Source: Gongronella butleri
Taxonomy: Eukaryota > Mucoromycota > Mucoromycetes > Mucorales > Cunninghamellaceae
DNA: 64,000 bases
Reading direction: 5' to 3'
Assembly: GCA_025201375.1 (NCBI GenBank)
Contig: JAIWZP010000016.1
Location: forward strand, 1 to 64,000
A program made the position numbers and the translations under genes. The notes beneath the pieces were generated by a model. It had not been told where the DNA came from. It saw only the letters and a program-made list of their open reading frames with translations, and made no database searches. Positions 1 to 64,000 of the stretch are shown one piece after another; positions within the stretch are counted from its first letter, which is position 1; each line of letters starts with the position of its first letter.

Positions 1-793
1 ATTAATTTTTACCTAAAGCAATTATGAACTATGAATTATGAACTATGAATTACCGAGATCGCCTCCGCAAGCTCAACATCAAGGGAGTCGACACAGACCT
101 GTGCCCTATCTGCAAGAGCAACAAAGAGGACCCGGACCACTTCTGGGTCGCGTGCCCCCAAAAACGCACTTTTTGGGCGTCCATGTGGCCAGGGGTCCGT
201 TGGTCAGCCCTCAGCGAAAAAATCCGAAAATGCATATGGCGACCCCACGAAGCCCCAAAAGACATGATCCAAAAAGTCGGGTGGGGAATGGTGACCCTGT
301 GGAGTCACCACTACCAATGCACCATGGGAAATGTCCCATGGACGCACAAATCACTCCGCAGCCATCTAAAGGTGAACCTGGACCTCCTGGAGGACCAGGC
401 ATCTCATTGAATATCAGTATTATTATTATTATATAGTTAGTACGGAATAAAGAACTACCAATTTATACAAAAAAAAAGAACTATGAATTAATACTATGAC
501 TATGATTATCCCCCCACCATGCACTCTGTATCCTAAGAAATTGCTACTCCATCACTATACCGCTATATCGTATCACCGTCACGAAATCACCCTCTATTGC
601 ACCTCTGCCACGACCCTGCCCCGACAGCTATACCTCGAACCTGCCCCTGAAATTATGTATCTTCTATGCCATCGTATCTGCCCCTTTGATGATTATGTCC
701 CTCTATTATGTACCCTGTCTTGCTACACACATGCCACTTGAAAAGCCTGAATAAATTTATGTTTTATACAAAAAAATAATTAATTTTTACCTA
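1..793 (+). mobile_element. Nested 5'-truncated LINE insertion (outer element with TSD)
   Basis: A 15-bp direct repeat, ATTAATTTTTACCTA, lies at 1-15 and again at 779-793. It brackets an insertion ending in GAATAAAT (AATAAA at 750-755), then TTATACAAAAAA and an A-rich tail at about 765-778. A long direct repeat plus a 3' A-tail is the mark of target-primed reverse transcription. The body left after removing the inner insertion (16-52 plus 491-778) has no recognisable protein and is probably only 3' untranslated sequence of a non-LTR retrotransposon. Its first bases could be missing or the element may start before the window, but the repeat at base 1 suggests the whole insertion is present. 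Confidence is high for an insertion, moderate for the element class. Confidence 0.7.
53..477 (+). mobile_element. LINE 3' end, inner insertion
   Basis: A 13-bp direct repeat GAACTATGAATTA at 40-52 and 478-490 brackets this insertion, which sits inside the outer one. It encodes the C-terminal tail of a LINE reverse transcriptase ORF (about 45-410, + strand): a zinc-binding motif CPIC...DHFWVAC, then FWASMWPGVRW and a VGWGMVTLWSHHY block. This is the zinc-finger region that follows the RT domain in many LINE ORF2 proteins. The 3' end is AATAAA (446-451), then TTATACAAAAAAAAA. The element is strongly 5'-truncated and dead. Confidence 0.75.
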
Positions 794-1137
794 GTAAAAG
801 ATACAATATTGAATACAAAAATAAAAAAAGGGTACGAAAACGATGCCGGACACTGCTATGGAGGTGCTCCCCGACGGGGGCCTCTCATGGTCCATGGTAG
901 CGGCCAGGGGCCCATCCTGGGTTACATCTGGTCCCCAGCCAGCATCCCCGCAGAATCGTTTGTCCCCATCTGTAAAGCTCTCAATGCCATGTGGGCCTCC
1001 CACTGGAGTTTCGTCTTCGCCCCCCTGGCTCTGTCAACTCACAGGACATCCAGATCAATTTGACAGATTAGCATTACATGGATAATTAATTTATAATAAA
1101 GTACTCTTTTCGTATACAAAAAAAAAAAAAAAAAAAA
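794..1137 (+). mobile_element. Third truncated LINE 3' end (possibly two fragments)
   Basis: The 3' end shows AATAAA (1095-1100), then CGTATACAAA and a tail of about 20 A ending at 1137. A short translated block (ICKALNAMWASHWSFVF, near 970-1020) aligns with the LWSHHY and LWRQHF blocks of the neighbouring fragments, so it is the same kind of LINE C-terminus. A second A-rich tail-like stretch (GAATACAAAAATAAAAAAAGG, about 810-832) near its left edge may be the tail of yet another tiny fragment. I could not find a target-site duplication. Confidence 0.55.
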
Positions 1138-1566
1138 TAGAGGACACGACATTCTTTCTGCTGTCCTGCTCGCATAAAATAGCCGTCTGGTCATTCATGT
1201 GGCCCGCTGTGCCTTGGCCGCAGCTCGAAGACAAATTATTTCGCGCAATTTACGCACCTCTCTCAACGACACCATCAGAATTGACTAAAGTTGGTTGGAC
1301 ACTGGATATTCTATGGCGCCAACATTTTCAAGTGATGAACAGTGACACGCAGTGGTCTCACACGATGTCCCGGGCACTCCGTGCCCAACAGTTAGCAACA
1401 CACCAAGACTAACTGTATCGCCGTGAACCACCCCACATGTTGCAAGAATATGCATTATTTTCCACTGTTATTTCCTTCCCACTCCTTTTTGCTACTACGC
1501 CACAACCCCACTCCCTGAAAGAACCATGAATTATGCGAAATAAAAGTGTTTTTAATACAAAAAAAA
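1138..1566 (+). mobile_element. Fourth truncated LINE 3' end
   Basis: Directly abuts the A-tail of the previous fragment. Translation from 1140 gives EDTTFFLLSCSHKIAVWSFMWPAVPW in pieces that align with the first fragment's EDPDHFWVACPQKRTFWASMWPGVRW, followed by VGWTLDILWRQHF. It ends with AATAAA (1539-1544), then TTTTTAATACAAAAAAAA. It starts in the middle of the zinc-finger motif, as expected for 5' truncation. No intact reading frame remains. Confidence 0.7.
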
Positions 1567-1745
1567 TTTATGATGAGGAGGAGGGTGCTGCGGAGACGGG
1601 GGATTGGCTCATATTTATTTATTTTTTTTCTCTAGTGAGAGAGGACACCCCAAAACTCTTGCTTTTGTTGGCACGCGAGGAGGTTGTGCGGGTCTTTTTT
1701 GTGTATGTGGTGGCATTGGCAGAAAAATGAGGTGACTTGTTTCCA

Positions 1746-2738
1746 CTAGGCATTTTCGTCGGGCTGCGAATATCTTGCCGTGCAAGACCTAGAATCAATT
1801 TGCAACGAACGAGTTGCCTTTTGATGTGTTGCACGTGGCTTGATGACATCCTTGTCAATTTGGGCGGCAATGTGGTCCATGGACTCCAATGCCCGGTACA
1901 AGGATATCCAGGTATGTTTCCGAATGAGCACGACATTTGGATTGGTCTTTGATGCACGTCTGATGATTTCTTTAAGTAAAAGTTGATAGCGGCAGATACG
2001 TTGGATTGGCTGCAAAAGAAAAGCAAAGTCAATAATTCGATACTACGAGATTCATTGTTTGGGTACTCGAATCAAAATGTCTTCAAATTGGGCGCTCTTG
2101 TGTGACGGATCCTTCGCCTGCCGGGCCAGTAACAGATGACATTCATGCGAAAAAGTTACCCATTCTGCTTTGTTCCGGTAGTCAAGGCATACAGCCCACG
2201 CCTGCAAATGTCCTTGACAATATTCATTATACAGTGCGGCAAATTGATCAATCTAGCTCCATGCAATCTGTCAATGTATTATTGCGTTGGTGGTTGACCT
2301 TGTTACCGATTGAAGAAATAGCATGGCAATTGTATGGCATTTTTTATCCATTTCCAGTTCGATGGGTGCGCCGTGGTGCGCAAAGATTGCCATATTAAAC
2401 GAGTACAAAAAATTTCGGTGGAAGGCTAGGATTTCTCGGCTGTTGCGCCGTACACGGGCAGTGTGGCAGCTGCTGATCCAATTTTGTTGACTCATTTGAT
2501 CTAAGAACACTTCAACAAGCATGCGCATATCATCAATAAATGTGCGTTCCGTTTGGATCAATTCGTCTATTGCTAACGAAAGCTGCCGTGATCTATCATC
2601 GATTGTATTTTGGTGCATTGCAGGCATTGGAAGCGAGAGTGTTCTCTTCAGGCAGTTGGCAAGCATGTGACATGAGTGAGGTGAAGCTTCCTGGCCATTG
2701 TGTGACGTGGGGCTTGTGAATTGCGCCGAATACGCCAT
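1746..2738 (-). CDS. Rho-type guanine nucleotide exchange factor, DH domain only
   Basis: Predicted exons are 2738-2307, 2252-2067 and 2009-1746, joined by 54-57-bp GT-AG introns, giving about 293 aa. The Dbl-homology (DH) domain fills almost the whole protein. CR1 is seen as AIDELIQTERTFIDDMRMLV, the middle as FAALYNEYCQGHLQAW, and CR3 as PIQRICRYQLLLKEII after the second splice. DH domains load GTP onto Rho/Rac/Cdc42 GTPases and so control actin and polarity. In the family a PH domain normally follows, but here the frame stops about 40 residues after the DH core, 180 bp before the LINE pile-up. The gene may be a 3'-truncated paralogue or a true DH-only protein. The start is the first ATG of the open frame; an upstream exon cannot be excluded. 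Confidence 0.7.
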
Positions 2739-3061
2739 TGAGCCAGCAAGAACGTCGTATGCTTATGCTCTGTCGCTCACAAGAAAGAAACAAAAAGGAA
2801 AAGTGCCTGAATGTATTGCATCTTTTACCATGAAATACGTTTTTGAAAACGATTCAGGAGGTGTCTTTTTTTTTGCATGCAAGTGGAACAAACAAAACAT
2901 CACAGGAATAGAATCTCTGGTTGGTGGAATTTGTCACGGGCCGACTGACAGACATCAGCATTGATTCGCCGTTTGTAAATAAAAATTGACTGGCCCAGGA
3001 ACAGAAAAGACAATGTCCGATTGTTTTTCTCCTTTTCTTTCTTTCCTTCAAATTTCAATTC
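2739..3061. other. Spacer between divergent RhoGEF and ERG2
   Basis: About 320 bp of AT-rich DNA between two divergent starts, presumably holding both promoters. Pyrimidine-rich stretches (for example 3020-3055) precede the ERG2 start. No other gene or repeat is seen. Confidence 0.5.
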
Positions 3062-3730
3062 ATGATGAGCTGCAAGTGTGTGACATCGTCGTGTCTCATG
3101 AAATTCTTTTTCATTGCTACGCTTCTCGTGGCTTTGTTCATGGGTCTGGATCAAGTCAAGGACCAGTTCTACATGTTTGAACCCGAGACGCTGCAACAAA
3201 TTGCCCAAAAGAACATTGCTTTGTACAGCAATGACAGCCGCATGATGATCAACAAAATTGCTCAAGACTTGGATGAAATCTACCCTGGCCATGTTCAGCT
3301 CAAGGAAGAATGGGTGTTCAACAATGCTGGTGGCGCCATGGGCTCGATGTGGATCTTACATGGCTCCTTGACCGAGTATGTCATCATCTTTGGCACCCCT
3401 GTGGGCACGGAGGGTCACACCGGCCGTTTTTTCGCTGATGATTATTTCATCATGCTGGAGGGCGAACAGTGGGCGTTTAGCCCTGGTCAATTGACTCGAG
3501 AGGTGTTCCGTGTTGGCGAAATGCACCATTTGCCTCGTGGCCACGCTCAGCAATACAAGATCCCCGAACACGGCTTTGCTCTGGAGTATGCTCGCGGTTG
3601 GATCCCATTGATGCTTCCCTTTGGCTTCTTTGACACATTCTTTTCCACCATTGACTTCGTCACCATGTACCACACTTTCCGTTTGTATGGCAAGGCTATC
3701 ATTGGTGAATTGCTCAAGGGCAAGATTTAA
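3062..3730 (+). CDS. ERG2: C-8 sterol isomerase (Erg2 / sigma-1 receptor family)
   Basis: A single-exon 222-aa protein, the same length as yeast Erg2. It moves the sterol double bond from C-8 to C-7 in ergosterol synthesis in the ER membrane. An N-terminal hydrophobic anchor (FFFIATLLVALFMG) is followed by the conserved core: EEWVFNNAGGAMG, EYVIIFGTPVGTEGHTG, FADDYF, and the C-terminal ARGWIPLMLPFGFFDTFFST segment. The frame opens at 3062, but an internal Met at 3098 (MKFFF) matches the start used in yeast and may be the true one. The gene converges on ARP2, with only 83 bp between stop codons. The azole-alternative morpholine drugs act on this family. Confidence 0.95.
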   Translation: MMSCKCVTSSCLMKFFFIATLLVALFMGLDQVKDQFYMFEPETLQQIAQKNIALYSNDSRMMINKIAQDLDEIYPGHVQLKEEWVFNNAGGAMGSMWILHGSLTEYVIIFGTPVGTEGHTGRFFADDYFIMLEGEQWAFSPGQLTREVFRVGEMHHLPRGHAQQYKIPEHGFALEYARGWIPLMLPFGFFDTFFSTIDFVTMYHTFRLYGKAIIGELLKGKI

Positions 3731-3813
3731 ACGGTTCATGTATAATGTAATGCGGTCCAAACTGATCGTGTAATAAAGAAATCCGCTTGTTTATTGATAC
3801 ATGAGAGTGCCAT

Positions 3814-5446
3814 TTAAGAAGCAGATCCCAGGCTGAGCTTGTCAAGGGCACGAGGACCCATTTCATCCCATTCTTGCTTCGTGACCCACCACGAATCCTT
3901 GTCTTTCATGATATCCGCCAGCACAGCGCCGCCGAGGTACACCCTAATGTAGAAAATTCAGATATGGTTAGTGGCTATGCCTCGCCTCTAAAACAAAAAA
4001 AAAAAAAAACGTTGAATTGGCTTACATGTGCTTGCGTCGCGGGGGGTCTTCAATGCGAATCTTGAATTTCTGTGTATTTGAAGATGATGAGATACAGAGA
4101 AGTGCAATTCATTTTTCATGAGACTTACACTTAATCGAGAAGCATCGCCATTGAGGACGTTTGTCAAGTACAGCTGCTTCATTTCTTTCTCCAGGCGGCT
4201 GGGCAAGCCAGGATACATGGTGGAGCCACCAGAGAGGACAATGTGCTTGTACAGATCGGGTCGAATGTCGATATCAGCCGATTGAATTGTGTTGAAAAGC
4301 ATCTCTAAATATCGTATGAACAATATGTGAGCATCGGGCAAGTGTACATTAATAGCGAGCTTACCGGCCATGCCGGGGGCTTCCACGTCGACCAAGTGAG
4401 GCTGGAACAAGCATTCAGATGCCTCAAACCGTTCCGAACCCACCTTGATGATGCGCCCATCAGGCAATTCGTATTGCTCCACGAGCGTCGTCGTCTCGTT
4501 GCCTAGCTTCTGATCAAGTTCGAGGTCGTAACTTTAAAAGAAACTGGCCATAAGCACGTGTTGCGCGACGAGTAAAAAAACCCATACTTACCTCACGTAG
4601 CAAAACTTTTCCTTGATTTGACGAACTGTCTCAAAATCGGCTGTTCTGTTGAATGCATAGCCGCGCAGCAGTAGGAGCTTGATCAAATACTTGGTAACAT
4701 GTCTGCCAGCCACATCAAGGCGACGAGTCAAATTGGCCGGCGCGTAGCCTTGATAGACAGGGACAATATGCGTAACACCATCACCAGAGTCAACAACGAC
4801 GCCTGACATCAAACCTATGCCATGGTAAATGCGTGTTAGCAATAAAACAAATATTTCAAGTCAGCATCGATAGAAAGAAATGTACCTTGAGCGTACAGAG
4901 TCAGCACCGCTTGAATGGCGACATAGATGCCCTGGAAACCATACTCCTCAAACATGATTTGAGCCATTTTTTCGCGGTTCGACTTGGGATTCAAAGGTGC
5001 CTCCGTGAGCAAGATCTTGCAATCCCGAGGGTCGACTTGAAGCTGCTCATCAAAGGTATAGTTCCACAGGTGGCGCATGTCCTCCCAGTTGCGAATGATG
5101 CCATTTTCCATGGGATACGACATTTGAAGAATATTGCGCAAAGCGGCAGCTTCATCGCCAATCATGATGTCCTTGACCTCTACGTCTCCCACTCGTTCTT
5201 CAGCGCGCAAAATAGGTCGACCAACGACACTAGGAAAGACGTGCTCTGGAAAATTGGAGCCAGCATAACCACACTTAACAAACTATTAAAAACAAGGAAG
5301 AAAAAAAAAGTTGACTCATCATCTGCAAATAGTCGCTGTGACGCGTTTTGTAGGCTGTTCCTCTTGACATGATAATTATTATTTATAAAAAAAATACTAC
5401 TTACACCAGTGCCGTTGTCAACAACAAGTGTCTTGGACGCGTTCAT
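3814..5446 (-). CDS. ARP2: Actin-related protein 2 (Arp2/3 complex subunit)
   Basis: A multi-exon gene whose first exon encodes [14 protein letters not shown] (start at 5446) and whose last encodes [16 protein letters not shown]...LGSAS with stop at 3814-3816. Between them lie recognisable Arp2 blocks: [77 protein letters not shown] and [15 protein letters not shown]. Phases fit at clear GT-AG introns, for example the one at about 4315-4365. Arp2 pairs with Arp3 to nucleate branched actin at cortical patches. The ATP-binding phosphate loops (DNGTG, DSGDG) are intact. Several introns are rich in A-tracts. It converges with ERG2. Confidence 0.95.
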
Positions 5447-5591
5447 GTACGTTGGTGAGAAGATGAAAACAGAAAGAAAATAGAAAACGACAATTTGCCA
5501 AGGCTGCGTTTTTTTTTTTTGTTTCAGGCCACGCTGATGAATAAAACTCCGATTACACGCAACCTCGACGTTCTGCTCGCGCAGCGCTTTA

Positions 5592-6651
5592 TTACATTTT
5601 TTCTGGCTTGAGATCCATACCAAGGCGATAATACGGATTGCGCCAATGTGCTCGTGATGCAAGAATTTCGGCTCGCGTTGGTGAACTAGATCCAGCTGTG
5701 GTGCTTGCTGCACCAGTGATGAGCTCCGAAGAGGGCGCCGATGCATATTTCGACGCCTTTGTGCCAACCGACGCCTTGGGAGTGCTGATGTTTGTTTCTT
5801 TTCCTGGTGATGGTGCTGCGTAATCAGCCATTTCTTCGTCTTCATCAATCACATATGTAAAGGATGACGGATCTGTCGGATTGAAGACAACATTTGAGAA
5901 ATACGAGACGTCGATTTGCATGACATGCGAATCCGTGGCGACCATATCAAGCAATTCCTTCATCTTCTCCTTGTTGTCAGCGGATAGCGTGCCAATGTGA
6001 TGCACAAGAGCCTTGATGCAAAGGTTGCGATCATTGGACAAGAGAATCACCGGCTTTTCCATATGGTATCGAAAGTACATGCAGCAGTCTAGGATATGAT
6101 CGTCTCCGGCGTGCAGCTGTTGCTCCATTGTATGCTTGTTGTAGAGTTCGTCACTGCGTTGACCACGCAGCGCCAGTGATTGAGCTTCCAGTTTTTGTTG
6201 TATGAATCGCATTGCTACGCGAGCCAGGTCGCTCACGCTAGCCACTTTGCCTTCTGTTGTCGTGTTGGTCATGCGTTTCATTTTTAAGCGGTCCAATTCT
6301 TTGACAACCACCCAAGGAATCACAATCAGCAACGCGCCTGGATGTTCTTCAGCATGATTTGCCAGCTGTTGGATATATTTGAGCCCAGTAATCAAAATAT
6401 TGGTATCGACAACAGCTATTTGTTGGAATGAGGCTAAAAAAAAAAAAAAAAAAAAAGTAAGAAATGGCTGAGGAGCGACAAGCGCCATAGCCACGCTCTC
6501 AGAAACAAGAATATATCATACCTGAAGTCAGGGACGTGCCACCTGCCAAAAACGAGTCATACAAATCGCCCGTCTGTTGTAGCCGAACAGCTGCAATTGC
6601 TTCATTGACTTCCAGAATAAACTCTGGCCCGTCAACATCCATAGACGTCAT
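5592..6651 (-). CDS. SWT1: SWT1-like PIN-domain endoribonuclease
   Basis: Two or more exons: a first exon starting MTSMDVDGPEFILEV (ATG at 6651), an A-rich intron near 6434-6530, then a long exon ending KPEKM. The PIN domain begins at AVVDTNILITGL and shows the family's acidic residues in VVDTN, VVKELDRLK, GDDHILD and SNDRNLC. Swt1 is a nuclear RNA endonuclease that clears faulty mRNPs at the nuclear pore; the IPWVVVKELDRLK block resembles Swt1 more than other PIN proteins. The C-terminal 100 residues are low-complexity (Ser/Ala/Thr-rich). The assignment to Swt1 rather than another PIN nuclease is by motif resemblance only. Confidence 0.7.
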
Positions 6652-6740
6652 GTCCTGACTTGCAAACGGGCAAAAATAAAATAGTGTGAAGGAAGAAGAG
6701 AGAAAGCGGAGCAATCGGCCCTTGAACTTTATTTTTGTTG

Positions 6741-7593
6741 TCAATCAAAAAGGCCAAATTCATCAACTTTTGCACTTTTCGCAGTCCGTGTTCGACGTTG
6801 ATTGTCATTGGCCACAGGAGGAAGGCGATTGGTGCCACATCCAGCGCATTTGATGGTGCACTGCCAACAATACTGTTGCGGCGCATCGCAAGCCCAACAT
6901 CGTGCAAAGCGGTCAATGATTTGCTTGCACAATCGGTCGTCCTGGCTCAACCCATCCTCGGTCTCACTTGGAAGAGACGTGTGCTGCTTTGGGTATCCAC
7001 ATCTTTTGATGTCGAGAGTGACTGAGTTTTTACTGATTCTGTTCACTGTTTTTTCGAAAAGCTCCAAGAAGGGCTCGTCGCTGGCCATGTTGTAATGAAA
7101 CAGGTCAAGACGTTCCAATGACAAAGACCCGGGTACGAGCAGTCCGCCTTTGATCCACTCCTGTAAGATTTTGGAGTCGGCTTCCAGATTTGTGTTTAGC
7201 CGACGCTGTCGCGCACTGAGGTGTTGCAAATGAGGGAACTTTATGAGCATCACCAGCGGGGAAATCATTGAATCATCCATGTCATCCATGCAAATCTAAG
7301 TGAAAAAAAATTGAGCAAACGGCGAAAATGCATGTAATGTAATTGCTTACCTCTTTGACAAGTTTGCGCAGGTTATGCCCGTTTGAGTCACGGAACCGGC
7401 GCAGAGTTGCATAGACTTGGTGTAGATCGTGCTCTTTGGTGAAGACCAGGTGGGACCATATTGTTTTTGACGCCAGTAAAAAATATCGGCAGTGCTGGCA
7501 AGTGTCGAGTAGGTTCCAAAGGGAACACACGTCCAAATTCAAACAAATTTTCTCCAGAAGCTCAATAGGTAGTTGCTCCAGCTTTGAAAACAT
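6741..7593 (-). CDS. F-box protein with C-terminal Cys-rich (probably zinc-binding) motif
   Basis: Exons 7593-7351 and 7295-6741 give about 265 aa. The N-terminus is an F-box (LEQLPIELLEKICLNLDVCSLWNLLDTC), which binds Skp1 in SCF ubiquitin ligases. The middle has Leu-rich, helical substrate-domain-like sequence. Near the C-terminus is a compact cluster, CWACDAPQQYCWQCTIKCAGC (C-X2-C-X6-C-X2-C-X3-C-X2-C), which looks like a zinc-binding finger and ends in a basic RRTRTAK stretch. I do not recognise a named orthologue. The gene is divergent from DPH7, with 151 bp between starts. Confidence 0.75.
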
Positions 7594-7744
7594 TAGTTTG
7601 CGGAAAAGAAGAACGAAAAATGAAAGGGGTGAGAGATATGACTCAGCTGGGGAACCAAATTGACATTGTTCATGCAAGATCACCCAGCGGTATTTCTTTT
7701 GCGCTTGACCATTTCCTTTTTTTTTTCGTTTCCCCTTGGAAAAA
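7594..7744. promoter_or_regulatory. Shared promoter of F-box gene and DPH7
   Basis: Only 151 bp separate two divergent start codons. A T-rich tract (7707-7728) lies just upstream of the DPH7 start. No TATA element is obvious; a bidirectional promoter is inferred from geometry. Confidence 0.45.
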
Positions 7745-8752
7745 ATGCAAATTCAGTCACTCAGTCAGTTTGACACTGGCTACAGTGCTGATTCAGTTGA
7801 GTTTTGCCCTTTTGAAGATAATTATGAGTATCTTGTCTGTGGCACCTATCAGCTGCTTGACGACGAGCAAGATCGACAGCGCAAAGGCAAGCTGTTCTTG
7901 TTGAATGTACAAAACGACAAGGCAGAATATCAAGTAAACCAGGTGTTGGATACACATGCGATTCTCGACATGAAATGGAACCACGTGCCTATGGATGGAC
8001 AGCAAATTTTGGGTGTTGTCGATTCCATGGACGGATTTTCCATGTACCGCCTTGTGTCTGGCCAGTTGGAGCTTTTGCAGCGCATCCCCGTACTGCAAGA
8101 TTCATCCATTCTTTCTCTCTCGTTGGATTGGGCATCGCGCAGACACAGCAGCAGTAATGACTGTGTGGTATCGCATTCCAATGGCAGTCTAAGCCTGCTT
8201 CAGCCTCAAACACATGGAATTGGAAACATAAGAACGTGGCAAGCGCACGATTTGGAGGCATGGATCGCCGCATTTGATTATTGGGACACTTGGCGTGTTT
8301 ACTCGGGCGCCGATGACATGATGTTTCGAGGCTGGGATACGCGCACTGATTTAAGTCAGCCCATCTTCACATACCGGAGGCACGACATGGGTGTCACGAC
8401 CATCCAATCCAATCCACATCGCGAACACGTCTTGGCCACGGGTAGCTATGACGAACACGTGTACCTGTGGGACATACGCAACACTCGTGCCCCGACATCG
8501 ACGATCCACACACCAGGAGGAGGCATCTGGCGTCTCAAATGGCATCCGTCCAACCCAGCCATCCTTCTCTCCGCATCAATGCATGCAGGCGCTTTTGTGT
8601 TGGATACAGACAAGGGCCAGGTTGCCAATTCATTTTTAGATCATGAATCCATGGCGTATGGCGCTGATTGGTCGTATGGCTCTCCAGATTTGGTTGCGTC
8701 GTGCTCTTTTTACGATCATATCCTTCATTTGTGGCGACCATCGATGGACTAG
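7745..8752 (+). CDS. DPH7: Diphthine methylesterase, WD40 protein (Dph7)
   Basis: Single exon, 335 aa from the ATG at 7745. The N-terminus has the family signature DTGYSADSVEFCPF...YLVCGTYQL. WD40 blades follow, with typical repeat ends such as GWDTRTD, GSYDEHVYLWDIRNT, GGIWRLKWHPSNP and SFYDHILHLW. Dph7 (yeast Rrt2, human WDR85) demethylates methylated diphthine so that Dph6 can finish diphthamide on elongation factor 2. The length is close to the fungal family. It is divergent from the F-box gene and convergent with ATP18 (about 100 bp between stops). Confidence 0.9.
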   Translation: MQIQSLSQFDTGYSADSVEFCPFEDNYEYLVCGTYQLLDDEQDRQRKGKLFLLNVQNDKAEYQVNQVLDTHAILDMKWNHVPMDGQQILGVVDSMDGFSMYRLVSGQLELLQRIPVLQDSSILSLSLDWASRRHSSSNDCVVSHSNGSLSLLQPQTHGIGNIRTWQAHDLEAWIAAFDYWDTWRVYSGADDMMFRGWDTRTDLSQPIFTYRRHDMGVTTIQSNPHREHVLATGSYDEHVYLWDIRNTRAPTSTIHTPGGGIWRLKWHPSNPAILLSASMHAGAFVLDTDKGQVANSFLDHESMAYGADWSYGSPDLVASCSFYDHILHLWRPSMD

Positions 8753-8854
8753 CATAAAAAACCTTTATTGGAACAAAATGATGCTATATTTTTAGAGGGT
8801 GATTGAGTCGAGTGTGTTCGCACATGACGATGGGATAGATGGTGGATGGGTTGT

Positions 8855-8936
8855 CTAGTGATCCTTCTTGCCAGCCGACACTGTTTTTTCAAAAAATAAA
8901 ATAAATAATTATATATAAGCACAAACAAAACGAAAA

Positions 8937-8980
<44 letters not shown>

Positions 8981-9204
8981 GAATTGTGCAACTTACTGGC
9001 AGGGTTTCTGGGGTCGTTTCTGTATTCATCGCCTGTGAACAAAAGAAACATTAAGAGGTTGAAAAATAAAAATTATGCATGAACTTTACTGTCAATCATA
9101 GCAGACTGGGCCTTAGCAACCAAGTAGAACACAGTGGCACCACCGACAAAGAAGGGGGCAATGGGACGAAGGATGGGAGTGTTGAATTTGCGAAGACCAA
9201 ACAT
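8855..9204 (-). CDS. ATP18: ATP synthase subunit j (Atp18)
   Basis: A tiny three-exon gene predicted to encode 58 aa (yeast Atp18 has 59). Exon 1 starts MFGLRKFNTPILRPIAPFF at 9204 and carries the single transmembrane helix. Exon 2 encodes DEYRNDPRNPA (near 9001-9034), the conserved NDPRNP motif. Exon 3 encodes SAGKKDH (8882-8855). Subunit j sits in the membrane Fo part of mitochondrial ATP synthase and stabilises it and its dimers. The second intron contains a pure GA microsatellite. The upstream open frame (to 9294) would add a non-conserved leader and is not used here. Confidence 0.88.
8945..8976. repeat. (GA)n microsatellite in ATP18 intron 2
   Basis: An uninterrupted run of about 16 GA units preceded by an A-tract, inside an intron. 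On the transcribed strand it is a (TC)n pyrimidine tract. Confidence 0.9.
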
Positions 9205-9470
9205 ATTGGAATATACAGAGAAGGAAAGAAAAGGACCAACAACAAAAAAAAGGATGGGCAACAAGTACCCCCCGGCCTGGCGGAGAATGAACAAAAACAG
9301 GCCGGGTTGCGAAACAACACGCCGGACGTGATAAATCCGTCGGACATCGGCCGTGGCTTGGTGTGGCTTTTGATTAAAGCGCTGCCAGCCCTGAGTGGAG
9401 CTTTTTTTTTTTTTTCTTTCCTTTTTCTTTATTGCAGCTTTATTCTCTCCCCTTCACCCACCAGTCTCCA
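9205..9470. promoter_or_regulatory. Shared promoter of ATP18 and LARP1
   Basis: 266 bp between divergent starts. A T-tract with TTTATTGCAG at 9402-9437 upstream of the LARP1 ATG may be a 5'-UTR intron acceptor. The exact transcription starts cannot be read. Confidence 0.4.
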
Positions 9471-11996
9471 ATGGTTAGTGCTACGAATAACGGGTCGCCT
9501 ATTGAAGAGCCTGAAAAGACGATTGTTGAGCCTCAAGTGGTGCCAGCGCCTGCTCCCAAAACCAATGCATGGCACGTCAACACAACCGTCAAAGCCCCTC
9601 TGTTAACCGGTAAGCATTTCAAGCGCAATGCTCGCACCAACACAGCCAGAGTCTCTTGACCCTTTTCTTATTATAGAAGAAGAGTCTTCTTCGTGGCCTG
9701 CTCCCAAGGAAGCTCTTGAGAAACAACAAGACAAGGAAGAAACCAAGGAAGAGAAGATCAGCTTGCCAAAGCGTAAGTGAAAGGGTCTTTTTTTTTTGGC
9801 TTGCTCACCACTCTTTCATATTTAGCCAAGGGTCGCGGCACGCCTTACACGCCCACGATTACACACTCAACGCCTCGTCTTGGTGCATCCGGCCGCAGCA
9901 GCGCTGGTTCTTCAAAGAAGCCTGCAGCTCGACCCAAGAATCGTCGCGCCACCGCCACCAGCAGCTCCGAGACGCCCATTGTCAAGGAGAAGAAGGACCA
10001 GCAGCCCAAGGAGCGCAAGGAAAAAGGCGCTCAAGATGCTATCAAGGATGCTAAAGAGCCAAAGGAGAGCAAAGTCAAGGAAAAGAAGCTGCCCGAGAAG
10101 TCCCAGGCAGCATCAGCTGCTGCTGCTACTGTCTCTCAGCCTCAACAGCAACAGGAGCCTCAACAGCAGCCTACGACGTCATCGACGACCCCCCGTCCCA
10201 AGGAACGCGCCACCTTTAGTGCCAATGGCCAGCAGCAACCTCGTCGTGGCGCCGGCCAACGCGCCAATTACCAACAGCATCCCCAACAGCGCCGCTACCA
10301 GAATCAAAACCGTCCTGTCTACGTCTCCGAGGACATGCTCAAGATGTACATTCTCCAGCAGATCGAATTTTACTTTAGCATTGATAACCTTTGCCGCGAC
10401 GTTTACTTGCGGTCGCAAATGGACAACCAGGGCTTCATCGATCTCGCTGTGCTTGCTGCCTTCAACCGTGTCAAAGGCCTGACCACCGACCTCGCCATTA
10501 TCGCCGACGCCTTGAAATCCAGCCAGGTTGTGGAGGTCGCTGACAACAAGGTGCGCAAACGTGAAGGCTGGGAGATGTGGTTGCTGCCCAAGCAAGCCAA
10601 TGGTTCTTCTGCTGCTGCTAATGCTGCCAAAGTGACGCAAGCCAATGCCGCCACACCCACGCCACCCAGCAAGCCTTCCATTGCTGCCTCTTCCGCTGCT
10701 GCCCCTGCTTCCTCCCCCATTCCTTCCTCCCGACAAGGCGAACCTGTGAAGAATGAGGAGGATGACGAGCTGTTCGATTTTGATGACGACGAGTGGGTCG
10801 ACGGCTCTCGTCCAAACACGGTCAAGAAGTATTACCTCTCCGACAATGATTCCGAGTTTGATGATGATGACGATGACTTTGTCGATGACGATATGGTGGC
10901 ACGCATCATGATTGTCACGCAGCGCAAACGTGACCGCACACACACCTCTTTTGACCGCGCCAAGATGAACGATGAGATTGCCGACATGATCAACGAGGGC
11001 TTGTATCAATATGAATCCGGATTCGGCAATTACAACACATTCCGCAATGAGAAGGTTGCCACTGTGTCCAAGGAAACCTTTGAGAAGCAAAAGGATGAGA
11101 ACGCTCCGGCTTCTGTCGATGCGTCGGCGCAACCCATCAAACAATCCCAGCAAGCTCCTCGTTTCTACCCCGTGCAACCCGAATCCCTGCCTTCCAGCGC
11201 TTTCTACGGCAGCAGCCTCCGCTCTTCCACCACCCCGGGCAGCAAGCTGGATCATGCAGACGTTGGCTGGGTTCTCAGCGACCAAGCTTACCATCCTACG
11301 GACATGGCCAGCTCTCTCAGCAAGTCTGTCGAGTTTGGCACGTCGCTCGACAATGTCGCTCACTCGATCCCACACTTTGAGCATCCTTCGCACAGCCTGC
11401 TGCGCGACAAGGGCTTTGTGCAACACAAATACTACAAGTATCATGCACGCGCTCTCAAGGAGCGCAAGCAATTCGGCATTGGCCAATCGCAAGAAATGAA
11501 CACCGTCTATCGCTTCTGGAGCCACTTCTTGCGTGATCACTACAACAAACGCATGTATCGCGAATTCAAGAAATTGGCTGTCGAAGATGCCAACCACGAT
11601 TATCGCTATGGCCTTGAATGCATCTTCCGATTCTACTCGTACGGCTTGGAGAAGCGCTTCCGCAAGGATCTCTTTGATGATTTCCAAGAACTCACACTTA
11701 TGGACGTTGAGCATGGCCAACTCTACGGCTTGGAGAAATTCTGGGCTTACTTGCATTACCGCAAAGAGAACAAAAAGACAAAGCAAGCCAAGGTCCATGA
11801 TCGCCTGGTCCAGATTCTTGCAAAGTACAAGTCCATTGATGATTTCAAAAAGGCACAGCCTTTGACAAAGGATGTTGACGCGCCCTACAAGGTTCCTAAC
11901 AATGGCGTAAGGCATAGAACCTCAAATACATCTGTTTTTGACGCTTGACTCCTTTTTTTTTTATTCTAGAAACCGCGCGGCAGCATCAGCGGCTAA
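9471..11996 (+). CDS. LARP1: La-related protein 1 (LARP1) with La motif and DM15 repeats
   Basis: Four exons: 9471 to about 9610, about 9677-9771, about 9826-11909 and 11971-11996, ending KPRGSISG after the last splice. The N-terminal third is low-complexity (Lys/Glu, Gln/Pro). The La motif spans [20 protein letters not shown] to [11 protein letters not shown] long acidic linker ([13 protein letters not shown]; repeated Asp) follows. The C-terminus has the three DM15 units typical of LARP1: [43 protein letters not shown]1 binds the cap and 5' TOP motif of ribosomal-protein mRNAs and links their translation and stability to TOR. The gene is divergent from ATP18 and convergent with THO2. Confidence 0.92.
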
Positions 11997-12017
11997 AAGC
12001 ATTGACCTATAAGCCAC

Positions 12018-12075
12018 TTCTCTCTCTCTCTCTCTCTCTTTCTCTTTCTCTTTCTCCCTCTCTTTCTCTCTCTCC
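12018..12075. repeat. CT-rich microsatellite in LARP1 3' UTR
   Basis: A (CT)n/(CTTT)n tract immediately downstream of the LARP1 stop, followed by T-rich DNA up to the convergent THO2 stop at 12260. Confidence 0.85.
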
Positions 12076-12259
12076 TTTGTCTCTTTTTCTCATAGTTGAT
12101 CTCTCTCTTTTTTTCTTTTTTTTTTTTTTTGTCAAAAATGTATCACCCATCCTTTTTTTTTTCTGTACTCCAAAAAGAAAATCTAATAAAAAAAATCCGC
12201 CATTGTTCCATAGAGTAAAAAAAAGCAATGTTTTATTCAATTATGGTAAAAGCAAGCTA

Positions 12260-14792
12260 CTAGTCGCGCTGGTGGAGAACACGATGGCTATTGTTATGGA
12301 TGCTGCTGCCTAGTGGCGAGGACTTGCGTTTGCCAAGGATCTGATGAGTTGACTGTTGCTTCTGCAATCGACTGGCAGGCTTCCAGTCATCAGATTGGCC
12401 ACTGGCATAGAGACAAAGTTGCGTATTCACATGTGATATGTCGGAGCGTCCAGCAGCGTGATCACGACGGATATAGAGCGCCAGGTACTCAAACAAGGAC
12501 GAACGAATGTTTTTGGCGTTCAGGCACAGAAATCGGCGCGTAAAGTCTGTTAATGCAGCCATTCGAGGCGGCAGCTCTTGATTTTCCTTGTCAGACGGAT
12601 CATCCTTGTTGAACTTGGCGAGGTTATCGGCCAATAGCGCAAAGAACACATCCAGAGCGAATTCACACGACGGTTGCATGTAAATCTGCATGACCAGCTT
12701 GCTGATGCGCGGATTGTTCAACAAAAGCTGATTGATCAGATAGCTGCCAATGTACGTGGGGTGGCGGCAAACTAGGGTGGAGAAACCGGGGATATTGGCC
12801 AGGGAGAGGTATGAGAGACAGGTGTTGGGGTCAATTTGAGAGGACACACAAGCAACAATTTCGGGTTTTGAGGTGATGAACTTTTGCCACGATAGGTATA
12901 TAAGGGATCGCTGCTGGTAGGGAAGAAGCCGCGTCAAGGTGAAGGGATCAAAGGTGGGAATCGTACGTAGAGCGGGGAAAATAGCGTGGGTGATCAGAGA
13001 CTGGGCGCCTTTCATCATTGTCGAGTTGCCTTTGGTCAATTCGTGCTTCACAGCCTGCACAAGAAGTTTGATGTTGCCGGTGCTCATCCACGTGTCGAGC
13101 GCAAGAGGCTCATGGTGTAACAAGCAGAATATACCATTGAGAAATTCGTGAGCGTCCTGAGCGTGGATGCGATTGTCTCTGATCAGCGGTGACATGCGAG
13201 AGGCAATTGTTCCAATGTCCGTCAAAAGGTTTGCAGGCGCGCGTTGACACTCCTCCTCGTCATCTTCATCTGTATCCGAATCAAATCTAAACCCGCAAGA
13301 TAACTTGGGTGCAGTATGATAGAATTTAGTTCCTTGGTGCGCGATCCATGCATTAACCCAGGGATGCCATTGGGATTCCAGGAGATCAACCGCTGTCGCC
13401 AAGAATGTCGCGTTTTTCGCGTCGCCAATCAAAAACAAGATCTTGGCCAATACGAGCGCGATATTTTTATCCCTAGACGTGACACGAGAAGCGGGAGCAG
13501 TGGCATCGCGAGCAGCACTAGCCGGACCATCATGTTTGACACTGAGATACGGCAAAAGAAGCTCCAATGTAACCATTTTGCGATGAATCAAGACGGCAGT
13601 CGTAAATTGGAACTCGAGCGATGGCTCAGACTTGATGCCACGCAGATAGTTGTACTTGAAGCCAATCAAATGGGACAGAGTATCTTCGGGTACGCAATTG
13701 CTGCCTTTTAGAGCCAAAGGGACCGATGACGCCAGAGTCTTGTTCTTGTCAATCAGCTCCGCCCAAAAGATCACATTGTGCTGCGCTTGGTCAATGCAAA
13801 AATCAAGCATGATGTCCAAAAGAAGATTGGGATTGACTTGATTCAGGCCACCTTTGAAAGAAGTCGTCAGATCGAGTTAAAAAAAAAAAAAAAAAAAAAG
13901 GCATACCAGTATACTTATTGATGATCTCATGAAAGTTGTTCAATTGCTCACGAGGCATGATTGCATAGTGTTCTCCAGGTTCGTTCAGACTTTCAATAAT
14001 CAAATGATGCAGCAGCATGAATATTCGCGATACAGGTGGAGAAACACAAATATTCATCTTGACTTGACGAAATCTAAAATAAACGAAGCGTGCATGAGAA
14101 CGGTAACGCATAAGCTGGCGGGCAAACAGGAAAAAAAAAAAAAAGAAAAAAAAAAAAAAAAAGAGAGGGACATACATGAAGCTGTGTTGCAATCTGGCCA
14201 GGCGACGATCAAATGCTTTCTTGCAAAGCACAATGCCTATGGCGGCAGTGGTCTCGCTTGATAGGTACACGGAGAATTGAACGCGGTCGAACAAATTGAC
14301 CTCCTGAATCGCCAAGTCAATAAAAAGTTGATTATCAGGATGAGGAATTACACTTACAATAAGACATTTGAGCATAGAGTGATAGCGCTGAGACTGCGCT
14401 TTCTTCTTGGCTGTGGTCAGGCGGGCAATATGCGCGAGATGATATTTATCTTGGTCCTGAAATGCTTTTGCAAGGCAATTTTGAACAAAAAATCGCGTCG
14501 ACTCGGCAGCGTGCTCTTGAAGCATGTCCTGTAAAAGATTGATGCAGCTGGACACCTCCCGATATCCATGATATGTGTAAAAAAGCACGCGACGAATCAC
14601 CACACGCAAAACATCCAATCTGTTGTCATTGAGATATTGCTGTATTTGTTCGCGTTCAATAGCGGCCGACACATACTTGGAATCAAAAAGCTCCACGCAG
14701 CAATTTTCGCTCCGCAGCTGGTTCACCCGTCGCGGAAGAGGTATATTCACATTACTGTAAACAAGGTGAGTGTTGTCTTGGCTGTTCGACAT
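12260..14792 (-). CDS. THO2: THO2-like (THOC2) protein lacking the C-terminal half
   Basis: The start ATG at 14792 (MSNSQDNTHLVY) and at least four exons give an estimated 750-800 aa. By eye the order of conserved blocks follows the N-terminal and middle part of THOC2: NPNLLLDIMLDFC, LSHLIGFKYNYLRG, IALVLAKILFLIGDAKNA, LLPYQQRSLIYLSWQKF, IGSYLINQLLLNNPRISKLV and MAALTDFTRRFLCLNAKNI. THO2 is the scaffold of the THO complex, which couples transcription to mRNP packaging and export. The family is usually about 1,500 aa. Here a stop follows a unique basic tail (GKRKSSPLGSS), and only 263 bp separate it from LARP1, so the missing half is not nearby. One TACTGTA heptamer (14753-14759) lies inside exon 1. 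Confidence 0.68.
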
Positions 14793-14847
14793 TGTGGGTG
14801 GACACAAAGCAAAAAGAAAAACAAAAACGCCCACTGCAAACACAGCG

Positions 14848-14886
<39 letters not shown>

Positions 14887-15129
14887 AAAACAAACAGGTC
14901 GGCAAGCGATGTAAAATCTGCAATGTGAATGGGGCGGAGTATATCGACCAATCAAAACATTTTAATACAGGCGGAATTTCGAAATGCGTTGCTACGCGAC
15001 GGACCGTGCCGCAAAAGTTCAAAAAAGCACAAGTGCCTTCCGCGATTCTTGAGGCACGGTGCGCTCGGCATTCAAGACAAAAATACAGTAGTTACAAATT
15101 GACTGCGGATAATAATGGATTTATTTATT
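14793..15129. other. Spacer between THO2 start and MAPKKK stop
   Basis: Holds a 37-bp pure A-tract (14848-14884) 55 bp upstream of the THO2 start, likely a nucleosome-excluding promoter element, and one TACAGTA footprint (15084-15090). No gene is seen. Confidence 0.6.
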
Positions 15130-18100
15130 TCATTCAAAGAAGGAAGAATTGACGTAGCTGCTGATCCATTCATGCTCCAATAGCTCATCTGCTGTCGGCC
15201 TCTCATCTGGGTTCCTTGTGAAGCATTTCTTCAAGAAATCAATGCCCAACTCAGAGAGCTGAGATGTATCAGGTAATGGCGGATGCCCTGTAACGACGTG
15301 ATACATGACAGACCATTCGTTTTCCAATGTGCTCCACGGTCGACGACCAGTTGCCATTTGAACAATACAACAACCGAGGGACCAGATGTCCATTGAGCCT
15401 TTTCTTCCAGACTTTCCTCCAGTGATCACCTCAGGAGCCTAATTAGCAAGTTTTGTTAATCCTGCCTTCAAAATTACGTTTCCATTCAATACTTTACCAT
15501 ATACATTGGTGTTCCGGCTAGGCTGTTAACATTCATATGCATTGTGTTGCGGCCTACTGTTTTTTGGCCCTTGGCAAGAATCTTGGCAGCACCAAAATCC
15601 GACAATTTCAGCTGGCCTTTGTAATCAATGAGAATATCTTGAACGCGAAAAAAAAAAATGAGCATTAAATGGAACTATCATATTAACATTTTCGCAACAG
15701 GGCTTACTATCAGGCTTGATATCACGATGAACAATATTGTTGCCGTGCAAATATGCCAATCCGCTTAAAAGCTGGTATGCATAATCAACAATGTACAATT
15801 CATCCTCAATTCGTCCACCATGCTCCAGGTAGGCTCCCAGGCTGCCATTTTCGCAATACTCCATAAAGATGAAAACCTTGTCTCGATGAACTTCCTATTG
15901 TACAGAAATATGTGTGATTAGTTTCCTTGTATTTCGTGCCCTCTTTTGTTTGAAGTACCATTCCAAAATATTGCACAATGTTGCGGTGGTGGAGCATCTC
16001 CATCACCTTCATTTCTTCCTTGATTGCTTTGTGAAGTGCTGAAAGCGAGCTTGAATCCGGGAATCGGATTTCTTTGACAGCCATGACGGTGGATGTGTCG
16101 AGATTAATCGCCAAGTACACAGAACCATATGTACCAGAGCCAATGTAGCGGCCCTGCTGCCAACGGAAGGATATGTTTGAAGATGAAGGTGCAAGAAAGA
16201 CTAGGGATTGATCTTCGGGCTTTTGATCATCCAAAATTTTGCCAACAAACCGCCTTTCTTGCTCTTCACGGTTTCGTTTGTCTTCCAATGCAGAGATCTT
16301 GCGCATCCATTCGTCTCTGATGTACGTGACGCTGCCAGGGTCCGTGGATGACGCAGCTGAGTCATCGGTAGCACCAAAGGTCGAAGTTGTCGTGATACCA
16401 TTTTCATCGACATTGTCACGGTGTGCATTGATGGCGTTGTGCTTGGCTTTCAGCTGACGTTGATGACGCAGCAGATCTTCCTTCATTTGCTCGTGTGACC
16501 ATTGGGTCCCCAGCACATCAAAGTGAGATATCAACAGTGCAATGCATCGAGCCACTTTGCTTTGCAATGTCACAAATTCCCCTTCACTGAGAGCCAAAAT
16601 GTTCATTCCCTTGGTCATAAGATGGCCAAATTCGAGAGCAGCCACCGCCCATCGAAAAGTCTTGCGGTCCGTAGGATTGCAATCATCAGTAATGAAGCAA
16701 ATCCAAGAGATGGCCAGCCGCACCAGTTTCAAGTCCAATTGCAATCGAATAGTCCAGTCGAGGAATCTTGCTGCTCGGATACCAAAATCACTGGCAAAAC
16801 TAAAGCATTCTTCCACCAATTCTTGGCAGCCAAGGCTCAGAGTTTGCTCTTGGATGGTCGAAACGCTCTTGACAGTCGACATTGCCAAGTTGAAAACGGT
16901 CATCTTGATTTTGTGTAGCTGCTTGTTGATTTTGGGTATGTGAGCGCGATGCTCTTGCAGTACGTCGAGGTTCATTGGATCCTGATAGCCATGAGTCAGC
17001 AGTTCCGAAAATGCATTGCGAACAGAGGCAAGATGCTTTGCATCTCCGGTCACTAAACGCATGACTTTTGGTTTGAGTCCAAGATGGATGAATGGAATGT
17101 CGATTTCCAAAATGTCCCCAGTCCACATCACATTTTGCCAAGGAGATAGAATAAGAATGTATTCTTCCTCGGGCGACGATATATTGGAGCCAGGTGTACT
17201 TGGGGTACTTGTGCCGCTCTTTTCATTCAAGAAGCACGTACGGACCAGACTCCGGATTTTGTCATCTCGGCCATAAAGAGATCTTGACGCCACAATGTAC
17301 AATCGTTCTTCTTCAAAGCTGCCGGTGTAGACCAAAAAGTGACCAGTGGCCACAAGCCTTTGAATGATGGTTTCCACATTTTCAGGATCAAGCATGTATT
17401 CCGCAGCATTTTCAAATTGGCTCATGAAGAACCTGCAAATTACATAAAAATACAAAAATGAGTTTCCTTGTTATTTCTTTTTGGAGGGGGAGAGACACTT
17501 ACTTGGCAAATTGCAATAGTTTGCGTGCCCTCATGCGCATTGTATGCAGCAGCTTGGTATATTTGACTTCAATTCCGCCATCGACAGCCTCCGATGGAAC
17601 ATTAAGGCTTTGCATATAGTCATGCATCACGTCATTGAGCAATCGATTGGTGAGAGAACTAAAAATGTGTTTGTATGAGTAATTGCAGATTCATCTCGCC
17701 TTGTTTGATTGCATACTAACCAAAACTGCTCTGCACACTCCCAATCCGCCTTTTCAACCGTGCGACAAGCGGTGTTCTTGAGGAAATCCCATTCCTTCTC
17801 CATGACTTCGCATTCACGGAGGTTGTTTTCTTGTTCCATGTTCAATTTCCATGATATTAGCTTGAAATAAAAGCGCACGCTCTCCATAAACACCACATCA
17901 TAGTCGCGCTCCAGGTACATATGCATCTTGGGTTGCCAATCCATGATTGGTTGGGCGAGGTCTTCGTATTGATGCTTGACGCGGCAGGCCAAAGACAGCA
18001 GCCCTCGATAATCTTCCATCATGGCATCAACCATTTGCTTGGGTGGTTCGTTGGTGCGGTCCTTGTATTCCAAACGTAGCTTCAGAGCCTCCATGACGAG

Positions 18101-19135
18101 CGACGTGGGGAAATTGGCGAGCTGCCGCAATTGATCCGTGAAAGGAGGCAACCCCATTTCTTTGAACAATCGACTGTTGGCCACCATGGTACGCTTGGCT
18201 TTCATGAGCAATGAATTGAGGGCTGAAAGTGTACGTTTATCAAATGTGTCTTGCAATGCTTGTTCCTTAAGAAGCCTTTCAACAAATGACGGGTTGGTTC
18301 GCTGAACTTGAAGCGCATCGCTGTCGCTGCTGTTGCTTTCTGCGGTATCTTCTGATAGCTCAGATGATGGCATTGGTTGCACAGGCCTCGAAATCTGTAA
18401 ATCGTCCGAGCCGGTCCAATTGCGCAAGATCTTGTACTGCATCTGTAAGCTGCGAGTGATAGTGCACCATGAACTCAGCGCGTCCAGACGCGTCTGGAAC
18501 GCCATTGATCCGTACTGGGCATATGCAGCCATCATATCTGCGCGTGTAGAATAAAGAGACTCGATACGATCCACACTTTTGAGCACACTGGCGACTTGCT
18601 GCAGAGGTGTTTGCCCTTCTTGGCCCCCTGACGCGTGACTTTTGACTTTGAAGTTCATGACCATATCGAGCACCTTGTCCACACCCTTGCGACCTTCTTC
18701 CAGATATCGTTGCTCTTGCTGGATGGTGCGTCCGCGAAGGAGAGCGCGCAATGACAACCAAATCTCCTGTGTTGGTTTCTGCTGAGGAAATTTGTCCTTA
18801 TTTGACAGGCGCTTTTTTTCGGATTTAATGACCTCGCCCATGAGCACTGAGTGAAGCATTTGCTGCCATTCCAGGCGCTCGCGAGTAATTTCGGGTGCTG
18901 ACAAGGATTGGTCGCGCGAATACATTAAGTTGTAGGCTGTCTCGGTGTCATCTGAGCCTTCATCATCGTCTTCCTCGTCTTCATCGCTATAGTCGTCGTC
19001 TTGGAATGGTTGCTGTGAATGCTCAAGATACGGCCACTGCTCACTTTTGTCGTATTCCAGTCGCACAGGTCGCGCATCGTCATTATGCCCTTTAATATGG
19101 GTCGGAAGTGGCCAGTGAGCCTGTCGTTCAGACAT
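15130..19135 (-). CDS. SSK2: MAP kinase kinase kinase of Ssk2/Ssk22/Wis4 type (MEKK4-like)
   Basis: A gene with several exons of about 1,200 aa. The start MSERQAHW at 19135 is followed by an acidic stretch (DDDYSDEDEEDDDEGSDD) and a long helical regulatory region with family blocks such as NWTGSDDLQ, RLAISWICFITDD and WAVAALEFGHLMTKGMNIL. The C-terminal kinase domain is complete: G-loop GRYIGSGTYGSVYLA, VMAVKEI lysine, NIVHRDIKPD, LSDFGAAKILAKGQ, LAGTPMYM then APEVITGG, and MDIWSLGCCIVQMATG. The enzyme phosphorylates the Pbs2-type MAPKK in the HOG osmotic-stress pathway; in the family the N-terminal region is autoinhibitory and relieved by Ssk1. The stop is at 15130. Confidence 0.93.
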
Positions 19136-19178
19136 TTCGATATTTCAAATGGGGAAAGAAAAGCGATCAAAAGCGAAA

Positions 19179-19209
<31 letters not shown>

Positions 19210-19272
19210 GAAAAAAAGAAAAGAAAAGAAAGAAAAAAGGCGCATTTTATTCATTCATCAAATTGTTTGTTT

Positions 19273-19908
19273 TTATCGAGAGCCGCGTCGGGATCGCTTC
19301 AATGAGTTGGTGCATTTCAATGAGATATGTCTCTGCAAAGCGGATATTGATATACTGGGAACGGAGGGGAATTCTCGCAGCAAGGCCTGGCGAATATTTT
19401 CCAGCGTGGCGTCGTGGTGCACTGCAAGGTAAGAGTCAATCCAGACGGTATGAACGTCCAACAGGGTTGGTGGTGCAGTGCGGCCACGATGTTTGCGCTG
19501 CGGAATGATGCCATTGTTCGCTTTGTACTTCTTCAGCAAGGTCGCCGCGGTCGAGCGCGCAATACCAGCCCGGCGAGCCGCAGCCGACACGGAAAGGCTT
19601 TCGTTGAAGTGGCCGTTGACCAGGAGCTCCAGCTGAATAGGCGTGGCTGTCTTGTATGGGCTTCGCTTTCCACGGTTGACTCGTCGTTGGCCAAGCTGAT
19701 ATGTTTGGCTGCTGGATGCCGCGGCTGTTGTCGACACCCAGGAAAGATCACTCGCGTTCACATCTTCTGGAGCTGGCGCCAAGCTTGATTGAGGGGACAT
19801 TTCGCTGGCTCCGGGCTGGGTATCTTGTAGCGAACCGCTGTCGCCTATTTGTTCCTCTTTGGGGTCCTTGGGACCAGTATAGTGTTCAAATCGTATAAAG
19901 GACGCCAT
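19273..19908 (-). CDS. Transposase-type double helix-turn-helix protein without catalytic domain
   Basis: A single-exon frame of 211 aa, start ATG at 19908. The first 75 residues are acidic and Ser-rich. Residues about 95-195 contain two helix-turn-helix units: NESLSVSAAARRAGIARSTAATLLKKY, and TLENIRQALLREFPSVPSISISALQRHI. This is the paired-like bipartite DNA-binding head of Tc1/IS630-type transposases. The protein then stops after a basic tail (SLKRSRRGSR), so the DDE catalytic domain is absent. It could be a domesticated transposase head acting as a regulator, or an unrelated HTH factor. Clean reading frame, good codon structure and a nearby divergent gene argue for a live gene. It borders the footprint-rich region. 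Confidence 0.65.
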   Translation of the reverse strand: MASFIRFEHYTGPKDPKEEQIGDSGSLQDTQPGASEMSPQSSLAPAPEDVNASDLSWVSTTAAASSSQTYQLGQRRVNRGKRSPYKTATPIQLELLVNGHFNESLSVSAAARRAGIARSTAATLLKKYKANNGIIPQRKHRGRTAPPTLLDVHTVWIDSYLAVHHDATLENIRQALLREFPSVPSISISALQRHISLKCTNSLKRSRRGSR

Positions 19909-20135
19909 TTGTGTTGTGACAAGAGTTAAAAAAAAAAAAAAGGGTAAGAAAGGAAGAGAACAGGTAGAGGAGAATGAGAAGGTCCGCGCCGAAAAATATG
20001 CGGCCGTGATCGTGACGTTTTTTTTTGGGGGGGCCGCCACGCACTGAGAAATTGCAATGCCCCTCTACCCCCCTTTTTTTTTTCTATCTCTCTCTCTCTT
20101 TCTCTCTCTCTCTCTAAGTCACTATCTTCTAAACA
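19909..20135. promoter_or_regulatory. Shared promoter of HTH gene and glutaredoxin-like gene
   Basis: 227 bp between divergent starts. It contains a T9/G8 run (20020-20032) and a (CT)n tract (about 20085-20116) 20 bp before the glutaredoxin-like start, a common pyrimidine-rich promoter layout in this window. Confidence 0.45.
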
Positions 20136-20484
20136 ATGTCAAGACCCATTGTTCTCACCCTGTTTTCGTCAAAGACTTGCTCATTGTGCAACACTGCAAA
20201 GGCGACTCTGCTTAAAGCTCAGAAAGAGGTACATTCATATATGTATGTGCTTTTTTTCTCTATGAATTCTAATACTGTAACCGTATTATAAGTCGGTTTT
20301 CGACTTGAAAGTTGTCGATATTCACAGCAATGAGTGTCCCAAGGAGGCTGAAAAATACATATTTGACATACCTGTGGTGCATCTGAACGACAAATTTCTT
20401 GTGCAGCACAGAGTACATTATGAAGAATTGTTAAATGCACTAGCCACATACTCAAAAACAGGCGAAGTTGTGCGAATTAAATAA
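20136..20484 (+). CDS. Glutaredoxin-like small protein (DUF836 / C5orf63-like)
   Basis: Two exons, 20136-20228 and 20293-20484, give 94 aa. The protein starts SRPIVLTLFSSKTCSLCNTAK, with a CSLC active-site-like motif in a thioredoxin-fold beta-alpha start. After the splice come FDLKVVDIHSNECPKEAEKY, then FDIPVVHLNDKF with the cis-Pro-type DIPVV of glutaredoxins. The family (human C5orf63, yeast YDR286C) has no firmly known role; a thiol-redox function is inferred from the fold. The intron contains a TACTGTA heptamer at 20273-20279, the first of the dense series that follows. Confidence 0.85.
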
Positions 20485-21659
20485 GATTTGACGACATTTT
20501 GTCACGTTGCGACATGACACTGTCTGGAGGTGGTCATCTACCCCTCAGGGACACGTTTTGACGCGCCCAGCAGTAAGAGAGCCTTGAGATGCAGTGACTT
20601 GCTTAGGAGCAGGCGCGTGTAGCTCAATGTTTGACGCGGTTTATCATGCGTCGAAAAAATGGCAATGATTTTGAACTCGTGTCAAAACTCAAAAATAATA
20701 ATAAAAAAATTACTGTTTTTCATTGATCACTAATGTCCACGTGCGCAGCCAGCCATGCTTTTTCTGGTGGTAGCGTGGTACAGTGTTTCTCAGAGATACA
20801 GTATCATGCAAGCAATTTTTGTAGATTTGACCTTACTCCTTCTTACTGTACCCACCATGCATGGTTGGATCGCCTCCAGAACCCTTTGAATTAGACCATT
20901 TTGTCATGTCTTTTCAACGCGGTGTTGAAAACCAGAGGTCATTTGAGTCGCTGTGCAGATGAATCAAAAACATCGACATTTTCACAATTACAGCATACAG
21001 TACTGTAACAATGTCTTGGTCAAATTCTTCTTCGATCGCAATGAAATTTGCGTTGTTCGTATCAGACGGGCTCCTCGTACTTCATTGCCATAATGTTTGT
21101 TTGCCGCTTTGCCCGGAGCGTGAACTTTGTACGCTTGTGAAACCCGTTCAAACATTTCAAATTTTTTTCTAGGTACCTCGATGTTCTCCGATAACCGATG
21201 ATACAGTAATTTTTTTGTGTGAAATAGGGCCTTTATTTTCATGATCATACAGTAGTGATACTGTATTCATATTGATGAAATGTGAGCGAGAGAGTAAAAA
21301 GAAAAAGGAAAGGGGAGGGGGAGAGGGCAAATTGGGCATCATGTACGGTACTTGTTACGTACTGTACGTGTGAAGGGTGCGTGGCTCTACTTTCGTTTGT
21401 CTGTGGCACTGTGGGGATCGGTAGGAGGGACCGCACACCGCAGGCGGTCCTTCCAGGTCGCCGCAGTCAGCGGCGTGCCTTGACGGTCGAAGTCGTGGAC
21501 TCGTGGTGAGCGAGCATCATACTGTACAGTATGACGATATGAGCAATTGATGGCAGGGAGTCTCTTGGGCAGCGTGGGCCATGCGCATCCAGCAGGAGTG
21601 CACTGCGGATGCTACTGTACATGTAATTTTGTGGACTTACTGTAAGTCTTCTACTGTAA
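20485..21659. other. Gene-free spacer with footprints
   Basis: No coding sequence is recognised. It contains 13 TAC(A/T)GTA heptamers, including overlapping doubles at 20996-21007 and 21520-21531, and a purine-rich stretch (21290-21330). The flanking sequence is otherwise unique in the window. Confidence 0.6.
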
Positions 21660-22040
21660 AAATCGCGTAAAGCCGTAAACTGCGATTATCTCGAAATTTT
21701 AGTAAGTTAACGCACACCCTGTGACCAGAACTTTATTCGATTCTAAATTAAAGTTTACTTCTGGTTACGTACGTGAACAGAATTACGAATTGAATGATTT
21801 TTGAGGCACTGGTATTAGAACAAATCGCAATTAAGATGGGCCAAAATCGCATCCAAATCGCAAAGTGCTCAAAATTCAACAACTTGATATGTATTTCAGA
21901 TTTTACCATGCGATTTACCGTAGATTCGTCAATCACCCCCAGAAGAGAGCCTGTCAAAGCATCAGAAAATCAAAGCTAAATGCACTCAAAAAGCAAATTG
22001 GAATGCCCAATTCTAGACTTAAGTCCCCAAAATTAAGTAT
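21660..22040 (-). mobile_element. Diverged partial copy of the 605-bp TIR element
   Basis: Aligns with 24225-24560 in the same orientation, with shared blocks such as TGCGATTATCTCGAAATTTTA, AACTTTATTCGATTCTAAAT, GAACAGAATTACGAATTGA and TGCCCAATTCT. It is clearly older (many substitutions). It lacks the footprint present at 24408/22392 in the intact copies and has its own mutated one, TTTACCGTAGATT, where the intact copies read TTTAGAAT. Confidence 0.75.
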
Positions 22041-22212
22041 ACTGTAGGTAGGCGCCGATCTGCTGCAGCTGCTGGTGGGATCTTCTGTCATGGAAGGCGA
22101 GCAGGAGCGCGCTCAATTGCTGTTGGAAACCAGGTCTCCGGAGGTGTTGATTGTTGAAGCGCCAGGTACAGTACAGTACTACCTTGGCCCTGGCTGTTGG
22201 GTGATGATGCGT

Positions 22213-22817
22213 CGCCTAGATAGGATTTTCTGTTGATACTGTAAATCGAGAATTGGGCAATCGAATTGGCACTTTGAGTGCACTTGGCTTTGCATTTGCG
22301 ATGCTTTGACAGACGTTCTAGGGGTAATTGATGATTCTAAATCGCATGGTGAAGTCTGAAATGCATGTCAGGTTGCTGGATTTGGAGCACTTACAGTAAG
22401 CGATTTGCGCCGATTTCGCCCTGTCTTTGAAGTTTGCTCTAATACAAGTGCTTCAAAAATCGCTCAATTCGTAATTCTGTTCACGTAACCAGATGTAAAA
22501 TTTGATTTAGAATCGAATAAAGTTCTCACACGGTGTCCGTTAACTTAATAAAATTTCGAGATAATCGCACTTTAGGACTTTACGCGATTTTACGCGATTT
22601 TGGCCTTTGGCGGCGGTAAAATGCGATTATCAGGTGTTTTTATTAAACGAGCAAGGCTCGAAAGTAACACCATTCGATTCCAAATCAAATTCTACATCCA
22701 GGGGCATCGCGTTAGTTCATCTCAGTGCATTCCTGGGCGCTCAGCAAGAGATTACTGTAAAGTCAAAAATGCAGCTGCCCAATTCTCGATTTATGAACAG
22801 AAAATCCTAGCTAGGCG
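22213..22817 (+). mobile_element. 605-bp non-autonomous TIR element (MULE-like), left copy
   Basis: The ends are inverted repeats: CGCCTAGATAGGATTTTCTG at the left and CAGAAAATCCTAGCTAGGCG at the right, extending inward through AAATCGAGAATTGGGC. No protein is encoded. Its near-identical partner lies inverted at about 23991-24600. The left flank ends ATGATGCGTC and the right flank begins GTACAGTATC; the partner has the complementary pair of flanks. A 10-bp target duplication and long TIRs would fit a Mutator-like MITE. It contains footprints at 22237, 22392 and 22753. Confidence 0.8.
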
Positions 22818-23850
22818 TACAGTATCCCCATCGCTGCTGAATGATGATGATCAAGAAGACAAGAAGAACTTATGGTGGGGTTGTGTGAGTCCATGGCGGT
22901 ATTACTACAGTACGGGAGAAGAGTATTGGAAGTCAAGAAAGTTCACCGCATGGGCCGGCTTTTTTGAGGGACAGGAGGCATCCGTACTTTTGGACACGTC
23001 GGAGAACGAGGACGCGGAGAAAGACAAGGAACCGCTGGTGCCATTGGCGAGAATAATATATTACTCAACTGTATCTCTCCTACTGGAACACGCGTACGTT
23101 GAATTTTCCGGGATCAAATACCCCCCCGACCCCAGCTACACCCAGGTTTTGGCCAATCACGATGAAGCTGCAAATGGCGTTTTATATGTTTTCAAGGGCG
23201 TACAGTATAAACTCATGGCGGTGTCTAAATTACGTGTCCATTTGCTGGGTTTTGAGTACTTAGAGATTTGGCTCAAATGCTGCGGTTTGCTCTAATGGAA
23301 TTACCTCAAAACCTGCTTAAATCGCCATTTTGTCACACGAGTGCGATGTAAAATTTAATTTAGAATCGAATAAAGTTCTCACACGATGTCCGTTAACTTA
23401 GTAAAATTTCGAGATAATCGCAATTTACGACATTTTGGCCGATTTTGATTTTTGGCGGTAAATGTGCGATTTTTTCACGTTTTTATTAAGAGAGCATGGC
23501 TCGAAAGTAACACCATTCGATTCCAAATCAAATTTTACATTCAGGGGCGTCGCGTTGTAGCCTCTACAGTAAGTGCACTTCCTGGGCGTCTAGCAAGAGA
23601 TTAAAACGTCTTTACCAGCCAGTCAAGTATTTGATCCCGGAAAATTCAGCATAGGCCTGGAACACGATGGCCTTTGCCAGTTACAGTACTAGCTACAAAG
23701 GTGCTGCGCAAGACATCTGTTACTTCTGCCGCCAAGAAGGAGGACACAAGAGGGCTGCTGCTTGTCCAGCCCGCGCCAAGATCATCTGTCGCCGATGCCA
23801 CGACGACGAGCCCTCCGAGAGCTCTTGCTTCGTTGCTTGCTTGAATCACC
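22818..23850 (+). pseudogene. LINE gag-like (ORF1) pseudogene, copy A, 3' portion
   Basis: Encodes a degraded gag-like protein. The block GFFEGQEASVLLDTSENEDA at about 22960-23015 is followed, after an interposed TIR-element fragment (23225-23620), by a zinc knuckle CYFCRQEGGHKRAAACP and ARAKIICRRC (23720-23815). It matches copy B at 25600-26630 (minus). Its 5' portion is not upstream here but sits inverted at 24601-24690, because an inversion between the two 605-bp elements split it. Several stop codons and footprints interrupt the frame. Confidence 0.7.
23225..23620 (+). mobile_element. Diverged internal copy of the 605-bp TIR element
   Basis: Aligns with 22430-22770: shared blocks include TTTAGAATCGAATAAAGTTC, CGTTTTTATTAAG.GAGC, CTCGAAAGTAACACCATTCG and CCTGGGCG. 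It lacks the footprint found at 22753 (reads GAGATTAAAACG where intact copies read GAGATTACTGTAAAG) and carries a private one at 23565. Confidence 0.75.
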
Positions 23851-23876
23851 CAAACATCGCAGCGCACGTCCACAAC

Positions 23877-23990
23877 GAACCATGGATCATCTGTGGAGAT
23901 TTCAACCTGAAATTCTACCAGCCTCAGGACGCCCACCACGAAGATCAACAGCTTTTTTAGGTACGACATGGAAAACATTGACGCATCATG
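23877..23990 (+). pseudogene. Short endonuclease-like (APE) fragment
   Basis: Translation gives EPWIICGDFNLKFYQPQ, which contains the IICGDFN motif typical of the APE-type endonuclease of LINE ORF2. Only about 30 codons remain. It lies next to the right inverted element, inside the segment inferred to be inverted. Confidence 0.4.
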
Positions 23991-24600
23991 CCTAGCTAGG
24001 ATTTTCTGTTCATAAATCGAGAATTGGGCAGCTGCATTTTTGACTTTACAGTAATCTCTTGCTGAGCGCCCAGGAATGCACTGAGATGAACTAACGCGAT
24101 GCCCCTGGATGTAGAATTTGATTTGGAATCGAATGGTGTTACTTTCGAGCCTTGCTCGTTTAATAAAAACACCTGATAATCGCATTTTACCGCCGCCAAA
24201 GGCCAAAATCGCGTAAAATCGCGTAAAGTCCTAAAGTGCGATTATCTCGAAATTTTATTAAGTTAACGGACACCGTGTGAGAACTTTATTCGATTCTAAA
24301 TCAAATTTTACATCTGGTTACGTGAACAGAATTACGAATTGAGCGATTTTTGAAGCACTTGTATTAGAGCAAACTTCAAAGACAGGGCGAAATCGGCGCA
24401 AATCGCTTACTGTAAGTGCTCCAAATCCAGCAACCTGACATGCATTTCAGACTTCACCATGCGATTTAGAATCATCAATTACCCCTAGAACGTCTGTCAA
24501 AGCATCGCAAATGCAAAGCCAAGTGCACTCAAAGTGCCAATTCGATTGCCCAATTCTCGATTTATCAACAGAAAATCCTACAGTATCTAGGCGATACTGT
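23991..24600 (-). mobile_element. 605-bp TIR element, right copy (inverted)
   Basis: The reverse complement of 22213-22817 almost base for base. The two copies share footprints at 24047/22753 and 24408/22392, but each has a private one: here at 24579 (CCTACAGTATCTAGG versus CCTATCTAGG in the left copy), and in the left copy at 22237. The inner flank reads GACGCATCAT (reverse complement ATGATGCGTC); the outer flank reads GATACTGTAACGG (reverse complement CCGTTACAGTATC). Confidence 0.85.
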
Positions 24601-24690
24601 AACGGCTGAGCACGCGTCGTCATGTGAGTTTCATGGGCATCCCTAATAAGTCGATTTTTTGCCCGCAGTGGCCTTGATGGTTACGGTAGT
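24601..24690 (-). pseudogene. LINE gag-like pseudogene, copy A, 5' portion
   Basis: Matches 26408-26490 of copy B in the same orientation (CGGCTGAG, GTGAGCTTCATAGGC-like and GTGGCCTTGATGGT blocks). It ends at exactly the point where copy A's 3' portion begins at 22818, confirming that the gag was split by the TIR element and a later inversion. Confidence 0.65.
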
Positions 24691-25589
24691 AGGACTAAAG
24701 TGGGTTAGACGTTTACTGTAAATACAGTACCTACTGTAGGCTGCCAGGCCTGCCACCGCATGGAAATAGGCTACCGGTATGTGGCGATTTCGATGTCAGG
24801 CACCACACTTTCTCAAGATCTCAACTGAGCTTCTTACAGTACTACTGTAAATGCGGGTCTGATCTGCTGCGCATCATCCAGATCAATGCCAGATTTGACA
24901 CCAGACTTGCATTACTGTAGCGTCGTGTAGCGCACAAAAATGTGCAAAATAAAATACCGGTAAATAAAAAAATTGTATGAATCCTGAGTTCTTGACCAAA
25001 CTGTAGTAGGCATTTTTCTTGGTCGATCACCGTTCATGCGTAATGGGTTTTTTTCATAATTTGGGGCGACCACCACGCGACCTGCCATTTTGTTTGCCAA
25101 TAGCAAATCGCCAAAGTTACCTGTTTAGGATGTATTGATCACTCGGAGCTCGAAATTCCCAAATTTGGCATTTCCTGACAAGTTGAAAACTTGAAATGTG
25201 TAACCCCTGATTTTTTCAAAAGTGGTCGTGGCGCTTTACGTGTCACGATCCAATTAGTGAGCAGCATACTGTTGTACAGTATTTGCTTTTTTTGTATACT
25301 GTAAAACATAATACTGTAGTTGGCGGGGCAGAAGAGTCGTGGCATGCAGAGGTGGTGCAATACTGTTCAAGAGGGTATTTTCTTCGTGACGGGTGATTCG
25401 GCACCGGGTACCTTGCGTTGTTGGTACTGTAGCTTGTCGTGTACAGTATCGTGCGGTACCAAGCTTGCATGGCCTTATGGGATATCCGTCGTGCGAACAA
25501 GAGCTTCCACACTTTGGCAGGCGTACTGTATTCCAGAACGGCTGCATTTCCATGGCTGGAGGACGGGACTCCGGGCGCCATACCCATTG
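24691..25589. other. Footprint-rich spacer
   Basis: Twelve heptamers in 900 bp, including a chain TACTGTA-AA-TACAGTA-CC-TACTGTA at 24714-24738 and a pair at 24835-24849. No protein family recognised. Confidence 0.6.
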
Positions 25590-26630
25590 AGCTTTGGGAT
25601 GCAGAGTCGATCTATGATGGCTTATTCATTCCTCCCTGTCTTGCTGGGAAGTCGATCATCCGTGGTTTCCATTTCCACTGATGATGCTGCCGAGGATGAG
25701 TCGACGAATGGGTCATCCGCGAAAGGGTCGTCCCCTTGCTTCCTTGTCATTGGTGTCATGTGCATTCTTGGCTCCCTCGATGATGTGATGATGGTCTTCC
25801 TCCATCATGTTGTCTGTGGTTTGTTTGTTCAGTGTTGTCTACTCGGCATCATGCTGCTCCGCAGCAGTGTCGGTGATCGTCATTTCAGGCGTGTTTTGCT
25901 GATCATTTCCTATGTTGCTTTTCTTGGGTTCCGGCTGGAGGGTTTCCTCCGATTTGCGCGAAAGGATTCTCTTGGCTCCCATCATCACCGTTGGGCGTTC
26001 CTCCTATTCCGAATGGCATTCCCGGGCTATGTGCCCCTTTCCATGACAGCGCGGCAGATGATCTCGGCCCGAGTTGGGCAAATGGTGGTGCGCTTGTGGC
26101 CTTCTTGACGGCAGTAGTAGTGGTAGCAGATTTCCTTTGCACCTTTGTAGCTTGCAAATGCCGTCACGTCCCAGAACGATACTGTAGGTATACCATTCTG
26201 GACAGTGGTACGATGGGTTCCAGGTCCTTCGCGTCTTCGTCGTCCGACGTGTCCAAAAGCACTGATGCCTGTTCTTCAAAAAAGCCCACCATGCGGCGGT
26301 GAACTTGCCCGATTTCAACAACTTTGCCATATACCGGTACAGCCATTGACTCACCCAACCCCATCATTACTGTAATTCTTGATCATCAGCAGCGATGGGG
26401 ATACAGTACGGCTGAGATTTACTCGTGTGAGCTTCATAGGCGTGTCTGATTCAACAATGCCTGCTGTGGCCTTGATGGTAATGCGCTAATGCCGTCTACC
26501 TCGATGCCCTTTTGCAATGCGGCTTTCGTCGCCTTGGCCGCTTGGTGTCCCTGAAAACCACGTTAAGGAGCGTGGTTTTGCGGCGCATGAAATCCCCTTG
26601 GACAGGGGTTACACCAACGATGTTGCCTAG
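25590..26630 (-). pseudogene. LINE gag-like (ORF1) pseudogene, copy B
   Basis: On the minus strand the order is: VGVTPVQGDFMRRKTTLLN (near 26600), KATKAALQKGIEVDG, then VGFFEEQASVLLDTSDDEDA (about 26290-26230), AFASYKGAK, a zinc knuckle CRQEGHKRTICP with ARAEIIC, and a second HGKGHIAREC. A Ser/Asp-rich tail (DDPFADDPFVDSSSAASS) continues to about 25690. It is homologous to copy A but independent of the TIR insertion. Frameshifts coincide with footprints at 26402, 26368 and 26180. The protein type resembles nucleic-acid-binding ORF1 of LINEs. Confidence 0.65.
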
Positions 26631-26633
26631 CTT

Positions 26634-26902
26634 GGAGGACGTTCAACTCCGTAAAAACATGGTAAATACCGAGCGATGATTTTCTTTTATTAGTGGACAC
26701 AACGATAACACAAAGAAAACGTCATTAACACACATAAAACACGCATAGAAATACTGTAATTAAAATAGCAAAATAAAACACGATCCAAAGATGCAAAGAA
26801 TACAGTATCACCCATTTACAAACCTGTTATCGTTGTGTCCACTAATACTGTAAAAGAAAATCATCGGTATTTACCATGTTTTTACAGAGTTGAACGTCCT
26901 CC
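26634..26902. mobile_element. 269-bp MITE with about 80-bp inverted repeats
   Basis: The left arm starts GGAGGACGTTCAACTC and runs to GTGGACACAACGATAACA (26712); the right arm is its reverse complement from about 26825 to 26902. No coding sequence lies between. The arms differ by one exact 5-bp event: the left arm has CTTTTATTAGTGG, the right (reverse complement) CTTTTACAGTATTAGTGG. A target duplication is not evident. It sits at the 5' edge of gag copy B. Confidence 0.8.
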
Positions 26903-26934
26903 GTACCTTTGATTTTTTTCTGTCTACACCGAAC

Positions 26935-27528
26935 TAGGGTTGCTTATTGAGAATCTCGATCATGATCTCGAAATCTCGATCGGCTTATTGACGAGATGAG
27001 ACGACTCCAATCTCGATCATCTCGCTAAAAAATAAATTTGAATCTCGAATCTCGATCGAAATCTCGATAAAAAATTAAGGTTTAGTGTACGTGTGCCACC
27101 TGGACACAACAATTAATTCTCAAATTGAGCGTTGTGGCGTAATGGTTCTGACTTTGCTCTCTGGTGATGTGGGGTTCAAGTCCTGACTTTGGGTTGAATT
27201 TTCGAACACTTTTTTGACTTTTGGGCTGAACTTTTTGCTTGGAAGAAATAGCTTACGGTATTTCTCGAAAAATATCTCGAAATCTCGATCAATCGTGATC
27301 TCAATCGTAATATTATCGATCGAATTCTCGATCGAAATGTTCATCAAAGGTCAAAAAATCTTTGAATCCTTGAAAAATGGGTGCATGAGAATCTCGATAC
27401 TGTAAGTCTCGAATCTCGAAAGATGAGATACTGTCTCGATAAGCATATCGATCGAGACACTTCAAATTATTCTTCGATCGAGACGAGATGGGGTCAATCT
27501 CGTCTCAATCGATCGATAAGCAACCCTA
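26935..27528. mobile_element. 594-bp hAT-like MITE filled with TCTCGAT repeats
   Basis: The ends are TAGGGTTGCTTAT and its inverted copy ATAAGCAACCCTA. An 8-bp direct repeat CACCGAAC flanks it (26927-26934 and 27529-27536), the target-duplication size of hAT elements. The interior carries about 15 TCTCGA motifs, often as AATCTCGATC, on the plus strand. One footprint (27398) lies inside, so excision activity continued after this insertion. No transposase is encoded. Confidence 0.85.
27126..27197 (+). other. tRNA-like / pol III promoter-like segment inside the hAT MITE
   Basis: GTGGCGTAATGG resembles an A box, and GGGGTTCAAGTCC about 35 bp downstream resembles a B box. No cloverleaf acceptor stem can be formed, so it is at most a decayed tRNA- or SINE-derived piece captured in the MITE. 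Confidence 0.3.
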
Positions 27529-28030
27529 CACCGAACCACATCCCTGCCTTGTTTGTCCACAATATCAAGATGCGTCCTGTCAAGAGAGTTCACGAGCGCC
27601 CTGCCCGTCATACAGTATCCGTGGCGCCGCCTCACGCCACGCGCAGTAACGACCACGCCGCGAACGTCTCGTTGTGCGGGCCGCTGACGGGGCCCGTCGC
27701 CGCCCCGCTATGCGCTCCATGCTTTCGCCAGAGACTCTGGCCCGTTGGCCCCAACATCACAAGAGGACGGTCCAGCAGAGGATCGCCACATTACGGCTTT
27801 ACGTAGGCGTTCAGGGATTTAAACTTTTTTGTTGTACGTAAAATTTGCGCTGAATGCGAATATGCGATGCAGTTGTTTTTGAGCGGAGTCGGCCAAGCAG
27901 ATGGCGAGATTGCATATATGATACTGTATGATACTGTAGATGTGTAGACCAAATTGTTTATTTTTGGAGTTTGCGCTTTGCGGGATCGAAAAAAAATTAA
28001 GCGTGTTTTTATTTTTTTTCAAAAGAGAGC
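27529..28030. other. Spacer with a dispersed repeat copy
   Basis: 27530-27810 is relatively GC-rich and may be decayed coding DNA of an unrecognised element into which the hAT MITE inserted. From about 27816 to 27960 lies a copy of a dispersed repeat also found near 41900-42015 and 55097-55345. Two footprints at 27922 and 27932 are private to this copy. Confidence 0.5.
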
Positions 28031-29603
28031 TCAGTTTTGCGATTTGCGAGCGCGATGTTCACTCATAAATTGATCTATCAACGTGTTATACATGTCACCA
28101 TGAAGCATTTTGACCTTGTTATACTGGTTGCTCAGCCGGCCAAGATCGCCCTGAAGTGCTGCAATCTGCGACTGCAAATCCACTTGAGAATCGATGGCCA
28201 TGAGATCACATAGATCTGTTAGGCAGCTGTCAACGATGTGCGCTTCGCATTGCATTGATGAATGATGTGCTCCAGCAGCGGCGAGCTGCACGGCGTGAGC
28301 ATAATCCTTGTTGGTTGTAGCCAGCTGTTGTTCAAAGCTGAGTTGTTGGTCTTCGATGCTGGATGCCACGGTTCGCTTGAATGGCTTGAGAGGAATCGGC
28401 GCATGTCGAAGTTGAGTTGTGCCTGTTATCAGCTCCATTGGTCTCAATATGCATTCCACTCCAGTGACAGGTCCTTTGTGGCTTTCAAATTTTCGAAGAA
28501 GCTGATGGCTTGCCACATCCCAGACAATACAAGACCCATCTTCCGAAGCAGAAACTAGTAAAGATCCATCAAACGAGAGAGACAATCCATAAACGATTCC
28601 ACTTGACAAAAGGAAAAGGAGAGGAGCACATTAATATAAATGCTAAAATCATGAATCCAATCATTGATTACTTACGAATGGCCAACAAAGATGTCTGTTG
28701 GTGACGATGAAGTTGACTCATTGCTGATTGCTTGAACAGAGGCATGTCCACCGACGCTGTAAACGGATTCATAGCGTTGCTGCTGGCGCTGGCGATACAA
28801 TCCCACCATATAAATGTCATTGCCACAAGCTGCAAACAACGTTGTTTCCGCCGGGTGGACAGCAATGGCTGTCACGGCCTTGGGAAACAAAAATGTCGTC
28901 ATCAAGTCTCCTGTAGCAAGATCCCACACCTGTTTTGATAAGAAAAGGCAAATTTTGAGTAACACAAGAATTAAACAAAAGTGGTTGTAAATGTTACCTT
29001 GACAGTGAAATCAGAACTTGCTGTGTAGATGCGTCCAGTGGCACCCAAACCCGAGCTGGCATGAATTGCTGTCACTGGAAGCGTATGATCCGCCCACGAA
29101 AAGAGCGGACTGGGTTGAGCAGAGCCAAGGACATCAGAGCAAAGCTCCACCAAGCGCCACACTTTGACCGTAGCATCATCACTTGCAGAGATAAGCATCG
29201 TGTCATCGTGGCTAAACGCGAGATGCTGAATCGCGCGGTAATGAGCATCAAAAGCGCACTTGAGCAGACCAGTGGCGTTGTGCCAAAGATATATTTTGCC
29301 CGAGGCAGAAGCAGCAGCGGTGAATTGACCTTGGTGCGACGCGCTAACAGTGACCATTTTTTCTGACGTGAGCATTTTATGTTGAATCTGATCTCGATGC
29401 CAATCGTAAACGTGCAACACCGCACGATCAACCTGGGAGGTTATTATGGCGCCTGCTTGAGTTGGTGCACCAGGACGAGGAATAAAACACAAGCCATTGG
29501 ATCGATTTTGCTTAAAAGAAAACAAAGTGGAACCAGACCGTATATCCCATACGTAAATGGTTGGATCCGTGTTTGAAACGGACACTGCAACTTCGGATAT
29601 CAT
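28031..29603 (-). CDS. IPI3: Ipi3/WDR18, WD40 subunit of the Rix1 complex
   Basis: Three exons: from 29603 to about 29000, about 28930-28675 and about 28610-28031. WD40 repeats are seen as DPTIYVWDIRSGSTLFSF, ASGKIYLWHNATG, SASDDATVKVWRL, YTASSDFTVK then VWDLATGDLMTTF, and SEDGSCIVWDVAS. The block SWADHTLPVTAIH and the FLFPKAVTAIAVHP segment match Ipi3/WDR18. A C-terminal coiled coil (LQSQIAALQGDLGRL) completes it, also a family feature. The Rix1 complex works with the Rea1 ATPase in pre-60S ribosome maturation in the nucleoplasm. It is divergent from DDB1 with 167 bp between starts. Confidence 0.88.
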
Positions 29604-29770
29604 TCTAGAATGAAAGAAAGAGTAAAAATTGCTTTTTTTTTTTTTTTTTTATTACATTCAAATTCCGCCATCGCTCAAAAAAAAAAAAAAAAAAAAAAAA
29701 AAAAACGAAGCGCGAGTGTTTTCTTTATCTTTTCTTTCCCAGAACGCGTCAATTCGATTTTTTTTTGGCC
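29604..29770. promoter_or_regulatory. Shared promoter of IPI3 and DDB1
   Basis: 167 bp between divergent starts, with a T-tract (29632-29650), a 29-bp A-tract (29677-29705) and a short T-tract before DDB1. Paired poly(dA:dT) tracts suggest a nucleosome-free bidirectional promoter. Confidence 0.5.
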
Positions 29771-32700
29771 ATGAACTATTATAAGTACGTGGTCACGGCT
29801 CAAAAAGCCACAGCGACGCATTTTGCAGTACAAGGCAACTTCATGGGTCGTAATGAAAGCAACTTGATTCTTGGGTAAGAACAATGAAAGGCAAGCCATT
29901 GAACAAAGTGACAATGCTAGGTGTTAACTCAATTTTGTGCTGTCTCACAGCAAGAACAATCGCCTCGAGATCTACAGACTGACTGCGGATGGTCTGAAAC
30001 CAACCCTGGAGTGCAATGTGTATGGTACGATTGGCGGCATGAAGCTTTTCCGTCCAATTGTAAGCAAACGCCTGAGAATTCAATCATCAAGGGACGCTCT
30101 AATCAATCGTTTTCATAGGGTCGACAGCAAGACCACTTATTCATCATAACGACAAGATTCAATTACTGCATTCTCTCATTTTCGACAAGCAAGCAAGAGA
30201 TTGTCACCGATGAATGTGGCACATTGTATGACAGGGATAGGGCCAAACAAAGTTCATATGCTATGCTTCCGGCCGCTTCAATTCCATGCTCCATCGATCC
30301 AAGCAACAGATTCATAGCGGCATTGGTGCGCCCCTCATCAATCACCTTGATTGGCACTGGTCGTCAATTTTTCACGCAGTCTGATGTCGCCCAAGTAACC
30401 CCAGCGCGTCGCATGTCAATGAAAACAAGCTACAGCAATCGCAGGCGTCGACCAGTGGTGGAAACAGGGGAATACATCAATCTGCCGTAAGTGTAAATGC
30501 TGTGCGGTGCCATGGACTGACAATGCGGCAACACATGTTTAGGCTTCGAGACAAATTTGTAGTCGCGCTTGTGTTTGTTGCTTCCGAACCTAGTGCGACG
30601 ATGATGGTTCTGTATGATAATCCTCTGAAACAGCGGTTTTTGCAATTGTTCAAATACAATTCAACACACCAAAAATTGGAAGCCGGTCCAGTTGTGCTGG
30701 ATCGTATTGAGGATGATGCTAATATGCTTATCGCACTCCCTGAGCCTCTTGGTGGTGTTCTCCTGATTTCTCGCCAATACATCCGGTTCTTAAAGCCAGG
30801 CCATGCCCCCAAGGCTGTCGGCGTCACTTGTGCCCCAATTACGAGCTATACGCTCATCAGTCAAGATGGATCGCGCGTGCTGTTTGGAAGCAATGATGGC
30901 CAGATATGCATGCTTGTGATGCTCATAGAGCAAGGTGCTGTGGCGTCGATGGGCGTGATTGAATTGGGCCAGGTACAAACGCGACACGTTTCAATCTCCG
31001 CTGATTTTTTCTCTCCGCTAGGCATCCATTCCGTCTTGTATGGCTTTCCTTGGCAGTGATGTGTTTTACATTGGTTCTATCAAGGGCGACAATCAATTAG
31101 CATATCTGAATCTGCAAAATCCTGCTTGTGGAAGTCTACAGATTCTTGAAAGCTATCCCAACCTTGGCCCCATTTCCGATTTTTGCGTGGTAGATTTGGA
31201 CAAGCAGGTACTTTCAAACGCGAGTCTGTCTTTAGTGTACTCACTCATTCAATGATAGGGTCAAACTCAAATTATTACTTGTTCCGGCATTGGGAATGAT
31301 GGTTCTCTGCGCATTATTCGAAATGGGGTGGGTCTCAAACAAATTGCATCAATCGATGTTTATGGTGTCGACAATGTCTGGGCTTTGCGGCCAGCGTACG
31401 ACCATTTGTAGGTGCCAATGCATAGTCTTTTTGCAAATTTGTATTCTGATCAATTCATTTCAATTTTGTAGGTATTCCAACGTGTTGGTGATTTCTTTTG
31501 CTCTTGAAACTCGCTTGTTGTCCTTGGAAAATGAGCGAATTATGCCGTTGGCGGGACATTCTGCTATTGTCTTGGATAGCCGGACGCTTGCTGTTGCGAA
31601 TTTGATCGATGGAGCGATTATCCAAGTTACAGACAAGTCTGTGCGGCTCATGGAGCCACACGCTGCAGGTGCTTTGCTCGATGAATGGTCTCCACAAGGC
31701 TCAGCTACAATCACGGTTGCTGCTCTCAATGCCAAGCAATGCGTCATTTCCGTGGGTAAAGGTATGCTGTTTGCTTTTACTGTCAAGAATTACAAGCTGG
31801 ATCTGATTGGCAAGACAGTGCTGGAAAATGAGGTGGCGTGTATCGACTTGACTCCCATTGATGACGGCTTCCCTTATGAATCGTCCATTATTGCTGTGGG
31901 AGAATGGCAGCAACCAGGTGTTCGTTTGCTCCGATTTGATAGCCAACTATTGTCAATTAACTATGAGCCATTGGCCACGACTGTTATGCCTCGATCAATC
32001 TTATTGACCCGCATGGAAGACATTTGTTATCTCTTGGTGGCTCTTGGAGATGGACAAGTATACAATTTCAAGCTCGATCCTCGATTTGGCAGCTTATGGG
32101 ACTCCAAGAGATCGTTTTTGGGCAAATTGCCTGTGTCACTGAGCGCATTTGAATTGAATGGCGCCACCCACGTCTTTGCCGCGTCGGATAAACCAAGTAT
32201 CATTCACAGTCGCAATCAAAAACTCGCGTATTCCAATGTAAACGTCAAGGTAAGGCGCCTCAGTGCAAGATGATTATTATTTCTCGACATTTTTTTTTCT
32301 AAACACATTTTTTTTTTGCCATCCACCAGGATGTGCGCCGCGTCTCCTCATTCAGTAGCCCCTCGATGTCGGATGCTTTTGCTCTTGTGTGCCGGCACAG
32401 AATTGTTATCGGTCAAATGGAAGAGATTCAAAAACTTCACATCACCAAGATTCCAGTTGCCAACGTCCCCAAGAGAATTGCATATCAAGAAGCAACACAT
32501 ACATTTGGCATTGTGACCGAAAAGCTTGGATCTGGCTCTTATACAACACAAACCACTACCGGTGGATTTGAAATACTAGATGATCAGAAATTCAATGGTA
32601 AACAGTGGATTAATGCATCCATGGTTGTGTGCGTTTTATCTTTTTTTTTTTTTTATCCATGTAGTGTTGGATCGGTTATACTTCAAGAATTATGAGCGAC

Positions 32701-33838
32701 CTTTGGCCGCCGTATCAATCTTGTTTGAGCGTGAATCGGTGGAGTATTATGCAATTGCTACTGGCAAGGATAGGTTGCCGAAAGAGCACCTTGACTCTGG
32801 TAGAATTATGATTTTCCGCGTTCAATCTGAGTTGGAGCTTGGGCAACATCAACAAAAACTGACTTTGGTCGCTCAGCTGGTGCTACCTGGCAAAGTGCTT
32901 CACTTGCAATTATTCAAGGGACAGCTTTTGGCAATTGTTGGTGCAAATGTAAGCAACATTTACTTTTGGTTAACCCATTCTCACCCACCAACACTCGAAT
33001 TAATTAGATCCGCATGTTTGAATGGCATCCATCACCTCCTCGTTTGGAGCCTATATGCTCTCATTCTCTGACAACTATCACAACTTCTATATCCACATAC
33101 GGAAACACCATCGTCATCGGTGATGCATTGACCTCGCTTATGGTGCTGAATTACGATCCGGAACAGAGATGCTTGGAAGAGCTTGCAGCTGATGAAAAGG
33201 CTCGTGAAATTTCGTCAATTGCAGCCTTTAACGACTCGCTGATCGTTGGCGCCTCCCGTGATGGACGATTGTTTGTTACAGAGCGAATGAATATTTCTGC
33301 GCAATCTCAATTACCCACATCACAAGCGCCACTGGAAGACCCGTTGTTGGAGACTGTCAGCGAGTGGCATCTTGGTGAAATCGTTCAAAAAATCCATTTT
33401 GGCATGCTTGGTAGCAAGACACCAGAAAACAAACCTTCAAATCGCGGCAATCTCATTTACGCGACCGAGAATGGCGGCATTGGCTTGATTGCCGACATCC
33501 CTGAAGAACGATTCAAGCTTTTGTATCATATGCAGCACAATATGACACGCGTCATTGAAAGTATTGGTGGTCTTAATCATAGCGAGTAAGACAATTATCA
33601 AAAAAAAAAAGCATAGCTGACCCTAATTCCAACTAGATGGCGATCTGCATCAATGATGATGGACAGGGAAAATGGCAATAGCCATTTTATTGACGGTGAC
33701 TTGATTGAAGGCTTTTTGGATTTGACACCTCAGCAAATGCAGAATGTGGTGGATGGCATTGGCGGTGGAAAAAAAATGGATCAGAACATCGATGAGCTAT
33801 GCAAGGTCGTCGAGGAGTTATTGTACCTTCATTCATAA
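29771..33838 (+). CDS. DDB1: DNA damage-binding protein 1 (DDB1, CUL4 adaptor)
   Basis: A gene with about ten exons encoding roughly 1,100 aa, near the family's 1,140. The start MNYYKYVVTAQKATATHF is typical. Later blocks in order: KNNRLEIYRLTADGLKP, MLIALPEPLGGVLLI, FLGSDVFYIGSIKGDNQL, GSLRIIRNG (across a splice), VACIDLTPIDDG, PRSILLTRMEDICYLLVALGDGQ, SNVNVKDVRRV, EEIQKLHITKIPV, and at the C-terminus FIDGDLIEGFLDLTP with VVEELLYLHS. DDB1 builds three beta-propellers that dock WD40 receptors onto the CUL4 ubiquitin ligase, acting in UV-damage repair and replication control. Baker's yeast lacks a clear orthologue, so its presence fits an early-diverging or filamentous fungus. Confidence 0.96.
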
Positions 33839-35082
33839 TAAAAAAAGCAGGAAGGAGGTTAATCCGTCCTGACCGTGGTCGAAACAATCAGTTTTCAATT
33901 TTTACGCAAAAATGTACTACCAATTTAACATGCTACTTGTTACAAACGAAAGAATTGAAAGCAAGCTTTCTTTTGAGCCCACCCTCGCGGCATTGCGATC
34001 ATTTGATCGCGCGCAAGCATGATTTTTAAAAACCATGGATTTTCCAAGGAGTACAGTCGACCCGCCAAAATCGTTAAATTTAGGTCGTCGGATCGCCACG
34101 CCATTCAACAAGATGGTACTGTAAACCCGCTTCATTCACCGACGGAAATCAAATAATAACCAGGGCCCATTGGATGATTTTGGCGTAAAAGGCGTTTGCG
34201 GCTTTATTTTCGAGTCCACGTCATCTCAACGAAAAGTACTCCCGTGAAACACACACCTTCAGAAAGACGATAACTCACTGCATGCTTGGTCATCGGTGTT
34301 CAATGAAAAAAGTGATTCTTTGGCACTTTTGACACCGTTTCAAAATCACTATTATTTTTCGATGCATGATAAACCACGTCTCGCATCGAGTTACACGCGT
34401 CTGTTCCTATTCCAATCCACGCGTCTGGCGTCTCTCTTGCTAGTAGACGTGTCAGCGGCGTTCTACGAGCGCGTTTTTCAAGTGCAATTCGCGTTTGAAA
34501 TTTAATCTCATTTCACTCACTGCTCGCCAACTGGCAGGCAGACCGCGCTCTTTTTTGGCATTTCTTTTCTATTTACCATGCGATGTATCTGTGTGAAAAT
34601 TTGATGTCGTTCTGCGCACTTTTTTTTGATGAACAGTGAATGCCGAAGAGTAGCAACAACGCGGCAAGTTTATTACGGTTCTGCTTTGTGTATTGCGACA
34701 AAATGGCGTTTGAAATTGTCAAAAACACTCTTTTCAACTGCCCGTCATTCGGCGACAACACGCACTAGATTCGAACCGTCGACATTCATGAAGGAATCAT
34801 CCAATGGTGCATGTTCATGCGTTGCGTGTTCCTGGTGATGCTGTACGATCAGGAATTCGGACGCGATCAAAATCACATTGTGTTTGACACGTCGTAAATC
34901 ACGCGGTGCGCGTAAGCGCGTTTTTAAATGATCACTGACATTTGCGGTTGCGTGCGGTTGGAATGCGCGAAGCCCTTGTTTTTTTGGGAAGGGGCCGCCA
35001 GACCGCGTCATTGTCAATACATGGTAAGATAGCATATTTTATTTAAGATATACGTATTGAGGGCGAATGGATCTGGTTGGCA
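33839..35082. other. Spacer between DDB1 and P450 (convergent ends)
   Basis: 1.24 kb, AT-rich, no recognised gene. One footprint at 34117-34123. A stretch at 34757-34830 can pair its ends over 7 bp and contains GGTTCGAATC on the minus strand, but lacks a proper A box. The length is unusual between two convergent genes here and may hide decayed elements. Confidence 0.5.
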
Positions 35083-37131
35083 TTATGCCTTACGTTTTTG
35101 GACAGACAGCTTGAGTCCATTCTTCATAGGCAAGGTGAGCGAAATTTGATAGGCAACATCTTGTCCTGGTTGCAGTGTAAAATGGAATTTGCGCACCAAT
35201 TGCGTCATGGCTACCAATGCTTCAAGCGTGGCGAGCGCCTGTCCCAAGCAGACACGAGGACCACCGTGGAATGCGGGCCACTGACCTTGAGACTCGCGTT
35301 TCAATTCACCAGTGCTTGTGAACCAGCGCTCGGGTCGGAATTGCTTGGCATCCGGGCCCCAAACTTTCTCATTTCGACCTTGAGCGTAAGGGGACCAAAC
35401 AACATAATCGCCCTTTTTGATTACTATGGCCGGAAAATAATCAGTAAATCTGCTCAGCTGTCGTAAAGATATACATACCAGTGCCGTCGGGCCACACGTC
35501 ATCGCCTAGTGCGTATTTTTGATTCATTGGGACGGAAGGATAAAGTCGGAGCGTCTCAAAGAAACTAAAAATGAACGTGGAACCTCTAAATGTTAGCCCC
35601 ATTCGTTTTGGCTGATGGCAAGGTGTACTTACACAGCATGAGCATAAAGCATCTTGGTCTTGATCACCTCGTAGATGGCTGCGGGATCAGTAAAGTGCTC
35701 ATCTTGCATGTGCTCTTGAATTTCTTCATACAGCTTTTGTTCCACGCGAGGATGAAGTGATAACATATAAAAGCACCAGCTGAGAGCTTTTTAAAAAAAT
35801 CAGAGAGAAGGAAAGCGACAGCATTAAAATATTAGCCCGCGCTTTTTTTTTTAAGCACTTTAAAAACACACCTTGCGCAGTAGTGTCGCGACCCTACGTG
35901 TAAAAAATGAGATTAGATTAGCTAATGATTTTTTTTTGGATGGAAAGAGATTACAGCAATCACAAAGTTGAGAACAATGTCGCGGAGTTCGGCATTGCTC
36001 AACGGCTGGCCCTGAGCATTGGTGGCGTGCATGAATCGCGATAGGAGATCCTTGGGGACTTGACCATTGGCCATCTCTTTGCGTCGTTGTTCAATGATTT
36101 CTTCGGCATACTTGTCAACGACTTTCACGCCATTCTTCATATCAGGAAACACCCAAGGGGCAATAAAATTGAAAAGACCCTCCGTGGCTGGCCAAGACTG
36201 GTTGATGATACGGAAAAACGTGCCCTTTTGAGCTTCATCAAATGCAGCAGCAAAGGGGTTCTTTTCTTCGGATTCCAGAGACTTCAATTCAGTGCCAAAG
36301 CCCAATTTGACGAATGCATCGAGCGTATATTTGTACATGAGTGCGTGAAAGTCAATAACACGATTCTCTTCGGCTGCCTTCTCAAGAATATTGTCAGAGA
36401 TGTAGTTCATGAAGCCAATGAACACCCTATTTTTTGAGATATTAGATTTAGTGCGTCATATGTGTGTAGTTTTTCGTAGTAGACATACTCGGTAAATTGA
36501 TCACGGAAGTTCTTGACGTTGAAAATATGAGACGCTTGCGTAAAGAAACAAAAATCAGCAATCAAAACAGCAAATTGTGAATGTTTACCTGTTTTGCGTT
36601 GATATTTCCATTCCTCTCCATTAGCATTGAAAATGCCATGGCCAAACAATGAATCCATTGCCGAATTGAACTGCGGTCCCTTGATGTAGTTCTCAAAATT
36701 GTCTATTGGCCAATTGTGGTTAAATAGAACAGGATGTTTTCGTTGTAAAAATTCTCTTACTCTTTAAAATGTGCTCGACATTTGCAGGTTCACAGGTCGC
36801 AATCATATGGGGAATACAAATGGCATCGATAACACTGGATAAAACCAAGGATGAGCAAGTTTGCTTAAAGGTTTCCCTGCTCTTGCGAGATTTACAAGGT
36901 GTTACGATCCGTATCACGGAATCCGTTGGCAATGGCGTCGTGAAGCAATGGAAGCCAAAAAAGGTATTTCCAGGAACTGCCAATGAGCGGTTTGGCGTAA
37001 GGAATGACAAAATCATCTCGCTTGCTGGTGAAAACGCTTCGGTCGCGGTAAACGGCAGCCAACAGCCCGTATGCTGCTAGGCCGCCATATAAAATGGGTC
37101 CTCTTTTCAATTCATTCAAAGCGGAGGCCAT
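35083..37131 (-). CDS. Cytochrome P450, fatty-acid hydroxylase-like (CYP52/86 group)
   Basis: About eight exons, about 520 aa. The N-terminus MASALNELKRGPILYGGLAAYGLLAAVY is the ER membrane anchor. The K-helix ETLRLYP, the I-helix oxygen-binding motif GRDTTAQ (an exon at about 35873-35895), the FRPERW motif and the haem-binding loop FHGGPRVCLGQ (Cys ligand) are all present. AGRDTTA with ETLRLYPSVP is typical of P450s that oxidise the end of fatty acids or alkanes (CYP52, CYP86, CYP94) and of Mucoromycota relatives. The substrate is inferred from class only. The start at 37131 is chosen over an ATG three codons upstream because of the hydrophobic anchor. Confidence 0.9.
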
Positions 37132-37732
37132 ATCTTTCACACAAGGTCAGTCAAACAGAAAAACAGGATGAAAAGCTAATATTTGCCAATTGTCCTTTTT
37201 ATATGCTCTGCCCCACCCCACAAAGTTGGCGAGCATGTTCAAATGTGACACGCGCGCTAATGGCATGAGAACATTTTTTTTTTTTTTTGGGCAACAGCCA
37301 GTGCGGCCTTTGAATGTGCCCCCATTCATTAATTTTGAATCACATGGAGCTCGATTTGTGCGCAGGCTCTTCTTCCAATTCCTAGCACACACACACATAC
37401 ACATACACACACACACAAAAGTTTGTATCCGCTTCAAGAAAAATGAATGAATCAAGCACATAAAAACCGGTGCACTGTAAATCTATCGCGATGCCTACAG
37501 CAAAAGAAAAAAAAGAAAAATATTCATGTTTGCCCCCAGCTCAATGTGTGATCGTCCTGAAAATTGGGGCGCCCGACTATTCATTCACTTCGTAGATCAT
37601 GGCCACAAGGGGCACATGAAACACCTTTGGTGTTGTTTGCCACATGATCATTTATTTTTGAATTTCATACGGTGAGGGACATACATTTGAGAGAAAACAT
37701 AAAAACAACATAAAAAAGACATACATTTTTCT
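37132..37732. other. Spacer between P450 and grainyhead factor genes
   Basis: 600 bp. It contains a CA-rich microsatellite (37384-37419) and T/A tracts. It should hold the P450 promoter and the 3' end of the downstream-factor gene on its left. No gene seen. Confidence 0.55.
37384..37419. repeat. CA-rich microsatellite
   Basis: An imperfect (CA)n run with two TA interruptions, upstream of the P450 gene. Confidence 0.85.
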
Positions 37733-39880
37733 TTAAAATTCAAGAATCAAACGCACCAAACCAGAGGCACTGATTTCCCATTCGACACTCATGATAGTCT
37801 GGTTTGGAAAATATTCGATGACCGAGTCCTCCACAAGGATTAAGGACGACTTTTTGGCTGGAGACAGGTGGAGGTGATGAATCACGTTGGTGGCAGTGGA
37901 AGACGCAAGATTCCGGCGCCACAGAACCTCAGACACACTGTTGGCCTGAAGGTGGAGGATGCCGCTCAATTTACTGATTAATTGCTGCACAGTGGGTTGT
38001 TCCAATTCCACGCATGTCAGGTCTGAAACATTCTTCTTTGTGTTGATGAACAATGTCAGCCCTTGGAGAGAGAAAAAGGCTGGGATAAGTAAAAGGAATC
38101 GGTTTGCGAGCGATAAAAGATTCTTTACCTGATTTTCTAGCGTGTTTTTTGACAGGCATTTCATCTGCGAGTGATGAATTTTGTGAGCTACTTCTTTGGA
38201 CCATATGTGAGCGCGATCGTTTCATGCCAGTTTGCGCGAGAGGGGTCTCTGACGACCATGCAGGAAAGGGCGTGATCTGGGCGGCTACAATTCCAGATGG
38301 GGAAGGTGCCACGAGTGAATGGGGAGGGTGATACACGGTGGATGGTAGACCGGGTGAATAAAGTGACGAAAATGCCATAGAGTCTTCCAAGAAAGGCGAA
38401 TGAACGAACATGGCCGTCGATGATGAGGCGCAATAAGGATCCGTTGCCAATACTTGAACCGGAAGCGTGATTGCCGTTGATGAAGCTGCTGATGGCGGGG
38501 GATGAGCCGGATATTCTTCCTTGACATGATTGTCATCTTCTGGTATGAGTTCAAACGTTGTGTACGGAAGTGCCGGGCGATTGACGAGCTGCCACAGCGG
38601 GTTGTGTTGTGTGTTATTGCCCTCCGCTGAAAATAATCAGGGGTGAGTGAATGCTAAGCGGGAGATGAAATCAATCTCACCTTTCAGCTTCTCGATTTGC
38701 TTTGAAATTTGCTTCGCATCATCCTTGTTTTTGCGCTCTGCCCCCTAAAAAAAAAAAGGGTTGAATTGACGGCGAAAAAAAAACACTTTGTATTACCTTG
38801 TCGCGAAAGAGTTTCACCTTGCAATACGATTTCTCAATCAATGGCGGCGCAACAGGGTTGGGAAAAGTTGATTCAACGTAGGCGCGCAAAGGGATGCCCT
38901 TGACACCTTTGATTCGAGAAAAATCTGTAGAAAGGCAGTTGAAACGGACGTAGATGGTTGCGCCAACTTGCGACTGCCATTGAATGGATATTTCGTCGAA
39001 TGATGGATAATGTACTTGCACCAAACCAGACGACTGTTGAGTGTCCAAATCCAACGCTCGCGCCTCGTTGGGATGATCTTGTTGACTGAGCCAAAATCGC
39101 CAGTAATTATGGGCCGCTTGTCGATGCGACGCATCATGAAATGTAATGGAAATGGTGCTGGTGATCAAAGTGTCTGGTTGCGGTTGTCGATCTTGAAACT
39201 GGATGCCATAGGCCTGGCCACGGTTCAAATAGGTCAAAGTGGTTGAATCACTAGTGCGTTGATTGACTGCCGTTGATGCTTGCAGAATAATATGACAGCG
39301 ATGCTGACTGAAAGAAAGAAAAAAACGCGTTTGAAATGTGTTTGGCGACAAATATATTCATCTCGCTTACCAAGATTTCTCAACGTTATCTTTGCTTGCC
39401 GATGAAAGCGAATTTGAAGAAGGAGAAGTGCTGATAGACGAAGCAGACACCATGCTCGGAGATGTGGATGATTGACGATGGTGATATTGATGCGCATGAT
39501 TAGGAACATGATTGCTGTACTGCTGCAGAATGCCGTTTGCGCTGTGGTGACGCGGGTGGCTGCTGCTATTTGCCTTTTTCCTGGGCGGGATAGGCGTGGG
39601 AAAGGTATACATGGTATTCAAGGTATTTGTGTAAAAAAAATCACCAGAAACTGGCGCTAAACCCGATGACGGTGGCATCCAGTCACTGGAAGGCAGAATT
39701 GGTGCTGCACTTTCCATGCTTTGCTGGGGTGGGTGAATCATGGCTTGCTCGGATTTGCATTCCGGCGCAATTGTGCTCCCATATTGGCTAAAACGGAGTT
39801 TAGAGAGGCGTTGAATTCATGCACAATCTGTCCACTTGCCTGTCATAAAAAGCATCCGCGCAATGTTCACTAGCGATCAT
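37733..39880 (-). CDS. Grainyhead/CP2-family transcription factor
   Basis: Start MIASEHCADAFYDR at 39880, six or so exons, about 600 aa. The N-terminus is Ser/Pro/His-rich. The CP2 DNA-binding domain follows: LTYLNRGQAYGIQF, HNYWRFWLSQQ, YVRFNCLSTDFSRIKGVKGIPL and KSYCKVKLFRDKG with AERKNKDDA over the next splice. The RFNCLSTDFS...KGVKG motif is diagnostic of the grainyhead/CP2 family. A long Pro/Ser linker with basic SRS-like patches leads to a C-terminal module (LTLFINTKKNVSDLTCVEL...LQQLISKLSGIL-like) resembling the ubiquitin-like dimerisation domain of animal Grainyhead. Fungal members regulate cell-wall and conidiation genes; the target here is unknown. Confidence 0.85.
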
Positions 39881-42800
39881 TTAAAATGGAAGCAAGAGTT
39901 CGATCTAGCAAGCAAAGGTTGAAAAAGCAAAAGAAAAGTAAAAAATTGATAAAAGAAAACAGTGAAAGTGAAAATTGGATGAGAAAATCTCAGATATAAA
40001 GGTTTTTTGGGGGGTGGGAGGAAACTGCTGAATGTCGTGATGTGGGCAATCAATTTGATGGTAAAAAAAGGGGGGGCCGGGCTTTCAGCTATCTTTACAT
40101 CGCTTCTTGTTGTCTTCACGCACGGCAATATCTTCAATTTAAAAGCACCTCGCTATTTTCGTTGCTCATGGATTGCTTGTGCCGTTGACAATAAATGAGC
40201 GTGCGACGACAATGATTCTGCGTAAATGTCTTTTGAAGCGTTGAAATAAACATACAAACGGCTACTTGCTTTTGGATTGATAATTTCAGGGGGTGGTGCT
40301 GCAAGAAGAGGGTGAAAACACACACCCACAATGAAGTGAACTAAAATGAGAGAGGAGATTAGGAGAGTCATACGTTTAATGCGTGGGATTTGGGGTGAGA
40401 CAATCCAAAAAAAGGGTGCGCCTTCCCATACCAATTCCTTGGAATTTTTCGAGCAAGGAGACACGTAACGGTGAAAATGTCTATGCTTCTTCTATTTTGA
40501 GTAGGTGACGCCAGGCCTCCTTTACCCTTTAAAGAACAAAAAGGGGGTTGAAGTGAGATTCTTACAAACTTTATTTTTCTCCACGCCTCTTCTCTATTCA
40601 TCCAAGTGTCAATTGCCAGTGTTACTAGCTTTGAATTGACAAGGAGTATTGATCTACGTCGAGAAGCATGCCTTCCTTTTTTTTTTAAAAAAAAAGGAGA
40701 GACAAAAGACGCATCCGCAAGGAGAACAACGACACTGGCGCGACCTGTTGCACAAAATCGCCAGAAATAAGGGGTGAGGGGTGTGGGTTGCCATTGAACG
40801 GGACATGACCTTCAGAGCATCGCTCACTTCCATAAGGGCATTAAACAAACGTATTTTTTTCATTTGAATCATACTGTGGCACTTTGTTTTATTAAAATCA
40901 AACTGGTAGGGTCAGCTTTTATGCTGAACAAAAGAAAAGAACAAGCTCGATATCGATTAAAGGACTCGAAAATCAGGGGTAAAAAAAAAAAGCACAAACA
41001 AGAATGGGGCAAAAATGCGGAGATGACGGAAAGGGGTGGGTTGCTGAGGGTGAGCTCATGCGCCCCTGACAAAACATTGGAGCCAAACCATCGTGATGTC
41101 CAAGTAAATAGAATAAATAAAGTAGACTCAACGTCCTTCATCATCACCGTTGTAATGAATAGCAGAGAGCGATCAATCGATGATACATTCTTCCACCAAT
41201 GTTCATGTAGTACACGCTTATTTCTCAAAAAAAGCCGATGGCAGCAATTGATCCTTTTGTTTACTTGTCTGGAATTGGAAAAGACTCTCCTGTGGCCGGT
41301 AGCTTTAGGGCACCTCCAAGAAAAAAAAAAAAGAGAGAGAGAGAGAAAGACGGGCAAAAGGCAACATACTGCTCTTGCACGATTATACCGGTCCATCAGC
41401 ACCGCAGATTTCATTTTACATTGCTTGACGCGGTGTCCTACGGCGCGGTCAAGAGCTACGTTTGTGGCAAGGATCGGGTCCAAGCTATAGGGTAAACTTC
41501 AGGCACAATGTATTGTACAAATGCGGTAATCCACGCTTGTAAAACAAAAAGCCACTTTACGAGAATAGCATTTATGCCAGTGAAATTTTGAGTTGCTTTT
41601 GTGCGTCAGTATCCTGGTTTCTGAATCCGATCAGCTGGGCGTGCAGCATTGGCGAGCAATCCCGCCGAATATCGTCATTTTCAGTAACAATCACCTGTTC
41701 TCGATCTTTCTGCTATTCGATCAACTAGAACCTTTGTCAACAAACTTCCGGGCCGGATTGCAGTTCAACTTTTGCTGCCAGTGCCAAGAGGTTCCAACGC
41801 AGTAAAACCAAGTTAATGCGAGAAAAGCAAAATGACTCTAGCCCCTTGCATTTTGCGTGTCCTTTGCAAAACGTAAGCCAATTTGAAAGTTGAAACGATG
41901 TATGAATGCAAAACAGCCCAGAAAAAAATCGGGCTGGTCCGTCCTGAGCACTGGGATGTAGTTTATGCCGCGCATTGTCATTTACGGGCAAGTAGGCTGT
42001 AAAAAAAATTCTTCGGGTGTTGTATTTGCCTGCTTTACAGAGCTTGATTTACAGTAATACTGTACCTTCACTGTAAAGTACAGTAGTTCTGTAATAAAAG
42101 TCTTACAGACGCAGGTCTGTCAATGAAAGAGAGCGAAAGTGCGTCTTGAACGCGTCAATGCGCGTGCAAGCAGTGATTAAAGAATTAAAATGCTGACTTG
42201 TCAGGGCTATTGGTCTTTCTCATGCCGCTCCTCTTGCGGGCATTGCCCAATTGGGTCATGGACCCGCCTTGCTCATCACAAAAACCCCGCTGTCGGTTGG
42301 TCATCTCATTTTACCGCTTTTTCATGCGTTTTGGAAGAATGCACATCTTCCTCCATCTCGGTCTCTGTATGCATCATCACATTGTCTCAGATGCTTACGT
42401 ATAAACACACCCTCACATGAGCCTGATTTGATCATTAAATGATCAATGTCTTTAAGAAACAAAAGAAAATAAAAATAAAAATAGCTTATCCGTACCTAAC
42501 ATTGCGTGTTGGCAATCACGACTCGGACCATTATGTTTCTGGCACTTGCGCACCAAGTGAAAAAAACACGGTACTTGCAAGTATTGGCATGTTTGAATCA
42601 TCTGGATTGAGCATAACGTTTTGTTTGAGATCTGCGCGGCCATGTCTTGAACTCACGCCCCTGTTTCCGTATTTAGACGCCGCGACAGCTTCATTTTACG
42701 CGTCTGCGCATCTAGCCTATCCGTCTAGGCATTTTTCATTTTTGTATAAATATCGAGATTATTTTATTTTAATAAAAGAATTACTTCATTCTCGTTACTC

Positions 42801-43744
42801 TTAACGTCCCTATCTTTCTTCACCTTTTTCGCTCAAAGCTACTCCCATATTCTTCAGGAGGCACGGCAGCCCGGCAAAGTCTGAAAAATACTGTAACGTT
42901 CTTTGATGTCCAAAGGTAAATGTGTAGGTTTTTGTGCGGTGCAGGCGTGTAGCGCGATGCTTCAGGTACAGTACGGAAATGATAGCACGCATCGGTTTCT
43001 GTCCATTGAGAACGAAACATGGCCGGATCAAGCGCTCCACAGTATCATATTTGTGTGCAAAATCCAAAACGGACGAAATTTGTGCTTTTGTACATTTCTC
43101 GGGCACTTGCTGGTTGCTGGTTGCTGCTGAGATACTGATTGATTTTTTTTGTTACGCTTGCGGAAGCGGGGAAGCCCAACTTTATGAATACGGACAGGCA
43201 GGCAGAGACGCAGAGTCGAACTGTTACAGCATCACGTCCGCCAAACCAATATCGAAAATACAAGTATTCTAGAGTCAATGCTCACAAAGTCGCCGAGATC
43301 TCAGCGCAATGTCTTCAAACGACATGCACTTTTGCCGCGTTTGGCCGCGTTTGGCCGCTGATTCATTTGAGTGACTCGCGCATCGATATGTTGGGCCGTT
43401 GTTGCGTGTTGCTACTGTACCAGAATGGAAAAGAGCAAAAGACCTTACTGTACCCCCTTTTGCACGGGACGTCCTCCGGATATTCTTCATCGGGCTCTAT
43501 GATAAGATATATATTTTGCGCTCCATCCCTGGTTTCTCGACGCTAAGTAATTCTCATCGAGGCTCAATTCAAAGCTTCGAAGAGCTTTGTTGCGATTTGG
43601 AGGCTTATTTTTGTCAAAAATGTGCAGAGACTTTTTGCAGACTTGATTTCTTCCTTCCCCTAGACTCATTTCAAAATTCAACCCCAAATTTATAATAAAA
43701 CATACAGAGCATATGAACGTAAAAGCATAATTTTGCGTAATAAA
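39881..43744. other. 3.9-kb non-coding stretch with repeat traces
   Basis: No gene recognised. It holds G/C homopolymers (40010-40080), A-tracts, one dispersed-repeat copy (about 41900-42015) and eight TAC(A/T)GTA footprints from 42050 onward (three within 36 bp at 42050-42085). Open frames of up to 200 codons occur on both strands (for example 40869-41483) but show no family, no codon pattern and A-tract-driven Lys/Phe runs. Confidence 0.55.
41900..42015. repeat. Dispersed repeat copy 2
   Basis: Shares AAAAAAATCGGG.TGG, GAGCACTGGGATGTA, GTTTATGCCG and AGGCTGTAAAAAA.ATTCT with 55220-55345. No coding capacity. Confidence 0.6.
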
Positions 43745-44624
43745 TCACTGGCCATGAGTAGTGCAAGAGGTGGATGGCTTGGTTTCCCATGAATTGATGT
43801 GATTCAAGGTCATATATGTCGTGCTTGGGCAAGCGGATAAGTCAAGAGGTGGCCAGCTTTGGTGAATGGGAAACATATTCAATGTAGGCGAAAGGAGTGT
43901 GAATTGTTGGAAGATCCCATATTGTGTGTCCTGTTGGTGAATAATTGGTCTGAAAGTAGGCGAGTTGATCGTCGTGGCCGATGTATTTGGTGTGGAGTAG
44001 CCAGCATGCATGGGTTGTGTTGTTTCGCACATCTGTACTGGTGCTTTAGCCTTGGGCGATTGGTGAACCTGGTGAATCAAACCAACAGTCGATGTGGTGA
44101 TAGGTTTTGATGGCGTAATGAGTTTTTGCTTTTTGATGCGCTCCACTGAGCTCTCCTCCTGGACAGATTGGGCGGATTTTCGTTTTCGAGTAGGCGGCCC
44201 AGATGTCCGTTGTGCGTGTCGCATCAAAGTCTCGTGCTCTTTGCGTAGCCGTTTCAAGATGTTTGCATAAGAAAAATCGCGTTGCACGGCTTTGTTCACT
44301 AAAAGAAGCATTGAGTATTGTCACAACCCAGCTAATCAACTATAATATAATCCATCATACCAAATTCCAGTGACTTGGCAACAATCATGTTTTTGCTCGG
44401 GCGTTGTACGTTGTGCATACCGGGCAAGACACGAGCTAATTGTTGGAATTTGCTGTTTAGACCTTCCCGGCGCTGGCGCTCCAAAGCATTATGGGCCGAC
44501 CGCTTGTTTACAGCTGTGTGACTGTATAAATCAAAGAAATAAGCAATCAATTTTTTTTTCTGGATTGCACTTGCCGGCCATCGCTGTCACCATCAGCTTG
44601 TATCTCGGAATGTTCTTTCACCAT
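43745..44624 (-). CDS. bHLH transcription factor
   Basis: Start MVKEHSEIQADGD at 44624; three exons, about 260 aa. The basic region and helix 1 read RSAHNALERQRREGLNSKF, with the H-E-R contact residues of E-box binders. The loop is short, and helix 2 begins RPSKNMIVAKSLEF, continuing after a splice into NKAVQRDFSYANILKRLRKE. The C-terminal half is low-complexity with a basic patch (RKRKS) and Pro/Thr/Gln-rich, transactivation-like sequence. ALERQRREGLN resembles Max/Mlx-like and fungal bHLH factors. The target is unknown. Confidence 0.85.
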
Positions 44625-44932
44625 GGCAGTAGAGGCAATTGGAAATAAAAAGGGGGACAAGATGCAATTCCAAAGCCTTTTTATATTTGAGCCAAGGCGA
44701 TCATTTCCAAATTTACATCACGCATATTACTAGCAATGCAAATCAAAAGCCCTTTGGGGGAGATTTGTCTCAACATACTGCACGCACGCATGGCCAGATT
44801 TGTCAATTCGGCGTGGACCAAAAAGACTCTTTTTGTATCACCCACTTTTTCCACCTGTTTCCCCTTTTTTCCACCAAATCAAACATGGTATTGATCATCA
44901 ATCGTGCAAAATACTGTATGATGAATGTGCAT
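44625..44932. other. Spacer between bHLH gene and GDT1
   Basis: 308 bp upstream of the bHLH start and downstream of the GDT1 stop. One footprint at 44912-44918, 15 bp past the GDT1 stop. No gene. Confidence 0.55.
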
Positions 44933-46067
44933 TTAGTTTATGAGAATAGGGCGATACGCATGGACTCCGTAATAGACACCAAAAACAACAAAAAGGATTG
45001 CGCCTGACAAAGTGACTGCAATAAGAACAAAAAAAAAATGGTTGGCTACATTTTGATTGTGCATTGGCGGCTTACCTGTTCGCACCGAGATTTTGCTGGC
45101 TAGAAGACGGCCGCCGAGCACAGCAACACCTGTGCACAGGCTGTGGCCAATGACCACGCCCGTTGTAACCCAATACACGTCCTGTACGCAAAAAAAGGGG
45201 GGGGGTTAGCATCGATTGCATGATTTTTTTTCTTTTTCTCGTACATTTGCAGCTGCCAGGGCGATTGTGGATATCTGCGAGCGATCACCCCATTCACCGA
45301 GGAAGGTCAATATAAAAGTTTGCACAAAAACGGGAGAAAAAACAAGTTGAAGCAGATTCATCAGCCCTTCTGTGGCTTGAGACAATGGAGATACTTTGCG
45401 CTGACTCTCAGCAGCTTCCAATCCACCGACTTCAAGGGCTTCCAAATGCTTGGCGCGATCGCGATCTTCAACTTCCTTCAATTCTTCTTCAACCTCGTGC
45501 ATTTCTTCGTTGCCTTCATTCGGGTCCATGTGATAACCCTCATACAGCATACGCAACCCGAAGCTGAAAAAAAGCAACGCTGCCAAAACATCGGTGTACT
45601 TTTTGGGAATCAGATTTGGCAAAACATGTCCAAGCGCAGCCGACAGCACTGACATGACAAACAGGGATGCAAATGCAGCGCAAAAGACGACCAACCTGGA
45701 ATGTTTCATGGCCATAATGGCGGCAATGAGAAAAGTTTTGTCCCCAATTTCAGACACAATAATCATCAAGAGAGAAAACAAAAACGACTGCTGGTGCTCG
45801 GACGACGTAATTTGGTCAAAGGTATCTTGCCATTCGAGCGAACCGCTCTGCTCGGATGAACTCGCTTCCGTCGACTGTTGAAGCAACGAAACATCCGCAA
45901 TCTATTGTTTCATCATGTATTAGACGTCAATGAGAAAAATAATAGGCTAGAATGATCGAATTGTCTACCTCTTCAACAGCATCATCTAATTGTGCTTGAC
46001 AGCACCACAATAGTGTGCATATTATTAGGACCTTGAGTGTATAGCTGGAAAAAATGGTAGCAGCCAT
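44933..46067 (-). CDS. GDT1: Gdt1/TMEM165 Golgi Mn2+/Ca2+ transporter
   Basis: Four exons, about 310 aa. An N-terminal signal peptide (MAATIFSSYTLKVLIICTLLWC, start 46067) is followed by two homologous membrane halves. Each half carries the family's cation-binding motif: SEIGDKTFLIAAI in the first, GEWGDRSQISTIALAA in the second. An acidic cytosolic loop (EGNEEMHEVEEELKEVEDRDR) separates them, and helices of the second half end in YGVHAYRPILIN. Gdt1 feeds Mn2+ to Golgi glycosyltransferases and helps calcium balance. An alternative upstream Met (46121) would add a Phe-rich leader and is less likely. Confidence 0.93.
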
Positions 46068-46149
46068 TGCAAGGGAAAACGGGAAAAAAATGAAAAAAAA
46101 AGAAAAAGGACGACAGGCCAAGCTTTTTTATTTTTATTTCTACACCCAA

Positions 46150-49035
46150 TCATCGGTTGACATGCCGAAGTCGCCCTCCTCGGGAAATCAAGAATTCACG
46201 CCAACCACTGTGGTCTGTTGCAGCTACGCCTTCCAATTGCAGAGCATGGTCTAGAGATCGAAACACTTCATCATTGATATAGTATGCTTGGAATAGCAGT
46301 TCAAAAACGTGCAGCCGTTCTTCCAGGTGATCCATCCGCTCCTGGACACTTTCCAAAACAGGCTCACGTGCTTCCAATTGCCCAGAGTGTTTGTTTTCAA
46401 TCGGAATAAAGGTCTGCCGGCGGTGCAAAGGGTGAATGATCGGCACATTGATGTTTTCGGGAAAGCGCGACTTGAGATTGAATAAAAGCGATCGCCGCAT
46501 TTGCCCCATAGACCACCGATGAATGACGCCCCATGGTGAACGCGGACGATAGCCAAATAAACAAGTTTGTAGGCCGAGGATAAGACCAAAGATGCCGCCA
46601 ATGATGCCCATTGCATTGACCAGTGTAAATGCACGCTGTTCACGCAGAACCGTCACTTCGTAGCTGGCAGGGAACACATGTAGCGACCCCAGCGGCTGTG
46701 GTTCCGTAGCATACACTGTCGTCACTGTTTCAGACACGGCCTTGCTTTCGATTTCAAAAGCACGCTTGTGTACCGAGGCTATGCCAATATAGTTCCAAAA
46801 GTATGTTGACTTGATTTCTTCTCGCTCGATAATGGCAAAGCTGCTTGTGCTACCCACGTTCGGATTAAGATCAAATGAATTTTCGGTCCGAAGGTTTTCC
46901 TCTTCAGCTGATTGGAATTGCGCATCTTCACTTTCGCTGTACCATGAGAATGGTAAAGTGTATGGGTCGTTGATGTGGTATACAGGCAGATTTGGGTTGT
47001 GATACTTGTTGTAAAACACCAAATGAAGATGTGAGATGTTGGATGGCAATCGATCGCCATAATAGTAAAATTTCAGGTACGACCCATTGCTGACAATGCG
47101 ATCGTTTGTACGACCCAGACGAAATGTGGGTGGCGCGCGGAAGAGGTAGCACCGAAGCGCAGTGCCATAGTAATTGAGTCCCGTTTCCACGTTTTTGGAA
47201 ATGTCAATCAAATACTCGGAGCATGAATCTCCAAAGTCTGTCGCGCATTGTATATATGGCCACACCACGCTATTTTCGCTTGTCCATCCGTCAAAACAGA
47301 AACGAATATCTAATAAAAACGTCAAATCAAACGAAGCACGGCGTAGAAAATTAATTACCTGGAACATCCACGGTATAGTGATCATTGTGCACGTAATATT
47401 TTTGATCTATGATTGGGCTGTTGCGAACTTGAAGAATAAGCACCACAATGATCGTCAAAAACATCGTAAGGAAGGTGACGCGAAAGATCAAGCGGCTGAT
47501 TTCGGCCCAAGCTGGCTCACCCGGCCTACAGAAAAATTGAACATTGAATAACAGCTTGCTCGTTGCCGGCTTTTTGTGTCGTTGATCATACCGAGGATTC
47601 CAGACGTCATTTCGCATGGACTTGGTGCATTGGTAAATAGACACTTTGAGTTTTTTAAGCGCAAAGTAGCAACCAGTCAATACAGCTGCACAAAGAAACG
47701 ACGCAATTGCAGCAATGCCACAAAGAAATACCAAGCTATTCCCTGGTTCTCTAATTGCATCACTTGCTGGCATCCAGGTGCCTTGTTGGACATCAAAAAT
47801 ATAAATGCCGTCATAAATAGTGTGGTAATTGATGCCTAGGATATTGACAAGAGCCAGATGTTAGCCTAAAACGTAGATGGACACGTCAAATTTTGAATCA
47901 TACCAAAGCCAATGATCATTTTGGTATCATTGACAACCGAGGCGGCTGCAAATGACCGTGGAAATGGTTGATAAGGAGATGGATCTGGAATCATCCACTG
48001 CCACGAATTTGTGTCCAACACCGCTGTCATTGCTGCTGTATCTCCTCCTGCCGAGATATACGTTTGAAACGGCTGAGCCGCGCCATCTTGACCGCCACAA
48101 ATCACCACTTTATCCCCCTTGGCTATCAATCAAAAAAAAAATCTAGGTTCTTCAAATAGGACAAAAACATTTTGCACGTACTTATGACTGCACTATGATA
48201 TGCTCGCGGAACAGGAATTATATCGCCAGCCAATGTTTGGTTTGCCCAAGATTGGGTGATCGTATTAAATACAACAGCAGAATCCATGGGAGCGAGTACC
48301 TTGGACATGATTGCATTTGAAGTGTAATTACCGATGCAGTCATAGCCACCGAGAATCAACAAGACTCCTGAGCTATGCCCCAAAACGTCGCAATTTAGTT
48401 GTAATTCCAGAATCATAGGAAACGTAGTACCTTAACATGCTTGCAGTGTGTCCACAGCGCGATTTCCACCATATTGTCGGCAGGGTTAGAGACTGCCATG
48501 CATTGGACTGCATGTCATATTGCCAAAAATCGTTTGTTGCTCCAGTCATATTCATACCACCAAAAACATATACGGATGTATGATCCGCATTTAAGGTTGC
48601 TGTATGCCAATATCGCTCTAAAGGTGCTGGAGCGAGTTGGTCAGCGTGCAATGGTGTCCATTGTTTGTATTTCAAGTCGAATCGATAGTAACGCAAAGGT
48701 TCGGTTGCATTCATAGAGGACGAGTTGCTGGTTTTTGGAAAAGTCGGATGATGTCCACCAAATGCATACAAATACTGCCCCATTGGGTATACAAGCTGAC
48801 TGTAAATGAGCACTGGAGAGGCTGCGGCGTCCGTTTTGACTTGTGTGAGCTCTTTTGGGTCGATATAAGCAGGCAATGTCCACATTGCCTCCATATTCCA
48901 AGGCGAGACGCCATAAAACCCGCCATAAATATAAATGGTGTCATTCACGTTTGCTGCTGCTGCTCCGTACATTGGCCTGTCCGTGGATCGTAATTCCTGG
49001 CCAGCAGGATTGGACGTAAGCTGGTCTTCATTCAT
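46150..49035 (-). CDS. Kelch-repeat membrane protein with large C-terminal module
   Basis: Five or six exons, about 850 aa. The N-terminal half is an extracellular kelch propeller: DTIYIYGGFYG, YLYAFGGHHP, SVYVFGGMNM, VLLILGGYD and KVVICGGQDG, with many N-glycosylation sites. After it comes a transmembrane helix (FLCGIAAIASFLCAAVLTGCYF), a basic cytosolic stretch, a second helix (LTMFLTIIVVLIL), a 250-aa extracytosolic domain, a third helix (AMGIIGGIFGLILGLQTCLFG) and a coiled C-terminus. I recognise no named family for the C-terminal part. The start is uncertain: the frame is open 5' of the ATG at 49035 (SDCVKPSQLYV), suggesting a missed signal-peptide exon. Confidence 0.75.
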
Positions 49036-49265
49036 AACGTACAATTGTGAAGGTTTGACGCAGTCACTCGTAATTTACGATCAATGAAAATGAAAAAAAA
49101 GATGCTCAATGAGTGCAATTGGGGAAACAAGGAAGAAAGAGTGAAACACCTCCTTTTTATTTGAAAGTTTGCCAAGGAGATTGCATTCACCTCCTTTTTT
49201 TTTCAATGCAATCCATCGGCTCAAGGTGCAATCAACTGCAAAGCCTATGGCTTTTTTTTTATTGG

Positions 49266-49297
49266 TTAAAAATTGGAGCCTATGCCATGATGCAACG

Positions 49298-49328
<31 letters not shown>

Positions 49329-50086
49329 ATATTGATTTGGGTTTGCAAACATCTGATTTGGCATCTGCACATTTTTTTGCGCCTGGGAGGCCAGCAAACG
49401 TTCCGCAGCCGACCCATGGCGCTCACCTTTCCCATCCTTTTTAAAGGCATAAGACACATTGATTTGCTTATTCATCAAAAACTGGCCATCCATGGCGTCA
49501 ATTGCAGCATCCGACGCCTCGAACGCGCTGAAGCTGACAAACCCAAAGCCACGAGGGTTGCCGGTCTCCGTGTCTCGACCGATAGTTGGTGTTTGGATGA
49601 TTTGTCCAAATGCGCTGAATGTGTCGTATAGCAATTTTTCATCTACCTCTGAATCAAGATTGCCAATGAAGAGAGTGGCACCAACATCGAGGTTTCGTCG
49701 ATCAACGCTTGCCTATGTTAATGTTTTGTTAGCTCTGTTTTTTTTTTTTTTTTGGACACAAAGCACCAACCTTATTGACTCGAATTGGCTTTCCCCATAG
49801 CCTAACTTGATTCATGATACGTGCAGCGTAATCTGCATCTTCTTCTGAAAGAAATTCAACAAAGCCAAATCCTTGGTGTGCTTGGGTAACGCGATCTTTG
49901 GGCAAGTGAACGTTGACTAGTAGAATTGTGTCAGAAGACTATGACAGTGATGAAGCACGTATGAAATAAAATATTACCAACGGGACCGGCCTGTAGCATA
50001 AGCTCCCAAACCAATGATTCCGTAGCTCTCGTGTCGAGATTGCCGATATATACTGTTGCTTCTTGATTCCTCTCGAAATGGGCCAT
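49266..50086 (-). CDS. SF3B4: Splicing factor 3b subunit 4 (Hsh49/SF3B4)
   Basis: Start [18 protein letters not shown] at 50086; four exons, about 225 aa. Two RRMs are visible: RNP2 VYIGNLD with RNP1 GFGFVEF, and RNP2 LFIGNLD with RNP1 GFGFVSF. The linker [18 protein letters not shown] and the helix [16 protein letters not shown] are close to SF3B4. The protein is part of the U2 snRNP SF3b module and contacts the intron near the branch site. The C-terminus ends in a polyglutamine run encoded by a CAG/CTG repeat, shorter than the Pro-rich tail of animals. Confidence 0.93.
49300..49328. repeat. Coding (TGC)n/(GCA)n trinucleotide repeat
   Basis: A trinucleotide run in the last exon of SF3B4, read as CAG/Gln on the minus strand. 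It could expand or contract in frame. Confidence 0.9.
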
Positions 50087-50321
50087 GGCGTGAAAAGAAA
50101 AAGTAGAGAGAGAAGAGAAAGCAAAAGAAAGTCTGGCGGATTCAAACACAGACCACAGCGAGCGCTGCGAAAGCTCACATTTATGATTTTTTCTCTCTCC
50201 CTCTCTCTCTTTTTTTGCATTAGGTCGTCGAAGGACAGGTGCCCGCGGCGGCGTTTCAAAATTTTACTTCTCTTTTTTTGTCTCGCGCATTCACTTTGAT
50301 TTTTTCTTTTCCCCAGTGTAA
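50087..50321. promoter_or_regulatory. Shared promoter of SF3B4 and coiled-coil gene
   Basis: 235 bp between divergent starts, with a CT-rich block (50195-50215) and T-tract before the right-hand start. Confidence 0.45.
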
Positions 50322-52307
50322 ATGTCGAACCAGCGTCTTGTTGTAGCGTCCGGCAGCAGCTCACAAGAAGAAACGCAAATGACGGTCATTAATAACTCGC
50401 CTGAGATGAATCGATACCTCTCTGATGTGCTCGGGTAAGTTCTTAGAGAAATGAGCGCGGCACAACATCTAGACAGACACGCGCTCACTTTTTGTTGTCG
50501 ATCTACAGAAATATCTATCAGTATATCGAACAGAGAAAGCAAGAGATTCTTGCCCTGGATTCTGTCGACTTTCTCAAGTCCCATGGTTTCACTGGTGGTA
50601 AGGAGCAAAAATGAGCGCGGCAAGACAACTTGCAGGTGTTCAAAATCGCGTCCACACCCACCCACCCACCCTCACACAATATAGGCATGCAGCCCCTAAC
50701 TTTTTTTTTTCTTTTAATCACTTCCATAGACCACCCGCAGCTGAAGGAGGCGGAAAATTCACTGAAGTTCACACAAAACGAGTGCGCGATGAATGGCACA
50801 ACAACGACAAACAATTGGGCTTCATTGATAACAGTTCATTATATCTTTTTAATGGATTTAGGTTGAGCAAGACGGAGTCCAATGTGGGCGATGGATGGTC
50901 GACGCTGTCATCTGCATTTATCAGCAGCAAGCTTAGCGATGCAACTGGTGGGATCCAGCATTTCTCAAACAGGGTGAAGAATGACATCAAGGAAGTCGAT
51001 GATCGGTTGACAGATGATCTTGCAACTGTGCACACCAATCTCGCAAACACGAATCGGCGCTTTGAAGAGCTCGCGACCAAGTTCAGCTCGATCAATGACG
51101 TCAGCGAATCAACACAGCGTGAATTGAGCGAGATGCGGACGACGGGCCTCGACAGCTTCTTGGTGCGCAGCAAAATGTGGAAGGCAGCGGTGGAAAGAGT
51201 ATCTTCGCTGAAGGAATCCGTGCGAGCTTTGGAGTCACAAATCACCAGCAAGGAGAGCCATCAGATGCCAGATCAGGTTGATTCGCGCCTGCAAAAGATA
51301 GAACAATCGATCATTTCCCTCCAGAATCAGCAGTCCAAAACCACCCACTCTGACTTTGAGGTAGAGCGACATCTGGCGCAGGCTATCAGCAGATCCAAAG
51401 AAGATACCCAGCAATTCAAACAGCAAATTGAGGCGCAGATGGCGACATTCCGCGAGGAATGGCAAGCGACCGCCAATGACATCACAGAAGCCACTTTGGC
51501 CAAAGTGCAGCCGTCTATTCGTGCATTGCTCAACCACACTGATTCCCTGGCAAAGCAATTCAAGCAGCATCGAGACAACCACACAAGCGCGTCATCTACC
51601 TCATCACCTGTATCTACCACATCTCCCTCCGTGCCAGGTGATCCTATAGTCGCTGTTGCAGGCACCAAGCGCCCCATTCAGCAGGACGACAATGAAAATC
51701 GAGACGACGCGGTTGCCAGCCCGACGCACTCCCTACCCCACAAATCGCAGGACCTGGAGAGCCGGCTGACGTTGCTTGAGACACAATTGCAGCAGCTGGG
51801 TGCCAAAATGGATACCACAAGCAAATTGCCAACGTCAACCAACGAACTCAAGAGGCGCCGCACTGATGACGACGGCAAGGCAATGGCAGTGTATACAGGT
51901 GGCCCTGGCGATCCGCAGGACAAAATATCCAGCCTGGAGGAGCTCTCCAGCCGCCTTCATGTTATTGCGAACATGATTAATCCATTCAAGCACACAGTCC
52001 TCAACCCCGATTTCCCTTTTCGCCTTGAAGACTCCTTAAAGGCCTTGGAATCTACCTTGATGTAGGCACAAAAAGAAAAAAAATAGAAAAAAAAGAAAAA
52101 AATTGATTTACTTTTTGTTCACTTAGGAACCACGAGCAAGCGCTTTCTTTGTTGCTGAATCCTTTGGCCGCTGCACCATCAATCCAGAGTATGCCCCATG
52201 CGTCGATGCACGTGATGAACACGATGATTGAGAAACAAATTGCCGAGCGTGTCAAGCCTCTGCAGGATCGGATCAAGCAACTTGAGGATCAATTGACGAA
52301 CAAGTAG
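50322..52307 (+). CDS. Uncharacterised coiled-coil protein
   Basis: Start MSNQRLVVASGSSSQEE at 50322; at least four exons, ending LEDQLTNK at 52307; roughly 520 aa. Exon 2 encodes NIYQYIEQRKQEILALDSVDFL. The main exon (about 50728-52063) is strongly helical and charged, with heptad-like stretches (LRALESQITSKESH, VDSRLQKIEQSIISLQNQ, LESRLTLLETQLQQLGAKM) and a Ser/Thr-rich linker with a basic KRRRTDDD patch. I do not recognise the family. A structural or kinetochore/nuclear-pore-like role is possible but not supported by a motif. The exon between 50609 and 50728 is uncertain. Confidence 0.65.
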
Positions 52308-52494
52308 CATTGACACACCATGTTAATTCAATAAAACAAAAAGATTTGTTCAAATGATCGAAGAAAAAAGCGAGTGTTTGTGTCACGCGATGCACGTTGT
52401 ACATATTCAAGTTTTGTGCCTCGATTTTACTTTTCATTCCCCTCTCCTCCTCCCTTTTTCTTTCAAAAAAAATTACCCAGCTTTTCTATCTCAT

Positions 52495-53508
52495 GACGAC
52501 TTCCAGGGAAACAACCGATAGTACGACGTTTTCAAGTCGACTCCGAGCAAGAGCACGGCGTATGCAAGTCGCCGAAAGTGCGGTGCCAGCAGGTTAGCGT
52601 CACCTACATGTTGAACAACCCGCTTGACGCTAATCACCTTTTTTTCGTAGCTTGTTCGCCGTCCAGCTCACCCACCAACTCCTCTCCAGCCACGCCGCCT
52701 TTAGCCGCTGGTGCCACAAAACATGCGCCAGCACGACGAAGATTGTTGAAGCGACGCAAGGACACGGTGGCTAGGCACGAGGAGGAAGAAGAAGAGCAGG
52801 AAGACAGCGACTTGGACCAACATTTGGAAAGTGAAAAGGAAGCCAAGTCGCCGCCCGGATTGCCGGTTTCTCGGAAACGGCGTAAGCTACGCTCGCATCA
52901 CACTTTTGTGCCAGCAACAATGCGTCAATCCACCACGGAAGACTTGGATCTGCTGCACGCCAATCCCGCATTGGACTCGGTCCAGAAACAGACGTCGTCA
53001 TCTGTTGTCGTGCTCACCTACGCCGCCGCCTCGCCGCCGCCATCGCCACAAAAGCTTCCTTTTAGTGCACGCCGACCGCACGACGCCAAGCACACGTCAT
53101 CTGCATCTCCATCAACATCGCCCATCCCAGACCGCCGAAAGGAGCTCCTGGTGCGCATTGGAAACAAACACATCGACAATGATACCTTGGACCTGTCGCA
53201 GCATCTCTTTGTTCCTGACACAATGAATACCCCGTTGATGACTGCCACCAATTCCAAACTAGCAATTGATGCTTTAAACGATGATGAAGACGACATGGCA
53301 TACGAGTACGACTTTAGTTCACTCACGGATGTAGATGCAGTGACAAAGTAAGCCATTTTCTCTTTTCAATGCCTCCTTTTTTTTTTTTTCGTGGCAGCAA
53401 TTGACCTTTTTTTTTTTTATCAGGCAAAATGATTCTATGCTGACGACACAAGCCACGAAAGCAGGCTGGTTCTCGTGGCTAGGCAGCTTTTTCTTCAAGA
53501 AAGATTGA
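52495..53508 (+). CDS. Uncharacterised basic/Ser-rich protein with nuclear localisation signals
   Basis: Start MTTSRETTDSTTF at 52495; three exons ending WFSWLGSFFFKKD at 53508; about 290 aa. It has arginine-rich RLRARARRMQ, a bipartite basic ARRRLLKRRKD and SRKRRKLRSHH signal, a Glu run (HEEEEEEQED) and Ser/Pro-rich segments (PPPSPQKLPFSARRP) that look like phosphorylation sites. The short C-terminal hydrophobic, Trp/Phe-rich end, KAGWFSWLGSFFFKKD, could bind a membrane or act as an amphipathic helix. No family recognised. Disorder over most of its length. Confidence 0.65.
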
Positions 53509-53870
53509 TGCCTCCCTGCATTGTATTGAAGGGCCTGCATCGCCGCCCGCTATGAGTACACAAATAAAGTGTAGTGCGATGAATTGACAGAATGGATCAA
53601 AAAAAGGGGTGGGGTGCAGTTGACAATTTTTTTTGGCTTTCGAGGGGCGGCCGTTGTCTCGCGGCACTAAATTCTATTTTTAGAAATTCGAGCTCCAGTG
53701 CCTCCAGGCAGGACAAGAACAAAACCAGGCATCAAAACTCTTACTGTTTTCCTTCCTCATCCCCCTTTTCTTTTCTTTATTTGTTTTCAAACCATATTAT
53801 TATATGGTCCTCTTGTTTCGTTCTCCCAATGGTACGTCGTGCTTATGCATGTGCTTGTTTGTAGACGCTC
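53509..53870. other. Spacer before CCDC90-like gene
   Basis: 362 bp with T-rich promoter-like DNA (53745-53800). A short ATG at 53829 could begin a first coding exon joined to the acceptor at 53887 (TTTTTTTTCAG), which would change the N-terminus of the next gene. No other feature. Confidence 0.45.
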
Positions 53871-54981
53871 ATGGATTTTTTTTCAGTCCTGACACGATCT
53901 TCGCCAAGTCGAGTGAACAAATTCTGTTTTGCCACGGCGACGAGGCCGTCTTTGCAACAACAACAGCAACCCCACCCATCATTTACATCCGCGCCGCCTC
54001 CCCCAGGGCTCCCAATGACCAGCTGGCCTGCGAACCCGTCGATTCAGCCGACATTACAGCAGCAGCAATCAGCATGGATGAAAGCATCATCGATACCCCC
54101 ACGTCAACATCCCTTGTCGGATTCCAAAGATGCTTCGGCTTCAGCGTCGTCTCAACTCGCCGTCCGCCCGCCATTGACTATGCATCATTTTGACACGCAT
54201 GCGTTTGTGCAGAATCTGCAGAGCGTCTTCACCAAATCTCAGGCACAGTTGATCATGGAAATCATGCAACAACAGCTGCGACGCAGGTATGATGCAATTT
54301 TTTCATTTCTTTTTTTTTTCTTACTGTCTTTTATACGTAGACTGGCGCACACAAAAGAGCAATTGCTTTCTTCGGCACAGCTTGAAAATGTAGATCCATC
54401 AACATCACACATTTGGATTCTACACAAAAATGGTTGCTCACATATTTTTATCAATGTAGGAAGCCCACATTCTCCGGGCTGGCATGAATGATCTGCGAAA
54501 CGCAGTAATGATATACAGACGCAATGACGCTGCAATTTTGCGTGCCGAGCTCAACTCGCTGGCCAAGGAAATTGATCAACTTGAAGAACAATTGAATGAG
54601 GATCTTACCTACCTGCGAAATTCCATCGATTTAACCATGAATGATTTCCGTGCAGAAGGTCGCCAGGAACAGAATTTGGCGCTTATTGAAACACAACAAG
54701 TCAATCATCACATTACGGTGTTGTTTGCCGAGGCAAAGATGGAAGTTGAGCGTCTCAAGTGGCAGACTATTTGGCAAAGCTTGTGTATGGGTTGAAAAAA
54801 TAGAAATTGAGGAAGCGGCTAACTTCTTCTTGTAGTGAGTATATTGGCAACAGGGCTTGGACTGACGGCTGCTGGCTTTGGACTTGCGCAGCTCCGCGCC
54901 AGAAAGCCAGCTGTGCCTATTCTAACGCACATGGACCTGGATGACTCTTTGACGGTGGCAGATATGGAGATTATTGGTTGA
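53871..54981 (+). CDS. Mitochondrial CCDC90/MCUR1-like coiled-coil protein (DUF1640)
   Basis: Start MDFFSVLTRSSPSRVNKF (Arg/Ser-rich, mitochondrial-presequence-like), then Gln/Pro low complexity. The family core begins FDTHAFVQNLQSVFTKSQAQLIMEIM, followed after splices by LRAGMNDLRNAVMIYRRND, LAKEIDQLEEQLNEDLTYLRNSIDLTMNDFR coiled coil, and a C-terminal transmembrane helix SILATGLGLTAAGFGLAQL. This order (DTHA..V..L...GF motif, coiled coil, C-terminal TM) is that of CCDC90A/B and yeast Fmp32. Members sit in the inner mitochondrial membrane and affect the calcium uniporter, proline or respiratory-chain assembly depending on species. Confidence 0.85.
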
Positions 54982-55961
54982 TGATGCTTATTTGTTTTTT
55001 TTCAATTCTTACATCCTTCCATTTGTCAAATGACTGCTGCATTTCTGGGCACATCATTTCTTAACTTAATAAAACGTTGTCGTGGCGCTGTGGTGCTTTA
55101 AGCTTTTTTGTTGCAAACATTGCGCTAAATGCAATGCAGCCTTTTTTGAGCGGGGTCAACCATGCAGATGGCGAAATGAATGCAAAATAGTACAAAAAGG
55201 AGGTTTTGGCAATTTCGAGTGCGAAAAAAATCGGGTGGGTTCGTCTTGACTCTTGACTCTTGAGCACTGGGATGTACCTAGTTTATGCCGTGACGCAGGT
55301 TTCACTGGCAGGCGAGCAGGCTGTAAAAAATATTCTGGAGGCACAGATGACCGGTAAAGTTAGAAAAACACGCTTTTTCGTTTTCAATGGCCACATTATT
55401 GAATATTGATGGATTACCTGCAGAAAGGCCAGAAACCCTTTGCCACTTGATTCGTTGATTGTTTCGGGTTGTATATTTTCTTGTACTGTAAATGTTGTAA
55501 AATCAGCAGAAATCCAAAGGTCAACCACACTGTTGTCGAGGCAAGCACCATTTTCACGAAATTTCGCAAATGCAGCAACTTATTTGCCACAAAAATCCTC
55601 AATGAATATCCCAATACTGTATCATAGCAGCCTCCAAAGCAGTGAGACAACCGACATCCGACGACAAGCATACAAAACGCAAAAAATAGCTAAATATGAA
55701 GGTTTAAACAGTTAAGACTTTCCAAGGATTTTAAGATTTTGCAAAAGTGTCAATGGCTCGATAAGGCGTGTCCTTGTGTCTGATCGAGTGATCGAGAAGG
55801 CATGCGTGGCCGCAGTGCTTCAGCCTTTACTGGAGTTTGAAAGGGTAAAATGATTGGCCGATCCCAATCTCCGCCCCGTAACATCGCATGTGCAGACAAG
55901 AAGGCATTCATTTTATTTTTTTTTTCTTTCGTTCTGCGCTTCTTGTCGTCTCTGTCTTTCA
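54982..55961. other. Spacer with dispersed repeat copy 3 and two footprints
   Basis: About 55097-55345 is the best-preserved copy of the dispersed repeat shared with 27816-27960 and 41900-42015. Footprints lie at 55484 and 55615. 55850-55960 is presumably the promoter of the following carrier gene. Confidence 0.6.
55097..55345. repeat. Dispersed repeat copy 3 (longest)
   Basis: Blocks TTTTTTGTTGC, TTTTTTGAGCGGGGTC and GCAGATGGCGA match 27822-27910, and the right part matches 41930-42010. No TIRs or coding capacity seen. Confidence 0.6.
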
Positions 55962-57210
55962 ATGAATGTGACAACACAGCAATTGAACACCAAGCCTAGT
56001 ATTCAATACAGGACGTCGTCTGTAGAAAAGATAGCGGCAGCGTGTGCAGGTGCTGTCGTCACTATGCTCTTTGGTAAGCGACTCGCGGACAACTTTTGCG
56101 CTTGTTCTGCATAAACTTACCTCAGTTTTAAAAGTAAATCCCATGGATCTGGTAAAAACCAGGCTCCAAGAAAATGTGTCACTTCCACATAATGAAGGGC
56201 GCTATTTGGGCACCATTGTAAGCGGGGTTTGTATTGTGATGGTCCTGCAAGTCTTAATTTTATTTTATGATAGGATGGTCTTGTTAAGATCATCCAAAAT
56301 GAAGGACCCCTGGCATTGTGGCGTGGCCTGTCGCCTGGACTACTGATGGCCATCCCAAGCACGTCCATCTACTATGTTGGGTACGACCATCTTAAGGCAC
56401 GTTTTGAAGGCACGAGCATGGACAAGTACTCACCATTGTGGATCGGTGGCACAGCTCGTGCCATGACAGCTGTCGTTGTGTCGCCCATGGAACTGTTCCG
56501 CACGCGGTTGCAATCAAGCGAAGGAATGGGCGGGTTTGCAGGTAAAAATAAAAAATAAAAAAATAAAAAAATAGAGAGATTGGCTGATTCATTGTATTGT
56601 CTCGTAGATGCATGGAGTGGTGTGACGCGAATGGTGCGCCAACATGGCGTGCTGACCTTGTGGCGTGGGCTCCTCCCAACCATGCTGCGCGACGTTCCAT
56701 TTTCGGCCATCTATTGGATGATGTACGAGGAGTTGAAGCGCCAATTCCTGAGCGATGATGCGCACCTCTCGCGTTTGCACCAATTTCAGTTCTCATTCTT
56801 TGCCGGCGCGTCCTCGGGCACCGTAAGCATACCCGCGTACTACTGTTAATCGATCTAAATATATTTTCTTTTTGTTTTTCAGGTGGCAGCTGTGATTACA
56901 ACCCCCTTTGATGTTGTCAAAACTAGGCGGCAGATAAGTTCAAACAAGGAGCGACATATCATGCGATTGATGCAGTCGATTTGGACGCAGGAGGGCATTC
57001 CTGGCTTGTTTCGAGGTAAAATTCACCCCGCAAAAAAAAAAAAAAAAAAAACGTTTTTAATTTTTTTTTTTTTTTTTTTTTTTTTATGCAGGTGTCATTC
57101 CGCGTGTCATCAAAGTCTCAATTGCCAGTGGCATTATGATCTCCAGCTATGAAGTGGGCAAGCACTTCTTTGCGCACCGAGCCAAGCCCGACGTGTCACG
57201 TCGCGACTAA
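55962..57210 (+). CDS. MTM1: Mitochondrial carrier of Mtm1/SLC25A39-40 type
   Basis: Start MNVTTQQLNTKPSIQYR at 55962; five or six exons, about 325 aa. Three mitochondrial-carrier repeats are visible, with signatures NPMDLVKTRLQ, SPMELFRTRLQ and TPFDVVKTRRQ, and the matching WRGLSPGLLMAIPSTSIYYVGYD and WRGLLPTMLRDVPFSAIYWMMYE segments. DVPFSAIYW is characteristic of the SLC25A39/40 and Mtm1 subfamily, which supplies glutathione to mitochondria and affects iron-sulphur and manganese handling. Introns include a stretch of A18 and T27 tracts at 57032-57086. Confidence 0.9.
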
Positions 57211-57457
57211 TCTGCTTTTTTTTGAATTATACCATTTCACTCCCTCCCTCATAGAATCTGTTTGCATATATAGATTTGCATGTACCTCTCATCACACCAT
57301 ATCTCTCATGTTGAATAAAACTTCTAAATCTTTAAAAGATGCTTGGATGACATACAAGGAAAAACAATTCATCGTGCGGGTTTTGAATGGGGAAAAAAAG
57401 AAGAGGATGACTACGAGGAAAGGAAGAATAAAACGCGGATTGGTCGTGTAGAACCAA

Positions 57458-59125
57458 TTAAAGGGAAAGGGAGTCGGCATAGGGCAAGTTGTAGACATCA
57501 CCGACGGCAACAGCGGTGGCCTTGCTCTTCAACACCTGTTGGGCAACCTGGTGGATTGAAAATAGGCATGCGTCAGTGAAGAGCCAAGTCAAGCTCATGA
57601 TTTCTCTGTCGCGCTCTCTCACGCAGAGAACACGGGTCGTGTCGTGTCGTGTCGCGTTGCAACATTAGCGTGCCATTTTGCTACACCCTCATATTTTTTT
57701 TTTTTTACCTTGGCAACATCAGCCACAGCGAGCTTCTCCAAAGCGGCGCTGACATCAGACACAGAGGTATAGTTGCCACCAAAGACCTTGAAAGAGAGGC
57801 AAGAGTGTATCAGCGGTTTTTTCTTTTTCTTTTTGTTTTTAAAATACCTGAGCACCCACGGATTCAAGGCGGTCCAAGCGAGTGGCAGAAGCCGAAGCGA
57901 ACTTGGCTTGGGCAATGGCACGTTGGAAGTCCTCAGCAGACAAGCCCTGGGCGACGGCCTTCAATTGCTCGGCAGCGGCGGCGACAGCGGAAGCGGTGGC
58001 ACCAGCCGAGGGGGCGGACACATAGACACCAAAGAGGCCAGCGTCCGAGTAGCTGGCGTTGAAGGCCTTGAGCTCAGCACCTTGGATCTTGACGGCGGCT
58101 TGGCCAAGGAGGCCAGAGGCGGGGCCGCTTTGGACCAATTGTTGGCCACCAAGGGCGAATTGGAGAACCTTGAGGGCAGCCTGGTCAGCGGCCGAGGCAG
58201 CAGCACCTTCGAATGCCAAAATGTAGGCGTTGCCGTGGGCAAAGTCGACGCGGGCCTCACCACCAAAGTACTTGGAAGCTTGGACGGACGATTGGCCAGC
58301 GGGCACCTGGATGGCGGCGGCGAGCTTCTCAACGGTCTCGAGGCTCAAACCTGTGCCGACAAGAGCAATATTGCCCGAGGTGAAGGCCTCCGCAGCCAAT
58401 GCCTTGACGGCGGCATTGTTGGCCTTGGACGAGGGGCGCGCAAAGATCGAATTGCCCAAACCGTGGCGGAACGCCACCTGGTGAGCAGCTTCAATGGCCA
58501 CAACATCAGCTTGCGCCAACGCAGCAGACGACTCGGCGGCAGTCTGGCGCGCAACATCCACGAATTCATGGTCCTGGAACTTTTGGTTGCTGACGACATC
58601 ACCCAAGAGCTCGGCAGCCAATTCGCTAAAAAAAATACAAAAAAATTAATTAGATCATCACGCAATGCTTCTGGTAGCTCTCGTGGATGACACATACGCA
58701 TCGCCCTTCAAGAATTCAGCAGAGTAAACAAGCGACTCGTGGGTCAAGTTGGCGGACAAGACGGCACCGGCCAATTCAGCCTCACGGGCGACACGGAACG
58801 CGGTGCGATTGGCATTATTCTATAAGAGGGTGATGGATAGATGAGTGATGAGTGTATCAAACCACGTCAATCGTAGAATGTCGATTACCTTGAATCCATA
58901 GTTCTTCAACAAATGGGCAGCGCCGGCATTTTCACCCGATTCCAAACGAGCACCACCGTTGACGACGATGGACAGACCGGCGGCTTCGCTTTGCTCTTCA
59001 ATAGCAGCGACCTTGATACCGTTTTGGGCGGTGCCGAGGCGGACGGCTTGCGAGGCGGTGGCATAGGTGGCCTTGGAAGCAACGTTGGGAAGGGTCGTGA
59101 ACGCTTTACGAGTGGCAGCCAACAT
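57458..59125 (-). CDS. QCR2: Cytochrome bc1 complex core protein 2 (Qcr2)
   Basis: Start MLAATRKAFTTLPNVASKATYA (mitochondrial presequence) at 59125; four or five exons, about 420 aa. Blocks: LSIVVNGGARLESGENAGAAHLLKN, AELLGDVVSNQKFQDHEFVDV, HQVAFRHGLGNSIFA, YFGGEARVDFAHGNAYILAFEG, and the end KATAVAVGDVYNLPYADSLSL. It is a peptidase-M16-fold protein without the HXXEH zinc site, as expected for core 2, which is structural in complex III. The stop is at 57458. Strong GC-rich, biased codon use compared with neighbours fits an abundant protein. Confidence 0.93.
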
Positions 59126-59438
59126 GGTGCGTGTAAGTGTAAAAAAAAAAAAGAGTGGGGGATTCGTACAAAGAAAAGGAAAGAGGAAGAAAAAAGATGT
59201 CTGCTCTCCAAAAGAAAAAAAAAATCGAAAACAAGGCAGGGATTGCGGCGGAGGGGGAGCCCCCAGCGATTTTTTCAAAGAACGAGGTTCTGTGGCTCCG
59301 TCAACAAGGGGTGGACAAGTCACACCTGCCAATTCGCCGGGCAAATTTCGTTGGCCGGTCCATTGAAAAGGGCGGGGGAAAGACTCCAGATTGCCATTTT
59401 AAGCTTTATTCTTGCAGCAAAAAAAATCCACACTCTTT

Positions 59439-60203
59439 TTATTGTTCCAGTCCATGCACATAGCTGATGGTTGTGGGCAATTCTGTGACACCACGTTGTT
59501 TGGCATCATTGAGGATGGCTTGGCTTGCCGTCGCACCAATGCGGCTCACACCCAGCGACAGCACAGTCAGCAACCCATCCAAAGTGCGCACACCGCCAGC
59601 TGCCTTGATTTGCACGTTTGGCGCGCTATGTTGACGCATGAGCTTGAGATTTTCCACAGTCGCGCCCCGATACGTGTAATAATTTCCATGTTTCACAAAA
59701 CCATAGCCTGTCGATGTCTTGACAAATGCGACGCCAATGTCTGAACAAATCTTGCTCAATTGGATGATGTGGCGCGGCTCCAAATAATCCGTCTCAAAGA
59801 TTACTTTGAGCGTCGCACCGCCGGCGACGACCGCCCCATTGATGCGCGTGATTTCATCGCGCACGTATTCCCATTGGCCGCCGAGCACCTTGGCTACATT
59901 GACAACCATGTCCACCTCGTGTGCTCCATCTTGCAAGACCTGCTTTACCTCGTACACCTTGACATCAATGCTGCTGTTGCCTGCAGGGAATCCAATGACA
60001 GAACATACAAGAACATCGCTGCCTTTCAGCAGCGCTGCAGCTGCCGCGGTAGCGTAAGGCTTGACACACACCGTTGCCAGATTTAATTTCTTAGCCAGTG
60101 CGCAGCCTTGCTCCAATTCCATATCTGTCAATGTTGGATGCAGTAGCGAATGATCAATCATCTTGGCAATCTCTTGCAACGTCACCGTGATATTGGATTC
60201 CAT
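59439..60203 (-). CDS. DERA: Deoxyribose-phosphate aldolase
   Basis: Single exon, 254 aa, start MESNITVTLQEIAKMIDHSLL at 60203. A class I aldolase of the DeoC family that splits 2-deoxyribose-5-phosphate to glyceraldehyde-3-phosphate and acetaldehyde in nucleoside salvage. Catalytic Schiff-base lysine in FVKTSTGYG, the second lysine in IKAAGGVRT, and the VCSVIGFPAG and EVDMVVNVAKVLGG blocks are all intact. The size fits bacterial-type short DeoC. Such short intron-less forms occur in fungi, often close to bacterial sequences; here base use is like its neighbours, so recent transfer is not evident. Confidence 0.95.
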   Translation of the reverse strand: MESNITVTLQEIAKMIDHSLLHPTLTDMELEQGCALAKKLNLATVCVKPYATAAAAALLKGSDVLVCSVIGFPAGNSSIDVKVYEVKQVLQDGAHEVDMVVNVAKVLGGQWEYVRDEITRINGAVVAGGATLKVIFETDYLEPRHIIQLSKICSDIGVAFVKTSTGYGFVKHGNYYTYRGATVENLKLMRQHSAPNVQIKAAGGVRTLDGLLTVLSLGVSRIGATASQAILNDAKQRGVTELPTTISYVHGLEQ

Positions 60204-60534
60204 GATGTTTTGGTAAAAAAAAAAATGAAAAAAATGAAAAAAAAACGAATATGAGAGCGACGAGAGTGAAACAAAGGAACGACAAACAAGCTTTTAATGC
60301 CTGCTTGGTACAAATGACACCGGGGAAGGCGGCTGCGGGGAGGCCCCCGTCGCCCAGAGTGGGCTACGTGGCAAATTCACGAGTTGTGCCTGTAATAATA
60401 AGAATGAAGTGTATTTTTTTATTTCTTCCTTACGCATCGTGTTGATTGAATAGTATTTAATTGTGAGATACGTAGTTTAAAAGGGGAAGGGTATCATCAG
60501 AGAGTAGTGTACAAAAATAAAACGAAATAAAAAG

Positions 60535-62437
60535 CTAGTCATCGACCTGATCAATGTGTTCCACGAGTTTGGCAATAGGATGATGTCGCGCCAAATTGCT
60601 TGCTAATAGAATTGCTCTGAGTTTGTCAAGATATTGCTCTGCTTCGGCGCGTTCCGCAGCGCTCCCGGGTTTGCAAAAGTGTTTAAGGACAGTGACGGCG
60701 GCCCAGCTCGATTCAGCAGAAAAGAGGCACCAGCGGCTATTGGAGGCGGCGTCGAGGGAGACAAGCTGCACAAGACGCTTCGCCTCCTCAAAGCAAGTTG
60801 TGCCAACGTCCATGGTGCCGCGATGGTCATCCTTTAGCATAGGAAACAAAAGCTGAATTTTAAGCAGGTGCGACTCGATGCGAAGCTTGTAGTAGCCTTG
60901 TGAGCTGAATTCGGCGCCGTGTCGTCGGCCAGGAGACAAGTGGTCCACGTCCTTGTCCAGGGTCATGCCCAATTTGTCAATTTCAGCAGCGAGACGCTGC
61001 ACCGTCGCCAATTCGACCTCTGGGCCCTTGATGGCGTGATGTGTGTCGCGGTAATAACGTCGGATCACAGTGCGCCACCGTGCATACTGCACGCGTGCTG
61101 CTGTCTCCAGATCTTCGCCAGGTAAGGGCGATTGCGGCGCCACCGTCACGTCGTCGTGAATCATCGATGGCTTCTCGCTCTGGCCAATCACGAGCGCATC
61201 CAAAAAATAAATAAGCGCCCACAATCGCCGGTATGCCTCTTGCTTGTGCGGCGGCAGCTCAGGATGGGGCATGTGCATCTTGAGCGCAAGTGCAATTTGG
61301 ATGGCAAGACCAAGGATCACATAGGAGCCAGGCAGCAGGCGGCACGACAGCGTGGCAGAAGCCTTGCCGACATGATAGCCATAGAGCAACAGCAGAGTGA
61401 ATACGCAATCAAAATCCTCAGGCTGGTCAAACAAGTACTCGGTCAATTGCTGGCGCGCCAATTGGTAGTAGGCATCGCCTACTTGGTCGCCGTCGGCCAT
61501 TGGAAACATGTTGTGGAATACCGCGGCATGCTTGCAACCCCACGCGATCACTGCATTGCGTAGAAACAATGGCATATCACCTGCAAAGAACCGCCTCTTG
61601 AACAATGGCTTGTCAGGCACCTGGAAACCAACATAGCACGTCAAAAAGATATCGAGCACCTTTTCGAGTGTCGATGGATTCGTGATTAGAGGCATGGCAG
61701 GCCGCGGCGATGGCACAGCCGCGTCGTCCGGCTGGTACGTTGGATGGATGCTATACAAGGGCCGAAAGATGAACGATGGCGTGATATACACTGGCACCTT
61801 TTGCGCAAGTGCCTTTGTCGCTGCTGCCGTAGATGGAGTCACGACCGAGGCTGGGTTTGTAGCCGAGAGCAACAAATTCGAGTACAGGAGGTCCCTGAGT
61901 TTTTGAAAGCAAACATTGGTCGTACAGAATTCAATGGAGATGCCTTCATCGGTCAGGTACAGGTGGCATTCCTCTTGTGACAAGTATAGCGTGCGGTGTG
62001 TGGCAAGAGGAATGGTTGGTGACGGCGCGACAGGCTTCCTGGCCGATTTCGCCACAGCAATCACCGATTGCATCGACTGTGCAAGCTCTTGCAAGTCTTG
62101 CTGTAGCTCGCCTACCGTCGATCCAAGGTCCCCAAGTGCACTGTTTAGCTTGTCAAAATCGTCCTCGCGAATATGGATTGTTGGCGACAAATATTCACAT
62201 TCCCGACTCGTTCGCAGGCACTGCCCACATGTCGGGCGAGTCTAGTAGAGAGTCAAAGACAAGACGTCAGGGGACGTCAAGAAACTCGCAGCCTGCTTTT
62301 TTTTTTCTTTTTTTTTTTTTTTTACCTGGTCGCAATAGACTAAACAAAAGGCAAACAGCAAAAGGTGAGTGTTTTTTCAAGACAACACGTCAATACAAGA
62401 AATTACCTTTTCTTGTTCGACAGGGTTCGCAAGCCAT
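60535..62437 (-). CDS. Zn2Cys6 fungal transcription factor
   Basis: Start MACEPCRTRK at 62437. Exon 1 plus a tiny exon 2 (VYCDQ) and exon 3 (TRPTCGQCLRTSRECEYL) complete a C-X2-C-X6-C-X6-C-X2-C-X6-C binuclear zinc cluster. The main exon runs to 60535, giving about 590 aa. After a short coiled coil (LNSALGDLGSTVGELQQDL) comes the fungal-specific regulatory domain, with MPLFLRNAVIAWGCKHA, YQLARQQLTEYLFDQP, GLAIQIALALKMH and RRLWALIYFLDALVIGQ. The last block is the typical middle-homology region. Such proteins activate sugar, amino-acid or xenobiotic genes; no target can be read here. Confidence 0.92.
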
Positions 62438-62608
62438 AGACCGTGCGAGAATGCCTTTCAATAAAAAAAATTGCGGGGGAAAGAGGGAAAAAAGAGGGAA
62501 AGGAACGAAAGGGTCGAACAAAGGGCAGTTTTTTATTTTTGTGGGTCTCTCCCCCCGCATCCATGATTTGTGACCAATAAACTTCTTCTATCTTGTTGAG
62601 TCGGGGTA

Positions 62609-63142
62609 TCAATTTACATCACAATTGTTGTTGACCAAAGCAAGCAAATGCCCAGAGGAGTCCAAAAGATCAAATGCACAGGGCTGATCTGCGAGTGTGA
62701 ATGAGTGTAGAATTAACGAGCCCCAAATCATTGGTGTGTCCCTAAAAAAAAAAAAAAAAAAAAAAAAATACGCGTCAATGCCTTGGTTGGTTCGGTCCAC
62801 GTGGTAAAAGGGTCTCGTCCAATTTCTTCACCTTTGTGCAACCTTGATAATGCCAACGTGCTTCTCTTCGTCCCAGTGCAAGACGTCGACCTTGGAACCG
62901 GCGCCTACCACACCAAGCGAATCCAAAAGAGCCTGATGTATGCTCATGCGGAATGCTAACATTGTAATCTTGACAGACAACCCGGCCTCGGACCACCTTG
63001 AAAAAAAAAGTTTGGTTCACGATCTTCTTTCCGTCTTTTTTTCTTTCTTTTCTTTTTTTTTTTTTTTTCTTTTTTCTTGATTTGCGTCCTACACTTTCAC
63101 TTTAAGATACTGCCATCGGTCAAGTCGCAGGTGGCTTCGCAT
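62609..63142 (-). CDS. RPP14: RNase P/MRP subunit Rpp14-like
   Basis: Three exons predicted: 63142 to about 63097 (MRSHLRLDRWQYLKVKV), about 63000 to 62835 and about 62743-62609; about 115 aa against 124 in human RPP14. Aligned features are WQYLKVKV at the start, IHQALLDSLGVVGAGSKVDVLHW, HVGIIKVAQRDTPMIWGSLIL and CAFDLLDSSGHLLALVNN. These follow human Rpp14 (YMKVCLEF..., ILTY..., WSSLTL, CAF, LLAL). The subunit helps assemble the RNA-based RNase P that trims tRNA 5' ends and RNase MRP. The second intron ends in a long T-tract on the coding strand. The assignment rests on a short protein and exon choice by eye. Confidence 0.65.
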
Positions 63143-63416
63143 CCATGGTTTGTTTTTGCAGGTGATTGTTTGGATGTCCATGCTTGAACAAGAGAACAGA
63201 GAGGAAGAAAGCAGAGCGGAAACTCCTTGTTGCCGAATTTAACAAGAAAACAGGAACGCGTCCCTTTTTCTCAGCTTGTGGCGGCCGGAAATTCAAGCAA
63301 AAAAAAAAAAAAAAAGTTACGATACAAAGAAAAAAATCACAAAAACAAAATCAAGGAAGTAAGCGAGTATACTACAGTATACAGTGAAGACGGCAATGCA
63401 CAAATAAAGTACTAAT
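63143..63416. other. Spacer with promoter A-tract and a footprint
   Basis: Contains an A16 tract (63299-63315) and TACAGTA at 63373-63379, 44 bp downstream of the next gene's stop. No gene. Confidence 0.45.
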
Positions 63417-64000
63417 TTATTCGATAGATTGAAGGCAATCCTGTCCAAGAGCTTTAATGTCTGCCAAGTCGTCTTCAGAGGGAGAATCGGGCACTTTGAG
63501 CCAGTCGCCGGCCAAAAGAGCTGGCTCAGGTTGAGCAAGAACAGCACAGGAAAAAGTAACAACACTGTTTGCTTCTATGGCACCAACAAGCTGGGGAACG
63601 CGCGTTCTTGGGACCATAATGTTGGAATTGGCTTCTGGATGACAGATACGTGGTGTGCGGTTTCTGCTCAGATCCACAATGCCGCTAAAATCATCATCGT
63701 TGGTAGTGTACACGCGATCTTCACAATCCGGCTTGATGTCACGGTCAATGCGCATCTTGTTGGCAATAGCAAATCCGCCCTCAATTGTTTGTAGCTTGCG
63801 AGCAGACGATACCTTGTGCACGCGGATGTGCCATTTGCCCTTGGGGATCAGCCACGTTTCAACCTCCACGTCCTTGTAAGGAGACCATGTCGAGTAGAGG
63901 CAATCTTTGTACATTTTGGCACGCGTTTCATGACGTACACTGAATTGAAGGCCATCTTCAGAAAAGCCAATCATGCTGTCCAAAGCTGCGCCATCAAAAC
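63417..64000 (-). CDS. DUF2264-like protein, C-terminal part (runs off the window)
   Basis: The frame is open to the window edge (FDGAALDSMIGFSEDGLQFSV) and stops at 63417, giving 194 visible residues. The segment STWSPYKDVEVETWLIPKGKWHIRVHKV...LQTIEGGFAI matches the C-terminal beta-rich domain of DUF2264 proteins, which have an alpha/alpha-barrel sugar-lyase-like N-terminus not visible here. The biochemical role of DUF2264 is not established; a carbohydrate link is inferred from the fold. It is 3'-complete and 5'-partial. Confidence 0.65.
   Translation of the reverse strand, partial: FDGAALDSMIGFSEDGLQFSVRHETRAKMYKDCLYSTWSPYKDVEVETWLIPKGKWHIRVHKVSSARKLQTIEGGFAIANKMRIDRDIKPDCEDRVYTTNDDDFSGIVDLSRNRTPRICHPEANSNIMVPRTRVPQLVGAIEANSVVTFSCAVLAQPEPALLAGDWLKVPDSPSEDDLADIKALGQDCLQSIE

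Follow-up and report, generated by a model that had tools for sequence, protein, structure and literature searches.

Probable excision scars of Sleeping Beauty-like Tc1 elements in a Gongronella butleri genome, and their likely use as landing sites

Introduction

Cut-and-paste transposon footprints have mostly been studied singly, in assays. The locus analysed here raises the question of why one 7.7-kb field within a 64,000-nt stretch of Gongronella butleri DNA (the whole of which we call the window) is crowded with the heptamer TACWGTA, where W is A or T. Excision of Sleeping Beauty leaves TAC(A/T)GTA, according to two reports (PMC3432063, PMC4378557). A review traces this to an initial nick placed three bases into the element, the resulting overhang being retained when the ends are joined (PMC7827188). 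The original prediction for this locus, made from the letters of the window, was that the heptamers are a fossil field of such footprints. Here we ask whether the heptamers are scars, which elements made them, and where those elements land.

Results

TACWGTA is enriched in the field, the window and the genome

We counted 51 TACWGTA starts inside the field and 14 elsewhere in the window, 65 in total (27 TACAGTA and 38 TACTGTA), matching the predicted figures of about 51 copies, far above chance, and at least 14 more outside. An order-3 Markov model trained on the rest of the window gave a mean of 0.43 and a maximum of 3 at field length (60 runs), and one trained on the field itself gave a mean of 3.9 and a maximum of 10, against the 51 observed. 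The rest of the window, with its 14 heptamers against a Markov mean of 3.4 (maximum 13), is itself enriched. The genome-wide count proposed with the prediction gave the same picture: the genome (32,997,837 bases in 110 contigs, the window lying on contig C19) holds 16,213 copies of TACWGTA and only 554 of TAGWCTA, a matched control of the same composition and with TA ends. The reversed words number 6,355 and 3,872, respectively; TACSGTA occurs 1,999 times and its reversal 9,577 times. Chance or base composition as the source of the heptamers is excluded by the genome counts, the TAGWCTA control and the Markov runs, and the density is as unusual as first noted. TACAGTA and TACTGTA are reverse complements, so that the presence of both variants and of both orientations, cited in the prediction, does not amount to independent evidence.

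The statement that almost none of the heptamers lie in exons holds broadly, in that 9 of the 65 fall within stop-to-stop frames 200 or more codons long, and such frames make up 43% of the window. Seven of these nine are within the field, where a frame of this kind is not necessarily a gene. Heptamers cluster in several places, of which the field is one; the first 100 places listed, all on contig C1 between 2.3 and 250.6 kb, are also clumped, with no heptamer among them between 44,284 and 103,761. Base preference around single scars is weak (287 distinct sites).

Repeat copies differ by exactly TA versus TACWGTA

In place of the suggested strain comparison, we compared the states of the same site among repeat copies within one genome, a comparison of copies rather than an assay. 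When the fetched loci and the window were aligned all against all, 226 five-base indels appeared, 92 of which were exactly TA versus TACWGTA, a figure that refers to aligned pairs on a redundant set rather than to distinct events. For per-site scoring we used 69 less redundant sequences (302,896 bases), from which 13 overlapping loci had been removed (L002-L008, L028, L030-L033 and L035) and in which the overlapping L077 and L080 were kept. Among 165 scored heptamer sites, 28 had a relative with exactly TA, the change from empty TA to TACWGTA that excision of the Sleeping Beauty type produces; 40 had a relative carrying the same heptamer, 25 a relative with a substitution and 14 a relative with another five-base loss, in classes that overlap, such that one site may count in several. 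Expressed as aligned pairs, 238 were empty, 135 the same, 57 substituted, 31 showed other five-base losses and 548 were unscorable (other length changes). Control words behaved differently: empty relatives were found at 0 of 25 sites for ATCWGAT, 0 of 66 for CACWGCA, 0 of 4 for TTCWGTT, 0 of 10 for AACWGAA, 0 of 573 for GANNNGA, 2 of 871 for CANNNCA and 6 of 329 for TANNNTA without C.G. The highest count among unrelated controls, 48 of 1,602 for TTNNNTT, is probably due to slippage in T runs. The same test gave 1 of 12 sites for TAGWCTA and 4 of 12 for TACSGTA. TATSATA was considered as a second scar type and rejected; it is enriched, but only 1 of 40 scored sites had an empty relative.

For 11 of the 165, at least three alignments showed the empty state and most scored states were empty, which makes the heptamer the probable derived state there. 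In two cases the copies are nearly identical: L038 has a heptamer where L028 (99.1% identical) has TA, and L074 likewise carries a heptamer at a position that is TA in L043, the two aligning at 99.3% identity. Scars at plain TA thus separate near-identical copies, and must therefore also have formed in recent time. No site with all three states (TA, scar and element) was found among repeat copies of this genome.

The window contains several such cases (Table 1). The arms of a 575-bp inverted repeat are fully complementary, and just beside their edges the two copies differ by TA versus TACTGTA. Of 14 window sites scored, five had an empty relative, four a relative with the same heptamer and five neither.

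Table 1 Coordinates of heptamer clusters, inverted-repeat arms and individual scars in the window
Feature	Position	Strand	Basis
Field holding 51 copies of TACWGTA, interpreted as excision scars	20273..27938	.	count and Markov background
Second, smaller cluster of 7 heptamers	42050..43452	.	count
Left arm of 575-bp inverted repeat	22242..22816	+	100% complementary to right arm
Right arm of 575-bp inverted repeat	23990..24564	-	100% complementary to left arm
Scar with empty-TA relative, TTGATACTGTAAATCG versus TTGATAAATCG in mirror copy 23990-24570	22237..22243	.	
Scar with empty-TA relative, reverse strand TAGATACTGTAGG versus TAGATAGG in copy near 22220	24579..24585	.	
Scar with empty-TA relative in L001	23201..23207	.	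repeat-copy alignments
Scar with empty-TA relative in L001	23565..23571	.	repeat-copy alignments
Scar with empty-TA relative in L034	25524..25530	.	repeat-copy alignments
Scar in one arm of small inverted repeat (~26634-26902), TA in the other arm	26846..26852	.	
Double scar TACAGTACTGTA	20996..21007	.	count
Double scar TACTGTACAGTA	21520..21531	.	count
Double scar TACAGTACAGTA	22167..22178	.	count

Intact elements with matching ends lie outside the window

The prediction had called for a search for Tc1/mariner copies with TA-CAGT...ACTG-TA ends. The pattern TACAGTRCCCNNMCAAAA finds 195 ends in the genome (99 forward and 96 reverse; mirror control 0), belonging to Tc1-like elements that begin TA-CAGTRCCC. 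Elements with ends TA-CAGTGCCCGGACAAAA and similar hold some of the 74 DDE_3 matches in the genome. Among the 100 places listed, most ends pair at ~1.0 kb and some at ~1.3 kb. Three 1,334-bp copies match one another at 1,333 or 1,334 of 1,334 positions; of 21 elements of ~1.0 kb that were compared, four are identical, and there are two further identical pairs. One 1,334-bp copy encodes, from an ATG, a 341-residue DD34E transposase with PF13358 and PF01498 above cut-off and 34 residues between the second D and the E; SB100X (5cr4) is its sole PDB match at an E-value cut-off of 0.001 (E 2.9e-29). The elements accordingly have what defines Tc1/mariner: terminal inverted repeats (TIRs) beside TA, a DDE/D transposase with a Tc1-type helix-turn-helix (PF13358, PF01498), and duplication of TA, as L072 is a 1,016-base insertion bounded by TA when aligned with relatives that have one TA, a length in which the flanking CWG units are included. 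Several TIR variants coexist in the genome.

As predicted, the window itself has no intact transposon copy: blastn with seven elements found no element remnant there, and tblastn with the transposase (P0001) gave two weak matches (E 0.09 and 0.72). The nearest element on the contig, among the places listed, is at C19:78523-79532, ~14.5 kb beyond the window. The word "fossil", however, is wrong, because intact, near-identical source elements with a DD34E transposase occur outside the window, and because the two pairs of near-identical copies described above differ as scar versus TA. The attribution to Tc1/mariner excision stands, given the TA/TACWGTA pairs and the CAG-ended elements, but the scars may come from several families rather than from a single one. 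Given that TA and TACWGTA alternate in copies, that the window has cases of its own and that near-identical elements with matching ends are present in the genome, we conclude that the heptamers are almost certainly excision scars of Sleeping Beauty-like Tc1 elements with TA-CAGT...ACTG-TA ends.

Resident elements are bordered by scar-like units

The more surprising point lies outside the window, where the scars look like the landing sites of the elements. CWG stands before the TA at 171 of the 195 ends, and two such units at 62 of these 171, leaving 24 ends without a CWG border; resident elements may be a biased sample of insertions. We scored the outward flanks of 24 elements, comprising the three autonomous copies, L037 and 20 from the listed places chosen irrespective of their flanks. 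Among the 48 ends, the number of outward C.G units was zero at 5, one at 25, two at 8, three at 5, four at 3, five at 1 and six at 1. Of the five zero-unit ends, two read CAA and the other three directly adjoin the end of another element or a sequence resembling one; each is one-sided, such that none of the 24 elements examined sits at a plain TA, with no units on either side. A sister family with TACCGTMCCC inner ends has CWG outward at 57 of the 58 ends listed, in a search that omitted ends with G at the fifth flank base. Six of these 58 ends read CACTG, as a CAGTG-type element does at its end, and coordinates confirmed one such junction (C2:209337/209353). The two heptamers flanking one element often differ in W, and a 7-bp target duplication is therefore ruled out.

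Scars also stack, in 5-bp steps. The double scar TACWGTACWGTA occurs 1,613 times genome-wide (control 12) and the triple scar 695 times (control 2). Doubles amount to 0.10 of heptamers and triples to 0.43 of doubles, which suggests that a third unit is easier to gain once a TA has CWG on both sides. An even choice of inner TAs predicts at least two units at 0.43 of the CWG-bordered ends, compared with the 62 of 171 observed (0.36). C[CG]G units lie between CWG units 96 times in the genome (control 0), as expected of a CCG-ended family landing in CWG-TA-CWG and leaving its own scar there. Because CWG-TA borders the residents and the scars form arrays, we consider it likely that the elements prefer to land at CWG-TA-CWG, i.e., at their own scars.

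Alternative explanations for single scars and CWG flanks

Single scars dominate, accounting for 59 of the 62 arrays in the window and 100 of the 112 in eight 10-kb stretches, mostly picked near heptamer clusters or transposons. There is a tension here, since singles at plain TA are the commonest scars and yet none of the 24 present elements examined was found at such a site. Residence at plain TA may be brief, repeat-mediated repair may contract arrays, or many of the singles may stem from an earlier relative. The last of these can be extended to a full alternative, in which most plain-TA singles were left by another, perhaps older, CAG-ended family that targeted TA in the ordinary way, and the present elements use only its double scars. 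The 0 of 24 count beside the dominance of singles is what this would lead one to expect, and the coexisting TIR variants are consistent with it, but plain-TA scars also separate the 99.1% and 99.3% identical copies. Such recent scars argue against an earlier relative as the sole cause of singles, and we regard this alternative as rather unlikely.

The main rival to a landing preference keeps the same scars but extends the true element end by five bases (CWGTACAGTGCCC...), the W being degenerate. An element inserting at a plain TA would then bring a heptamer on each side, excision at the outer borders would leave one scar, and single flanking units would need no landing preference. This would account directly for single scars at plain TA, and the commonest flank in our sample is indeed exactly one unit (25 of 48 ends). 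The insertion sites of two elements also fit: of 24 aligned relatives of the L072 site (some copies being counted twice, as L077 and L080 overlap), TA is present in 16 and altered by a base change in 7, 1 has a gap and none has a heptamer, and at the L073 site six of the nine rows shown reach the TA, all of them plain. W is the same at 10 of 13 comparable ends of element copies whose interiors are identical, a higher share than chance would lead one to expect, but agreement falls to 35 of 63 ends among close copies overall (up to 4 differences). Furthermore, abutting elements share a single TA with no CWG between them (L047, L055, L067; also the C2 junction above), and C[CG]G replaces CWG in some flanks (L048, L063, L074), just as it does amid CWG units. 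A longer end also leaves unexplained why many residents adjoin arrays. We conclude that it is an unlikely explanation of the flanks.

A non-scar origin, with the heptamer as a functional motif under conservation or as a 5-bp microsatellite produced by slippage, is highly improbable: although arrays resemble a microsatellite and the same heptamer recurs in a relative at 40 of the 165 sites, most arrays consist of one unit, at which slippage would have no repeat to copy, an exact difference of this kind is rare for control words, elements with matching ends are present, and the empty-TA copies contradict it.

Discussion

We favour the explanation that combines scar origin with a landing preference, and give it, as a whole, a probability of roughly 0.8. 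The transposase would cut three bases inside each element end, and end joining would seal TA-CWG-TA after excision; three-base 3′ overhangs and end-joining repair are read from the form of the scar, with the mechanism as given in PMC7827188. A TA flanked by CWG, whether from a scar or from another element's end, would become a preferred landing site, in which case visits would seed further visits, and (TACWG)n arrays would gain one unit per excision and might also shrink. We lean towards the more general view of a group of scar-homing transposons, which would favour scars, as well as sister-element ends, as targets, and in which a visit to a plain TA can seed a self-reinforcing (TACWG)n hotspot common to several families.

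In this compact genome thousands of footprints are preserved and can be counted, so that its sequence can be read for excision, the outcome of repair and the choice of target. Should the landing preference prove real, excision and insertion would form a positive feedback loop, DNA transposons would have a way of producing short tandem repeats, and a natural Tc1-type transposase would show strong specificity for sequence other than TA. If the elements do home to scars, heptamer fields would be living landing habitat rather than debris. Neither a genome-wide scar field nor a scar array was described in the literature searched, which included the available parts of PMC3432063, PMC4378557, PMC7827188 and PMC5953449 and had most subscription papers outside it.

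Other fungi also have Tc1/mariner elements whose transposases are related to this one and share its domains, examples being those of Parasitella parasitica (43% identity) and of Puccinia species. Within this genome, family Y (L028-L036 and L038; TIR CCGTGGCTC...) resembles the source elements in having a DDE_3 transposase and TA flanks; it differs in its CCG ends and in having CWG at only 1 of 20 outward flanks (ten copies). The scar expected from family Y is TACSGTA, the word found 1,999 times in the genome. The closest parallel is Sleeping Beauty, which shares the footprint TAC(A/T)GTA, together with the TA target and a DD34E transposase that has SB100X as its only PDB match. Unlike Sleeping Beauty, the source elements here are natural fungal elements with a genome-wide load of scars and with arrays. 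Moreover, integration of Sleeping Beauty is near random apart from TA and local hopping, according to the review (PMC7827188), whereas in this genome 171 of the 195 resident ends adjoin CWG-TA.

A second TANNNTA word and a tandem repeat

Among TANNNTA words in the 302,896 bases of fetched loci from this genome, TATSATA ranked second by count, with 182 occurrences versus 507 for TACWGTA, the heptamer that we read as an excision scar. TATSATA frequently adjoins scars in these loci (for example, in L039, L040 and L042). An empty relative, that is, a related repeat copy with a plain TA at the corresponding position, was found for just one of the 40 TATSATA sites scored. The joined-flank query returned 108 matches, nearly all of which lay inside a tandem repeat whose unit is ~495 bases long; this repeat is present at many places and was seen in the L076–L081 and L072 flanks.

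Features in and beside the field, and other elements

By 8-mer counts and sequence, one segment of the scar field is rich in words resembling AATCTCGAT. The open frame adjoining the field appeared helix-turn-helix-like on inspection by eye, and a Pfam search at E 0.001 assigned it to no family.

An additional element with the DDE_3 transposase domain has long inverted repeats that terminate in TA-CACTGACTGACAAAAGTG. Elsewhere, a CAGTG element (of the Tc1-like type read as the scar source) of ~1.0 kb is nested in an element related to family Y, another TA-flanked DDE_3 family; it is flanked by CWG on one side only, with CAA on the opposite side. Six DDE_3 matches in the genome search shared an identical score of 9.8e-17, and five of these lie within ~1.5 kb of a contig end; these five are perhaps copies of a subtelomeric element.

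Locations of the features described
Feature	Location	Strand
Open frame, 255 aa	window 19273-20040	-
AATCTCGAT-like words	window 26930-27530	
Additional DDE_3 element (L026)	C2:204333-207776	
Nested CAGTG element	L037 (C19:78134-81574), 390-1399	
Contig-end DDE_3 matches (L016, L017, L018, L020, L021)	ends of C15, C5, C6, C86, C104	
Sixth DDE_3 match	C54, at 18.7 kb
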